Shown one piece after another: positions 1-47,971 of a stretch of DNA of 47,971 bases. Where the stretch lies: positions 1 to 47,971 of the forward strand of contig CAJXZK010000003.1 of assembly GCA_913063055.1 (NCBI GenBank). Reading direction: 5' to 3'. Made by a program: the position numbers and the translations under genes. A model generated the notes under the pieces. That model was given only the letters and a program-made list of their open reading frames with translations, searched no databases and was not told the DNA's origin. Position 1 is the first letter of the stretch, and every line of letters starts with the position of its first letter. Source of the stretch: an uncultured bacterium. Lineage in GTDB: Bacteria > Cyanobacteriota > Vampirovibrionia > Obscuribacterales > Obscuribacteraceae.

Positions 1-1
1 G

Positions 2-1753
2 CTTACAGACGAGCTTGCGGTTCGTCGCAATATCGTGCAGCATACCAATGATATTGTTATCGCAAATTATTTTGCTATACAGTCTTTGATGCAATTCAAG
101 ATGTTCAATAAGCCCAGTGATCGCCAGGCCTACCAGGAGTATCTCTCTAAGTATCGCCATGAGCTTGATACGCTAGCTGTCTTGCTCAATGGCCGCGCTG
201 CCGATAGAGAAGTGGGGCTCAATTTGCAGAGAGTTGGCCGCCAGTATTTGTCGGCCCTCGATGGTTCGCAGTTCAGCCCCAACGAGCATAATCAGGTCGG
301 TTCTTTCTTTGATGATCTTGAGCGCAATCGTAAGCTAAAAGATGCAACGGTTGTCTTTCTTACTACTCTAAAAGATGTCGGTCGCAAAGCCCAGAAAGAT
401 GTAGAACTGGCTAGCTTGCAAGAGAGTGAATCGCGTCTCGGTTTCAGGCAATTTTGTCAGTTTGTTATTTTTGCCAATAGCTTGTTGGCCCTGGCTATGG
501 CTATTCTCGTAGCTGCATTGATTGTTCGACGAATCAATGTGGTGCGGGCCAATGCCGAGCGGTTGGCTCGGGGGCTGCCGCTGCTCTCGCCGCTCAATTC
601 TGCCGATGAAATAGGCGCCCTCGACAAAACATTTAGGCAGATGGCTGCTGCTCTCGATTCGGCCCGGGAGAGAGAGAAAGAGATGCTCTCAACCATTGAA
701 GAGTCTCGCGATGAGCTGACTATGGTGATTAATAAAATTCCGGCGGCTTTGTTTGTAACTGATCAATTAGGTAATGTTGAGTCACTAAATACGGTGGCAG
801 AGCAACTCTTTGGCATTGATATCAGTTATTTTGAAAATGCCAAGATTGAGAAAATATTTCGTCTCAAAGCAGCTGAAAAAGAAGGGCTGTTTGCCCGGCT
901 TATGCGCGGCTCTAAGCCAGTTGCTTTGTTTGCGGCTGGCCCCGACGGAGAAGTCGTGCCGGTCAACGTTTCGGTGATTGAGTATCATGTGGCAGGCACC
1001 GCTAAGTATTTGACTACCCTGGTTGATGAGACCCAGCGCCTGGTTTTGGAACAGGCCAAAGGTGACTTCTTCAATATGGTCAGCCACGATATGCGCACAC
1101 CGCTCACTAGTTTGAGTGGTGTTTTGCAGATGGCTTTGGCTGGAACCTATGGCCCCTTGCCCGATGTGGCGCAGTCTAAGCTAGAGATTGCTAGATCTAG
1201 TTCAGACTTGCTATTGAGCATGATTAATCGCTTGCTCGAAATCGAGCGGATTGAGAGTTCTAATTTTGAGTTGAAGATCGAGCCACTTGATTTTGCTGCT
1301 CTTGTGAGGCAAGCGGGTGATCTAATTAGCCCTCAGCTTGAACCAAAAGCTTTGCGTTTAGAGCTGGTGGCTGAGCCTTGTTTCGTTGCGGCCGATAGTC
1401 ACTATTTGCTTGAAGTAATTCTCAATTTGCTCACCAATGCCATTAAGTATTCGCCTGAGAAAGGCTTGCTGTCTATGTCATGTCGAGTGACGAAAGAAGC
1501 AGTTCCGCTCGTGCTCTTTGAATTGAGCGATCAAGGCCCTGGAGTTCCGGCTGACAAAAAGGAACAGATATTTGAGCGTTTTCTGCAAAGTGATAGCAGC
1601 CGTGACCGCTCTAGTGGCTTTGGTTTGGGGCTTTCTATTTGTCGGCGAATTATCTTGCAGCATGGTGGTGAGATCGGTGTAAAAGATGCCTCTGCCCGCG
1701 GTGCTATTTTCTGGTTTGCGTTGAAAGCCGCAGCTAGCCAAAGCCAAAGCTAA
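2..1753 (+). CDS. Sensor histidine kinase (HAMP-PAS-HisKA-HATPase), 5' end outside window
   Basis: Membrane two-component sensor kinase. The frame is open to the window edge, so the GTG at 35 in the ORF track is probably not the true start and the first membrane helix is missing. Numbering from that GTG, an extracytoplasmic helical sensor region (about 1-140) is followed by a membrane segment (about 143-165), HAMP (about 166-220), a PAS domain (about 225-335) and HisKA with phospho-acceptor H351 in MVSHDMRTPL. The HATPase domain follows, with N box NLLTNAIKYSP, G1 DQGPGV and G2 GFGLGLS. The 3' end overlaps by 4 bp the convergent regulator gene at 1750-2421, an unusual tail-to-tail arrangement for a cognate pair, so the true partner is uncertain. 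The ligand is unknown. Confidence 0.93.
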   Translation, partial: LTDELAVRRNIVQHTNDIVIANYFAIQSLMQFKMFNKPSDRQAYQEYLSKYRHELDTLAVLLNGRAADREVGLNLQRVGRQYLSALDGSQFSPNEHNQVGSFFDDLERNRKLKDATVVFLTTLKDVGRKAQKDVELASLQESESRLGFRQFCQFVIFANSLLALAMAILVAALIVRRINVVRANAERLARGLPLLSPLNSADEIGALDKTFRQMAAALDSAREREKEMLSTIEESRDELTMVINKIPAALFVTDQLGNVESLNTVAEQLFGIDISYFENAKIEKIFRLKAAEKEGLFARLMRGSKPVALFAAGPDGEVVPVNVSVIEYHVAGTAKYLTTLVDETQRLVLEQAKGDFFNMVSHDMRTPLTSLSGVLQMALAGTYGPLPDVAQSKLEIARSSSDLLLSMINRLLEIERIESSNFELKIEPLDFAALVRQAGDLISPQLEPKALRLELVAEPCFVAADSHYLLEVILNLLTNAIKYSPEKGLLSMSCRVTKEAVPLVLFELSDQGPGVPADKKEQIFERFLQSDSSRDRSSGFGLGLSICRRIILQHGGEIGVKDASARGAIFWFALKAAASQSQS

Positions 1754-2421
1754 CCCAAGCGGTAACCAAAGCCTTTAATTGTAGTAATTAGAGGATTGTC
1801 GCTGTCGGTATCGATAGCTTTGCGAATGCGCAGAATTACTGAGCGCACCGCTTCATTAGTGGCGTCTGAATCGGTGGGCCAGGCCCGAGAAAGCAGTTCT
1901 TCTCCTGAGAATACTCGCCCGGGATTGTTCATTAATAGCTCAAGTACAGTAAATTCTTGCGGGTGCAGTTTCACTAACTCGCCTTTGAATTTGACAGTTT
2001 TGTTGCGCTGGTCGAGTTCTAGATTGCCTACTATTAGTGGCTTGTACTGCAAGTTTTGGGGGCGGCGAAGCAAGGCTCTTACCCGTGCCAATACTTCAGG
2101 TAAGGCAAATGGTTTAGTGAGATAGTCATCGGCACCGCTGTCCAATCCTGCCATTTTGTTGACTACAGAATCCATGCCTGTGAGAAAGAGAACTGGTGTA
2201 TTGACGCCAGCGGCGCGCACTTCGGTGCAAAGATCTAAGCCTGAAGCCTGGGGCAGTTGCCAGTCTAAAATCAAAAGATTGTAGCTATTTTGAGCGAGCT
2301 TGGCCTTTCCCTCTTCGGCTGAATGAACTACCTCAACCTCGTAGTCTGCTGCGCGCAGGCAGTCATGCAAGACCTCGGCAATTTTGTTATCGTCTTCCAC
2401 GACTAAAATATGGGCTGTCAT
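1750..2421 (-). CDS. OmpR/PhoB-family response regulator
   Basis: DNA-binding response regulator of 223 aa, the usual family length. The receiver domain (1-118) has acidic pocket D10/D11, phospho-acceptor D53 in LILDWQLP, switch T81 and K103 in LTKPF. The C-terminal winged helix (about 128-222) ends in the typical IKGFGYRLG. The start ATG follows no strong Shine-Dalgarno. It is convergent with and overlaps the histidine kinase by 4 bp. It is clearly paralogous to the regulator at 3504-4175 (shared DWQLP and WPTDSDA), so the two may have arisen by local duplication. Target genes cannot be read from the window. Confidence 0.95.
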   Translation of the reverse strand: MTAHILVVEDDNKIAEVLHDCLRAADYEVEVVHSAEEGKAKLAQNSYNLLILDWQLPQASGLDLCTEVRAAGVNTPVLFLTGMDSVVNKMAGLDSGADDYLTKPFALPEVLARVRALLRRPQNLQYKPLIVGNLELDQRNKTVKFKGELVKLHPQEFTVLELLMNNPGRVFSGEELLSRAWPTDSDATNEAVRSVILRIRKAIDTDSDNPLITTIKGFGYRLG

Positions 2422-2502
2422 TTATGTTCTGTTCTGCTCTTCTTTGCTACCAATGTTTCGGGTAGAGGCACTCTCTTCTAGAAAGTGCATCATCTAGAAA
2501 CA

Positions 2503-3384
2503 CTATGCCTCAAATTGCAGCAAATGCATCAGCATTTTTAGGGCCGGCGTGGGAGATTGTCGATTGGCACAGCGCCACTTGAGGTAGAACGGCAATTTGT
2601 GGCTGTAGTGCTCCTGTAGCATTTCGACTATGGCGGCCTGCTGTTCCTCGTTTGCTGCTTCGAATGCTTCCACAAGTGGTTCGATGGCTTTTTCATGTTT
2701 GAGCCAGCCGAGCAAATAGATGGCCGCCAGGCTTCTTTTGCTAGCTATTAGTGGGCTCGAAGGTGCTCTGCTCGATGTCGACGAGGGTTCTCTGCTCGGC
2801 GTCGATAAGGGGGCTCTGCTCGATGCCGACGAGAATGCACTGCTCTGAGTCGTCGAGAATGAGTCTGGCGAGGGTGGGGCGGCTTCGATTTTAAGTTCGC
2901 TTACCAGATTTTTGAAAGGGGCGCGCTTGGCTATTTCTTTGAGAACCTGTTTGGCGCGATTGATGCTCAAGTGCCCCGAGCCAGTGGTGACATTCTCAAT
3001 CATCATTTGCACGATTAGGGCCCTCCATTCGGGGCTTTTGGCGGCAAATTCTAGTACAAGATTGAGTATTGGTGTTTCGCAGGTTTTGAGCTTAGCGGCA
3101 GTGGGCATCGTGCTTGAAATTGAGGCGTTCTCGATGGCGCGAATGGTGCGCAGGGCCATGCCAATGGCTGTTTCCATAACGTGCAAGTCGGCGGCTCTGG
3201 CGGCAACTGCTATGTACATGTCTAAGCGGGCCTGGGGCGAGAGCTCCTGGGGTTCAATAATGAATGGGGAGCTGGTGACGGCGGCGCCTGTTGTGGCGCT
3301 AGTGCTGTCGCTGTAGCTTTCAATATAGTTGGCTACGGCCGACAATGAGGCTACCGCGCCTTCTGAATACTCGTTGATTGACAT
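2503..3384 (-). CDS. HEAT-like helical repeat protein with Ser/Pro-rich repeat linker
   Basis: No named family recognised. The protein is almost entirely helical apart from a Ser/Pro/Arg-rich linker (about residues 180-215) built from an 8-residue repeat (SRAPSSTS-like). The C-terminal part (SLAAIYLLGWLKHEKAIEPL) has the look of HEAT repeats, which usually mediate protein contacts. There is no signal peptide or membrane segment, so it is probably cytoplasmic. The ORF track starts at a GTG (3396). I prefer ATG 3384, which has AAGGTG nine bases upstream. It lies upstream of, and in the same direction as, the OmpR-type regulator at 1750-2421, with an 81-bp gap. Confidence 0.7.
   Translation of the reverse strand: MSINEYSEGAVASLSAVANYIESYSDSTSATTGAAVTSSPFIIEPQELSPQARLDMYIAVAARAADLHVMETAIGMALRTIRAIENASISSTMPTAAKLKTCETPILNLVLEFAAKSPEWRALIVQMMIENVTTGSGHLSINRAKQVLKEIAKRAPFKNLVSELKIEAAPPSPDSFSTTQSSAFSSASSRAPLSTPSREPSSTSSRAPSSPLIASKRSLAAIYLLGWLKHEKAIEPLVEAFEAANEEQQAAIVEMLQEHYSHKLPFYLKWRCANRQSPTPALKMLMHLLQFEA
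2765..2860. repeat. 24-bp tandem repeat, four copies, inside coding sequence
   Basis: Four consecutive imperfect 24-bp units (first unit begins gctctgctcgatgtcgacga) encode an 8-aa Ser/Pro/Arg repeat in the linker of the HEAT-like protein. The period is a multiple of three, so copy-number change would keep the frame. The fourth copy is the most diverged. Confidence 0.9.
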
Positions 3385-3470
3385 TTGCTTTGGCACCTTG
3401 TTTTGCTTAGCTGCATATAGCGAATGTAATTTGGCAAAATGACAATTACGTTACAGTGCCTCAACGCCGC

Positions 3471-3476
3471 TATAAT
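3471..3476 (+). promoter_or_regulatory. Possible -10 box upstream of regulator gene
   Basis: A perfect TATAAT lies 28 bp before the preferred TTG start at 3504. No convincing -35 at 16-18 bp spacing was found, so this is a weak call. Confidence 0.35.
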
Positions 3477-3503
3477 CTCTCTGTTGGCTTGGGAGTTTCT
3501 GGC

Positions 3504-4175
3504 TTGTCAAAGGTTCTAGTAGTCGAAGACGATCAATCTATTGCTCAAGTAGTCAAAGACGCTTTGACTGACGCGAAGTACATGGTTGATATGGTGCACA
3601 ACGGTGCCGATGCCCGGGCCTATTTGAACTCGGTCAACTACGATTTGATTGTGATGGATTGGCAGCTGCCCGATACCACCGGAATTGAGCTGACTACTGA
3701 GTTTCGGGGCAAGGGCGGAGCCACACCCGTATTGTTCTTAACTGGGCGAAATAGCGTGCCCGACCGCATTACCGGTCTTGATTCTGGTGGGGATGACTAT
3801 CTTACCAAGCCTTTTGACATCCGCGAATTATTGTCGCGGGTGCGGGCCCTCTTGCGTCGTCCCACTCCGGTCACTTACAAATCATTGAAAGTGCGCGATT
3901 TAGAACTTGACCCGGTGCAGCATGTGGTCAATCTCAATGGTACTGAGATCAAGCTTTATCCCAAAGAATTTTCTTTATTAGAATTGTTCATGCGGCACCC
4001 CCAGCGAGTCTTCTCTGGTGATGACTTGCTTAGCAAGGTTTGGCCGACAGATTCTGATGCTTCCATTGAAACTGTGCGCACCACAATTTTACGCTTGCGC
4101 CAGAAGATAGAGACAGACCCGGATAATCCTCTGGTGAGGACGATCCGGGGCGTCGGTTATCGCTTAGAGCCGTAG
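3504..4175 (+). CDS. OmpR/PhoB-family response regulator
   Basis: Second OmpR-type regulator. The ORF track extends to a GTG at 3456, but the receiver fold begins at SKVLVVEDD and a TTG at 3504 has GGGAG eight bases upstream, giving about 223 aa, the same length as its paralogue. A TATAAT at 3471-3476 would also fall inside the longer version. From the TTG start, the acidic pair is D9/D10, the phospho-acceptor D52, T80 and K102. The winged helix ends in IRGVGYRLEP. No kinase gene is adjacent. It ends 2 bp from the stop of the convergent EF-hand gene. Confidence 0.93.
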   Translation: MSKVLVVEDDQSIAQVVKDALTDAKYMVDMVHNGADARAYLNSVNYDLIVMDWQLPDTTGIELTTEFRGKGGATPVLFLTGRNSVPDRITGLDSGGDDYLTKPFDIRELLSRVRALLRRPTPVTYKSLKVRDLELDPVQHVVNLNGTEIKLYPKEFSLLELFMRHPQRVFSGDDLLSKVWPTDSDASIETVRTTILRLRQKIETDPDNPLVRTIRGVGYRLEP

Positions 4176-4177
4176 GC

Positions 4178-5428
4178 TTATTCTTGTTCTTGGGCGCGTA
4201 GTTGATCCATGCGAGCTTTGAATGCTGGATTGATTGCTTCTAGCTTTTCAATATTGTTGGAAACCGGCATAATGAAGCCTTCGTATAGACGGTGAGTGTT
4301 GTGTCCGGTGGTGATGTTCTTCAATTGACCGGCAAGAAGATTCATTTCGCGTTTTTCTTCTGCAGTATAGTGGTGGTCAATTTTGATGCCGAGCAGACGG
4401 CAGGCTACGTGGCTGTAACCCTCATTGGGTCTGAGTGTTGCCATGTCATCTAGACGATTCTTTAGATCGCTGTCGCAGACATCAGTTTTCTTGTTTTGGG
4501 ATTTCTCCTTTTCGGCCCGGTCGAGTTCTTCTTGTCTCTGCTGTGCTTCGAAATTGCTTTGAGTCTCTGAAATGTCGCCTTTAGCCACGTCTTGATGGGG
4601 GGTGAAATCATCTTGAGGGCTATAGCCAGCTCGGCGATCAATTTTGTCGATGTTGATTCCTCTGAAGGGGCCATTTTTGATGGTTGGTTGATCGCCTTTC
4701 AATAGACTGTAGACAAAGCGGGCGTTGCGCTCGTTGTAGACCTCGTCTTCTTGGCCATTGGCAGCGCGTTCTTTGTAGTCGTTCAAGAAGGCTTTGTAGT
4801 CGCTGCGGCTGAGGCGGCCATTTTCTTTATGAGAGGCATCGATGGCATGCATTAACGCACCATTGTTCTCATACAGTGGTGAAGCGGCATCAGCTGTCAT
4901 GTCATGCTTAAGCTCGCGTTTGCCCTGGCGATTGTTTTGTCTGTCCCATTTGTTTAAGTCAGCATCTTCGATTGCGTCTCTATCAAATTCCCAGGCCTTT
5001 TTCGTGTGGGCAACTTGGTCGTAGAAACTCTTGTTGCTTTTGGGTGATGGTACTGTGCTTCGTAGATTGTCGGCAAAGATTGATTCAAAAGTCATGCCCT
5101 GGCCGTTTGCTTGGCTTTCACGCGATTGGGCCAGCACATCTAATACTTCATGCTTGCTAACGATGCCGTTGCCATCTTGGTCGAAGGCTCCTTTATTGTC
5201 TCTGACGAAAGCTACAGTCATGCTAGGAAGGTGGCCTGTGCGCTCTAGTTCTCCCGCGACGCTCTTCCAATAATTGTCGTGCTGTTGAATCGATTTGAAT
5301 GAACCATCATTTTTTGTGGCTTCAAATTCGTTGCGCATGTTCTGCACAGCTGATTCAGGGCCGCCTGCCAGGGCGTGGTGATAAAGTGTTTCGGCGTTCT
5401 TTACCGGATCTGGCTGGTCGTGTGACAT
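4178..5428 (-). CDS. EF-hand calcium-binding protein, otherwise unknown
   Basis: The track ORF (480 aa) starts too early. ATG 5428 has GGAGG eight bases upstream, giving 416 aa beginning MSHDQPDP. One canonical EF-hand loop, DQDGNGIVSKHE, sits near residue 90 with flanking helices. Two later stretches (around DADLNKWDRQNN and DASHKENGRLSRSD) look like degenerate EF hands. The rest is charged and helical, with a Gln/Glu/Lys-rich low-complexity stretch. No signal peptide or membrane segment is evident. Calcium binding is inferred from the loop only, and the biochemical role is unknown. It is convergent with the OmpR-type regulator, with stops 2 bp apart. Confidence 0.8.
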   Translation of the reverse strand: MSHDQPDPVKNAETLYHHALAGGPESAVQNMRNEFEATKNDGSFKSIQQHDNYWKSVAGELERTGHLPSMTVAFVRDNKGAFDQDGNGIVSKHEVLDVLAQSRESQANGQGMTFESIFADNLRSTVPSPKSNKSFYDQVAHTKKAWEFDRDAIEDADLNKWDRQNNRQGKRELKHDMTADAASPLYENNGALMHAIDASHKENGRLSRSDYKAFLNDYKERAANGQEDEVYNERNARFVYSLLKGDQPTIKNGPFRGINIDKIDRRAGYSPQDDFTPHQDVAKGDISETQSNFEAQQRQEELDRAEKEKSQNKKTDVCDSDLKNRLDDMATLRPNEGYSHVACRLLGIKIDHHYTAEEKREMNLLAGQLKNITTGHNTHRLYEGFIMPVSNNIEKLEAINPAFKARMDQLRAQEQE

Positions 5429-5914
5429 GTGAGATTCCTCCAGTAGGAAGTGTTCGGGGGAGATTGGGAGGTTTGCGCCTCTCAGTGATGTCAATATAGG
5501 AAGCGAATATAACAACTGCATTGCAGTGTTTGTTTTTTTTGGAAATTTGGTTGCTGTGATTTTTTCATCGACCTTAGCCGCGAGCTTAGTAGCAACTTTG
5601 GCCGCGAATCGCCGCGACAATATATGGAAGGGTTAGCTGTCACGTCAATGTTATTTAGCGGCAGCATTATGACTGTGCGAAGGCTGTTAAATCGAATCGG
5701 CTTTCAAAGAGCCAATGCTTTTAAGCAAAAGCGGCCATCCGAGGCTTTCAGCACTAACAATTTAAAAGTTTCATCGGGGGATGGAAGTGGGGGAGACAGG
5801 TAATACTGTCTCTCTCTCAGTTTTGGGGTGTTTGCGAATCTCCTATCGCTTGAGCCGTCAGTATTGTGGGTACAATTTCTTAGATGGTGTCCTTTAGCCT
5901 CAGGTGTCACTTCT
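5429..5914. other. Intergenic region without convincing gene
   Basis: About 490 bp between the divergent EF-hand and esterase genes. It holds a T-rich run (about 5530), a 12-bp-period degenerate repeat around 5573-5610 (read as AAKVATKLAAKV-like in the over-extended ORF) and a possible promoter for the esterase gene. The ORF at 5704-5910 on the minus strand has no family signal and no good ribosome site, so I treat it as spurious. Confidence 0.6.
5871..5876 (+). promoter_or_regulatory. Possible -10 box for esterase gene
   Basis: TACAAT preceded at about 15-17 bp by a poor -35 (around ttgagc). It lies 38 bp before the preferred ATG at 5915 and inside the longer track ORF, which supports the shorter start. 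Weak call. Confidence 0.3.
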
Positions 5915-6934
5915 ATGCCCCGCGATACTGTAGCCGGTTTACATAATCACAAGCGTGATGCTGAGCCAGATCATGGCAGAGATAGCGGTGCTGGTGATGG
6001 CACGGCTGCAGACCTCTCTTCTGATACCTGGCGGCAGATGCGCCCTGAAAACTCCGTCAAGGAGAAGGGCACAAAGGTTGAGTTTCCTGATCCTGAAAAG
6101 GTCGAGAAGGGCAGTACTGTTCCGATTTCAGTTTCGGTCGATGGCACTCCTCGCAATATCTATATGCATGTTCCTGAGAACTATAATGCCGCTGAACCGG
6201 CTGCTGTGCTGGTTGTGTACAACGGTTGGGGTGACAAGCCCGGCCCTGGAGGCACCAAGGCTGGCGCTGCTGGCTTAGAAGAGCTTACTGGTTTAAGTAA
6301 AGAGGCCGATAAGAACGGCATGTTTGTGCTTTATATGAACGGCAATCCTAAAAAGGATCTCTCGTATAATAACGGCCAATATCCCTTTTCTAAGACTGAT
6401 GATGTTGCCTACACTACTGCTGTACTTGATCAATTGAACAAAAACTATAATGTTGATTTGGAGCGCATTACTTTGACTGGTTATTCTCAGGGCTCTAGCT
6501 TTGCCCACAAAGCGGCTGCTGAGTTACCAGAGAAGTATAGACCAGCAAACCTAGTCGATATCAGCGGTTGGACAACCGGTAGAGAGGCAAAGGTACCTGC
6601 TGGTATGAATTTCATGTCAATTCAATCAGAGAAAGATACAGTGGCGCCTGTTGATGGAAGATGGTTTGGCTTGCATATGGATTCAGAAGAAAAGACTTTG
6701 CAGCGCTACCTCAAAGGCAATGGCCTTGATGTAGCTAAGGCCGTTGTGGCAGACGAAGCGTCGACCTCGGTGCGTGAGATAGTATGGGATGCCCCATCGG
6801 GTGCCAAGATTAAGAGTATTACTATTCCTGGGTTCAAGGGTCACGACTGGCATGGTAGTGTTGGCTCGGAAGCACCTGTTAAAGCCACCAAGGAACTAAT
6901 CGAGTTTATTCGAAATAAGAGACGTGGAAGTTAA
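5915..6934 (+). CDS. Alpha/beta hydrolase, CE1/PHB-depolymerase (LpqC)-like esterase
   Basis: Serine esterase of about 339 aa from ATG 5915. The track's earlier start at 5828 adds residues without homology features. The first 60 residues are charged and probably disordered. The hydrolase domain follows, with an oxyanion-type strand (AVLVVYNGWG), nucleophile elbow GYSQGSSF, a likely acid Asp in SEKDTVAP and a likely His in GHDWHGS. This order matches the feruloyl-esterase/polyhydroxybutyrate-depolymerase group acting on ester-linked polymers or small esters. The substrate is not predictable. No standard signal peptide was recognised. The 3' end overlaps or abuts the flavoprotein gene, so the two are probably co-transcribed. 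Confidence 0.82.
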   Translation: MPRDTVAGLHNHKRDAEPDHGRDSGAGDGTAADLSSDTWRQMRPENSVKEKGTKVEFPDPEKVEKGSTVPISVSVDGTPRNIYMHVPENYNAAEPAAVLVVYNGWGDKPGPGGTKAGAAGLEELTGLSKEADKNGMFVLYMNGNPKKDLSYNNGQYPFSKTDDVAYTTAVLDQLNKNYNVDLERITLTGYSQGSSFAHKAAAELPEKYRPANLVDISGWTTGREAKVPAGMNFMSIQSEKDTVAPVDGRWFGLHMDSEEKTLQRYLKGNGLDVAKAVVADEASTSVREIVWDAPSGAKIKSITIPGFKGHDWHGSVGSEAPVKATKELIEFIRNKRRGS

Positions 6935-8189
6935 AACCTTGTCGGTTGCGATTATTGGTGGCGGTCCTGCTGGCCTTATGGCGGCGGAGGTGCTCATCAA
7001 TGCTGGCATTAGCGTGGATGTCTATGAGGCCATGCCGACTCTTGGTCGCAAATTCTTGCGCGCCGGTTTAGGTGGACTGAACATTACCCACAGTGAACCG
7101 TTCACTGACTTTTGTGCGCGTTACAGCGATAGACAGAGCCATATGCAAGTGTTTCTCGATGCCTTCCCGCCTGACCGTCTGCGCCATTGGGTGCACGGGC
7201 TTGGTATCGAAACTTTTGTCGGTAGCTCGGGCCGGGTATTTCCTACTGAAATGAAGGCTGCTCCACTTTTGCGAGCCTGGGTTCACCGGTTGCGCGCTGC
7301 TGGTGTGCGGTTTCATTTGAATCACCATTGGCTTGGTTTTGATAGCGAGGGGATGTTGCGCCTAGCCAATCAAACAGAAGAGTTCTCTTTGCGCCCCAGT
7401 TGCACCATCCTGGCGCTTGGCGGTGCTAGCTGGCCTCAGCTTGGTTCCACTGGCACCTGGGTGCCCTGGCTGCAGGAGCGCGGCGTGGAGGTTGCCCCCT
7501 GGCTCAGTGCTAACTGTGGCTTTGATGTTAGCTGGAGCCCTCACTTGCGGGAGAAATTTGCTGGCTCTCCTCTTAAGTCAGTGGCGCTTACATTCACAGA
7601 TTTGCAGGGGGAAAGCGAAACTCGCCAGGGCGAGATACTTATTAGTGAATATGGCGTGGAAGGTAGTCTCATTTATGCTTTCTCGCGGCGCTTGCGTGAT
7701 TATCTCAATGTCCACGGAGCGGCAACTTTTACTTTAGACCTTCTACCTGCTCGCAGCGCCGAGCGTGTCCTTTCTGATCTGTCGAGGCCACAGGGCTCAC
7801 GCTCGCTTTCGCGTCATTTGCAGACCTGTCTTGGTAATAACGCTTTGAAGAGGGCCTTGCTTTACGAAGTGCTCAGCCGTGAGCAGATGGCTGATTCGGC
7901 CGCTCTGGCAAAGTGCATAAAGGCTTTGCCGATCACTGTGCGTTCTACTCGCCCTCTGGCTGAAGCAATTAGTACCGCCGGTGGTGTGTGCTTTAGTGCT
8001 GTTGATGAAAATCTTATGCTCAAGGAGCTGCCCGGGGTTTTTGTTTGTGGCGAAATGATTGATTGGGAAGCGCCTACGGGCGGCTATTTGCTCACCGGCT
8101 GCTTTGCCACCGGCCAATGGGCCGGGCAAGGGGCACTACATTGGTTGCAAGATAGTAAGATAGAGTCAGTATTAGCGAGCGGTGAATAA
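6924..8189 (+). CDS. HI0933-family NAD(P)/FAD-dependent flavoprotein
   Basis: Flavoprotein of about 420 aa in the HI0933/YhiN group (TIGR03862-like). It has the N-terminal dinucleotide-binding motif GGGPAGLMAAE, the family signature GLGGLNITHSEP and a C-terminal FAD motif with EAPTGGYLLTGCFATGQWAG. The substrate of this family is not established. The track start is GTG 6924, overlapping the esterase by 11 bp. A TTG at 6939 has GGAAG eight bases upstream and gives MSVAIIGGGP, so it is an equally good start. It is likely translated from the same transcript as the esterase. Confidence 0.88.
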   Translation: MEVKTLSVAIIGGGPAGLMAAEVLINAGISVDVYEAMPTLGRKFLRAGLGGLNITHSEPFTDFCARYSDRQSHMQVFLDAFPPDRLRHWVHGLGIETFVGSSGRVFPTEMKAAPLLRAWVHRLRAAGVRFHLNHHWLGFDSEGMLRLANQTEEFSLRPSCTILALGGASWPQLGSTGTWVPWLQERGVEVAPWLSANCGFDVSWSPHLREKFAGSPLKSVALTFTDLQGESETRQGEILISEYGVEGSLIYAFSRRLRDYLNVHGAATFTLDLLPARSAERVLSDLSRPQGSRSLSRHLQTCLGNNALKRALLYEVLSREQMADSAALAKCIKALPITVRSTRPLAEAISTAGGVCFSAVDENLMLKELPGVFVCGEMIDWEAPTGGYLLTGCFATGQWAGQGALHWLQDSKIESVLASGE

Positions 8190-8463
8190 AGTAATGTCCA
8201 ATGAACCGGGCACTGCCGATGATGGCGCCAAGTCTAGCGAGAGCAGCGAATCTATTGGTACTTGCTTTATGCAAGAGGATGGCTCTTTGATCCTGCGGCT
8301 GCGCGCCACTAGCGGCCCCGATGCTCCAGTTGGTGTTGCTGGTGTGGTGGGCACGGCCACTATTACCTATGCTTGCAATGATCCTGCTTATGGCGAAATT
8401 CTTGAGCATGTCAAACCGATTAGACCTGGTGAGACCAAGCTGGTTGCGCCGTGGCCCGACTAA
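8182..8463 (+). CDS. Small conserved-looking protein of unknown function
   Basis: Unrecognised 93-aa protein (89 aa if ATG 8194 is used). The N-terminal 30 residues are acidic and Ser-rich, and the remainder (LILRLRATSGPDAPVGVAG) looks like a small beta-rich domain ending in VAPWPD. It overlaps the flavoprotein stop by 8 bp at the GTG start, suggesting translational coupling. No signal peptide is present. A functional link to the flavoprotein is only inferred from position. Confidence 0.6.
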   Translation: MNKVMSNEPGTADDGAKSSESSESIGTCFMQEDGSLILRLRATSGPDAPVGVAGVVGTATITYACNDPAYGEILEHVKPIRPGETKLVAPWPD

Positions 8464-8486
8464 TTGTTTTAGTTTTTCGCGATTTC

Positions 8487-8527
8487 TTTCTTGTGAAACT
8501 TTCTTGTGAATAGTGTCTTGTGAATAG
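8487..8527. repeat. 13-14-bp tandem repeat, three copies
   Basis: Three units of tttcttgtgaata-type sequence (13, 14 and 14 bp) lie between the convergent small protein and Rieske genes. They belong to the short-period repeats seen in several gaps of this window. Confidence 0.75.
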
Positions 8528-8528
8528 T

Positions 8529-9626
8529 CTATTGCTTCATAAAATCGCGAATCAAGTTGTGGAATTGAAACACCCCGGCTTCCCAGGTTGGTGAATAGCG
8601 ACCGGTGTCGTAAAGCCTTGAGCGAATGCCTCTTTGCACTAGTTCGACAACTTCTTCGTCTTCAATCTCGGTTTGATTTATGTCTTTGGTGGAATAGTTG
8701 CCGAAGCGCTCTTCTCGCCAAACATAAGTGAGGAAGCGAATCTTGGTAGTGTTGTGGCTCTGTGGCATAACGATATTGACCGACAAGCCCCAGGGGTAAA
8801 AATTGAACATCATATTGGGGAAAAGCCAGTAGTAGAAGGCGGCAATTAGTTGACCGTGATCTGGTGATGATTCTGGCAGATCAAAGGCGTCTTCTGCTTT
8901 GGAAGCAACGCCAATTTGGACATTGCAATAGGGATGCAGGTCGGTATGGTAGGCCTTGGTATCAAGTAAGCTCACGAGGGAAGGATGGATGAAAGGAACG
9001 TGCAATCCTTCTAGATAGTTTTCGACATAGAGAGCCCAGTTAGCGTTGACGAAGTAGTCGCGCGATAGCTCTGGTGCGAATTTGAATTGATCTAAAGGCA
9101 AGAAGGCCAGGCGCTCTTTCATTTCTCCGATGAGCTGATCGAGTTCGATGGCTGGTTTTATTCCGGCGAATAACAAATTTCCCCAAGAACCAAGGGCGGC
9201 GTGGGGCAAATTGTCTGCTGCTGTGGGAAAGTCTTCTGCTCCTTCAAACCCTGGTGCTGACTGATATGTTCCGTCAGTGGCAAAGCGGCGACCGTGATAG
9301 CGGCAGCGAATAGAGCTATGCTGACAGTTTTCTTCAATCAGGATGCTGCCACGGTGCGTGCAAACATTGGAGAGGCAGTGCAGCTTTTGATTGTCTTGGG
9401 TGAGCAAGAGAGGCTCGTTGAGGCTGCCTTCAAGTAAAGTGATGGGTGCCATTGAGCCCGTTTGTGCTGGAGCGCCAAAAACCGTCTGGTTGGTGCCGAT
9501 AAACTGCCAGGAGCGAGCAAATATTTGCTCAAGGCTACGGTCATACTGGGCCGGGTCGAGATAAAAGTTCGAAGCCATTGTTCTGGCTCGCTCAACTGTC
9601 TCTTGGCGAATTTTCTGGCTAGTCAT
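8529..9626 (-). CDS. Rieske-type aromatic-ring-hydroxylating oxygenase, alpha subunit
   Basis: Terminal oxygenase component of 365 aa. Rieske [2Fe-2S] ligands are C89/H91 (CTHRG) and C108/H111 (CRYHG). The catalytic domain has the mononuclear-iron region NWALYVENYLEGLHVPFIHP and the C-terminal GRYSPTWEAG motif. This pattern is closest to choline/carnitine/glycine-betaine monooxygenase-type alpha subunits. No reductase or ferredoxin partner is adjacent, and the nearest ferredoxin gene is at 15.2 kb, so the electron donor is unknown. Start ATG has AGG seven bases upstream. The substrate cannot be assigned. Confidence 0.88.
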   Translation of the reverse strand: MTSQKIRQETVERARTMASNFYLDPAQYDRSLEQIFARSWQFIGTNQTVFGAPAQTGSMAPITLLEGSLNEPLLLTQDNQKLHCLSNVCTHRGSILIEENCQHSSIRCRYHGRRFATDGTYQSAPGFEGAEDFPTAADNLPHAALGSWGNLLFAGIKPAIELDQLIGEMKERLAFLPLDQFKFAPELSRDYFVNANWALYVENYLEGLHVPFIHPSLVSLLDTKAYHTDLHPYCNVQIGVASKAEDAFDLPESSPDHGQLIAAFYYWLFPNMMFNFYPWGLSVNIVMPQSHNTTKIRFLTYVWREERFGNYSTKDINQTEIEDEEVVELVQRGIRSRLYDTGRYSPTWEAGVFQFHNLIRDFMKQ

Positions 9627-9702
9627 CTATTTACCTGTTGCTTTTCATCTTGGTGAAGGGCAAGCTATTTTACCCTGATTGGCGCTTCTTGATCTTAATC
9701 AG

Positions 9703-10344
9703 TTATTTTCTGAATACCAGGCAATAGCTATGATCGTAGCCGTATCCGCAGTCGTCCGGCCAGGACATCACAATTTCACCGTCAAAGTGAAGCACCTCAG
9801 AAACCGCTCGGGCAATGTCCCAGGCTAGTGTTGTCACTGTGCCATCTTCGTGTTTTAGATTTGATACTTCAAGCACGGCCCGGCCATTGGGTTTGAGCTT
9901 ATCGGCCAATTGACCATAGATTTTAGTGAGATCGCTGAGGTAGGCGTTGTAGCCCCCGCCGTCTGGATCTAATAAGGTGGTGTAAGCGGTAAAGGGGTTC
10001 TCTTTGTGGTGTTTGCCCATATACGGCGGCGAAGTTATGGAAAAATCAAGGGCTGGAAGAGCTAGCGAATTTAGGGCTGTTGAGTCTCCATGCAAGGCCA
10101 GATGCGGATTTTCGAGAATAGATTGGACATATTGATGGCGCTTGCTATCAAATTCAACGCCGTAGCATGTGCGCTTCAGCCGTTCTGCCACCAGTAATGT
10201 CGTGCCGAAACCCATGAACGGGTCGAGGACCACGTCGCCTTCTTTGGTGAATTTTTGCAAGAAATGCTCAACCAGAGCCTCTGAATACCTCACGTCTTGA
10301 TTGGCAAACTCAGCTGGCAATTGTTTGCTATGGCTATTTGGCAA
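9703..10344 (-). CDS. DNA methyltransferase, N4-cytosine/N6-adenine type (orphan)
   Basis: Small S-adenosylmethionine-dependent amino-methyltransferase, 213 aa. SAM motif I, DPFMGFGTT (41-49), comes before catalytic motif IV, TSPPY (104-108). The S-PP-Y form is typical of N4-cytosine enzymes. An X-I-IV order is not the beta-class order (IV then I). No restriction endonuclease or specificity gene is adjacent, so it is either an orphan epigenetic enzyme or a member that methylates another substrate. The start shown is TTG without a clear ribosome site. An in-frame CTG at 10362 with AGGTGA just upstream is possible. Confidence 0.8.
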   Translation of the reverse strand: MPNSHSKQLPAEFANQDVRYSEALVEHFLQKFTKEGDVVLDPFMGFGTTLLVAERLKRTCYGVEFDSKRHQYVQSILENPHLALHGDSTALNSLALPALDFSITSPPYMGKHHKENPFTAYTTLLDPDGGGYNAYLSDLTKIYGQLADKLKPNGRAVLEVSNLKHEDGTVTTLAWDIARAVSEVLHFDGEIVMSWPDDCGYGYDHSYCLVFRK

Positions 10345-10443
10345 AGAAAGAAAGGTTTTCAGAAATCACCTATTTAAGTCGACTTGCCAGGCTTTCTTGG
10401 CTTTCCTGGCTAAGAATATGGCGAAAATCCCGTTTCCTTAAAA

Positions 10444-10459
10444 CTGAAGGATTCTTCAG
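10444..10459. other. Small hairpin in the gap upstream of the IPT/TIG gene
   Basis: CTGAAG and CTTCAG arms with a 4-nt loop, in the 226-bp gap between the divergent methyltransferase and IPT/TIG genes. No T-tract follows, so it is not a convincing terminator. Confidence 0.35.
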
Positions 10460-10570
10460 CTTTCACTAAGTCAAGAAAACTTTTGCTGGGGACGATCGCT
10501 TTTTCAGTTATAGGGAATTATTATAAGGTGCCAGAATCAAAGGCAACCATGAGCGACAAAAAGGTAAATA

Positions 10571-11611
10571 ATGCTCGACGATAAATTTATGCCAGTCAGA
10601 TCGGCTCTTTTAAAGAGTTTCAGTTTATTCGGTGCTCTCACTTTTGTGTGTGGCACTTTGATGGTTGGCCCTTTCAGCGCCCCGGCAAGTGCTAGCCATG
10701 GCCATCATTCGAGTAAGGGCGGCGCTGGCGCTAATGACAAGCTCGTTGTTGTCCATGAGTCGCGGCCCCACGTGGCCCGTGCCGGGGTGTGGCAGACCTA
10801 TCGCGATCATATTCATTTAAAGCCAGGCCAAGAAAGAAAACAATTGCTTTTGAAATTTAGCAACGGCGCCGAGGGGCGACCCAAGATGACAGACTTGCGC
10901 ATCTCACTAGCCGGAAAACCATTCGCCACTATCAAAGACTTTGATGAAGCGGGCAACCTCAGTCGCAGCCTAAACGGCGTGATTGGCCCTGGTGATACCA
11001 TTTTGACTAGCGAAGTATTCGGACCGTCCGGCGCCCGTCTTGTCTGGACACTGCTATCAGAGAAGCCAACCGTAACTTCCGTTCAGCCAAATCCTTACGG
11101 CCGCGATGACCTGTTAACTATTCAAGGAAGCAACTTCTCTGACAATAAGCATTCTCTGAAAGTTTCTATTGCTGGTAAGACCGCAGAAGTCGTCAGTGCT
11201 GGTACTAGCCAGTTGCAAATAAAGCTTCCTGGGCACATTCCTGCTGGTGACCAAGATTTAGTCGTGACCGTCGACTCGGCTAAGAGTAATGCATTCAAGA
11301 TTAAGGCACGGCCGAACATTTACTGGATCGACATCACCTCGCAGAGCCCGTCGCAGCCCGTGACGATTTTAGGCAGAGGTTTCTCTAAGGTGTTGGCAGA
11401 CAATGTCGTCATGGTTGGCCCGCACAAGGCCCGTGTCACTCATGCCACCGATGGTAGTATCACGTTCATCGTGCCTGAGATGCATTTTCCTCAGCATGGC
11501 CTGCCGCTGACTGTGATCTCTAACGGTGTCTCGTCCAAAGATGTACTGATTCTGGACGTGGATATAAGGGTGATACCAAACATTTTGGATGCACCTAAAA
11601 TCGTTAAATAA
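10571..11611 (+). CDS. Exported protein with two IPT/TIG immunoglobulin-like domains
   Basis: Secreted or periplasmic protein of 346 aa. The N-terminus has a signal peptide (hydrophobic FSLFGALTFVCGTLMVG, likely cleavage near ASAS). A beta-rich region (about 55-155) precedes two IPT/TIG domains: about 157-245 (PTVTSVQPNPYGRDDLLTIQG) and about 246-340 (IYWIDITSQSPSQPVTILG). IPT/TIG folds usually act in adhesion or carbohydrate or protein binding at the surface. No anchor motif is seen. AAGG lies about eight bases upstream of the ATG. It stands alone, divergent from the methyltransferase. Confidence 0.85.
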   Translation: MLDDKFMPVRSALLKSFSLFGALTFVCGTLMVGPFSAPASASHGHHSSKGGAGANDKLVVVHESRPHVARAGVWQTYRDHIHLKPGQERKQLLLKFSNGAEGRPKMTDLRISLAGKPFATIKDFDEAGNLSRSLNGVIGPGDTILTSEVFGPSGARLVWTLLSEKPTVTSVQPNPYGRDDLLTIQGSNFSDNKHSLKVSIAGKTAEVVSAGTSQLQIKLPGHIPAGDQDLVVTVDSAKSNAFKIKARPNIYWIDITSQSPSQPVTILGRGFSKVLADNVVMVGPHKARVTHATDGSITFIVPEMHFPQHGLPLTVISNGVSSKDVLILDVDIRVIPNILDAPKIVK

Positions 11612-11674
11612 AGCGGCAGCTCAGTTGCTTCAGCAGTTTAAAGCATCAGATTGGTGCCTGACTTTGCTGCGAGC

Positions 11675-12373
11675 TTACTTAATGAATTTCTCGATCTTCT
11701 GATCGTATTCTTTTTGCACGGCAGCACGAGTCTCAGGGTCTAGATCGTAAAATACCGTACCATCTGGTCTGACATACTTGTGAGTAGTTTCGCCGCTGCC
11801 ATTGCCCTTTTCCATGCGTTCTTTGCATTCGGCTCGCAGTTCAGCAATTTCCTGATTGGCTTTGTCCATAATTATTTTCTTGCGTCTGGCGGCATCGCCA
11901 GATTGACCGCTGTCTGCTCCAGCATCGCTGCTTGCTGATACTGCAGGCGAGCTTGACGCTGAAGAGGAGCTAGAAGCTGAACTAGAAGCGGAACTAGATG
12001 AGGAGCCGCTTCTGGCGCTGCCGAGTTTGCCTAAAATTGTCTGGCAATAGCCGGCGGTGGTGGCGTCAGGGTGGGCGTCGAGGCAGGCCTGGTACTCTTG
12101 TTTGGCTTGAGCCGATTGGCCGCTGCTCATGAGAATATTGCCAAGGTAATAGTGTGCCTGGGCGAAGTTTGGATAGGCTTTGACAACTTTTTCAAAGCTA
12201 ACTTTGGCTCCTTTATAGTCTTTGGCGGCATATTGCTTGCAGCCAACTTCAAAATCGCCGGCCTGAGCCGGTGGGGCGACAACTAATGCGGCTAAATTCA
12301 GTGCGCCCGAGCTCAGCGCGGTTAGAGCTACTTTGGCTGCTGTGGGCTGATTTAGTAGTTGCTTCATTTTCAA
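11675..12373 (-). CDS. Exported TPR protein with Ser-rich linker
   Basis: 232-aa secreted protein. The signal peptide ends near PPAQAGD. Two TPR-like helix pairs follow (KQYAAKDYKGAKVSFEKVVK and AQAHYYLGNILMSSGQSAQA), then an almost pure Ser/Ala stretch of about 35 residues and a charged helical C-terminus. TPRs are protein-binding scaffolds, and the linker probably separates the TPR head from the tail. The gene follows the LRR protein gene with a 30-bp gap and is probably in the same transcript. The partner is unknown. Confidence 0.8.
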   Translation of the reverse strand: MKMKQLLNQPTAAKVALTALSSGALNLAALVVAPPAQAGDFEVGCKQYAAKDYKGAKVSFEKVVKAYPNFAQAHYYLGNILMSSGQSAQAKQEYQACLDAHPDATTAGYCQTILGKLGSARSGSSSSSASSSASSSSSASSSPAVSASSDAGADSGQSGDAARRKKIIMDKANQEIAELRAECKERMEKGNGSGETTHKYVRPDGTVFYDLDPETRAAVQKEYDQKIEKFIK

Positions 12374-12403
12374 TTCTTCTTCTCTTTTGGTTCTTGACGT
12401 TAT

Positions 12404-13384
12404 TTACTGAAAGGCTGCTTGGTAGTCATTGAAAAGCTCTTTTTTCATATTCTCAAAATCAATTTGGAGCTTTGGGAAGGCTTTGTTTAGGGCTGCAACA
12501 TCCTGACTTTTGGCTTGTTTTGGTTCGATTCGCAACCTGGCTAGTGGCAATCCCTTTAGCGCTAAAATTCCTTTGGCGTTGATGGCTGTAAAGGGCAGTT
12601 GCATTATTGCTAGTTCTTTTAGGGGCTTGAGCTGAGCGATTCCGGCGTTGGTCAAATCATTGTTGTCACTAATATCTAAGTAGCGCAGGTGCGAGCAAGC
12701 GGCTATAGCGGCCATATCGCTATCGCGCAGGTGATTGGAATTGAGAGTGAGACTTTGCAAATTGGGAAATTTCTTCAGCTCTTGCAGGTATTGTTTTTGC
12801 AGGTCGTTGTGACCAAGCTTGAGGTTGCGAATACTTTTATTGCTGGAGAGTTTGGCTAAAAATTTGCCTTGGATGCGGGTGCGGTCAACAATAAGTGTTT
12901 CAAGATTTTGTAGAGGTGCTAGCTTGGCAATGGTTTCATCAGTAACTTCAGTGCCAGTTAATTCTAAGCGTTTTAGGCCAGTGAAGCGCAATAATTTTAG
13001 AATTTCATTTTCGTCAAATATATTGTTGCTCAGTGTAATGCTGGTAACCGCTTCGGCCGGTAGGGTGCAGATTACATCGACTGGCTTTTCCAGGCCCATG
13101 AAATCGGTTGCTATAAAGCAGATGCCCTTGCCTTTTGCCAGACGCACTGTGCCGTTAGCTTCAGCAAACTTTTTTGTGGGAACATGTTTTCCACTGTAGT
13201 CGGCGCCAGCCTCAGCAACTCCTACGGTGCCGATTTTTCCCCGGGCGGGAAAGTGCAAGACATAGAGACCTTCTTGCGTTTGCTTAGAGCTGCTGCTTGG
13301 CGCCGCGTTGACAGAGGCAGAGCCGACAGCCAGGACTAATGCTGCCAACGGGGCTGCTATGTAGTTGACAATATTTCGCTTCAT
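12404..13384 (-). CDS. Exported leucine-rich-repeat protein
   Basis: About 326 aa from ATG 13384, preferred because GAGG lies ten bases upstream and the signal peptide (MKRNIVNYIAAPLAALVLAVG, cleavage near VNAAP) begins there. The track start is nine residues longer. At least seven LRRs run from about residue 125 to 300, for example LKRLELTGTEVTDETIAKL and NLQSLTLNSNHLRDSDMAAI, resembling the cysteine-free or RNase-inhibitor-like LRR type. It probably binds proteins outside the cytoplasm. It is upstream of, and probably co-transcribed with, the exported TPR gene. Confidence 0.83.
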   Translation of the reverse strand: MKRNIVNYIAAPLAALVLAVGSASVNAAPSSSSKQTQEGLYVLHFPARGKIGTVGVAEAGADYSGKHVPTKKFAEANGTVRLAKGKGICFIATDFMGLEKPVDVICTLPAEAVTSITLSNNIFDENEILKLLRFTGLKRLELTGTEVTDETIAKLAPLQNLETLIVDRTRIQGKFLAKLSSNKSIRNLKLGHNDLQKQYLQELKKFPNLQSLTLNSNHLRDSDMAAIAACSHLRYLDISDNNDLTNAGIAQLKPLKELAIMQLPFTAINAKGILALKGLPLARLRIEPKQAKSQDVAALNKAFPKLQIDFENMKKELFNDYQAAFQ

Positions 13385-13482
13385 AGCTATGGCGCCTCTG
13401 GTGCTTGTCAATTATAGTCGCTCGCCGCTGGCAGAGATTGTTTTTTGCTAATTGCTTGTTGGCAACTCTGCCTGATCTAAAG

Positions 13483-13542
13483 CGGTCTTTTATAAATCGG
13501 TCTTTCATAAATCAGCCTTTTGTAAATCAGTCTTTTGGCTGA
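13483..13542. repeat. 15-bp tandem repeat, about four copies
   Basis: Units cggtcttttataaat, cggtctttcataaat, cagccttttgtaaat and a diverged cagtcttttggctga, in the gap between the divergent LRR and PaaA-like genes. Part of the window-wide short-period repeat pattern. Confidence 0.85.
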
Positions 13543-13643
13543 ACCTTGATTGCCCCTCCGGCTGATGCCGAATCTCTTCAGACCTGAAACCATTGCAGAA
13601 TAATTTACTTTTTCATCACCTCAAAAGGGCGGGAGTATTGACC

Positions 13644-14453
13644 ATGCAAACTTACGATGCAGGCGACAAGTTGCCAGATGAATATAAGGCTGCCCTGATT
13701 GACCTCCTATCGTTTCAAGCTGACTCTGAATTTGCCGGCGGGCAGCGCGTGGAAGAAAACATGAAGTACGCCACTCGACCCGAAGAAGCTTATCGACTGG
13801 CCAAGAAGGTGATGGAAGAGATTGGCCATGGTTGGTACTGCTGGGAAATTCTTGCCCCTTTGGGAATTGACGTGAACGCCAGGGTGATGCACTTAGTGCA
13901 GAATCGCGACAATCCAGATCCCAAGCAAGTGCGTGTTATTAATGGTTTTCGTAAAGAGAACTGGGCCCCCATGTTTGAGTGTTGGGCTGACGTAGCAATG
14001 TTCTCCACTGCTGTCACCCCGGCTGCTGTAGCATTCCTCGGACAGTATCGCCAATCAAGCTATTTGCCCTGGGCTAAAGTATCTGAGCGCATTTGGGCCG
14101 AAGAAAAAGGACATTTAGCATTTGGCGTTTGGGCTTCTAAGCGTGTGCTAGAGCTCGATGGTGAAAAAGGTCGCGAGCAGCTGCAAGGAGCTGTGGCCAA
14201 ATTTATGCAAATTGGTCTCGGTTTTGCTGGACGTCCTGCTGACGATAGTGAGCACTTTGCCCGCTACTTCGAATATGGTTTGAAGATCAAGACCGCACAA
14301 CAAATTCAAGATGAGTATATGGAAGTCGTGGAAAAACGACTGAAAGAAATTGGTCTGGAAATGCCTAAAGACGTGCAGCCTAACTATGATATGCGTATGG
14401 GCTACGCTCAATCTAAGCCGCTTTCGGCTGCTGGTAGCAAGGGCGGGAAATAG
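13644..14453 (+). CDS. PaaA-like ferritin-fold diiron oxygenase subunit
   Basis: Catalytic-type subunit related to phenylacetyl-CoA epoxidase PaaA. From ATG 13644 (GGGAG eight bases upstream; the track start is 17 residues longer) the protein has 269 aa. Candidate diiron ligands are E29, E59/H62 in EEIGHGWYCW, D116 in WADVAMF, and E154/H157 in EEKGHLAFG. That is the E...ExxH...D/E...ExxH pattern of four-helix diiron proteins, and the segments align by eye with PaaA's DEAGHGLY, WADVG and KEESFH. It is the first gene of a tight operon with a second ferritin-like subunit and a ferredoxin. The rest of the paa pathway (PaaB, D, E, K) is not in the window, so the substrate is open. Confidence 0.8.
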   Translation: MQTYDAGDKLPDEYKAALIDLLSFQADSEFAGGQRVEENMKYATRPEEAYRLAKKVMEEIGHGWYCWEILAPLGIDVNARVMHLVQNRDNPDPKQVRVINGFRKENWAPMFECWADVAMFSTAVTPAAVAFLGQYRQSSYLPWAKVSERIWAEEKGHLAFGVWASKRVLELDGEKGREQLQGAVAKFMQIGLGFAGRPADDSEHFARYFEYGLKIKTAQQIQDEYMEVVEKRLKEIGLEMPKDVQPNYDMRMGYAQSKPLSAAGSKGGK

Positions 14454-14456
14454 ACC

Positions 14457-15239
14457 ATGACAGCCCAAAGCCTAGGTGCACAACTAAGTGCTGAAGATAC
14501 ACTTTTGCTTGAGCAGATTGAGAATGGTGGCACCATTAGTTGCTGGCAAGAAGCTGGTGGTCGCTTTAAAGAGCTGGCCACCGGCATTCTTTTGCAGTTT
14601 GCCGATTCTCAAATGGCTGGAGCTGCTGGCTTCGCGCCCTATATAAATAAGGCCACCACAATTGAAGACCGGCTCAATATGAGCACCATGGTCTCGCAAA
14701 AGTTGAGCATGGCGAAGGAGAGCTATGAGGTCATTAGCGGCTTGAATTTCAATGTCGAGCGTTACCTTAGCAGCCATTGCTTTGAGTCCCGGGTGCTAAG
14801 AGACTCCTTCTTGGGCTTCTCTCGCTCGTCGGCTGATAAGCGCCTCAATGCTCTTCTTTACCCCTTAGAAGGCTTTGAAGACATGCTCGTCTTTACCTAC
14901 CTGCTTGGGGTCATGGCACGTTTGATGTTAGGCGAATTTGCTGATGCCAAGTTCATTCCCCTAAAAGAGTTGGCTTGTAGCTGTTTGCCTCTCGAAACGG
15001 CCCACGCCAATTTCGCCCTCTTGGCCTTGCGGCGCAAGGCCGAGTCTCACAGGAAGCAAATCGAGCTTTCTTACAAATACTGGTACCCTCGGGTAGAAAC
15101 CTCGGCTGGTCCTACTGATTCGCTGCGCAATCATTGGCACAAACGCTTTGGTTTGAAGCACTCTGCAAATTTGGAAATCAAAGAGGAGTGGAAGAAGGAA
15201 GTAAACCTTGAACTGAAGAAGCTTGCACTAGAGCTATGA
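14457..15239 (+). CDS. PaaC-like ferritin-fold subunit, ligand-degenerate
   Basis: 260-aa helical protein starting 3 bp after the preceding stop. Its pattern (LLQFADSQMAGAAGF early, ETAHANFALLAL late) follows the same helical layout as the PaaA-like neighbour. Only one ExxH remains: the first is replaced (QKLSMA region) and the helix-A Glu appears as Asp. It therefore probably has no complete diiron site and acts as a structural partner, as PaaC does for PaaA. The family assignment is by pattern and operon context, and is less certain than for the neighbour. Confidence 0.65.
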   Translation: MTAQSLGAQLSAEDTLLLEQIENGGTISCWQEAGGRFKELATGILLQFADSQMAGAAGFAPYINKATTIEDRLNMSTMVSQKLSMAKESYEVISGLNFNVERYLSSHCFESRVLRDSFLGFSRSSADKRLNALLYPLEGFEDMLVFTYLLGVMARLMLGEFADAKFIPLKELACSCLPLETAHANFALLALRRKAESHRKQIELSYKYWYPRVETSAGPTDSLRNHWHKRFGLKHSANLEIKEEWKKEVNLELKKLALEL

Positions 15240-15481
15240 GGCAGCATGTTACCGACCCAGAAATCTGTATTGGTTGCTCGGCCTGCGAACTAGCATGCCC
15301 ACTTAAGGCAATCAAATCTATTCTTGGTCGTTACTGCGTAGATGCTTCTGTCTGCGAGGGTTGCGGCAAGTGTATTGAGGAGTGTCCAACTTCTGCCGCT
15401 GATTGTTTTATCGAAGTGGCTGAGCCGTATTCGCAAGACCAGCAGTCGCAGTGGACGAGTCTGCCATTGATAGACACATAG
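15236..15481 (+). CDS. 2x[4Fe-4S] ferredoxin
   Basis: 81-aa bacterial-type ferredoxin with two clusters: C11/C14/C17 with C21P, and C40/C43/C46 with C50P. The start ATG overlaps the previous stop (ATGA), indicating translational coupling. In this operon it is the natural electron donor for the PaaA-like oxygenase, replacing the [2Fe-2S]/FAD reductase PaaE used by the classic enzyme. BoxA of benzoyl-CoA epoxidase also carries such clusters but fused to a reductase, which is absent here. Confidence 0.92.
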   Translation: MRQHVTDPEICIGCSACELACPLKAIKSILGRYCVDASVCEGCGKCIEECPTSAADCFIEVAEPYSQDQQSQWTSLPLIDT

Positions 15482-15525
15482 ATAGATAACTACATAGCAG
15501 GTTTCCGAATTGCGTTTTCAGATCT

Positions 15526-15559
15526 GTCCGATTTTCGGCCAAAAATCGGACCATTTTTT
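15526..15559 (+). terminator. Rho-independent terminator of the PaaA-like operon
   Basis: A perfect 10-bp stem (gtccgatttt paired with aaaatcggac) with a 6-nt loop, followed by ca and then six T. It lies 45 bp after the ferredoxin stop. Confidence 0.85.
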
Positions 15560-15585
15560 CAATGGCAAGTGATAAACGCGGGCTG

Positions 15586-15649
15586 ATTGCCTGTGTATCT
15601 TATTGCCTGTGTATCTTATTGTCTGTATATCTGATCACCTGTTTGTGCG
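15586..15649. repeat. 16-bp tandem repeat, about four copies
   Basis: Two identical units attgcctgtgtatctt, a close third (attgtctgtatatctg) and a diverged fourth, between the ferredoxin terminator and the inverted repeat at 15653. The period is not a multiple of three, and the region has no ORF. Confidence 0.85.
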
Positions 15650-15652
15650 TGG

Positions 15653-15694
15653 CCAATACTGTCATTTTTTTTGCAAAAAATCTGACAGTATTGG
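15653..15694. repeat. 42-bp near-perfect inverted repeat
   Basis: Twelve-base arms ccaatactgtca and tgacagtattgg match exactly and enclose an A/T palindrome (ttttttgcaaaaaa). The whole element could fold as one long hairpin. It lies 68 bp before ATG 15762 of the DinB-like gene, so it could be an operator, a bidirectional terminator or attenuator, or the remnant of a small mobile repeat. Confidence 0.8.
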
Positions 15695-15761
15695 AATGTT
15701 GAAAAGTGAGTGTGTTCTAGTTGAAGCCAAACCTGTATAGTTGCTTTTGCTGGATTCAAAG

Positions 15762-16385
15762 ATGTTTTCTTTTAAGGATGCTTTCAAAGTGCAGGAAGGC
15801 GAGTTAATCAAAATACCAAAGCTGGATGCGCCAGGGGCTGGCCTGCCATTCTTTGAGATGTTTTTGCAGAAGGTTGTGATTTTTCCAATGCTCTGTAAGA
15901 TAACTACTTTTGATAGCGCCATTCGAATTTTTGAGAAAGAATCAAAGCTGTTGTTGCGCGAAGTGGCACTTATACCTGTGCCTCTGCGAGATAAACGCAT
16001 TTTGGTGCCCCGGCTGCCCGCCATTGAGGATAGCTCTCGCTTTTGGTCAGCGGCGATGGTACTTGAGCACTTAATTATTGTCGGCAGTCAAATCAAGATA
16101 GTGGCGCAACATCTTGCTCGCGGTGAAACGCCTCCAGGTGTAGCTGATGTAGCGGCGGTGAAGCCGCCAGGAGACCTAGCTGGCCCAGTCTGTATTGAAC
16201 AATTCAAAATTTATAGCGATGACTTTCTCAAGACTGTGCGCTCACTGCGCGGTGATCAATGGGCCACTGCTACTTTTAATCATCCCTGGTTTGGGCCCCT
16301 GACTTTGCATAAATGGATGTGCCTGGCAGCAATTCACCAGCGTATTCATCGCCGCCAAATAGAAGCCATAATCAGACTGCTCTAA
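15762..16385 (+). CDS. DinB-superfamily / DUF1569-like protein
   Basis: About 207 aa from ATG 15762. The track uses TTG 15741, which has no better ribosome site. The C-terminal half carries the DinB-like layout: an early His in the helix AAMVLEHLIIVGSQ and a final HPWFGPLTLHKWMCLAAIHQ with RIHRRQ, giving three candidate metal-binding His residues. This family forms four-helix bundles and includes thiol-transferases (bacillithiol or mycothiol-dependent), but most members are uncharacterised. Monocistronic, with a possible hairpin directly after the stop. Confidence 0.7.
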   Translation: MFSFKDAFKVQEGELIKIPKLDAPGAGLPFFEMFLQKVVIFPMLCKITTFDSAIRIFEKESKLLLREVALIPVPLRDKRILVPRLPAIEDSSRFWSAAMVLEHLIIVGSQIKIVAQHLARGETPPGVADVAAVKPPGDLAGPVCIEQFKIYSDDFLKTVRSLRGDQWATATFNHPWFGPLTLHKWMCLAAIHQRIHRRQIEAIIRLL

Positions 16386-16411
16386 ACAATTCGCAAGTGA
16401 GGGCGAATTGT
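16386..16411. other. Hairpin between convergent genes
   Basis: A perfect 9-bp stem (acaattcgc with gcgaattgt) and an 8-nt loop immediately after the DinB-like stop and before the convergent SDR gene. No T-run follows on either strand, so a terminator role is only possible. Confidence 0.5.
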
Positions 16412-16452
16412 ACAAAGTGATATTTAATTGGCAATGTATTTACTTGATGCTT

Positions 16453-17271
16453 TTAAAGGAAGAAGTCTTTCATTAGTTTGCTGCCGGGGCTGACAGCATA
16501 CTGCTCTAAGTCGCTAACACCGGCCTTAGCCAATACTTCAGTGTCGATGAAGAAATTACCGCTGCACTGTTCGGCGGGCTGAGTGAAAATCCAGTGGGCG
16601 GCATCTGCCACTATATTTGGTGTGCGAGAACATTTGAGGGCTTCATCTCCTCCGAGCAAATTCTTCACTGCGGCAGTGGCTATGGCTGTTTCGGGCCAGA
16701 GAGAGTTGACGGCAATGCCCTGACCTTTTAGTTCTTCAGCCATGCCCAGAGTGCACATGCTCATGCCATATTTAGCCATGGTGTAGGCAACGTGTGGCGC
16801 AAACCAGCGTTTGTCCATGTTGAGCGGGGGCGATAAGTTGAGAATGTGTCCATTGCTTGCATTAGCGAGGTGAGGAATAGCAATTTTGGAACACAAGAAA
16901 GTGCCACGGGCATTGACCTGATTCATTAAATCAAAGCGCTTCATTTCGGTCTCGAGTGTGCCAGTAAGGTTGATGGCGCTGGCATTGTTGACGAGAATAT
17001 CGAGGGCGCCGAAGTGCTCAACAGTTTGAGCTATGGCTGCTTTGACTTGCTCTTCTTCGCGCACATCGCATTGAATTGCTAGGGCTTTGCCTCCGGCTGC
17101 TTCAATTTCTAGAGCGGCTGAATGAATTGTGCCTGGTAGTTTGGGGTGCTTCACCACAGTTTTGGCGGCAATGGCAATGCAGGCGCCGTCGCGGGCGGCA
17201 CGCAGTGCTATGGCGAGGCCTATGCCTCTTGAGGCTCCAGTAATGAAGAGAACTTTTCCGGCGAGGCTCAT
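16453..17271 (-). CDS. Short-chain dehydrogenase/reductase, HSDL2-like
   Basis: NAD(P)-dependent oxidoreductase of 272 aa. Cofactor motif TGASRGIG (11-18), NNAS (95-98) and catalytic S147, Y163 and K167 (YTMAK) are all present. The insertion AAKTVVKHPKLPGTIHSA is typical of the HSDL2 subgroup of classical SDRs, which lacks a firmly known substrate. The start overlaps the stop of the upstream FMN-binding gene by 4 bp, so the two form an operon. Confidence 0.88.
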   Translation of the reverse strand: MSLAGKVLFITGASRGIGLAIALRAARDGACIAIAAKTVVKHPKLPGTIHSAALEIEAAGGKALAIQCDVREEEQVKAAIAQTVEHFGALDILVNNASAINLTGTLETEMKRFDLMNQVNARGTFLCSKIAIPHLANASNGHILNLSPPLNMDKRWFAPHVAYTMAKYGMSMCTLGMAEELKGQGIAVNSLWPETAIATAAVKNLLGGDEALKCSRTPNIVADAAHWIFTQPAEQCSGNFFIDTEVLAKAGVSDLEQYAVSPGSKLMKDFFL

Positions 17272-17969
17272 TTTTTCTTCCTGTTTTTTGCTGTGGGTGT
17301 GACGTGGGTTTCGAAGTCTTCTATGTATTGATTAACGTAGTCAGGAGGCTGCTTGTTGGCGTCTAGTCTGGGGTCGTTAATGACTGGATGCGCTACCATG
17401 GTCAGTGGCACCACTCCGGCCCAGTAGGGCAAGGTAAGATCGCCTTCGTCATCATCGGGAGGTCCTTTGCGAATTTTTGCCGAGGCTTCGTCTATCTTTA
17501 TCGCTAAAACTGAGGTGGCGGCTAATTCTCCGCCGGTGGGCTTTCTTGTGTCTTCAAAGCGCTGTTTCATGATTTGATCTGAAATTACTTTGAGGGCGTG
17601 GAGTTTGGCTGCTTTTTCAGTGACTGGCACTGCTTGACCAAAGACCATCACTGAGCGGTAGTTGATTGAGTGATTGAAAGAGGAGCGGGCCAGCACCACT
17701 CCGTCTAAGAGTGTGACAGCTAGTGAAATTGGCATGCCCTGGGCCATGTTGTTCATCATGCGGCTAGCGGCAGCGCCATGAACATAGAGCGTGTCGCCGT
17801 CGCGGCCATAGCAGGTGGGAATAACCAGGGGTTGTTCTTTGTGCACGAAAGCAATGTGGCAAAGGAAGGTGCAGTCGAGTATTGCGTAGATAGTCTCGCG
17901 ATCATAGTGAGCTTGGTCGCGCATACGCATGACGCGGTTGCGATCGGTTGGTGTGAACTTGTCGCTCAT
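17268..17969 (-). CDS. Pyridoxamine-5'-phosphate-oxidase-like FMN-binding protein
   Basis: 233-aa split-barrel flavoprotein of the PNPOx-like/NimA group. Recognisable features are the N-terminal helix DRETIYAILDCTFLCHIAF, the beta strands PLVIPTCYGRDGDTLYVHG and ASRMMNNMAQGMPISLAVTL, and the family block FNHSINYRSVMVFGQA. Such proteins bind FMN or F420 or haem and reduce small molecules. The substrate is unknown. Its 3' end overlaps the SDR start by 4 bp, indicating co-expression with the dehydrogenase. Confidence 0.85.
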   Translation of the reverse strand: MSDKFTPTDRNRVMRMRDQAHYDRETIYAILDCTFLCHIAFVHKEQPLVIPTCYGRDGDTLYVHGAAASRMMNNMAQGMPISLAVTLLDGVVLARSSFNHSINYRSVMVFGQAVPVTEKAAKLHALKVISDQIMKQRFEDTRKPTGGELAATSVLAIKIDEASAKIRKGPPDDDEGDLTLPYWAGVVPLTMVAHPVINDPRLDANKQPPDYVNQYIEDFETHVTPTAKNRKKK

Positions 17970-17999
17970 AAGTGCTGCCTACTTGCCTGAGCGTTATGG

Positions 18000-19751
18000 C
18001 TATTCGTCGCCCAGGCTATGTAAGTCTACCTTGCTTGCTGGGTTGCGACCTCTTAAATACTGATAAAGCCTTTGGGCAAAGCGATAGGTGGTAGGTTCAG
18101 CGTCGCGTTTGGGCAAGCGACCGTGCTTGGCAAACCAATCGGCTCGTCCCATTACCCCTTCTACTTGCTGCGGGGTGAGGCCAAGACCTTGTAGCTCGAC
18201 TTTGCCAGCGGGAGTGTTGTAGGTGTCTACAAATTGCTGCACTTTGGCCACGGTTTCATGGGGCAGCGGTGCGTTTGCTGCTTCTTTATAGAGATATTGA
18301 TTGAGGTTTTCGTAGCCGCGACGTAGCCCCGGGCGCGGAATTAAATCAGCCTGAGTGGTGGCTGGTCTGAGACCATCGCCAAGATCGATGTTCTTGACAG
18401 TGGTTCCGGCCGGAGTTTTTTCAGAGACAAAGTTGAGGATGTGATTGTCCCATTCGCCCATGATCAGGCGTTTGACCCAGGCCTCTTGATAGGCCTCAAA
18501 CAAAGGTTTGTTCTGTCTAAAATCGTCAAGTACTTTCCTGGATGGCGGTGTGAACATCTTTCTAGGGCCATGGGGATCAACCACTTCTAGCAAGTTCTTG
18601 CCCGTGATCTCTTGGACGTAGCCACTATGGGTCTTACCGTTGATTTCGACCGTGCGAGCCACCGATACGGGTAGTGAGTTGGCAAAATCGATTTTTGCTC
18701 CAAGGCCGTATCCGGCAATCTCCGATTGTTTACGGTAAGCGAAAGCTTCAATGCCAGTATCTGGTCTGAATAGAACCGGCTTGACTTGACCTTCAGCGGT
18801 GGTGATAGTGCCTTTCCAGGTGGTGGTCATCAAGTCACCAATTTCTTTGGTTGGGGTGAAGACCCCGTCGCGCAGGGCGATTTGATTGGCGTCGCCAATT
18901 TTTCCTAACTGAAATGGTGTTTGCCTGGCCTCGCTCATGGCTGTAGGAGAGTCTTTCAGGCTGAGGCGATCGTATCGTGCTGACTGCATACCGCCCACTC
19001 GACCGGCTGCCGCACCGACTAAACCATCGGCCAGGCCACGACCCATGATTAAGGAGAGGTTGAACTTCTCGTCTGATTGCCACTGCCTTACCAGTTCGTT
19101 GCCAGAGCCAGCGGCCGTGCCCATGGCGCCTGCCTGGAAAGTTCTATTCATAACGGAGTCAAAGCGAATGGCGCCACGGGACTGTTGATACATGCGCCCC
19201 CAGACCACATCGGCGGCTCCGAATGTGAGGGCGTCAACGGCGAGAGAACCGGGGTTGAGGGCTGTTTTCAAAGTTGTAGACAGGCCGCCTGTAAAATTGA
19301 GCTTGCCATCTTTATCTAAATAGTTTTCTCTGGTCAAGCCTGCTTCGGCTGTGCGCGAGACTATGCCGAGCTGAATGCCCGCTCTTGCCGGTGTCAGTGC
19401 GCTCGATTCCATCATGGCAAAACTGCCTTTCAGCACTGCCGCTTTACCCAATCCAAGGGTGGCGTCGGTGGCCTGGTTTTGCCAGGTGTCGCCGATTTTG
19501 GCCTGGTCGGCCACATAGGTCAAGGCCAGGCCGCCCAGGGCCAGTTTGCCTTTCATGAAGAGGGGAGCGGTTTTAATAAAAGCTTTGCTGTAATGGGTAA
19601 CTTCGTCTTCGACAACCTTGGCCTTGGCCGGAGTGAAAATCTCCCGGGCAATGGGATCGATTGCCGAGTGCACTGCCGCATCAAGATAAGTCTGCCGCGG
19701 ATGGCCGGCATCTTTATCTGAATTGGAGTTGTGCGAATCGAGGATGGGCAT
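18000..19751 (-). CDS. Large protein with PI3/4-kinase-like C-terminal domain
   Basis: 583 aa with no close family recognised. The N-terminal half is Gly/Ala-rich and amphipathic (LGGLALTYVADQAKIG, GGLSTTLKTALNPGSLAVDA), suggestive of membrane association or a lineage-specific domain. The C-terminal half reads like an atypical kinase: a Lys candidate in EAFAYRKQSEIAGYGL, a catalytic-loop candidate GEWDNHILNF (D....N) and a metal-site candidate NIDLGDGL. These match the DxxxxN...D(F/L)G logic of PI3/4-kinase, HipA or Fam20-type kinases. The activity and target, lipid or protein, are not predictable. It stands alone, with no clear ribosome site. Confidence 0.6.
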   Translation of the reverse strand: MPILDSHNSNSDKDAGHPRQTYLDAAVHSAIDPIAREIFTPAKAKVVEDEVTHYSKAFIKTAPLFMKGKLALGGLALTYVADQAKIGDTWQNQATDATLGLGKAAVLKGSFAMMESSALTPARAGIQLGIVSRTAEAGLTRENYLDKDGKLNFTGGLSTTLKTALNPGSLAVDALTFGAADVVWGRMYQQSRGAIRFDSVMNRTFQAGAMGTAAGSGNELVRQWQSDEKFNLSLIMGRGLADGLVGAAAGRVGGMQSARYDRLSLKDSPTAMSEARQTPFQLGKIGDANQIALRDGVFTPTKEIGDLMTTTWKGTITTAEGQVKPVLFRPDTGIEAFAYRKQSEIAGYGLGAKIDFANSLPVSVARTVEINGKTHSGYVQEITGKNLLEVVDPHGPRKMFTPPSRKVLDDFRQNKPLFEAYQEAWVKRLIMGEWDNHILNFVSEKTPAGTTVKNIDLGDGLRPATTQADLIPRPGLRRGYENLNQYLYKEAANAPLPHETVAKVQQFVDTYNTPAGKVELQGLGLTPQQVEGVMGRADWFAKHGRLPKRDAEPTTYRFAQRLYQYLRGRNPASKVDLHSLGDE

Positions 19752-19922
19752 TGGGTTACCGAATAGATTCTATTACTGTTTGGCCAGGCCGAGTTGATCT
19801 ATACGAATCGGGCAAAATTTGACTTACCAAAATGACAAATTAAGCCAGAATTTCTTGTTTTATGCCCAAAAGGTCCGTCCGGCCAAACCCGAGAGGTTCT
19901 GCTTGGCAACGCCGGGCTGGAT

Positions 19923-20759
19923 TTAGCCCATGTTTTCTATGGTTTGCATTTCTTCTGCTGTCAGTGAAAGACTTTCAGCTGTAAGGTCTTCCAGCATGTG
20001 CTGCTGATTGGTGGTTCCAGTCAAAGGCAGCATGCCTATTTGCATAGCAAAGCGAAAGACAATTTGTGCTACACCAGTGTTGAGTCGACGCGCCATGGCA
20101 TGCACAGCGCCACTTTCGAGCACATGGGGATTAGCCGTGAGCAGGGAGAAACCCTGGTAAATAATGCCTTCTTTGCGGCAAATCTCGCGCACGGCGCTGT
20201 CCCAGCCTCGCATGGCATAGCAGCGATTCTGCACTATCATGGGCTTGGTTACAGCCACAGAGCAGAGGGCGTCGAGCTGGTCGGCGCTGACATTGCTAAC
20301 TCCAATCATGCGCGTGCGCCCTTCGTTGACGTGCTCTTCCATGGCCGCCCACACTTCTAAATCTTGGGGAGTCAGCCCCTGTCTTGAATAGGGGCCATGC
20401 AAAACGTATGAATCAAGATAGTCAGTGTGCAGGTGTTTCAGCGAACTAACCATTGATTGGTTCACTTGGGTGGTGAGGTTGGCCTTGGCGTCGTAGGGCG
20501 TGCGGGCGTCTTGGCCATTCACTGAAGTGAATTTGGTTTGCAGAAATAGACTTTCGCGGCCAATACCCTTTTGCTTCAAGGCCAGTAAAGCCTCGCCAAC
20601 AAGGGCTTCATCGTAGTGAATCAATTGATTGGCTGTGTCTATGCTGCGAAAACCAGCATCAACGGCTGTTTCTACTAGTTTGGCCGTGGCCTCTTTCTTC
20701 CATGCCGTGCCATACATGATGGCGGGCATGGTGATTCCGTTGTAGCTGGTTATTGGCAT
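19923..20759 (-). CDS. Aldo/keto reductase
   Basis: NADPH-dependent oxidoreductase of 278 aa. The catalytic tetrad is D41, Y49, K76 and H121. Tyr sits in IHYDEALVG, slightly unlike the usual YxNE. The C-terminal cofactor-binding block is MLPLTGTTNQQHM. Substrates of this superfamily are carbonyl compounds and sugars, and none can be assigned here. It lies 23 bp downstream of the oxalate-decarboxylase-like gene on the same strand, so it could be co-transcribed with it. Confidence 0.88.
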   Translation of the reverse strand: MPITSYNGITMPAIMYGTAWKKEATAKLVETAVDAGFRSIDTANQLIHYDEALVGEALLALKQKGIGRESLFLQTKFTSVNGQDARTPYDAKANLTTQVNQSMVSSLKHLHTDYLDSYVLHGPYSRQGLTPQDLEVWAAMEEHVNEGRTRMIGVSNVSADQLDALCSVAVTKPMIVQNRCYAMRGWDSAVREICRKEGIIYQGFSLLTANPHVLESGAVHAMARRLNTGVAQIVFRFAMQIGMLPLTGTTNQQHMLEDLTAESLSLTAEEMQTIENMG

Positions 20760-20782
20760 TTATCTATTTATTTACCTAGCAA

Positions 20783-22063
20783 TTATTTGCTTGCGCCGCC
20801 CACTTTGAGATTGGCTGGATTACTGAAGAGATCTTGCTTCTTGCGCAAAGCGTTGACCACTTCTTTGCTTACTCCCAAGTTGGTTTGCAAAAGATTGGTG
20901 GAATTGCTACCGAGCCACTGTGAGAGCGAGATTTCTTGATAGTCGCCGGTATTAAATACGGCTAGTATCTCGCATTCATCGCTGCCGACTGACTCAATAT
21001 AGTGGCCGTAGCCCATGGGTACATAACCAACATCGCCAGGGCCAAATTCACGAGTAATCTTGCGGCCTTTGCTGCCAAAGACAGTCATGCGTGCTCGGCC
21101 TTTAATGTAATACTGCCACTCATCAGCGTTTGGATGCCAGTGCATTTCGCGAATGGCCAGCGGCGCCAATTTTAGAATGGCACCAGACATGGTGGCGGAG
21201 ATAGGGAAGTCTTTTTGCGTCACTACATTGAATGTTCCACCAGGAACTACCTCTGGTACTTTGGCCCCAAGGCGGAAGCGGTGGGTTAAAGGTGGTGGAT
21301 TTTCACTGGCCGGTGGTGGGTCTGTGGGCAGAGCTTCGGGCACTGGGCCCTGGGCAATGTAGACTTCTTTCTTGGGGAAATTATTGAAAGTTTCGACCGG
21401 CAAGTTGAACTGTTTGGCCAGCACTTCTTTGGGGGTTTGGGCCAACCAGTCAGTCATGCTGAAGGTAGCAAATTCGGAAAAATAGCCGCTATCGAAAACA
21501 AGCACGAAATGGCATTCTTCATTGCCCAGGCCCTGAATTGAATGTCCATGGCCGCGGGGGAAGTACCAGACATCGCCAGGGCCAAAGTCTTTCACTTCGG
21601 AGCGGCCTTCTGGGTCAATCACAGTGATGCGGCAATGGCCCGCTATCACATACGACCACTCGGCAGCATTGGCGTGCCAGTGAAGCTCACGCAGTCCACC
21701 GGGCTTGAGGAACATCGATACTCCGGCCAGCCCTTTTGAAATGGGGAAATTCAAGGCGGTGGCTTCGTGGGATGAACCACCCTGGTAGGAGGTCATGGGC
21801 TGCTTTTCCAGCTCATATTTAATTTCAGGCATGGCCTCTTTGGCCATTTCGATAGCTTCGGCAACTGTAGCTATGGTTTTGCTTGAGCCAGGGGCAGCAG
21901 TTTTTTCTGTAGTCGCAGCTAGGGCCGGTTGGCTCAGAAGAATTTTGCTTAGAATAGTTTGGCTTAGAATAGTTTGGCTTGGAAATATTTGGTCCAGCGG
22001 AACTTGGCCCAGTAAAACTAGATTAAAAGTCAGAGCCAAGAGATTCTGCCAGGGCTTCATCAT
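20783..22063 (-). CDS. Exported bicupin, oxalate-decarboxylase-like
   Basis: Bicupin of 426 aa matching the oxalate decarboxylase/oxidase family (TIGR03404-like), which converts oxalate to formate and CO2 at Mn sites. Cupin 1 ligands are H128, H130, E135 and H174. Cupin 2 ligands are H308, H310, E315 and H354. The lid over site 1 reads GYFSEFATFSMTDWLA, where Bacillus OxdC has SENST. The Glu (E197 here, E162 in OxdC) that distinguishes decarboxylase from oxidase activity is kept. The N-terminus is a signal peptide built from a pentapeptide repeat, ending near ALAATTE, so the enzyme acts outside the cytoplasm. It is divergent from the formate-dehydrogenase-type gene. Confidence 0.87.
   Translation of the reverse strand: MMKPWQNLLALTFNLVLLGQVPLDQIFPSQTILSQTILSKILLSQPALAATTEKTAAPGSSKTIATVAEAIEMAKEAMPEIKYELEKQPMTSYQGGSSHEATALNFPISKGLAGVSMFLKPGGLRELHWHANAAEWSYVIAGHCRITVIDPEGRSEVKDFGPGDVWYFPRGHGHSIQGLGNEECHFVLVFDSGYFSEFATFSMTDWLAQTPKEVLAKQFNLPVETFNNFPKKEVYIAQGPVPEALPTDPPPASENPPPLTHRFRLGAKVPEVVPGGTFNVVTQKDFPISATMSGAILKLAPLAIREMHWHPNADEWQYYIKGRARMTVFGSKGRKITREFGPGDVGYVPMGYGHYIESVGSDECEILAVFNTGDYQEISLSQWLGSNSTNLLQTNLGVSKEVVNALRKKQDLFSNPANLKVGGASK
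21920..22009. repeat. 15-bp tandem repeat encoding part of a signal peptide
   Basis: About six 15-bp units, two of them identical on the plus strand (agaatagtttggctt), encode degenerate pentapeptides (SQTIL, SQTIL, SKILL, SQPAL and two weaker ones) in the hydrophobic stretch before cleavage of the bicupin. Confidence 0.8.
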
Positions 22064-22080
22064 TATTTCCTTATGCTTAG

Positions 22081-22136
22081 TTTTTGCTGCTTGGTTTTTG
22101 CTGGTTAGATTTCGCGGCTTAGATTTTGTTGTTTAG
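22081..22136. repeat. 14-bp tandem repeat, four copies
   Basis: Units tttttgctgcttgg, tttttgctggttag, atttcgcggcttag and attttgttgtttag in the divergent gap, immediately upstream of the bicupin start. They probably fall in its 5' leader or promoter. Confidence 0.85.
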
Positions 22137-22233
22137 GCCAGTGAGAATTTTACTTGGCCTGGGGCGGCCATAGCTTCTTGCTATCTATCTTTGTGAGATT
22201 CCTTAACTGCAGCACACTTTCCCTTGGTAAAAT

Positions 22234-22249
22234 TTGCCAAAAGTGGCAA
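22234..22249. promoter_or_regulatory. Inverted repeat upstream of formate-dehydrogenase-type gene
   Basis: TTGCCA and TGGCAA arms separated by 4 bp, directly before a -10-like tatagaat at 22251-22258 and about 52 bp upstream of ATG 22301. The position fits a regulator site overlapping the -35 region. The regulator is unknown. Confidence 0.5.
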
Positions 22250-22300
22250 GTATAGAATTAAGGCAATTCCAATTTGCGGCAGAAAAATTTTGGGGATCAA

Positions 22301-24646
22301 ATGTCAAAGAATGAGAACGGAAAGCCTGTAATCAAAGGCCAAATAAAGAGGGCTAAGTTTTCGCAGAAAGATTACACTCATCCTGCCGCTGCCTGGGGCG
22401 CGGCTGCCAGCGTTGGCCGCATTTTGCTGGAGCAAAAGCAAGTTGTGGAGGGTGTCCGTGCCATCTTCACCATGAACCAGGAGAATGGCGGCTTCGACTG
22501 CCCTGGTTGTGCCTGGCCTGATGACCGCAAGGGCCTGCGCATGGACATTTGTGAAAATGGTATCAAGCATGTCACCTGGGAGATGACGGCTAAGCGCACC
22601 GACCGCAAGTTTTTTGCTGAGCATACCGTTAGTGAATTGCTCGAATGGAGCGATTTTGCTCTAGAGAACGAAGGGCGCTTAACTGAGCCAATGAGATACA
22701 ACAGCGCCAGCGATAAATATGAACCGATCAGCTGGGATGACGCCTTTGCTCTCATTGCCAAACATCTGAAAGCTTTGCCTAGTCCTAATGCGGCGAGCTT
22801 CTATACTTCCGGTCGACTCTCTAATGAAGCGACATTTCTCTATCAGCTTTTTGCCCGCGAACTGGGCACCAATAATTTGCCCGATTGCTCCAACATGTGT
22901 CACGAAGCCAGCGGCAGAGCCATGACTGCTTCTCTGGGCACGGGCAAGGGAACGGTTGATTTAGTGGATTGGCAAAATTCTGATGCCATTTTTGTCATTG
23001 GCGTTAACGCTGCCACTAACGCTCCTCGCATGCTCAGTGCTCTGGCCGATGGGGTGAAAGAGCACGATATGAAAATTGTGCACATCAACCCATTGGTTGA
23101 AGTAGCGGCCACCACCGCTATTACGCCCCACGAAATTTTAGACATGCTCACTTTTAAACAGACCAAGACTAGCACCCTCAATTTGCAACCGCGCATTGGT
23201 GGCGACTTTGCCATTATGCGTGGCATCGGCAAATATTTGCTGGAGCTAGCCAAAGAAGACCCCAGTGCCATTGACAATGCTTTTATTGAAAAATATACGG
23301 CTGGTTTTGAGCAGTACAAAGCTGCATGTGAAGCAACTTCTTGGGCCGATATTGAGAAGCAGTCAGCTTTGATGCGAGCCCAGATTTGTCAGGCGGCCGA
23401 TATCTATCGAAAGGCTAATAAGGCCATTATCAGTTGGTGTTTGGGTATCAGCCAACAAGAATATGGTGTTGATACCATTCGCGAAATAGTCAATGTGCTT
23501 TTGCTTCGAGGCAATCTTGGGCGTCTCGGGGCAGGACCTTGCCCTATTCGTGGTCATAGCAATGTGCAGGGCAACCGCACCTGTGGCATTCACCATTCGC
23601 CTTCAGAAGCCTGGTTAGCGAAGATGGACGCTGCTTGTGGTATCACTTCGCCTCGCGCCAAGGGCTTTGATACGGTGCGCACAATTCGTGCCATGTATGA
23701 AGGCGATGTGAAAGTATTTATGGGAATGGGTGGCAATTTCGCCATTGCTACTCCCGATACCAATCTTACTTTTGCGGCCTTGCGCAAATGTGATTTGACT
23801 GTGCAAGTCAGTACCAAGCTCAATCGCAGCCACTTAGTTGTGGGCCGCGACGCGCTCATTCTGCCTTGTCTTGGTCGCACCGAAGTGGACATGCAAGCAG
23901 AGGGCCCCCAGCAAGTAACTGTAGAAGACTCAATGAGTATGGTGCATTTGTCGAAAGGCATGCGCGAGCCAGCCTCGCCTCATTTGCGCTCAGAACTGGC
24001 AATAATAGCGGGAATGGCTCGGGCTACTCTGGAGAACTCAAAGACTCCATGGGAAAAATATATTGGCAATTATGATTTGATTCGCGACAAAATGAGCGAA
24101 GCAATTGTTGGTTTCGAAGATTTCAACAAACGTGTGCGAGAGCCTTTGGGCTTCCGCATTAAGCAACCTGCTCGCGAACTGACTTTTAATACCCCAACTA
24201 ATCGCGCTAATTTCTCGGCGGCGACTTTGCCTGATACTTTGCTGCCACCAGGTCGCCTCATGCTTGGCACCATGCGCTCTCATGATCAGTTTAATACCAC
24301 CATATATTCAGACAATGATCGCTATCGCGGCGTGAAAAATCTGCGTACTTTGTTGCTTATGAATAAAGATGATATGAGTGAGCGGGGCCTGAGCGAGTTT
24401 GATTTGATTGATATCACAAGCTTTGGTAAAGACGGCTCGACCCGCAGCCTCAATGGATTTCGCGCGGTGGCCTACAACATTCCTCGCGGCTGTGCCTCAG
24501 GCTATATGCCTGAATGTAATGTCTTGTGCCCACTAGGTGATTACAGCCCCCAGAGTGATCAACCAATGATGAAGCAGATTGTTATTGAAGTGAAGGCCGC
24601 AGCCAATGCCGTGAACACTGCTACAGCAAACAATGGTGCTCAGTGA
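22301..24646 (+). CDS. FdhF/YdeP-family molybdopterin oxidoreductase (formate-dehydrogenase-like)
   Basis: Molybdopterin-guanine-dinucleotide enzyme of 781 aa, in the TIGR01701 FdhF/YdeP group by its hallmark GGFDCPGCAWPDD (C67, C70). ATG 22301 has GGGGA four bases upstream; the track TTG at 22274 is less likely. Other blocks are TSGRLSNEATFLYQLFAREL, NLPDCSNMCHEASG, GRLGAGPCPIRGHSNVQG and the C-terminal cofactor-binding domain (PGRLMLGTMRSHDQFNTT). No selenocysteine codon is present. Formate is the best substrate guess because fdhD follows and an oxalate decarboxylase is divergent. However, E. coli YdeP has no proven formate activity, so this remains an inference. Confidence 0.88.
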   Translation: MSKNENGKPVIKGQIKRAKFSQKDYTHPAAAWGAAASVGRILLEQKQVVEGVRAIFTMNQENGGFDCPGCAWPDDRKGLRMDICENGIKHVTWEMTAKRTDRKFFAEHTVSELLEWSDFALENEGRLTEPMRYNSASDKYEPISWDDAFALIAKHLKALPSPNAASFYTSGRLSNEATFLYQLFARELGTNNLPDCSNMCHEASGRAMTASLGTGKGTVDLVDWQNSDAIFVIGVNAATNAPRMLSALADGVKEHDMKIVHINPLVEVAATTAITPHEILDMLTFKQTKTSTLNLQPRIGGDFAIMRGIGKYLLELAKEDPSAIDNAFIEKYTAGFEQYKAACEATSWADIEKQSALMRAQICQAADIYRKANKAIISWCLGISQQEYGVDTIREIVNVLLLRGNLGRLGAGPCPIRGHSNVQGNRTCGIHHSPSEAWLAKMDAACGITSPRAKGFDTVRTIRAMYEGDVKVFMGMGGNFAIATPDTNLTFAALRKCDLTVQVSTKLNRSHLVVGRDALILPCLGRTEVDMQAEGPQQVTVEDSMSMVHLSKGMREPASPHLRSELAIIAGMARATLENSKTPWEKYIGNYDLIRDKMSEAIVGFEDFNKRVREPLGFRIKQPARELTFNTPTNRANFSAATLPDTLLPPGRLMLGTMRSHDQFNTTIYSDNDRYRGVKNLRTLLLMNKDDMSERGLSEFDLIDITSFGKDGSTRSLNGFRAVAYNIPRGCASGYMPECNVLCPLGDYSPQSDQPMMKQIVIEVKAAANAVNTATANNGAQ

Positions 24647-25548
24647 AAACCAAGGAAAATACGCAATCTAGCCACTGCAGCGAGTCAGTTAAGACGGTTG
24701 AGTCAGTTGAGACAGTTACTGTTGCTACAAAGCGTATTGAGGCTTCGACTTGTCGCGATTTTGAAGATGTACTTGCTGTTGAAGAACCCTTAGAGATCCA
24801 TGTTTCTGTTCAGGCTAATTCTGGAGAGGCCAATTCTTGCCATGACACAGTCCAGTCGGTGGCTGTCACCATGCGCACACCGGGAGCCGACAAAGAGTTA
24901 GCTGCTGGATTTTTGTTCACCGAAGGAATAATCTCGCAGGCCGAGCAGATTGCCGAAATCATCAACGACAAGTGCAATGTTGTAATTGTCGCCCTTAAAG
25001 TTGGCGTCGAACTTGACGCCAAGCTCTTTGAACGCCATTCGTTTGTGGCTTCTAGTTGTGGTGTCTGTGGCAAAAAATCAATTGCTGCAGTGAAGGTGAA
25101 ACGCCACTATCAAACAAACCCAGGCCAGCCTGTGGTCTCCTTCCCGACTATTGACGGCCTTGCTGCCACCATGCGACAGGCCCAGTCTTCTTTTGATTCT
25201 ACTGGCGGCATTCATGCTTCGGCTTTATTCAATAGCAAGGGTGAGCTTCTGGCCTTGCACGAAGACGTTGGCCGCCACAATGCTCTCGATAAAGTAATTG
25301 GCTCGCAGTTTTTAGCCGGGCGATTGCCTTTGAATGAGAGCATTTTGATGGTCAGTGGTCGCGCTAGTTTTGAGTTGGTGCAGAAGGCCTCTCATGCTGG
25401 CATTCCCATCTTGGTGGCGGTTGGTGCGCCGTCGAGCCTGGCTGTCAGCCTGGCTCAAGAGTGTGGCATGACGCTAATAGGATTTGCGCGCGATGGCCGC
25501 TTTAATATTTACACTGGCACTGAGCGTATCGTAACTAGTGGTTTTTGA
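24643..25548 (+). CDS. fdhD: FdhD sulfurtransferase, formate dehydrogenase accessory protein
   Basis: 301-aa FdhD. It receives sulfur from IscS and passes it to the molybdenum cofactor of formate dehydrogenases, which need the sulfido ligand for activity. The catalytic CxxC is C139/C142 in SSCGVCGKKS. Further family blocks are ELAAGFLFTEGII, HEDVGRHNALDKVIG and SGRASFELVQKA. The N-terminal 35 residues are Ser/Thr/Val-rich and not conserved. Start GTG overlaps the preceding stop by 4 bp (GTGA), so it is translationally coupled to its probable client enzyme. Confidence 0.95.
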   Translation: MKTKENTQSSHCSESVKTVESVETVTVATKRIEASTCRDFEDVLAVEEPLEIHVSVQANSGEANSCHDTVQSVAVTMRTPGADKELAAGFLFTEGIISQAEQIAEIINDKCNVVIVALKVGVELDAKLFERHSFVASSCGVCGKKSIAAVKVKRHYQTNPGQPVVSFPTIDGLAATMRQAQSSFDSTGGIHASALFNSKGELLALHEDVGRHNALDKVIGSQFLAGRLPLNESILMVSGRASFELVQKASHAGIPILVAVGAPSSLAVSLAQECGMTLIGFARDGRFNIYTGTERIVTSGF

Positions 25549-25599
25549 AAGAGCGAATTTTTCAGTAATTAGAAGCAGCGAAATAGACAGAGGCAAGAG

Positions 25600-26574
25600 A
25601 TGCAAGCAGAAGTGAAACGACGCAAGATTGGTAATACACAGCTAGAAGTTGCTCCCTTAGCCTTTGGTGGCAATGTTTTTGGTTGGACAATTGATGAGCC
25701 CACATCGTTTGAATTGCTTGATGGTTTTGTCGATGCCGGGCTCAATTTAGTCGATACTGCTGATGTCTATTCCGCCTGGAAAGAAGGAAACGTTGGTGGC
25801 GAGTCTGAGACTATCATTGGTAAGTGGTTCAAGCGCAGTGGTAAGCGCAACAAAGTTGTGCTCGCTACTAAGTGTGGCTTTGATGGCAGCACTGATAAGA
25901 AAAATCTCTCAGCAGCGCACATACACAAAGCTGTCGATGCCTCGCTAAAGCGCCTGCAAACAGACCACATTGATTTATATCAAGCCCACGTTGACGATGA
26001 TAAAGTGCCCCTGGAAGAAACTCTGGAAGCTTTTGATCAATTGATCAAAGCGGGAAAAGTAGGAGCAATTGGAGCATCCAATTATTCGGCGGCAAGACTT
26101 GCTGAAGCCCTCAAGGTTAGCGAAGAGAACAGTTTCGCTCGTTATCAGTGCTTACAGCCAGAGTACAACTTGTATGCCCGGGCTGGTTACGAGAATGGTT
26201 TAGAAGAGTTATGTGTGAAAGAGAACATCGGTGTGATTTCTTATTTCTCTCTAGCTCGCGGTTTTCTTTCTGGCAAATATCGCTCCGAAGAGGATCTGGC
26301 CCAGAGTGCGCGTGGGGAAGGGGTGAAGACTTATCTCAATGAAAGAGGCTTCCGCATATTGGCCGCTCTTGATCAGTTGGCCAAAGAGTATTCTTCCAAA
26401 CCCTCTCGCATTGCTCTGGCTTGGCTCATTGCTCGGCCGAGTATTACAGCGCCAATTGCCAGCGCTACTAATATCAATCAGCTTGAAGATTTGATTGCCT
26501 CGACCAAAATCATTCTTGCTCCAGCTGCTATCGAGCTTTTGAATGAAGCAAGCAAAGAGCTTTCGGCTGTTTAG
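25600..26574 (+). CDS. Aldo/keto reductase (YajO/YghZ-like)
   Basis: 324-aa NADPH-dependent aldo/keto reductase of the bacterial voltage-channel-beta/auxin-induced type. The tetrad is D52, Y57 (DTADVYS), K91 (ATKCG) and H130 (YQAHVDDD). The C-terminus SITAPIASATNINQL binds the cofactor phosphate. AGAGG lies about eight bases before ATG. It follows fdhD with a 51-bp gap on the same strand and may belong to that transcript. It is not closely similar to the other reductase at 19923-20759. Substrate unknown. Confidence 0.9.
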   Translation: MQAEVKRRKIGNTQLEVAPLAFGGNVFGWTIDEPTSFELLDGFVDAGLNLVDTADVYSAWKEGNVGGESETIIGKWFKRSGKRNKVVLATKCGFDGSTDKKNLSAAHIHKAVDASLKRLQTDHIDLYQAHVDDDKVPLEETLEAFDQLIKAGKVGAIGASNYSAARLAEALKVSEENSFARYQCLQPEYNLYARAGYENGLEELCVKENIGVISYFSLARGFLSGKYRSEEDLAQSARGEGVKTYLNERGFRILAALDQLAKEYSSKPSRIALAWLIARPSITAPIASATNINQLEDLIASTKIILAPAAIELLNEASKELSAV

Positions 26575-26615
26575 TTTAGGGCGGCTATACTGCCATGCTC
26601 TTCAAGCATTAGGTC

Positions 26616-26978
26616 CTAGTAGATCTCGTGATCTGGATCTGGAAAAAAACTTGGTGCAGTTCGAAACCCAGTATCGCTATATTTCAATACTTCACCTTCC
26701 TTGATCTGCCGTTTGGTATTTCTGTAACAGGCACTAAGACTGGAGTGAAAATTGTCTATCAAGGAATCGTTAGTGTCGTGACTTAGCTCAAAGTCTTCAA
26801 CATCATCAACTGTGATTTCTGTCTGGTAAGGGATGTCGTGCTTAGCCCGGACGGCAAGGTATTTCGTATCAATGTACACAGGATTGTACGGTTCGTCGTG
26901 CCGAGTTAGGAAAATAGCCAAGGGAACGAGGCCTATGAACTCTGCTAACAAGATGATTCTTAGAAAATTGCGAAGCAT
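26616..26978 (-). CDS. Membrane-anchored SAF-like domain protein
   Basis: 120-aa protein with one N-terminal membrane segment (FLRIILLAEFIGLVPLAIFL). The short extracytoplasmic part reads like a SAF domain: AVRAKHDIPYQTEITVDDVE, then a central YRNTKRQIKEGEVLKY. SAF domains occur in CpaB, FlgA and sialic-acid synthases, but no pilus or flagellar gene is nearby. It has its own promoter candidate (27014-27043). Real gene likely, function unknown. Confidence 0.6.
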   Translation of the reverse strand: MLRNFLRIILLAEFIGLVPLAIFLTRHDEPYNPVYIDTKYLAVRAKHDIPYQTEITVDDVEDFELSHDTNDSLIDNFHSSLSACYRNTKRQIKEGEVLKYSDTGFRTAPSFFPDPDHEIY

Positions 26979-27013
26979 TGGTCACATGAGCTCTTTGCAT
27001 TAGAAGTAGTTTT

Positions 27014-27043
27014 AAGATAAATACAACGCCAACGCAGAGTCAA
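27014..27043 (-). promoter_or_regulatory. Sigma70-type promoter for the SAF-like gene
   Basis: On the minus strand TTGACT (27043-27038) and TATCTT (27019-27014) are separated by 18 bp. The predicted start of transcription is about 30 bp before ATG 26978. Confidence 0.6.
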
Positions 27044-27073
27044 TACGTACAACACGAGCTGAGATCCGCATGC

Positions 27074-27490
27074 TTAGCACCACGGATTGAGGACTTTGAG
27101 GTCGTCGAATGCAAAGTCTTTGACGTTCCGCGTTACGATGGTCATGCTGTGAACTATTGCTGTGGCCGCAATCAGTGCGTCTCTGTCTGAGCGCTTATCT
27201 GGGACATGCATTTTCGCGCATGTTCGCGCAACTGCTGTGTCTACCGGGAGGATGCGATCTGCAAACGTAGGCAATACGTAATCTTCAAGCCAGATTCTTA
27301 GAAGTCTTCCTTGAGCTATATCTTTTCTTTCAATTAGTAGAACGCCAATTTCAAGTTCTAATACAGAGATGCTTGAGAGAAATAGAGTCGAGTGCGGAGT
27401 GACTTTAGCCCAGCTTAAGACGTGTTTGTTTGCTTTGCTGCTTTTCGTCTTGCGCATCTCTGAAACTACATTTGTGTCTAGCAAATACAT
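27074..27490 (-). CDS. VapC-type PIN-domain toxin
   Basis: 138-aa PIN-domain ribonuclease toxin. Acidic site residues are D5 (LLDTNVVSE), E45 (SVLELEIG), D102/D104 (KRSDRDALIAATA) and D125 (TRNVKDF), the full set for metal-dependent RNA cleavage. VapC toxins cut tRNA or rRNA and are blocked by the cognate antitoxin. Its ATG shares one base with the antitoxin stop (TGATG), so translation is coupled. Confidence 0.93.
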   Translation of the reverse strand: MYLLDTNVVSEMRKTKSSKANKHVLSWAKVTPHSTLFLSSISVLELEIGVLLIERKDIAQGRLLRIWLEDYVLPTFADRILPVDTAVARTCAKMHVPDKRSDRDALIAATAIVHSMTIVTRNVKDFAFDDLKVLNPWC

Positions 27491-27747
27491 CAGGACAAAT
27501 CTGCTGGATGAAAAACATTATCTTCCAGTTTCGGCGGCTCAAATTCGACATTTTCCATACCAGGCATTGCCAGCAGGTCTATGATGTTCAATGTCTTTCC
27601 TGTCAACTTCCTATAGTCTTCAATTGTTAGTAGCACGTGAGCCGGTTTGCCCCTGTCAGTTATGAACACAGGACCTTTTTTTGCTGCTTTTTTTGCTTTA
27701 CTCGAGTCCTGGTTGAATTCCCTACTCGAGAGTGTTGTGAAGTTCAC
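27490..27747 (-). CDS. Phd/YefM-family antitoxin
   Basis: 85-aa antitoxin. The N-terminal DNA-binding and dimerisation domain is typical of Phd/YefM (SREFNQDSSKAKKAAKKGPV, then FITDRGKPAHVLLTIEDYRKL). The C-terminal tail, rich in Pro and acidic residues, should wrap the toxin. Start is GTG 27747 with GAGG eight bases upstream. A Phd-type antitoxin with a PIN toxin is a known mixed pairing. The operator at 27771-27800 supports self-repression. Confidence 0.9.
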   Translation of the reverse strand: MNFTTLSSREFNQDSSKAKKAAKKGPVFITDRGKPAHVLLTIEDYRKLTGKTLNIIDLLAMPGMENVEFEPPKLEDNVFHPADLS

Positions 27748-27770
27748 TCGCCCATCCTCAGCTATTCTTA

Positions 27771-27800
27771 GGCTAATGTAGGTATGTTACTACATTAGCC
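27771..27800 (-). promoter_or_regulatory. Toxin-antitoxin operator palindrome
   Basis: Perfect 11-bp inverted repeat (ggctaatgtag, ctacattagcc) with 8-bp spacer, 23 bp before the antitoxin start. It covers the -10 (TAACAT, 27789-27784) and the promoter spacer, so antitoxin binding should block transcription. Confidence 0.85.
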
Positions 27801-27813
27801 GGCTGGTTGGCAA
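27784..27813 (-). promoter_or_regulatory. Promoter of the toxin-antitoxin operon
   Basis: On the minus strand, -35 TTGCCA (27813-27808) and -10 TAACAT (27789-27784) are spaced by 18 bp and overlap the operator palindrome. Confidence 0.65.
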
Positions 27814-27957
27814 GCGCTGTTATTGGTGCGCAGTACATCTGGCGGCACGTTAAGAGGTATTGTCTGTTCTTTCGGTCGCTCCTAATTTTCCACCACCCAC
27901 CGTTAATTGATTGTGTAAACGAGGTTCCGGAAAGGATATTTAAGGAGTCGAAGGTTT

Positions 27958-28749
27958 ATGAATTATAAGCTCGGCGCACAGTTTGCCCTTTCTTTGTCAC
28001 TGCTTATTGCCTCTGTCTATTGTTGCCAGAATGCCCAGGCGGAGCAGTATCGACAAGCTGATGTGCAAGCTGCCATTAAGGAGCTTTCTAGCGAAGATCA
28101 ATGGGCTCGCAAGAGCGCAGGCTTTCATCTAAGCGAGATGGGGCCTACTGCTAAAGATGCTGTGCCCGCCCTTACTCAGGTTTTGCTCAGTGATAATTTT
28201 GCTGGAGCGAAAGGCGAGGCTTCTAACGCTCTCGGGCACATTGGCCCTGATGCTGCCCCGGCCATACCGGCATTGATTGCCTTCTTGCGCAGTGCTGATG
28301 GCGGATATGAAAGAACCTATGCCGCTTCAGCCCTCGGTAGTATCGCCAGAAAACCAGAACTGTGTGTACCGGCTTTAATCGAAACAGTGCAAAACGATTC
28401 TGAGCCGGTGGTGCGACAGCTTGCCGCCCGTGCTCTTGGTGATTTTGGTGCGGAGGCCAAAGCGGCGGTGCCGGTGTTAATCGAATCAATCAAGAACGGT
28501 GACAGAGACATGCGCGAGGCGGCAGCCAATGGCTTAGAGCGCATTCCCTGCGCTGCTAAAGATGTGCCAGCGCTGACAGCACTGCTTGGCGATGAAATTG
28601 ATTCTGCTCGCCTCGCAGCCGCTAAGTCGATTGCTGGTGCCGCTTCAGAAGCCGTCGCTGCTGTACCAAAACTGAACGAACTACTCGCTGATAGCAATCC
28701 TAGTGTCAGAGCGGCTGCTGCTGCTGCCATCGCAAAAATTAAGCAGTGA
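27958..28749 (+). CDS. Exported HEAT-repeat protein
   Basis: 263 aa with a signal peptide (ALSLSLLIASVYCCQNAQA, cleavage near QAEQY). About six HEAT or PBS-lyase-like HEAT repeats follow, with the recurrent A.PAL...L.....VR..AA.ALG.IG pattern, for example AAPAIPALIAFLRSADGGYE and AVPVLIESIKNGDRDMREAA. It is a protein-binding scaffold outside the cytoplasm, partner unknown. AAGGAG lies ten bases before ATG. It is convergent with the HtrA-like protease gene, with stops about 8 bp apart. Confidence 0.88.
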   Translation: MNYKLGAQFALSLSLLIASVYCCQNAQAEQYRQADVQAAIKELSSEDQWARKSAGFHLSEMGPTAKDAVPALTQVLLSDNFAGAKGEASNALGHIGPDAAPAIPALIAFLRSADGGYERTYAASALGSIARKPELCVPALIETVQNDSEPVVRQLAARALGDFGAEAKAAVPVLIESIKNGDRDMREAAANGLERIPCAAKDVPALTALLGDEIDSARLAAAKSIAGAASEAVAAVPKLNELLADSNPSVRAAAAAAIAKIKQ

Positions 28750-28756
28750 ATTTCCT

Positions 28757-30034
28757 CTACTCGATTGCTTTGATTGGTCGAGAGAGTAAGTCTATATAGT
28801 TACTTGTGGAGGTCAGTTTAGTTGGGGTGAAGTCTTTGCCTAAGCTTAGACGGAGCAGTGACGGTTGCATGGGCGTATTGGTGCCTGGCCATAGAGTTGT
28901 GGCATCTAATCTAGTGCCGTTGAGGCGGATGGGGCGCACCAATATTTCATGACTGCCGCGTTGATACTCTGCTTTCAGCAGGACTTCCCATGGTTTTTCC
29001 TCGCGCAGAACAGTAACAGTTTGGTAGCGTATGTGGGCTGAATTTACCGTATCACCAAAGGCTGAACGAAGTCCGGGGCCAACTCCAGAGAGTGAGCCCA
29101 GTGAATATTCTCGTTCTTTGAGCTGGCGCTCCATTAGCCCGCTAAGGGCAGCGCGTGCTCGTTCTCTAGTGGTTTCTGCAGCAGGCAAGAATTGTCTCAA
29201 GGTCTCGACTGGAATTGCATGGCTCTCTTTGTTAGCCCATTCACCAATGCGGCCCGTTCTCAGTACTCCCACCACCTTGCCTTGCATGTCTAAGAGCGGT
29301 CCCCCTGAATTTCCCGGGGCTACATTCATTGCCAAATTTATTCGATCTTTTAGCGGCATTGCTGGGCTGGCTTGGGTGCTATCGATTAGATGGCCTTTTG
29401 ACAGATAAAGTTTGTTCCAGCCGTGCGGGTGGCCCAGTGCCACAAGGGTACTTGCTTCACTTTGGCTGGCAGAGGTAAGCATCGGATTGCTACCTAGTTC
29501 TAATGGTTTGAATGCTCTTCTAGCTCCCGACCCTGCGATTTGCAATAGTGCCAGGTCGTTTTCTTTGTCGACTTTTACTACAGATGCTGCAAATAGGCGA
29601 CCTTTAGAATTTATCACCGAGATATCCACTGCATCATCGACGACATGGTGATTAGTTATGAGCATTCCTGGTCTAACAGCAAATGCTGTTCCTTTTCCCG
29701 TCCTCTCTGTGCCGCGCACAATCTCAATTTTGCCGACCGACTCGGTTCCCCGGCTGTAAAGCTTGGCGAGGGGAGATGACCTACTCATTAGCAAGGCCGA
29801 GTCGACTTGAGCTGCTTCACCAAATTTCAGTAATGGAATTAGAATTTCAGTGGCATTCTCTGCCGCCTGTAGTCTCAGGCTGCGACCTCTCATGGCCACT
29901 ATTACGGCTAGAGAAGTTGCTGCAATTCCCACCCCTGAAGCCGTCTCGATTGGATGCTCAGATAGAGCCAAAGAGGCTTCTGTCAGCCAACTAGGCTGAG
30001 GTTTGGATGAATGAGGTTGTTGGATTTGATCCAC
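28757..30034 (-). CDS. Membrane-anchored HtrA-like serine protease
   Basis: 425-aa trypsin-like protease. One membrane segment (about 32-49, SGVGIAATSLAVIVAMR) anchors it. The S1C-type domain (about 95-275) has catalytic H130 (ITNHHVV), D160 (ENDLALLQ) and S243 (APGNSGGPLLD). The C-terminal 150 residues do not show a clear PDZ domain, unlike DegP or DegS, and may be a different regulatory or substrate-binding region. Likely role is quality control or signalling proteolysis outside the cytoplasm. Monocistronic. Confidence 0.88.
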   Translation of the reverse strand: MDQIQQPHSSKPQPSWLTEASLALSEHPIETASGVGIAATSLAVIVAMRGRSLRLQAAENATEILIPLLKFGEAAQVDSALLMSRSSPLAKLYSRGTESVGKIEIVRGTERTGKGTAFAVRPGMLITNHHVVDDAVDISVINSKGRLFAASVVKVDKENDLALLQIAGSGARRAFKPLELGSNPMLTSASQSEASTLVALGHPHGWNKLYLSKGHLIDSTQASPAMPLKDRINLAMNVAPGNSGGPLLDMQGKVVGVLRTGRIGEWANKESHAIPVETLRQFLPAAETTRERARAALSGLMERQLKEREYSLGSLSGVGPGLRSAFGDTVNSAHIRYQTVTVLREEKPWEVLLKAEYQRGSHEILVRPIRLNGTRLDATTLWPGTNTPMQPSLLRLSLGKDFTPTKLTSTSNYIDLLSRPIKAIE

Positions 30035-30247
30035 TGCAAACCTGCGAGGTCGTGGGATGGTCTAGAAGCTACTAGTGGTTAGCGATAAGCTCGCCAATTT
30101 ACTATCTAGCCAACATTATGCCGTGCGGCAATTGGCTTTTTCTGGGCTTTGACTTAGTGGAAATGCCTTTAGATTCCGAACCTTTTTTCCTTCACCGGGT
30201 TAAGTTGGAAATTGCAAGTTGACTAGCAGTGATTGAAGGCAGTAACT

Positions 30248-31597
30248 TCATGTTTCTGCCAGCGGCGCGTACTCTTCTTCGCTCAGGCCAAAGGTCCAGG
30301 CTACTGCCTGGCGGGCCCGCATCATATTCGGTGGCACACGCAAGAAATATTCTTTAATAGTGCCGTCTGGTTCTGGGGTGGAGTTTTGTACCCGTACTAC
30401 GAGAATAGGCTCATCGCTAGCCAGGTTCATGCGATAGAGTATGCCGCAGTGATCCTGGTGGATTTTTATTACCCGACCTTCGCGCAGATAGTTGTCTAGG
30501 CCATAGCGTTCAATCAAGACTCTTCGCACTTCGGCGTTGGGTTCCGACTCGATTAGGTCGAAAGTGAGGGGCTCGGGTAAGAGCACGACATAGGCTGGCA
30601 CCAGTACTCCATGCCAGGCATAGATGCCCCAGCCATCGCGAAACTTCATGGCCATTGCTGTTTCGTTATGCAGTCGGCTGCGGTTGTCGCGGTGTAGTTC
30701 AACTGGTCTATCGGTCAGAATGCAAATGTTTTCAAAGGGCCACCACCAGCCGCTTGTGCGAGCGAGCTTGGTGAGGCCGTTGAGAGGTTCAGTGCCTTCT
30801 ACACCAATCTGGCTGACAAAATCATAATAGGCCAGCCAGCCGCTATCGTGTTGACCAAAGCCACCGTCCCATTTCTGTAGTCCAGCAAGCACGCCGCTCA
30901 TTGATGGCACCATCTGCCGCAGGGGCTCGGCGACATAGCTCCAAACTTGTTGATGCAAGGGTTTGACTAATTCGTGGTAAACCTGGTCTGCTACTTCAGC
31001 TGAAAGTTTGTTGTCGACGACTGCTTTTACTTTGTCTTCTGCAGTAGCGCGAATTTGCTTATAAACGGCCGCTCCGGCCATCTTGCGCAAGTATTTCCAA
31101 ACATAGATACCGAGATTTTCAGCAAACAAATCTTTGACTTGTTTCTCGATAGCTACGCCATGTTTATCAATAATTTTTTGCGTAGCATTCTGGCGAATAT
31201 TGCGCCGGACAGCCTGCCAGGTCTCGGCCCCAACCATTTCACCGACAGCTTTTAAGCCCTGCTGCCAGACTTTGTCCCAAACGTCTACTTGACCCGTATT
31301 GAGTTGGGCGGGCCAGTCGACATCGCTGTAAAAAAGTTTCATGGCTGTGTTACCCGCCCAGGGCGATTGCAGCCAGATAAAGAGTCGTGGCGGTTCTAAG
31401 CCCGCAGCTTTGTAGGCCTCAATGGCGGCGGCTTCAGCCTCGGCACGGTCGGTGGGTTGGGTGGAGAATCCGTATTCTTTCCACTTAGTCAGGGTATCTT
31501 CAAGAAGGTGCTGGTCCGCTGGTGGCAACCAGAGAATCTTATTGGCGGATTTGTCAGCGTTATCAGTGGAGCCGTTAGCGCTGTCAGTCGATGACAT
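30248..31597 (-). CDS. DUF6745-like protein
   Basis: About 449 aa from ATG 31597; the track starts 14 residues earlier inside the upstream gene. A disordered Ser/Asn N-terminus (about 20 residues) is followed by a helical middle and a C-terminal region that fits DUF6745: RSRLHNETAMAMKFRDGWGI, then AWHGVLVPAYV, and VPPNMMRARQAVAWTFGLSE. The function of this family is unknown. It is translationally coupled to the 117-aa gene upstream (14-bp overlap). GGAGG lies 12 bases before the start. Confidence 0.75.
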   Translation of the reverse strand: MSSTDSANGSTDNADKSANKILWLPPADQHLLEDTLTKWKEYGFSTQPTDRAEAEAAAIEAYKAAGLEPPRLFIWLQSPWAGNTAMKLFYSDVDWPAQLNTGQVDVWDKVWQQGLKAVGEMVGAETWQAVRRNIRQNATQKIIDKHGVAIEKQVKDLFAENLGIYVWKYLRKMAGAAVYKQIRATAEDKVKAVVDNKLSAEVADQVYHELVKPLHQQVWSYVAEPLRQMVPSMSGVLAGLQKWDGGFGQHDSGWLAYYDFVSQIGVEGTEPLNGLTKLARTSGWWWPFENICILTDRPVELHRDNRSRLHNETAMAMKFRDGWGIYAWHGVLVPAYVVLLPEPLTFDLIESEPNAEVRRVLIERYGLDNYLREGRVIKIHQDHCGILYRMNLASDEPILVVRVQNSTPEPDGTIKEYFLRVPPNMMRARQAVAWTFGLSEEEYAPLAET

Positions 31598-31937
31598 CTC
31601 GCGGTGGAGCCTCCGGTACATACTCTCTTTGCTGCACAACGCGATAAACGCCCTCTGGCAGCTGAATTGTGCCGTGTTCTTCGTGCACTAAGTTGCAGCC
31701 GCCCGGTTTGGTAACGACATAGCGCTCGCCTTTGGCGGTGAAGAAAGAAGCTGTATCGGTGCTAATGGCATGGGCGTGGCCGGTGACTTCGCCATATTGC
31801 AATATGATTCGCTTTTCGCACTCTACTTCTCTGGCCTCGGCTGGCAGCTTGTCGATCTTTTGGACAAGCACATCGCCTTGTCTGTAGGTTTGAAATTTGA
31901 CGGCGGGGCGGTCCGCTCGTCCTGTTTTTAGCAGCAT
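31584..31937 (-). CDS. Small protein of unknown function coupled to DUF6745-like gene
   Basis: 117-aa beta-rich cytoplasmic protein: GDVLVQKIDKLPAEAREVEC, EVTGHAHAI and EHGTIQLPEGVYRVVQQREY. The layout suggests a small beta-barrel or double-psi-like fold, but no family is recognised with confidence. AGGAGA lies eight to ten bases before ATG. The stop overlaps the DUF6745-like start by 14 bp, so the two proteins probably act together. Confidence 0.7.
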   Translation of the reverse strand: MLLKTGRADRPAVKFQTYRQGDVLVQKIDKLPAEAREVECEKRIILQYGEVTGHAHAISTDTASFFTAKGERYVVTKPGGCNLVHEEHGTIQLPEGVYRVVQQREYVPEAPPRDVID

Positions 31938-32011
31938 ATAGGTTCTCTCCTATCTCCTAAGTCCAGGAAATTTTGACTAGTAATAATGTGCCCAGTGGCC
32001 GCTGGCTTAAA

Positions 32012-32025
32012 ACCGACCAGTCGGT
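32012..32025. promoter_or_regulatory. ACCGAC/GTCGGT palindrome upstream of the DUF6745 pair
   Basis: ACCGACcaGTCGGT lies 75 bp upstream of the 117-aa gene and is of the size and symmetry of TetR-family operators. No regulator gene is adjacent. Confidence 0.5.
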
Positions 32026-32064
32026 CACGTTTTACAAATCAACACTCCCTCTCTGTTTTGCTCA

Positions 32065-32103
32065 GGTATTTGCTTAGTTATTTGCCTTAGGCATTTGGAT
32101 TAG
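32065..32103. repeat. 13-bp tandem repeat, three copies
   Basis: Units ggtatttgcttag, ttatttgccttag and gcatttggattag directly after the thioredoxin-like gene (the last unit includes its stop codon). Confidence 0.75.
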
Positions 32104-33185
32104 TGCAGAATTGCCTTGATGCCATAGCGCAGAGCATGATTAACTGTACTCCTGGCCACCCGGCTGCCAGTGCGCTTAGCTTGGGTTTGAATTGGGTGCG
32201 CCTTTGGAGTATTGCCAATCATGGGCGCGCTGCCTAGGTCTGAGCCCTCGGCAATTTTGCCACTAGCGTCGAGAAATTGTTCGTGTTTGTCGTAAATGGG
32301 CTTGCCATAGTCGGCATAACTGGCGACATCAAAGCGCTCATAAGGCTCAAAAGGATGAGCGGCTAAGCGCTGATGCATGACAATATCTACGCTTTTGACG
32401 TTTTTAGGCGGGGTTTTAAGGGTGACAGGATCAATGGCCCGGGCACTGTAGAAGAAGTCTGAGTTTGGTCGGTTTTTCAGTTCATACTGCAAATCAAAAC
32501 CTTGCAGGTGGCTGCGCCCTCTCATGGCTTGATCGTGGCTATTGATGTGATCGAGCTGCAGTTGGCTGAACTGCATTTGCTTTTCTTCAAGGGAAAGACT
32601 CTTGTCTTGCCAGACTTTGCTCAGTTGTTTAGCCAGGGTGAGTTCTTTGGCCAGGTCTTCGGCTTTCCAGTAGCCAGGCAAGCAGGTCATAATTGTGCCG
32701 TCGGGTGTCAAAACAAATATTTGTAGATTGTGCGGTCCGGCGCCATTGGTGGTATCTACAGCTGTTTCGTCTGGCTTGTGTTTGCCTGAAGCTCCAGCGT
32801 ATTTTTTATTTTCGATATTTGTATAGCCCACGACAAAGTCGTTCTTGAGCATTGAGAAAACTGGTTCCGAAGAGAGCGACACGGCTCTCAAGCTATTGCC
32901 GGCACTTCAGGTACTGCCGTCTATTTTGCCCAGCATGTGCACCCAAACAATCAACTTGCCTTCGCGCTCAGCGTCTGCTTCGGCCTTACTTAGCGATTTG
33001 TACCAGGTCATCTCTGAAGTCAGTTTGTGCACATTGGCTGAGCAAATTTCTCCGCTTAACACTGCTTTAGCGTTTGCCTCTGAGCTGCCTAATACTAAAT
33101 TGCCTAAGCCTACATCGAAAGATTGCAGCACCAGGGCGGCTGTGGCCAAAGTGGAACTAATTACAAATCTTCTAGTCTTGGTCAT
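32100..33185 (-). CDS. Exported thioredoxin-like protein with one in-frame TGA (candidate selenoprotein)
   Basis: The track splits this gene into ORFs 33197-32907 and 32891-32100, but both are in the same frame, separated only by TGA at 32909-32907 and five sense codons (SAGNS). From ATG 33185 (the track uses TTG 33197) the product is about 361 aa. The signal peptide (VISSTLATAALVLQ, cleavage near EANA) is followed by a thioredoxin-like fold: EREGKLIVWVHMLGKIDGST, TGA, SAGNSLRAVSLSSEPVFSML, FVVGYTN and IFVLTPDGTIMTCLPGYWKA. The TGA falls at the start of the first helix, where thioredoxins carry the nucleophilic Cys. Either it encodes selenocysteine, or a TGC/TGT Cys codon has mutated, or it is a sequencing error. 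Confidence 0.72.
32872..32889 (-). promoter_or_regulatory. SECIS-like hairpin after the in-frame TGA
   Basis: On the minus strand GAGAGC pairs perfectly with GCTCTC around loop CGTGTC. The stem starts 17 nt after the TGA and the apical loop is 23 nt after it. Loop position 2 is G. These values fall within the published bacterial SECIS geometry (loop 16-37 nt from UGA, a G in the first two loop bases). Confidence 0.5.
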
Positions 33186-33464
33186 TGTTATTCTCAATTG
33201 TTATCGTTCGCTCTTGTCGTTTTTAGCCCCTGACTTATTGCAGGATAACAAGAAATCGTGACGTCCATGTGAAGAGCATATATCGAGCATTGCTGATTGC
33301 AAAGTGAATTATGCGCTAATAAAGGAATCAGGTAAGGTTAATGGGTAAGTATAGAGAGATACGCAGGCAACCCAAAATCATTCGTTTGCACTCTGTCGAT
33401 TTTGCAGGTGCGAAGAGATCAGGTCAGAAGCTTTGAAAGACTCAGTGTCTGAAGGTCTGAAGAA

Positions 33465-35789
33465 ATGCGCGTACTGCTCGTAGAAGATAGCTTAGTGCAA
33501 GCCGAAGTCACCCGTAGCAAGTTAGAGTTGCGAGGGGTGTCGGTGATTTGCGTCACTACCTTGAATCAAGCCCTGGAGGCTTTGCAAGAGCCTGGGATTG
33601 ACGTCATTTTGCTTGACCTTTCGCTGCCAGACAGCGCTGGGGTTGATACGTTCTATCGCGTGCGTTCAGCGGCACCGGATATTCCTACTGTGGTCTTAAC
33701 CGGTATCGATGATCAAGACGTGGCCATGATGGCCCTGAAGAAGGGTGCTCAAGACTATTTGGTCAAGGGGCAGGCCAGCGATGATTCGGTTTATCGCTGT
33801 CTTGGTTATGCCATTGAGCGCAATAACGTAGAGCTGGCCCTGATTCGCAGTGAGAAGCGCTTGCGCATTATTGTCGAGAATACATACGATGCTTTTATCT
33901 CGATGGATTCTCACTGGCGCATTACCGATTGGAATGCCCAGGCTGAGCGAACATTTGGCTGGAAGCGCAATGAAGCCTTAGGGCGGCCACTCTCAATGAT
34001 TATTCCGCAGCATCTTCGTCGCCAGTACACCCGCGAAGTATCTACTTTCTTTAAGACCGATGAAGAAGACGAGTTCTCACGCATGACCAGCGAACTAATG
34101 TGCTTGCACAAAGATGGTCATGAATTTCCCATTGAGATGGGGATTTTTAGAGTCAAAGTCGATAACGGTTGCATGTATTGTGCCTTTGGTCGCGATATTA
34201 CTGAGCGCAGGCAGCTTAACGAAGAACTCGAGCGCCGAGTGCAACTGCGCACTACTGAATTGACTCGCTCAAACGAAGAATTAAGACAGTTCGCCAAAAT
34301 CGCTTCCCATGATTTGCAAGAGCCACTGCGGGCAGTGCAGGGTTTTGTCAATCTCTTAGTGGAGAGTACTAAAGGGCAGCTTTCTAAAGACTGTGAGGAG
34401 TTTATTGAGTACATTCTCGATGGTACTCAGCGCATGCAGCAGCTAATTCAATCGGTCTTAGCTCACTCTAGTATCACCAATCAGCAATATGATCCCCATT
34501 CGGCACCGTCAACTGATGTCGATGGTGTTATCGAAGAGGTGTTGGCAAACCTTGATGCTTCAATTAAAGAAAACAACGCCACCCTTGAAGTCGATAATTT
34601 GCCTGAAGTGGCAGTGGACCGCTCGCAACTGATTCAGCTATTCCAAAATCTGATCAGCAATGCCATCAAGTATCGCGGTGAAGCTGACCCGCAAATATTT
34701 ATTACAGCAGAGAGAACAGTCGACGAATGGCTATTCTCTGTGCGAGACAACGGTATCGGTATAGATAGCAAATATGCCGATCGCATTTTTGATATGTTTG
34801 CCCGCCTGCATGGCAAGACGAAGTACAAGGGAACAGGCATGGGCCTGGCCATTTGTAAGAAAATCGTGGCATTGCATGGCGGCAGAATATGGGTGGAGTC
34901 AGAATTAGGGCAGGGATGTATTTTCCTGTTCACTCTACCAGCCGCAAGAAGACCCCCGAGGAGAGCAGCCATGGACAATAATATCGATATTTTATTGGTG
35001 GAAGATACCCCATCAGATGTAAGGCTGACTCAGGAAGCATTGAAGCGTTCTGATTTGAAGTATGCATTGACAGTGGTGAATGATGGTGTGGAAGCCATGG
35101 ATTACTTGAATGCGGCCAAGAGTTCGCAAACTCAGAGATTGCCTGATCTAATTTTGCTCGACTTGAATATGCCGCGTAAAAATGGTCATGAAGTGCTTGA
35201 GGAAATTAAGGCTGACGCTCATCTGAAGGGCATCCCTGTAGTGTTGCTGACTGTTTCACAGCGTGATGAAGATGTCATGGAAGCGCTTAAAACGAAGATG
35301 AATTATTATCTGGCGAAGCCAATTACCTCCGCTAAACTTTCAGTTTTGGTGCGAGCTATTTGTGAATTGCAAGCTGAGCATGCCGGCGGTGAGCGTCATC
35401 CTGCTCAGGAAGAGACTCATGTGCGCTTGGTTTTGGCGGGTAATCCTCATACCTCTATTTCAATTTTGACCAAGTTGGCTGCCGATGAAAGTGCCAGAGT
35501 ACGAGCCCGCGTTGCTGAAAATCCAGAGACACCAGAGCATCTGTTGATGAAGCTAGCTGAAGATGGAGATGCTGACGTGCGGCAGGGCGTTTCGGAAAAT
35601 CCAAAATGTCCTCCGGCTTTGCTTGAAAGACTGGCAAAAGATGATAATGAAGACGTGCGTCTGGCCATTGCCGGCAATCACAAAGTGCCCAATGCCATTC
35701 TTAGCGCTTTAGCCGAAGACCACAACACCTTTGTGGCTGCCGCTGCCAGTAAAACCCTGACTGAATTGGCCAGTGGGGCGAGGGCTTAA
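33465..35789 (+). CDS. Hybrid REC-PAS-histidine kinase-REC-LRV protein
   Basis: 774-aa cytoplasmic signalling protein. Receiver 1 (1-118) has D51, T79 and K101. PAS (about 131-255) ends at RDITER. HisKA has H282 in IASHDLQEPL. HATPase (about 385-495) has NLISNAIKYRG, DNGIGID and GTGMGLAIC. Receiver 2 (503-635), of the Rcp1 type, has D566 in LILLDLNMPRKNG. The C-terminus (about 650-765) is four LRV/HEAT-type repeats (VRARVAENPETPEHLLMKLA). The HisKA/HATPase half resembles cyanobacterial phytochrome-type kinases but has no GAF or chromophore domain. ATG 34971, inside the gene, has GAGGAG seven bases upstream, so a separate REC-LRV product may also be made. Confidence 0.92.
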   Translation: MRVLLVEDSLVQAEVTRSKLELRGVSVICVTTLNQALEALQEPGIDVILLDLSLPDSAGVDTFYRVRSAAPDIPTVVLTGIDDQDVAMMALKKGAQDYLVKGQASDDSVYRCLGYAIERNNVELALIRSEKRLRIIVENTYDAFISMDSHWRITDWNAQAERTFGWKRNEALGRPLSMIIPQHLRRQYTREVSTFFKTDEEDEFSRMTSELMCLHKDGHEFPIEMGIFRVKVDNGCMYCAFGRDITERRQLNEELERRVQLRTTELTRSNEELRQFAKIASHDLQEPLRAVQGFVNLLVESTKGQLSKDCEEFIEYILDGTQRMQQLIQSVLAHSSITNQQYDPHSAPSTDVDGVIEEVLANLDASIKENNATLEVDNLPEVAVDRSQLIQLFQNLISNAIKYRGEADPQIFITAERTVDEWLFSVRDNGIGIDSKYADRIFDMFARLHGKTKYKGTGMGLAICKKIVALHGGRIWVESELGQGCIFLFTLPAARRPPRRAAMDNNIDILLVEDTPSDVRLTQEALKRSDLKYALTVVNDGVEAMDYLNAAKSSQTQRLPDLILLDLNMPRKNGHEVLEEIKADAHLKGIPVVLLTVSQRDEDVMEALKTKMNYYLAKPITSAKLSVLVRAICELQAEHAGGERHPAQEETHVRLVLAGNPHTSISILTKLAADESARVRARVAENPETPEHLLMKLAEDGDADVRQGVSENPKCPPALLERLAKDDNEDVRLAIAGNHKVPNAILSALAEDHNTFVAAAASKTLTELASGARA
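34960..34973 (+). promoter_or_regulatory. Internal ribosome site and start for a REC-LRV product
   Basis: GAGGAG, seven bases before in-frame ATG 34971 (codon 503). It begins exactly at the N-terminus of receiver 2 (MDNNIDILLVEDT), the usual start of a stand-alone receiver. Either a fusion scar or a functional internal start. Confidence 0.55.
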
Positions 35790-35809
35790 CTGCCTAAGTC
35801 GCTTAATTG

Positions 35810-36913
35810 CTATTGCACCTTGCCTCGGGCGAGGATGGGCCAGATTTCTTCAATGACACCATTGCGGATGCCGTAATAAGTGTCAAAGAGGTTGACGGTA
35901 GTATCGATATGGCTCGGTATCATCTCCACTCTGGCCCCAATAGCCAGCGCTGTATTGCTCGCACTGTATGTGAGGATGCCGTGTTCATCGCCTCCGGGGC
36001 GGTAACTGGCTGCTGGTTCATTTTTGACTTCAGCGTTGCCCATATCGTTTGACAGCGATTTGAGGCCGGCATCAATCACTGCTCGTTCCGGCACCGGTCT
36101 GCTGATGACCGTAGAGATAACAGTGAGAGCGTTGGCATAAAGCGTGCCGATGGCGTTGCGATAGGCGACATCCATAAAAACAAAGCTACCCGGTTGCACT
36201 TCGGTGATAGCCTCAAACTGGGCGCATATTTCTGCCGTGCCAGTACCACCAGTGGTGACTATCTCAAGGGCAATTCCCTCGCCTCTAATTAACTTGGCGG
36301 TATCGCATAAATTGTTCATGGCCTCGCGGCAGAGGCGCTGTCTCTCGTCATTGGCAAGATGTTGTAAGTGGCCTTCATAGCCTTGTATGCCAACTAAATG
36401 CAATTTTCTAAGACTAGAAATACATTGAGCCAGGTGCAGGGCTTCGCTACCCGGCGCTACCCCGGCGCGATTCTGGCCGACGTTCAGCTCTAGAAGTACT
36501 TTTAGCTTTATCGGGTCTGTCATATTACTGATTGCCGAGTTGAGGGCTATTGCACCTGCCTCGCTATCCACCACTACTTTTACATCAGGATAGTTGCTTG
36601 CTAAATTGAGCAAGCGCTCAATTTTTACCTCTCCTGCTACTTCGCTAGTGATGAGCAAATCGCTTATGCCTGCTTGCGCCATCACTTCTGCTTCACTGAC
36701 TTTGGCCACACAACAACCAGTTGCCCCAGCATCCAGTAATTTTTGCGCAAGGTGTGGTGATTTGACTGTTTTGAGGTGGGGCCGCACCTTCTTACCACTG
36801 GCAGCTAAGCGCTCCATTAACCTGGCAATGTTGGCTTCCATGGCCGGCAAGTCGATGAGAATCGAGGGCGTGTCTAGGGCGTCTATGGTGTCGCCGATTT
36901 TGGGTTTATACAT
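35810..36913 (-). CDS. PLP enzyme, D-threonine aldolase/DSD1-like
   Basis: 367-aa fold-type III PLP enzyme of the alanine-racemase-like D-threonine-aldolase/D-serine-dehydratase group. PLP Lys is K48 in RPHLKTVKS. GTGGTGT and the C-terminal SHIDTTVNLFDTYY supply PLP-phosphate and divalent-metal ligands, as in D-threonine aldolase. The family cleaves D-threonine or other D-3-hydroxy amino acids, or dehydrates D-serine; the exact substrate is open. ATG shares a base with the stop of the upstream TPR gene (TAATG), so the two are coupled. Confidence 0.87.
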   Translation of the reverse strand: MYKPKIGDTIDALDTPSILIDLPAMEANIARLMERLAASGKKVRPHLKTVKSPHLAQKLLDAGATGCCVAKVSEAEVMAQAGISDLLITSEVAGEVKIERLLNLASNYPDVKVVVDSEAGAIALNSAISNMTDPIKLKVLLELNVGQNRAGVAPGSEALHLAQCISSLRKLHLVGIQGYEGHLQHLANDERQRLCREAMNNLCDTAKLIRGEGIALEIVTTGGTGTAEICAQFEAITEVQPGSFVFMDVAYRNAIGTLYANALTVISTVISRPVPERAVIDAGLKSLSNDMGNAEVKNEPAASYRPGGDEHGILTYSASNTALAIGARVEMIPSHIDTTVNLFDTYYGIRNGVIEEIWPILARGKVQ

Positions 36914-37764
36914 TAGAACCTGTCAGATTTAGGCGGCTGTAGCTCGTCGTCGAGAATCTTAAGTTGTTGTTTTGTGCGCTTAGCTTCCTTTTCATTACCT
37001 GAAAGCTCATATAGCTTGATTAAAGCTGCATGAAATTGCCTCGCTTCCGGAAGGCCCTTTAGTCCGGCTTTGCAATCAGCAATGCCTTTGTCGTACTGTT
37101 TCGTTTCGGTATACGCCTGTGCTCTGCTGAGTAGATCACCATAGTAAGAGGTAGTTTTTACTGGCGCTTTGCTAATTAAGTAGTTGAAATCTTCTATTGC
37201 TTTTGGCCAGTGCTTAAGGCGTCTGGCAACCAGAGCTCTTTGAGCGTGAATTAGGGTGTTAGTGGGATAGGAAACTACTAGTTTATCCATCTCTTTTTCG
37301 GCTAAATCTAGGTTGCCTTGTTCCATGAGAATCTTGGATCTGACCACGAAATATTCGGGGCTAGAATTGAGCTTGATTGCATAATCGACAGCACTGAGAG
37401 CCTCGTTGAAACGCTTCAGGCTCTTGAGTATTTCGGCTTTCAGAACATACGGATAGTCGCGCTTGCTGTTTAGCTGGATTGATTTATTAATGCAGGGTAG
37501 CGCTTTTTCGCTTTCTTGAATGCCTTGCAAAAACGCGGCCTTTACTTGCCAAAGCATAGCGTTTTGGGGATCTATCGAGATGGCCTGCTCTATGTGCTTG
37601 ATCGCCAGTTCTTGGGTCTTTAGGTTTTTAAATTCTGCTATGGCTTTGTCGTGTAATGCCCAGGCTTTGGGGTTGGCGAATGCGACCTTGCTTGGATCGT
37701 TGAGCGCTGTCATGACTGAAAGTGATAATAGGCAAACTTTGAATCTTGAGCTTTTGTAGTGCAT
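36913..37764 (-). CDS. Exported TPR protein
   Basis: About 283 aa from ATG 37764, where the signal peptide begins (FKVCLLSLSVMTAL, likely cleavage near AFANP). The track start is 42 residues earlier and runs into the divergent promoter region. Five or six TPR-like helix pairs follow (AIKHIEQAISIDPQNAMLWQ, AEILKSLKRFNEALSAVDYA and similar). TPR scaffold, partner unknown. Translationally coupled to the D-threonine-aldolase-like gene by a TAATG junction. Confidence 0.8.
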   Translation of the reverse strand: MHYKSSRFKVCLLSLSVMTALNDPSKVAFANPKAWALHDKAIAEFKNLKTQELAIKHIEQAISIDPQNAMLWQVKAAFLQGIQESEKALPCINKSIQLNSKRDYPYVLKAEILKSLKRFNEALSAVDYAIKLNSSPEYFVVRSKILMEQGNLDLAEKEMDKLVVSYPTNTLIHAQRALVARRLKHWPKAIEDFNYLISKAPVKTTSYYGDLLSRAQAYTETKQYDKGIADCKAGLKGLPEARQFHAALIKLYELSGNEKEAKRTKQQLKILDDELQPPKSDRF

Positions 37765-37849
37765 CGATATTTCGGCCGCTCTAACCAACGTGTTTGTGAT
37801 ATACCAAATAATAGGTCGTTTTAATAGCGTTGGGAATCTCGGGCACTGC

Positions 37850-39211
37850 ATGAAAAGTGAATCAATAGAAAAGCTGGAGCAATTTCTCAAGCTTCAGGAG
37901 AATATGCATGGCCCTGATAGCAGGCAGGTCGCTAAAGTCTTAATTAGGCTAGCCATAGCCTTCATGGAAGAAAATCGCTTGCTAGACGCTGAAGCGAGCC
38001 TGTTGCGTGCCCTCGGTATCGAGCAGGCCTGCCCGGCACCTGATCAAAAATTGCTTGTGGAAGTGGGCAAGCAGATTGACCGCATTCATCAGAAGCTTGG
38101 CGCTCGCCTAGAAGATGATATGGAGAGTCTTAAGGTCAGTACCGATCGTATTCCTGCACTTACACCAATGTTTGAGCCGACCCAGTCTTTCCCACCTGGT
38201 GGTGGGGTGATGAACTCGCATCCCAGCAGTGCGGCCTCAGATGTAGGCACTAATGCTAGTACTAATTCCACTGCCAATACTGATGCAGCTGCCCATTCTC
38301 ACCATAAAACTGAGCCGATTGATAAAGCAATTGTGGCTGCGCAACTGCAAATTCGCCAAATTAAACAGACCGGTGGCAGCGATACTGTTGCGGTGGCCGA
38401 TGCCCTGACGCGCTTGGCTGATCTCTATTGTCGCAAAGAGCAATTGAGTGAGATGGAGCCGCTTTTAGTCGAGGCCTTGCGCATCCGAGAAAGTATTTGT
38501 GGTAGCGCTCACTTGAGCGTGGCTACCGATTTGAAAAATCTTGGCCGTCTCTATTATTTCAAGCAGCGCTATGATCTCGCTGAGCCTAATTTGAAGCGCG
38601 CTCTTTCTATTCGTGAAGCCGCACTTGGGCATTATCATTCTTATGTAGCCGATGTGGCCGAGTGGTTGGCTAAAGTTTATAGAAAAACAGGGCGGGTGGA
38701 AGAGGCTAAGGCGATGGATGCTTTGGTGCTTGAAAGTCGCACCAATTATGGTTCTGATTGGGAAAAATTCAGAGTTGGCGGTGTTAAGGCCCTGGCTGCA
38801 GGCAATGTTTTGGAAGCGCAGGCCATGTGGTTGGGCGCCCTTGATGAAAGTAGTGATTTTAGATTCGATGACCCGCGTTTGAGTACCACTTTAGAGGGAT
38901 TGGCCGAAGTTTATTGGCGGCGGGGAAAGTTCGACAAAGCCGAGCCGCTCTGCAAGCAAATTTTGCAGATCTCAGAGACATTGCTGGGGCAAGAGCACAC
39001 TGATGTTGCTCTTGCCGCCAATAATCTCGCTCTTCTCTGCGATCGCCAGGGCAAGTACTCTGAAGCGGCCATGCTCTATCAACAAGCGTTAGCCATCAAC
39101 GAAAAGATTCTTGGGCGTAATCACCCAGATGTAATCGGCATTCGCGAATGTCATGCCAAGGCCAGGCAGATGGCGCAGAAGCAAATTGAGATGAAGCTGG
39201 AGCGGGCTTGA
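37850..39211 (+). CDS. Kinesin-light-chain-like TPR protein
   Basis: About 453 aa from ATG 37850 (track start 37790 is less likely). Cytoplasmic, no signal peptide. TPR block 1 (about 10-75, RQVAKVLIRLAIAFMEENRL), a Ser/Thr/Asn-rich linker (about 105-150), then a long TPR array with the 42-residue kinesin-light-chain pattern: YYFKQRYDLAEPNLKRALSI, LAALYCRQGKYSEAA-like, and ALAINEKILGRNHPDV. Such arrays are common in bacteria with large TPR repertoires. Divergent from the exported TPR gene. Confidence 0.85.
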   Translation: MKSESIEKLEQFLKLQENMHGPDSRQVAKVLIRLAIAFMEENRLLDAEASLLRALGIEQACPAPDQKLLVEVGKQIDRIHQKLGARLEDDMESLKVSTDRIPALTPMFEPTQSFPPGGGVMNSHPSSAASDVGTNASTNSTANTDAAAHSHHKTEPIDKAIVAAQLQIRQIKQTGGSDTVAVADALTRLADLYCRKEQLSEMEPLLVEALRIRESICGSAHLSVATDLKNLGRLYYFKQRYDLAEPNLKRALSIREAALGHYHSYVADVAEWLAKVYRKTGRVEEAKAMDALVLESRTNYGSDWEKFRVGGVKALAAGNVLEAQAMWLGALDESSDFRFDDPRLSTTLEGLAEVYWRRGKFDKAEPLCKQILQISETLLGQEHTDVALAANNLALLCDRQGKYSEAAMLYQQALAINEKILGRNHPDVIGIRECHAKARQMAQKQIEMKLERA

Positions 39212-39215
39212 GCGC

Positions 39216-39740
39216 TTATTTGCGTTCTCTTGGAAGCTTTATGATAGGGAATGGCTCGCCGATTCGGTCCATTATTAGTTGGCCCTGCACAGAGGAAGAC
39301 ATCGTAAGTTCTCTTTCCTTTAGTTCAAATACAACTGCAAAGCCTTGTCTGCAGACCCAGTTGTTTGGCGGGACATCAAAGGGAAATGTTTCTTGAACCG
39401 TTTTCAGTATTAGTTCATCGAGACTGGCTGAATTGGTTGTCTGTAGAAGGCTTGCGGACTCTAGTTCGCCAGTTTCTTTTGTTATCACTCGGCAGTAGGC
39501 GCGTTCAAGATTGGGACAGTCTTTCAGCCAAATGGAGTTTATTTCAGCGATTTGTTTTTTGCTTTTGAGTTTGCTGTCGAAGGCGCTTAGCCATGGTGCA
39601 AGCTCTTCTCTGGACGCCTCTATGCGTGGATCGGGCGGCGCCCATTGACTGCCAAATACTGTTTGAGTAGTCAACGGGCACGCCGATACCATCAGGGCAA
39701 TTACTAGGATCTTACGTGCTGCAAGAATCCAGGTTTTCAT
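39216..39740 (-). CDS. Lipoprotein with TonB-C-terminal-like domain
   Basis: 174-aa exported protein. The N-terminus has a hydrophobic stretch ending in a lipobox-like LMVSAC, so it is probably a lipoprotein. The C-terminal part (YCRVITKETGELESASLLQT, then SLDELILKTVQETFPFDVPP) matches the beta-alpha pattern of TonB C-terminal domains, which in this lineage occur as stand-alone exported domains. Energy-transducing activity is not implied. ATG overlaps the VOC gene stop by one base (TAATG), so they are co-expressed. Confidence 0.68.
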   Translation of the reverse strand: MKTWILAARKILVIALMVSACPLTTQTVFGSQWAPPDPRIEASREELAPWLSAFDSKLKSKKQIAEINSIWLKDCPNLERAYCRVITKETGELESASLLQTTNSASLDELILKTVQETFPFDVPPNNWVCRQGFAVVFELKERELTMSSSVQGQLIMDRIGEPFPIIKLPRERK

Positions 39741-40228
39741 TACTTCCCAGCAGCTGCCATTTGCTTGAAGGCTTCAGCAGCTCTTTTTGGCATGTCAGCT
39801 TCTGCTACATCTTCGACGTGCTGTGCTAGAGCCCAAAGGTGACCGAACGGATCGGACAGTTGGCCGTAGCGATCGCCCCAGAACATGTTCATCAGAGGCA
39901 TTTTTACTGTGCAGCCAGCTTTTTGGGCTTTGGCGAAAGCAGCATCAACATCTTCGCAATAGATCATCAAAGAACCAGTTACTTTTCCGGCTGTTTCTGG
40001 GCTGACGCAGCCGCGCTCGGCGCACTCTTCACCCATCATAATTACAGAATCGCCAATTTTAATTTCGGCATGCATTACTTTCTTACCATCAGGCATGGGC
40101 AAAACCATTATCTGCTCTGCGCCGAAAGCAGCTTTGTAGAATTCGATAGCCTTGGTGGCATCGCTGACAATCATGTATGGGGTTACCGTGTGCATACCAG
40201 TTGGGATCGCCTTGACTTTGTTTGTCAT
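39740..40228 (-). CDS. VOC-family (glyoxalase/PhnB-like) protein
   Basis: About 162 aa from ATG 40228, where GGAG lies five bases upstream (the track start is nine residues longer). Two beta-alpha-beta-beta-beta modules: HTVTPYMIVSDATKAIEFYK and GSLMIYCEDVDAAFAKAQ, ending WGDRYGQLSDPFGHLWALAQH. The pattern is of the PhnB/YdhR-like VOC branch, whose members include metal enzymes and resistance proteins. A metal-site Glu/His set is present but the reaction is unknown. Coupled to the lipoprotein downstream. Confidence 0.85.
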   Translation of the reverse strand: MTNKVKAIPTGMHTVTPYMIVSDATKAIEFYKAAFGAEQIMVLPMPDGKKVMHAEIKIGDSVIMMGEECAERGCVSPETAGKVTGSLMIYCEDVDAAFAKAQKAGCTVKMPLMNMFWGDRYGQLSDPFGHLWALAQHVEDVAEADMPKRAAEAFKQMAAAGK

Positions 40229-40381
40229 TTCTTCTCCTGATTTTTTGTCTTTCAACGCTAAGTTGTGGTTTAGAACCTAAGTGAATTACAAACTTGTAGC
40301 CGGTCGGCCAAGTTGGTAATTTGAGGAGGTAAGCATATCTCTCGTATGTCTAAATTTCAACTATCTGAAAGGCAAAAATCT

Positions 40382-41254
40382 CTAACCGAGCTCGTATGTT
40401 GTACTGCCGTAAATTTGGCTGTAATCAAGTGCTGGGGCGGGTCCAAAATACATGCGAGCACAGCCGAAACATTCGCTGAGCTTGTGTTTTGCTGCTAGGG
40501 CCATGGCCTCTTTATTAATCTCCGGCACGTCTAGATAAACCACTTGACCGCTTACTTTGGCAGTCAGTGCCCGGTAGAGTTGGTCGGCTATTGCGGCGTT
40601 AGTGGCAAATAGTGGGGCTATCTTAAAGCCTTTTTGACAGGGGCGAATCGTACCGTATCCTAAGATCTTGGATGCATCTTTGTAGACCAGGCTATGGCTA
40701 TCTTTCATTTTTAGCCAGGCACGGAGAAGGCGCTGGCGTTTGAAGCCGAACCAGTATGTGTCTGCTTCGATTAGTGCTTCGATCTCATCATCCGCTACTG
40801 GTTTAATCGCTGCGACGTCGCAGCTATCGCTGTTATTTTCAGCGACCCCTTCCATACGCAAGGTGCGGTGACTAAATACAAAGCCTGTTTTGGCGTAAGT
40901 TTGTTGCATATTAAAGACGCCATCGATACCAATGGCGGTGCCTGGATTCAATCGTTCTTTGAGAGTGTCGCGCATGGTGAGCCAGAGTTGTCCGCCCATG
41001 CCTTTTCCGCGATACTCTGGTTTGACAATGAAAAATCCCATAAACCCAAATTGACCATCATAGCTAACGGCTGATCCTGAGCCAATCATTTCGCCATTGT
41101 GCTCTAAAGCAAAGTAACCTTCCGGGTCTGTTTGCCAGAAGACATCAGGGTCAGGAAGGCCGGGATTCCAGCCTTCTGCTGCCGCCCAAGTAATCACGAT
41201 ATCAAATTCGGCGCGGGTCATTGGACGTATCTTGCAGTTTGTCAGTTGTGGCAA
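40382..41254 (-). CDS. Double-domain GNAT acetyltransferase
   Basis: 290 aa. The N-terminal GNAT domain (about 1-140) has acetyl-CoA motif A VKPEYRGKGMGGQL. The C-terminal domain (about 150-280, WFGFKRQRLLRAWLKMKDSH) fits the Acetyltransf_18 type often fused to it. Acetyl acceptor unknown. Start TTG 41254 has GAGG eight bases upstream and is credible. ATG codon 12 (MTRAEF) is the alternative. It lies downstream of the TPR gene (41283-42200) on the same strand. Confidence 0.87.
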   Translation of the reverse strand: MPQLTNCKIRPMTRAEFDIVITWAAAEGWNPGLPDPDVFWQTDPEGYFALEHNGEMIGSGSAVSYDGQFGFMGFFIVKPEYRGKGMGGQLWLTMRDTLKERLNPGTAIGIDGVFNMQQTYAKTGFVFSHRTLRMEGVAENNSDSCDVAAIKPVADDEIEALIEADTYWFGFKRQRLLRAWLKMKDSHSLVYKDASKILGYGTIRPCQKGFKIAPLFATNAAIADQLYRALTAKVSGQVVYLDVPEINKEAMALAAKHKLSECFGCARMYFGPAPALDYSQIYGSTTYELG

Positions 41255-41282
41255 CTTTACTACCTCATTTGTCTCTTGTTTT

Positions 41283-42200
41283 TTAGTTGCGAAATGGTGC
41301 TATGTCAAATACTTCGTGACTGACCGATTTGATTTTAATCTCGTCTTGTTCTGCTTTCTTTAATTGACCAGCTTTGCGGTAAGCGTTGGCGCGCTTCGCA
41401 TACAATTTTGTCACTATGTTGGGGATGCGTTCTATTTCTAGGGTGTAGTCAGCGGCTGCGGCATTGTAATCTTTTAAAATCATGTAGGCATCACCGCGCA
41501 TTTCGCGCACCTTACTCATTTTGGGTTTAATTTTTAGGCAGTAGGTAAAATGCTCCACTGCTTCTTTGCCTTTGCCTAGCTTTAAATAGAGCGTGCCGAT
41601 TATGCGGGCCGTGTTAGTGTCATAGCGCTCTGGGTGACCCTTGAGATAGCCGAGTGCATCTGCTAATGCCAAATCTGGCTTCAACATTGACTCGTAGGCG
41701 TGGCTGCGCAGGAGCATATAGTTAGAAGTTAGTGGCGTACCCAAGTTAATGGCTGCGGTGTAATCTTTGGCTGCTGTTTCATCATCTAAAGTGTTTTCGC
41801 ATAGCCTGGCGTGCAGAAGAAGTGGATCGACCTGCTTTGGATCTAGTTTTATTGCCTTTGCTGAATCTTCTAGGGCCTCTTCATAGCGCACTAGAGCGGT
41901 TAAGGCCGAGGCTCGGCGATAGTATAGCTTCCAGTTCGTTTGACAGGCTTTGATTTGCTTTGTGGTTTCAGCTACTTCTTGCTTGGCTCTTTCTTTAAGA
42001 CGCTCTTCGGCGCTTATTTGAGCTATAAGTTGTGGTGCGTTTATGGATTTTCTTTGCTGCTTACTTATATTGTTAGCAAAACTATTTTCGGTGCTGTTGC
42101 TCAGGGCTGACACCATGAGGAGCATTAGACCTGCATGTTTGCAGCTTTGCCTATTGCTCTTGTGGTGAGGAATTCTGTTCATGAAGCCGTTGATTCTCAC
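41283..42200 (-). CDS. Exported TPR protein (third gene of kinase operon)
   Basis: 305 aa from GTG 42200, or 299 from ATG 42182. Hydrophobic signal region CKHAGLMLLMVSALSNS, cleavage near SFANN. About five TPRs (YYRRASALTALVRYEEALED, YCLKIKPKMSKVREMRGDAY). It begins 1-20 bp after the stop of the larger TPR gene and completes a kinase-TPR-TPR gene set. Partner unknown. Confidence 0.8.
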   Translation of the reverse strand: MRINGFMNRIPHHKSNRQSCKHAGLMLLMVSALSNSTENSFANNISKQQRKSINAPQLIAQISAEERLKERAKQEVAETTKQIKACQTNWKLYYRRASALTALVRYEEALEDSAKAIKLDPKQVDPLLLHARLCENTLDDETAAKDYTAAINLGTPLTSNYMLLRSHAYESMLKPDLALADALGYLKGHPERYDTNTARIIGTLYLKLGKGKEAVEHFTYCLKIKPKMSKVREMRGDAYMILKDYNAAAADYTLEIERIPNIVTKLYAKRANAYRKAGQLKKAEQDEIKIKSVSHEVFDIAPFRN

Positions 42201-42201
42201 T

Positions 42202-43761
42202 CTAATAGTCTATCAATGCTTTACCAAAAGAATCGGCCTTGGTTTGGTCGCTTTCGGCTGCCCTCGTGTTTCCCATCTTCTCATGAATTTTGGCACGGTT
42301 GCGATAGAGAATTGGCTGCTTCGGTTTCAGTTCAATGGCGTTATTCATATCCGAGAGCGCTTTATCGGGTTGGTTGAGAGCTAGATAGGCTTGGGCTCTA
42401 TCGGCATAAGTCTGACTGTCTAAGGGGAAGTTCTTCAGCTCCGCGCTAAAGGCTTGCACTGCTTCTTCTAGTCGACCTTGATCTACCAAGGCCTTGCCTA
42501 AGTTGCGATAGGCATGAAGGTTCTTAGGGCTTTTGCTGGCTATTCGTGAATAGTCGCTGATAGCCTTCTCTGATAACCTAATTCTTCGATAGGCCTCTGC
42601 CCTCTCGACATAGAGTCTTTCAAGATTTTGGTCTATTGCAATAGCTTTTGTATAGTCTTCAATTGCTTCGCTGACTTTGTTGTCGAGCATGAGCATGTTT
42701 GCTCTGCCTTCGTATGTGGTGGCGGTTCTGTCCCCTAGTTTAATTGCTTTCGTGTAGTCTGCCAGGGCTGGTTTGTTATAGGTGAGAAAAGCATTTAGCT
42801 TGGCCCGTAGAGTGTAGGGCCAGTAGTCTCTGCTGTACTGTGCCACTAGTTTGTCGCAGCGCTCGAGGCAGTGCTTGTCTGCGCATTGAGTAAATTTTTG
42901 GAACTCTCGACCGATGCAGTGGTCCAGCATTGCGCACGATTCTGAGTCTTTGCCTGACAGCTTATAGGCCTTGCTTGCAGCTGAATGCATGCCGTCTATG
43001 TAGTTCAGATCACTGTTCGTGTGAAATAGAGTTTTATAAAACCTCGGATCCTTTCCGTTTAGCTTGATGGCCTTGGTAAGGTCTTGTCGCGCTAAATTGT
43101 TTTTGCCAACACTATGTAAATATTCACCACGACGCCAATATCTATTAGCATTATTGCTATCCGCGCTGATAGCGCGTCCGAATTCTTCTATTGCTTCCTT
43201 GGGCTTCTTCCATGCGGCGTAGGTCTCTGCCTTAATCTCGTAGACGACGGCCTTATCTTCGTAGCCGAGTGCCAAAGCTCTATTTGCGCTTTCAATACTC
43301 TCTTTGAAGCGGCCTGCTAGCCGCAGGCTATTGGCTCGGTTGGCGAAAACGTGAGGGTGTGGACGTTTCGCTAGCGAGAGATCGTCATAAGCTAGTTGGG
43401 CTTTATAGTCGCCTGCCGTTTCAAACACTTCAGCGATTTGGAAGTAGCACGTGGCTTCGTCAAATTTTTTGAGCATTTCGGCAATCAGTAGTTTAGATCG
43501 CCCCTTTTGCCCTAGTTTATCGGTGAGGTAGACTCGGGCTGCATACGGTCTACTTTCGTTTGGATGGGCCTTTATATTAGCCTCTTGTTCAGCAAGAGCT
43601 TGCTTTAGATCTTCTGTTGTTTGCGATTTTAGTGCTTTCAACAGCAAAGGGGTTTTCTCATTGCTGCTGTGGCTTTCTAAGGCACAGAAAGAGAGTAGTA
43701 TCGGCAGAACTAATGATGCACACGACCATCGTGAGCGCAGAGAATAAGTAGATCTATTCAT
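42202..43761 (-). CDS. Exported TPR-repeat protein (second gene of kinase operon)
   Basis: 519 aa. Signal peptide WSCASLVLPILLSFCALESH. About 12 TPRs across the protein, many of the canonical form AIEDYTKAIAIDQNLERLYV and KALSDMNNAIELKPKQPILY. The repeats resemble each other, indicating internal expansion. Starts 3 bp after the kinase stop and is probably translationally coupled. It may present or receive signals for the neighbouring kinase, but this is inferred from position only. Confidence 0.88.
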   Translation of the reverse strand: MNRSTYSLRSRWSCASLVLPILLSFCALESHSSNEKTPLLLKALKSQTTEDLKQALAEQEANIKAHPNESRPYAARVYLTDKLGQKGRSKLLIAEMLKKFDEATCYFQIAEVFETAGDYKAQLAYDDLSLAKRPHPHVFANRANSLRLAGRFKESIESANRALALGYEDKAVVYEIKAETYAAWKKPKEAIEEFGRAISADSNNANRYWRRGEYLHSVGKNNLARQDLTKAIKLNGKDPRFYKTLFHTNSDLNYIDGMHSAASKAYKLSGKDSESCAMLDHCIGREFQKFTQCADKHCLERCDKLVAQYSRDYWPYTLRAKLNAFLTYNKPALADYTKAIKLGDRTATTYEGRANMLMLDNKVSEAIEDYTKAIAIDQNLERLYVERAEAYRRIRLSEKAISDYSRIASKSPKNLHAYRNLGKALVDQGRLEEAVQAFSAELKNFPLDSQTYADRAQAYLALNQPDKALSDMNNAIELKPKQPILYRNRAKIHEKMGNTRAAESDQTKADSFGKALIDY

Positions 43762-43764
43762 CCG

Positions 43765-46401
43765 CTAGAATCCTTCCTCATCTTCGCATATGACTGGTGG
43801 TCTAATAGATTTTAGCGACTGGCGGTCGGCTAATATCCTCAAGCTTTCGCGCTGCGCTTGTCTAATTGCTTCAGTGTTGGTGGGATCGAATTCTTTGTTG
43901 AATTGCGCAATTTTTTGCCAGATTACCCCCTTAAATTGAGTGTCATGATAAGTCGGGTCCGCCATTGCCAGGGCAGTGCTGAGGTTGGACATTATTCTTT
44001 GTTTGAGCGCACTAGTAGTTGCGCTGTCTGAACTTTTGGGCGATTTCTCTGCGGCTTTAAGTTTAAGTTCGTAGAAATAAGCCAGTGAATAATGCAGCCT
44101 GGGCAAGAGTTCGGCACGAATTGAAGGGGCTACGTCCCCTACCGGTGCCGATGGTTCGTGGTCCGTCTGACTAGCCATTAGTCTTACTAGGATATCTGTT
44201 ATGGCAATGGCTTTGTCCACCTGCCCCGACTTGGCCAGAGCCATGGCCAAATTCGCTCGCAATATGTAACGGTCTAGAACTAGGCCATTCCTTCCCCTTC
44301 CTGTTATTTGAGTGAAATTGGTATCAGCTTTTTCCAGAACAGTGGCTGCCTCTTTGTACTGTCCGGCCGCTAGTAGAGCTGATCCAAGGGCCGCTTGTAT
44401 TTTCGTCGCCATGTGCGCTGGTAGTGGGCTAGCGCTAGAATTATTGGCTTCTTTGTACAACTCCTTAAGTTGCGCGATAGCTTCTGCTCTGAGCTTTTTC
44501 GCCTCATCCATACTGCCAGTACCGCCTTGAGGGTAAGCGAATGTGGAATTGCTGAGGGCGCTATGAAGCTGCAGCACCAAGCCATTATGAGGGCCGGCCA
44601 GGCAGTAGGCCAGCTTGAGTTTTAGTATGGCACTGTCGGCTCTATGCTCTTTAGAGGCACTCAGAACTGGAGCGGCCAGTCGATAACTGTCAGCAGCTTG
44701 GGCGAGTAGGCCTGAATCCATTAGGCAGTCACCGCGCCAGTTGTTAACTTCTGCTCGTTTTGTGGCATCGAGGTTTGGGTGCTGTAGTACCTGGTCGTAC
44801 AGGTTTAGGGCTCGATTGATATCGCCACTTTGTTGCAGATGACGAGCGTAATAGATTATTTGACCTGGGGGCACAGAAGCGAGAGGCTTGCCTTCAATAT
44901 CTTTCACAGCCAGGTCTAGAAAATGCAACCTCTCACTGTAAGATGGCGCGATTGATGGTATTGCACTCCACAAGAATTCGTCACTGTCAATGCTGGCAAT
45001 CAAGCGGGCGCCTTTGCTCTCAGGTTGGTATAAGTGTCGCACCAGTGATGGCAGGACGCGACCATCATGTTGTAGTGGCGTTTGGGTGTTCCAATTTTTT
45101 GCTTTATCGCTATAGCTGACGTTGTCTACTCTTATGGGCTTTCCCTCAAGGCCAAATGGCACGCCCGCGATATGCCCCATTGATTGCATCTGCTCTTGAG
45201 TTGGCTTTTGTCCTGAATTGAGGAAGTTGAACATCATTAGTGAGCAGGTCACCACCGATAGCAGTCCCACCGCAGCATAAGTGGCAAGTCGCACTGGAGC
45301 TGGCGCATCGGCTTTCTGCTTTGTCTTGCCAACGGCGGTTTTTTTCATGAAAGATAAATTGCCGATATTGCCGTGCAACATGATATTTATGTCGCTCTGC
45401 ATTGCTTCTGCGCTGGCGTAGCGGTCTCTTGGTTCTCTCGCCATTGCCTTAGCGATAAAGCCGTCCAGTACGCTGGCTGATACTTTGCCCGAGGGAGTTC
45501 CGCTTAATTTTGGTGGCTTTTCTGAAATATGCATGTGCAAGACGCGCAGTAAATTGTCTGCCTGATAGGGGGGATGGCCTTCTAGCAGTTCGTAGAAGAG
45601 GCAGCCGAGTGAGTAGATGTCACTGCGACAGTCAATTGGATCACCCAGGCATTGTTCGGGGCTCATGAAGTGCGGGCTGCCGAACATGTCGCCTGTACGA
45701 GTTAAGACACTAGTGTCGTTGACGATATTGAGCTTGGCGATGCCGAAGTCTACGACCTGCACCACTGGCTTGCTGTCTTTGTCAAAGCAAATCATTATGT
45801 TGCTGGGCTTGATATCGCGATGCACTATCTCTTGCGAGTGGGCGTGGGCCAGAGCCGACAGGGTTTGACTGACGATGCTTAATGAGTCTTCCAGTGAAAA
45901 CTTGTGTTTGGCTTCGAGCAGTTGGGCCAGTGATCGCCCGGCGACCAAATCCATAACGAGGTAAGGTTCACCTTCGTTGTCGACGCCGTAGTCGCGCAGT
46001 CTAACAATATTGCTATGGTCTAATTTGCTGATGGCAACTGCTTCTTGCTTAAATCGCTTCAAAATGTTGGCATCTTTTGTGCGCGGCTGGGCTAACAGTT
46101 TCACTGCTACTTCTTTGTTTAACTCCAGGTGTTTGGCGCGGTAAACCGTACTCATGCCGCCCTCTCCAATGCGCTCAAGCAACTCATAATGCTCGGCAAT
46201 GATGCGTCCAATGGCGCCGTCGGCGGCGTTATGGGGCGATGCCTCAGGGTTTGTCGCGTCAATCGAGCGAGAAGACTGACTAGCAGTCGTCTCGGGAGCG
46301 TCATTGGGGGCTGCCTCTGCTGCTTCCGAATCTAAAGAATGGTCGTCCACCACAAGCTTCGCTTGCTGAGGAATTGCTTCCTTGTCGCGGGTGGGTTTCA
46401 T
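43765..46401 (-). CDS. Membrane Ser/Thr protein kinase with C-terminal TPR-like region
   Basis: 878-aa eukaryotic-like kinase of the PknB type. A disordered Ala/Ser/Pro-rich N-terminus (1-65) precedes the kinase domain (about 71-345): glycine loop GEGGMST, K101, HRDIKPSN with D196, VVDFG with D218, and activation segment ending SPEQ. Membrane helix about 371-394 (RLATYAAVGLLSVVTCSLMM). The outer part (400-878) holds TPR-like helical repeats (INRALNLYDQVLQHPNLDAT, QYKEAATVLEKADTN). First gene of an operon with two exported TPR proteins. Substrates unknown. Confidence 0.92.
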   Translation of the reverse strand: MKPTRDKEAIPQQAKLVVDDHSLDSEAAEAAPNDAPETTASQSSRSIDATNPEASPHNAADGAIGRIIAEHYELLERIGEGGMSTVYRAKHLELNKEVAVKLLAQPRTKDANILKRFKQEAVAISKLDHSNIVRLRDYGVDNEGEPYLVMDLVAGRSLAQLLEAKHKFSLEDSLSIVSQTLSALAHAHSQEIVHRDIKPSNIMICFDKDSKPVVQVVDFGIAKLNIVNDTSVLTRTGDMFGSPHFMSPEQCLGDPIDCRSDIYSLGCLFYELLEGHPPYQADNLLRVLHMHISEKPPKLSGTPSGKVSASVLDGFIAKAMAREPRDRYASAEAMQSDINIMLHGNIGNLSFMKKTAVGKTKQKADAPAPVRLATYAAVGLLSVVTCSLMMFNFLNSGQKPTQEQMQSMGHIAGVPFGLEGKPIRVDNVSYSDKAKNWNTQTPLQHDGRVLPSLVRHLYQPESKGARLIASIDSDEFLWSAIPSIAPSYSERLHFLDLAVKDIEGKPLASVPPGQIIYYARHLQQSGDINRALNLYDQVLQHPNLDATKRAEVNNWRGDCLMDSGLLAQAADSYRLAAPVLSASKEHRADSAILKLKLAYCLAGPHNGLVLQLHSALSNSTFAYPQGGTGSMDEAKKLRAEAIAQLKELYKEANNSSASPLPAHMATKIQAALGSALLAAGQYKEAATVLEKADTNFTQITGRGRNGLVLDRYILRANLAMALAKSGQVDKAIAITDILVRLMASQTDHEPSAPVGDVAPSIRAELLPRLHYSLAYFYELKLKAAEKSPKSSDSATTSALKQRIMSNLSTALAMADPTYHDTQFKGVIWQKIAQFNKEFDPTNTEAIRQAQRESLRILADRQSLKSIRPPVICEDEEGF

Positions 46402-46575
46402 GACAAATTGGTCCTTAGTAAGCCTGCACTATATGTGCCCGCTTTGCTAGATTATTAGCTAGCTGACCGTTTGGGGAGTTAATCTGGCTAGCCAAGGGGA
46501 AGTCCAAATTTATTAGCCCTCCTAATTAGTAAATCTATAGATGTTAAAGTAGTGTTTCGCGAAAGGCGATGCTGC

Positions 46576-47971
46576 ATGCTGGCAATGGAGATGACAGTGA
46601 AAATTGTTCCAAGTTTTGCTCATAGTCTTGCTCTCAGCTTAGCCCTGCTAGTGATTCCTACCACTGGTATTGGTCTTGCTGGTTTGCCGCCGGCCTTTGC
46701 TTCTGAGCCCCCTTATGCCAAGTTGCTAGAAAAGGGCGAACGTAGTCTGAAGAAAAAAGACTATGAGAACGCTGTGGCCACTTTCACTAAAGTTCTCAAG
46801 GACCATCCGGGAGTCTACGAGGCTTACCTCAGTCGAGCGGCCGCTCGCAGTGAGTTGAAAGACAACGATGGTGCCCTTGCTGACTACGAACAGGCGCTTA
46901 AAGCTAACCCCAATGTCGTAGAAATTTATCTTCAGCGTGGCGAGCTTTTGGCTCGTCTTGGCGAGAAAGATGCGGCTGTACGTGATTACGGCGAAGTCTT
47001 GCGCCTTGACCCCAAAGATATGCGAGCCTTGCTATTGCGGGCTCAGGCTTTGAAGGAGAGTGGTGATTTTGCTGGCGCAGCAAAAGACTATGACCAATAT
47101 CTCAAATTTAATTCCAGTTCGCTTCCTGTACGTAGAGAGCGGGCTGAGTGCAAGCTGCAGGTCAATGCCTACAACGAAGCCATTGCCGATTACGAGTATA
47201 TTCTCAAGAAAGGCGGCAGCAAAGAGTTTGACGTGCACTATGAGTGGGGTGAAGCATTAAAGCTCAAAGGTGATACCAAGGGCGCCACCGATCAGTTTAA
47301 TCAAGCGATTGCCTATTATTCAAAGAACCTCTCTCGCTCGCAGAAGAAAGGTCTAGACTATGTTTATCGTGGCATGGCTTATTACCAGCTTTCTCAATTG
47401 GAGAAAGCTCTCAGTGATTTAGAAAATGGCGTGCGATTGTTGCCAGAAAATGCCATGGCGCAAGCACGATTGGCCCATGTGCAGTTGGCCAAAGGTGACA
47501 GCACTGCTGCTCTGGGCCATCTTGACGCCGCTCTCAAGATTAACCCTAGTCTGCAGGGAGCCTTAGTGGATCGTGCCACTATCAAAGTTGCTCAGGGCAG
47601 CTATGAAGATAGCAAAGCCGATCTCGATAAAGCTCTGCAGACTACTCGTAACGCTGAAGGCCTTTACTCTCGCGCTATGACGCTGCTTGCCTTGGGGGAC
47701 GTCGGCGGCGCTGCCGATGACCTGAGCGAAGCTAACAAGCTTAACCCCGCTCTGATGGAAAGCAAGCGCAAAGAGCTCGCTGCAAAAATTGAGACTGGCT
47801 CTGGAACGGGTGCCAACGCTGATCAGGCTGTTAACTACAGTCGCTTGGCACTGTTTGATTTAGCTGTAGGTGATCTCAGCTCGGCAGAGCGACTGGTGCG
47901 GCAATCGATTAAGCTTGGCCAGGGTAAAGGCGGTACTGCTAGCGGTGCCAATAGCCTTTTGCTGCTTGGCC
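46576..47971 (+). CDS. Exported TPR protein, 3' end outside window
   Basis: Missing from the ORF track because it has no stop in the window. I translated it as open from 46576 to the edge (at least 465 aa). Possible starts are ATG 46576 (AAAGG nine bases upstream), ATG 46585 and 46591, and GTG 46597 (GGAG six bases upstream). A signal peptide (SLALSLALLVIPTTGIGLAG, cleavage near AFASE) is followed by at least ten TPRs (YENAVATFTKVLKDHPGVYE, AAVRDYGEVLRLDPKDMRAL). Divergent from the kinase operon, 174 bp away. Confidence 0.88.
   Translation, partial: MLAMEMTVKIVPSFAHSLALSLALLVIPTTGIGLAGLPPAFASEPPYAKLLEKGERSLKKKDYENAVATFTKVLKDHPGVYEAYLSRAAARSELKDNDGALADYEQALKANPNVVEIYLQRGELLARLGEKDAAVRDYGEVLRLDPKDMRALLLRAQALKESGDFAGAAKDYDQYLKFNSSSLPVRRERAECKLQVNAYNEAIADYEYILKKGGSKEFDVHYEWGEALKLKGDTKGATDQFNQAIAYYSKNLSRSQKKGLDYVYRGMAYYQLSQLEKALSDLENGVRLLPENAMAQARLAHVQLAKGDSTAALGHLDAALKINPSLQGALVDRATIKVAQGSYEDSKADLDKALQTTRNAEGLYSRAMTLLALGDVGGAADDLSEANKLNPALMESKRKELAAKIETGSGTGANADQAVNYSRLALFDLAVGDLSSAERLVRQSIKLGQGKGGTASGANSLLLLG

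Follow-up and report, generated by a model that had tools for sequence, protein, structure and literature searches.

Published Constraints and the Hairpin of the Window

The bacterial SECIS element has been described as a stem-loop within the coding region downstream of the UGA, with a loop of 3-9 nt, a stem of 4-16 bp, a spacing of 16-37 nt between the UGA and the apical loop, a G in the first two loop positions that is mostly followed by G or U, and a minimum free energy (MFE) of -7.5 kcal/mol or lower (PMC13188914). Selenocysteine (Sec)-containing proteins with a thioredoxin-like domain are known from the VPGUxxT families (NF041382 and NF041383), and Cyanobacteria have been reported to be without Sec use (2022 review, PMC9312934). 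The locus considered here lies in a window, that is, the whole stretch of 47,971 nucleotides that was analysed, from a member of the Obscuribacterales. The reading frame runs from 33185 to 32103 on the minus strand, is broken by exactly one TGA (32909-32907), and is followed by a terminator codon (32102-32100). Translated with this TGA (32907..32909) as Sec, the frame gives a coding sequence of 361 amino acids (32103..33185), with Sec at residue 93.

Downstream of the TGA, the stem-loop GAGAGC-CGTGTC-GCTCTC occupies 32872..32889 on the minus strand, and comprises a 5' arm (GAGAGC, 32884..32889), an apical loop (CGTGTC, 32878..32883), and a 3' arm (GCTCTC, 32872..32877). The gap between the TGA and the hairpin is 17 nt (32906-32890), and the apical loop is reached after 23 nt, with G as its second base and U as the next. 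A sequence-only reading of this DNA had put forward exactly this 6-bp stem, 6-nt loop, and spacing, and all of these were borne out. In the 42-nt piece beginning at the TGA, the MFE was -10.8 kcal/mol and the hairpin was part of the MFE fold, as that reading had suggested checking; the centroid of the same piece is another, weaker structure, and the hairpin alone has an MFE of -9.3 kcal/mol. Loop size, stem size, spacing, loop G, and energy all lie within the published limits (PMC13188914), and the hairpin, as an element, is of a known type.

Nevertheless, the folding energy of the single sequence was unexceptional (z = -0.20), and because 81 of 200 dinucleotide shuffles of the 42-nt piece folded as well, the significance of the hairpin is not demonstrable from the window alone. 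The caution attached to the proposal, that a 6-bp hairpin may arise by chance and is support rather than proof, was right to this extent. A scan of the whole window against Rfam matched no family. The case for a bacterial SECIS is made by comparative data, not by single-sequence folding, and this comparative evidence argues strongly for it.

Distribution of the Family and of the Selenocysteine Machinery

The comparative set was taken from metagenome-assembled genomes (MAGs) of Obscuribacterales and from Planctomycetota- and Armatimonadetes-labelled MAGs, and consisted of 115 loci representing 113 distinct sequences from two diverged protein families; these sequences are related, and their counts overstate independence. 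The main family, to which the window protein belongs, was found at about 95 places in 41 of 53 Obscuribacterales genomes; almost every place had one in-frame TGA and no more. Identity between the window protein and most family members was 36-62%, and the nearest named relatives were Obscuribacterales or Melainabacteria MAGs. Further Sec copies were found by scanning GTDB species genomes, in records labelled Planctomycetota (L191, L205, and L207-L210), Armatimonadetes (L199), and Fimbriimonas (L183). No family member apart from that of the window's own genome appeared among 386 sampled genomes of the phylum, and beyond close relatives there was no conserved gene neighbourhood hinting at a redox partner.

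The protein was conserved on both flanks of the TGA in these 41 genomes, and also in alignment A2. The TGA stood at the same protein position in every aligned copy save L036, the only Cys copy seen, in which the codon is TGT. In L036, the codons otherwise fixed over the element have become GCG GTC TCT, so that the conserved loop is lost at this position, and a shorter, shifted 5-bp hairpin is retained.

The window's own genome, a MAG of 5.73 Mb (91.6% complete, 4.4% contaminated), contains the complete machinery. Its tRNA-Sec scored 71.3 bits, above the Rfam cut-off, has a UCA anticodon, and adjoins rpoB; SelA scored 522 bits and SelD, in its Cys form, 355 bits; SelB reached 290 bits in two stretches that share a frame. 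Adjoining SelD is a TusA/DsrE-like protein (L018, 679-1365), a usual neighbour in selenium metabolism. Formate dehydrogenase was considered as a second selenoprotein of this genome and rejected: the only match of the genome to the formate dehydrogenase alpha model, a 790-amino-acid gene at 22274-24646 of the window, matched below the cut-off (22664-23803) and contained no in-frame TGA in the match. In another genome of the set, G020, two tRNA-Sec candidates were observed (C100 and C17), the second of them weaker (54.9 bits).

Over the 53 genomes, the occurrence of the main family was associated with that of tRNA-Sec (Fisher P = 7e-5): 38 genomes had both, 8 had neither, 3 had the family only, and 4 had the tRNA only. 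The three family-only genomes were assemblies of 65-83% completeness. The four tRNA-only genomes (G005, G021, G051, and G052), in which the main family was not matched, suggest that further selenoproteins exist in the order.

Hairpins located downstream of a stop codon can increase readthrough in other systems, and the hairpin of the window might in principle act in this way, with a near-cognate amino acid and no selenocysteine inserted at the UGA. We consider this very unlikely, given that the presence of the family tracks tRNA-Sec, that the spacing and loop match those of SelB-dependent SECIS elements, and that the residue found in place of the TGA is Cys, in a thioredoxin-like site. The homologues keep an in-frame TGA, Cys replaces Sec in one of them, and SelA, SelB, tRNA-Sec, and SelD are all found in the same genome as the window. 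We regard it as all but certain that selenocysteine is the residue encoded by the TGA at 32909, and that a single gene spans the frames on its two sides.

Conservation and Covariation of the Element

The first four bases of the loop (offsets 23-26 after the TGA) were CGTG in 103 of the 113 distinct sequences, CGGG in 8, and AGTT in 2, and in all 113, offsets 24-25 held G followed by U or G. At the same loop position, 108 of them had a stem of 5 bp or more without interruption; the contiguous stem was shorter in five, with a one-base bulge (L043, L053, and L067) or a mismatch (L117 and L218). Within the main family, stems at the exact loop position reached at least 5 bp in 85 of 88 distinct sequences and at least 6 bp in 78, while synonymous recodings of the same peptides would be expected to give such stems in only about 4% and 2% of draws, respectively. 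The MFE was -7.5 kcal/mol or lower in 110 of the 113 distinct sequences.

Codon choice was likewise restricted over the element. Among conserved amino-acid columns, codon bias was 1.37 bits over the element (8 columns) and 0.12 bits elsewhere (65 columns; Mann-Whitney P = 9e-10), and the columns over the element were the most codon-biased conserved columns of the gene. The GCC and GTG codons, which form the upper stem and loop, were 100% fixed, against usages of 0.40 and 0.27.

The homologues also contained the compensating changes for which the sequence-only reading had advised looking. At one position of the stem, the main family pairs G with C, and the FCUTN sister family described below pairs A with U; both sides changed in 8 cells, a result reached in 0 of 500 shuffles. 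In Planctomycetota, CGG...CTG is replaced by AGG...CTT between L207 and L208 and between L209 and L210, which exchanges C-G for A-U, and both codon changes (CGG/AGG and CTG/CTT) are synonymous. In the RDVSLS variants, in which A is replaced by D (L071, L090, and L095), the stem is rebuilt in a shifted register and the start of the loop is kept (AAGGGA/TCCCTT in L071; GAGGGA/TCCCTC in L090), and in the GAGGGC-CGTGA-GCC(T)CTC variants pairing leaves a single base bulged. As read from these alignments, covariation is a handful of independent events, all restoring pairing, and the events are few because the sequences are related. Compared with the bacterial SECIS consensus (PMC13188914), the hairpin family differs in that its CGUG loop and stem are unusually uniform over genes and phyla, and in having three pairing registers, with a 4-, 5-, or 6-nt loop.

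A covariance model, R1, was trained on the two families, the window hairpin being among its training sequences, and scored this hairpin at 61.1 bits. In the window's own genome, it found three paralogues (E of about 1e-11 to 1e-12), with no other match having an E below 0.7, and over the 53 genomes every match with E < 0.002 fell in one of the two families. Unassigned R1 matches, once read, gave eight extra genes of the FCUTN/FCUAN type, and the weak matches in relatives (L220-L226) showed no convincing coding frame on reading. Because R1 was trained on these two families, other SECIS types would escape it, and selenoproteins with a different SECIS may be present in these genomes.

It might be argued that the TGA is an ordinary stop, that the gene is split or decayed, and that the hairpin is there by chance; 6-bp hairpins are common, the single-sequence fold is unremarkable, and one relative does hold a truly decayed copy. 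This is L227 (G023:C376), which keeps the TGA with a broken stem. It is a decaying copy of the family, because an in-frame TAA and loss of the frame accompany the broken stem, and no intact homologue was found that keeps the TGA and loses the hairpin, the finding that would have spoken against the original proposal. About 115 loci, however, keep a single TGA at the same place with the protein conserved on both sides, and the codons of the element are fixed far beyond what the protein needs, which makes an ordinary stop extremely improbable. Nor do we give any appreciable weight to the view that the nucleotide conservation reflects another overlapping signal, such as an RNA-binding or regulatory site, with an incidental likeness to SECIS. 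Weak conservation does reach beyond the stem to adjacent codons (AGC at +5 and GAA at +14), but two families with different amino acids there share a position, loop, and stem of the SECIS type, and no Rfam family matches the window. Were UGA reassigned here, to Trp or Gly for instance, the frame would be open and a SECIS unnecessary, but the likelihood of reassignment is negligible given that TGA ends 7 of the 35 stop-to-stop frames of at least 200 codons in the window, that TGA appears to be the terminator of several homologous genes, that the one copy without a TGA at the site has Cys there (L036), and that the Sec machinery is present.

We are therefore highly confident that the hairpin is a functional bacterial SECIS and that the UGA is decoded as Sec within a full 361-residue, probably exported thioredoxin-like protein. 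In the mRNA, SelB with GTP and Sec-tRNA-Sec would bind the hairpin with its CGUG loop, 17-34 nt past the UGA, and would deliver selenocysteine to the ribosome at that codon, so that translation would run on to 361 residues rather than stopping after 92.

The Predicted Thioredoxin-Like Protein and Its Place among Known Families

The first 21 residues of the protein (33123..33185, minus strand) form a hydrophobic N-terminus resembling an export signal, with a predicted helix at residues 9-21, and the N-termini of the homologues are likewise hydrophobic; judged from these sequences, the protein is probably exported. An AlphaFold2 model of the protein (P0001), built with Cys in place of Sec, had a mean pLDDT of 89.1 and, together with Foldseek, predicts a thioredoxin-like domain at about residues 45-193 (32607..33053), followed by a helical C-terminal extension of no recognised family at about residues 194-361 (32103..32606). 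In this model, residue 93 begins the helix that follows strand 78-84, and the order of elements would place it where thioredoxins have their attacking Cys.

The best Foldseek matches were the thioredoxin-fold proteins 3f9u, AGR3, and a DsbH-like protein (E of 2.8e-3 to 1e-2). These matches to DsbD-C, DsbH, and AGR proteins (PDB 3f9u, 3ph9, and 7tkv) extend over about 135-210 alignment columns, as expected if they correspond to the N-terminal domain. The window protein differs from them in having U-S-A-G/A in place of CxxC and in its helical C-terminal half of about 170 residues. Its Sec motif is TUSAGNSLRAVSLS, of which the family form is T-U-S-A-G/A-N-S-L-R, a non-CxxC arrangement; TUSA(G/A) has no Cys three residues on, and corresponds to neither the CxxC of classical thioredoxins nor the UxxC of Sec-thioredoxins. 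The likely nucleophile of the domain would be Sec93 within this motif. A role as a CxxC-type isomerase seems unlikely because the usual resolving Cys is Gly or Ala, and our best guess is a monothiol-like exchange or peroxide-reducing role.

The protein matched no model near the cut-off in searches of Pfam and NCBIfam 20.0, and a sequence search of the PDB gave no match. No motif listed for the 119 selenoprotein families in a 2026 review fitted it, a few of these families being without a testable model or motif (PMC13188914). The VPGUxxT models matched the FCUTN sister family weakly (best E 3e-5), whereas the window family has a different Sec motif and gave no comparable match, with one member at E 0.017 and a score of 15 bits, far under the curated cut-off of 275. 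The sister family (L113-L121 and L212-L219; alignment A3) consists of thioredoxin-like selenoproteins in which Cys and Sec are vicinal (motif FCUTN or FCUAN), and has an in-frame TGA and a SECIS of its own with the same CGTG loop. It is distant from the main family, and profile comparison of the two gave a probability of 97.7% (E 1.7e-12).

In the literature searched, selenocysteine in Obscuribacter was not the subject of any paper, and none of relevance dealt with selenoproteins in Melainabacteria. The protein family appears to be uncatalogued, absence from these sources not being the same as absence from the literature. The main family is almost exclusively of the Sec form, and such families escape searches for Sec/Cys pairs because Cys forms hardly exist. 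It is likely that the Obscuribacterales have an uncatalogued family of exported thioredoxin-like proteins, nearly always in the Sec form, alongside its FCUTN sister, and the two together may be the chief reason why the machinery has been retained there.

Two apparent selenoprotein families are thus added to the catalogue. Standard annotation would truncate the genes of both at the UGA, and methods based on Sec/Cys pairs would miss them. With its re-pairing in three registers, the near-invariant hairpin offers natural data on the requirements of SelB. Moreover, the selenocysteine machinery is found in most genomes of an order whose allies, the Cyanobacteria, are reported to be without Sec use (PMC9312934).
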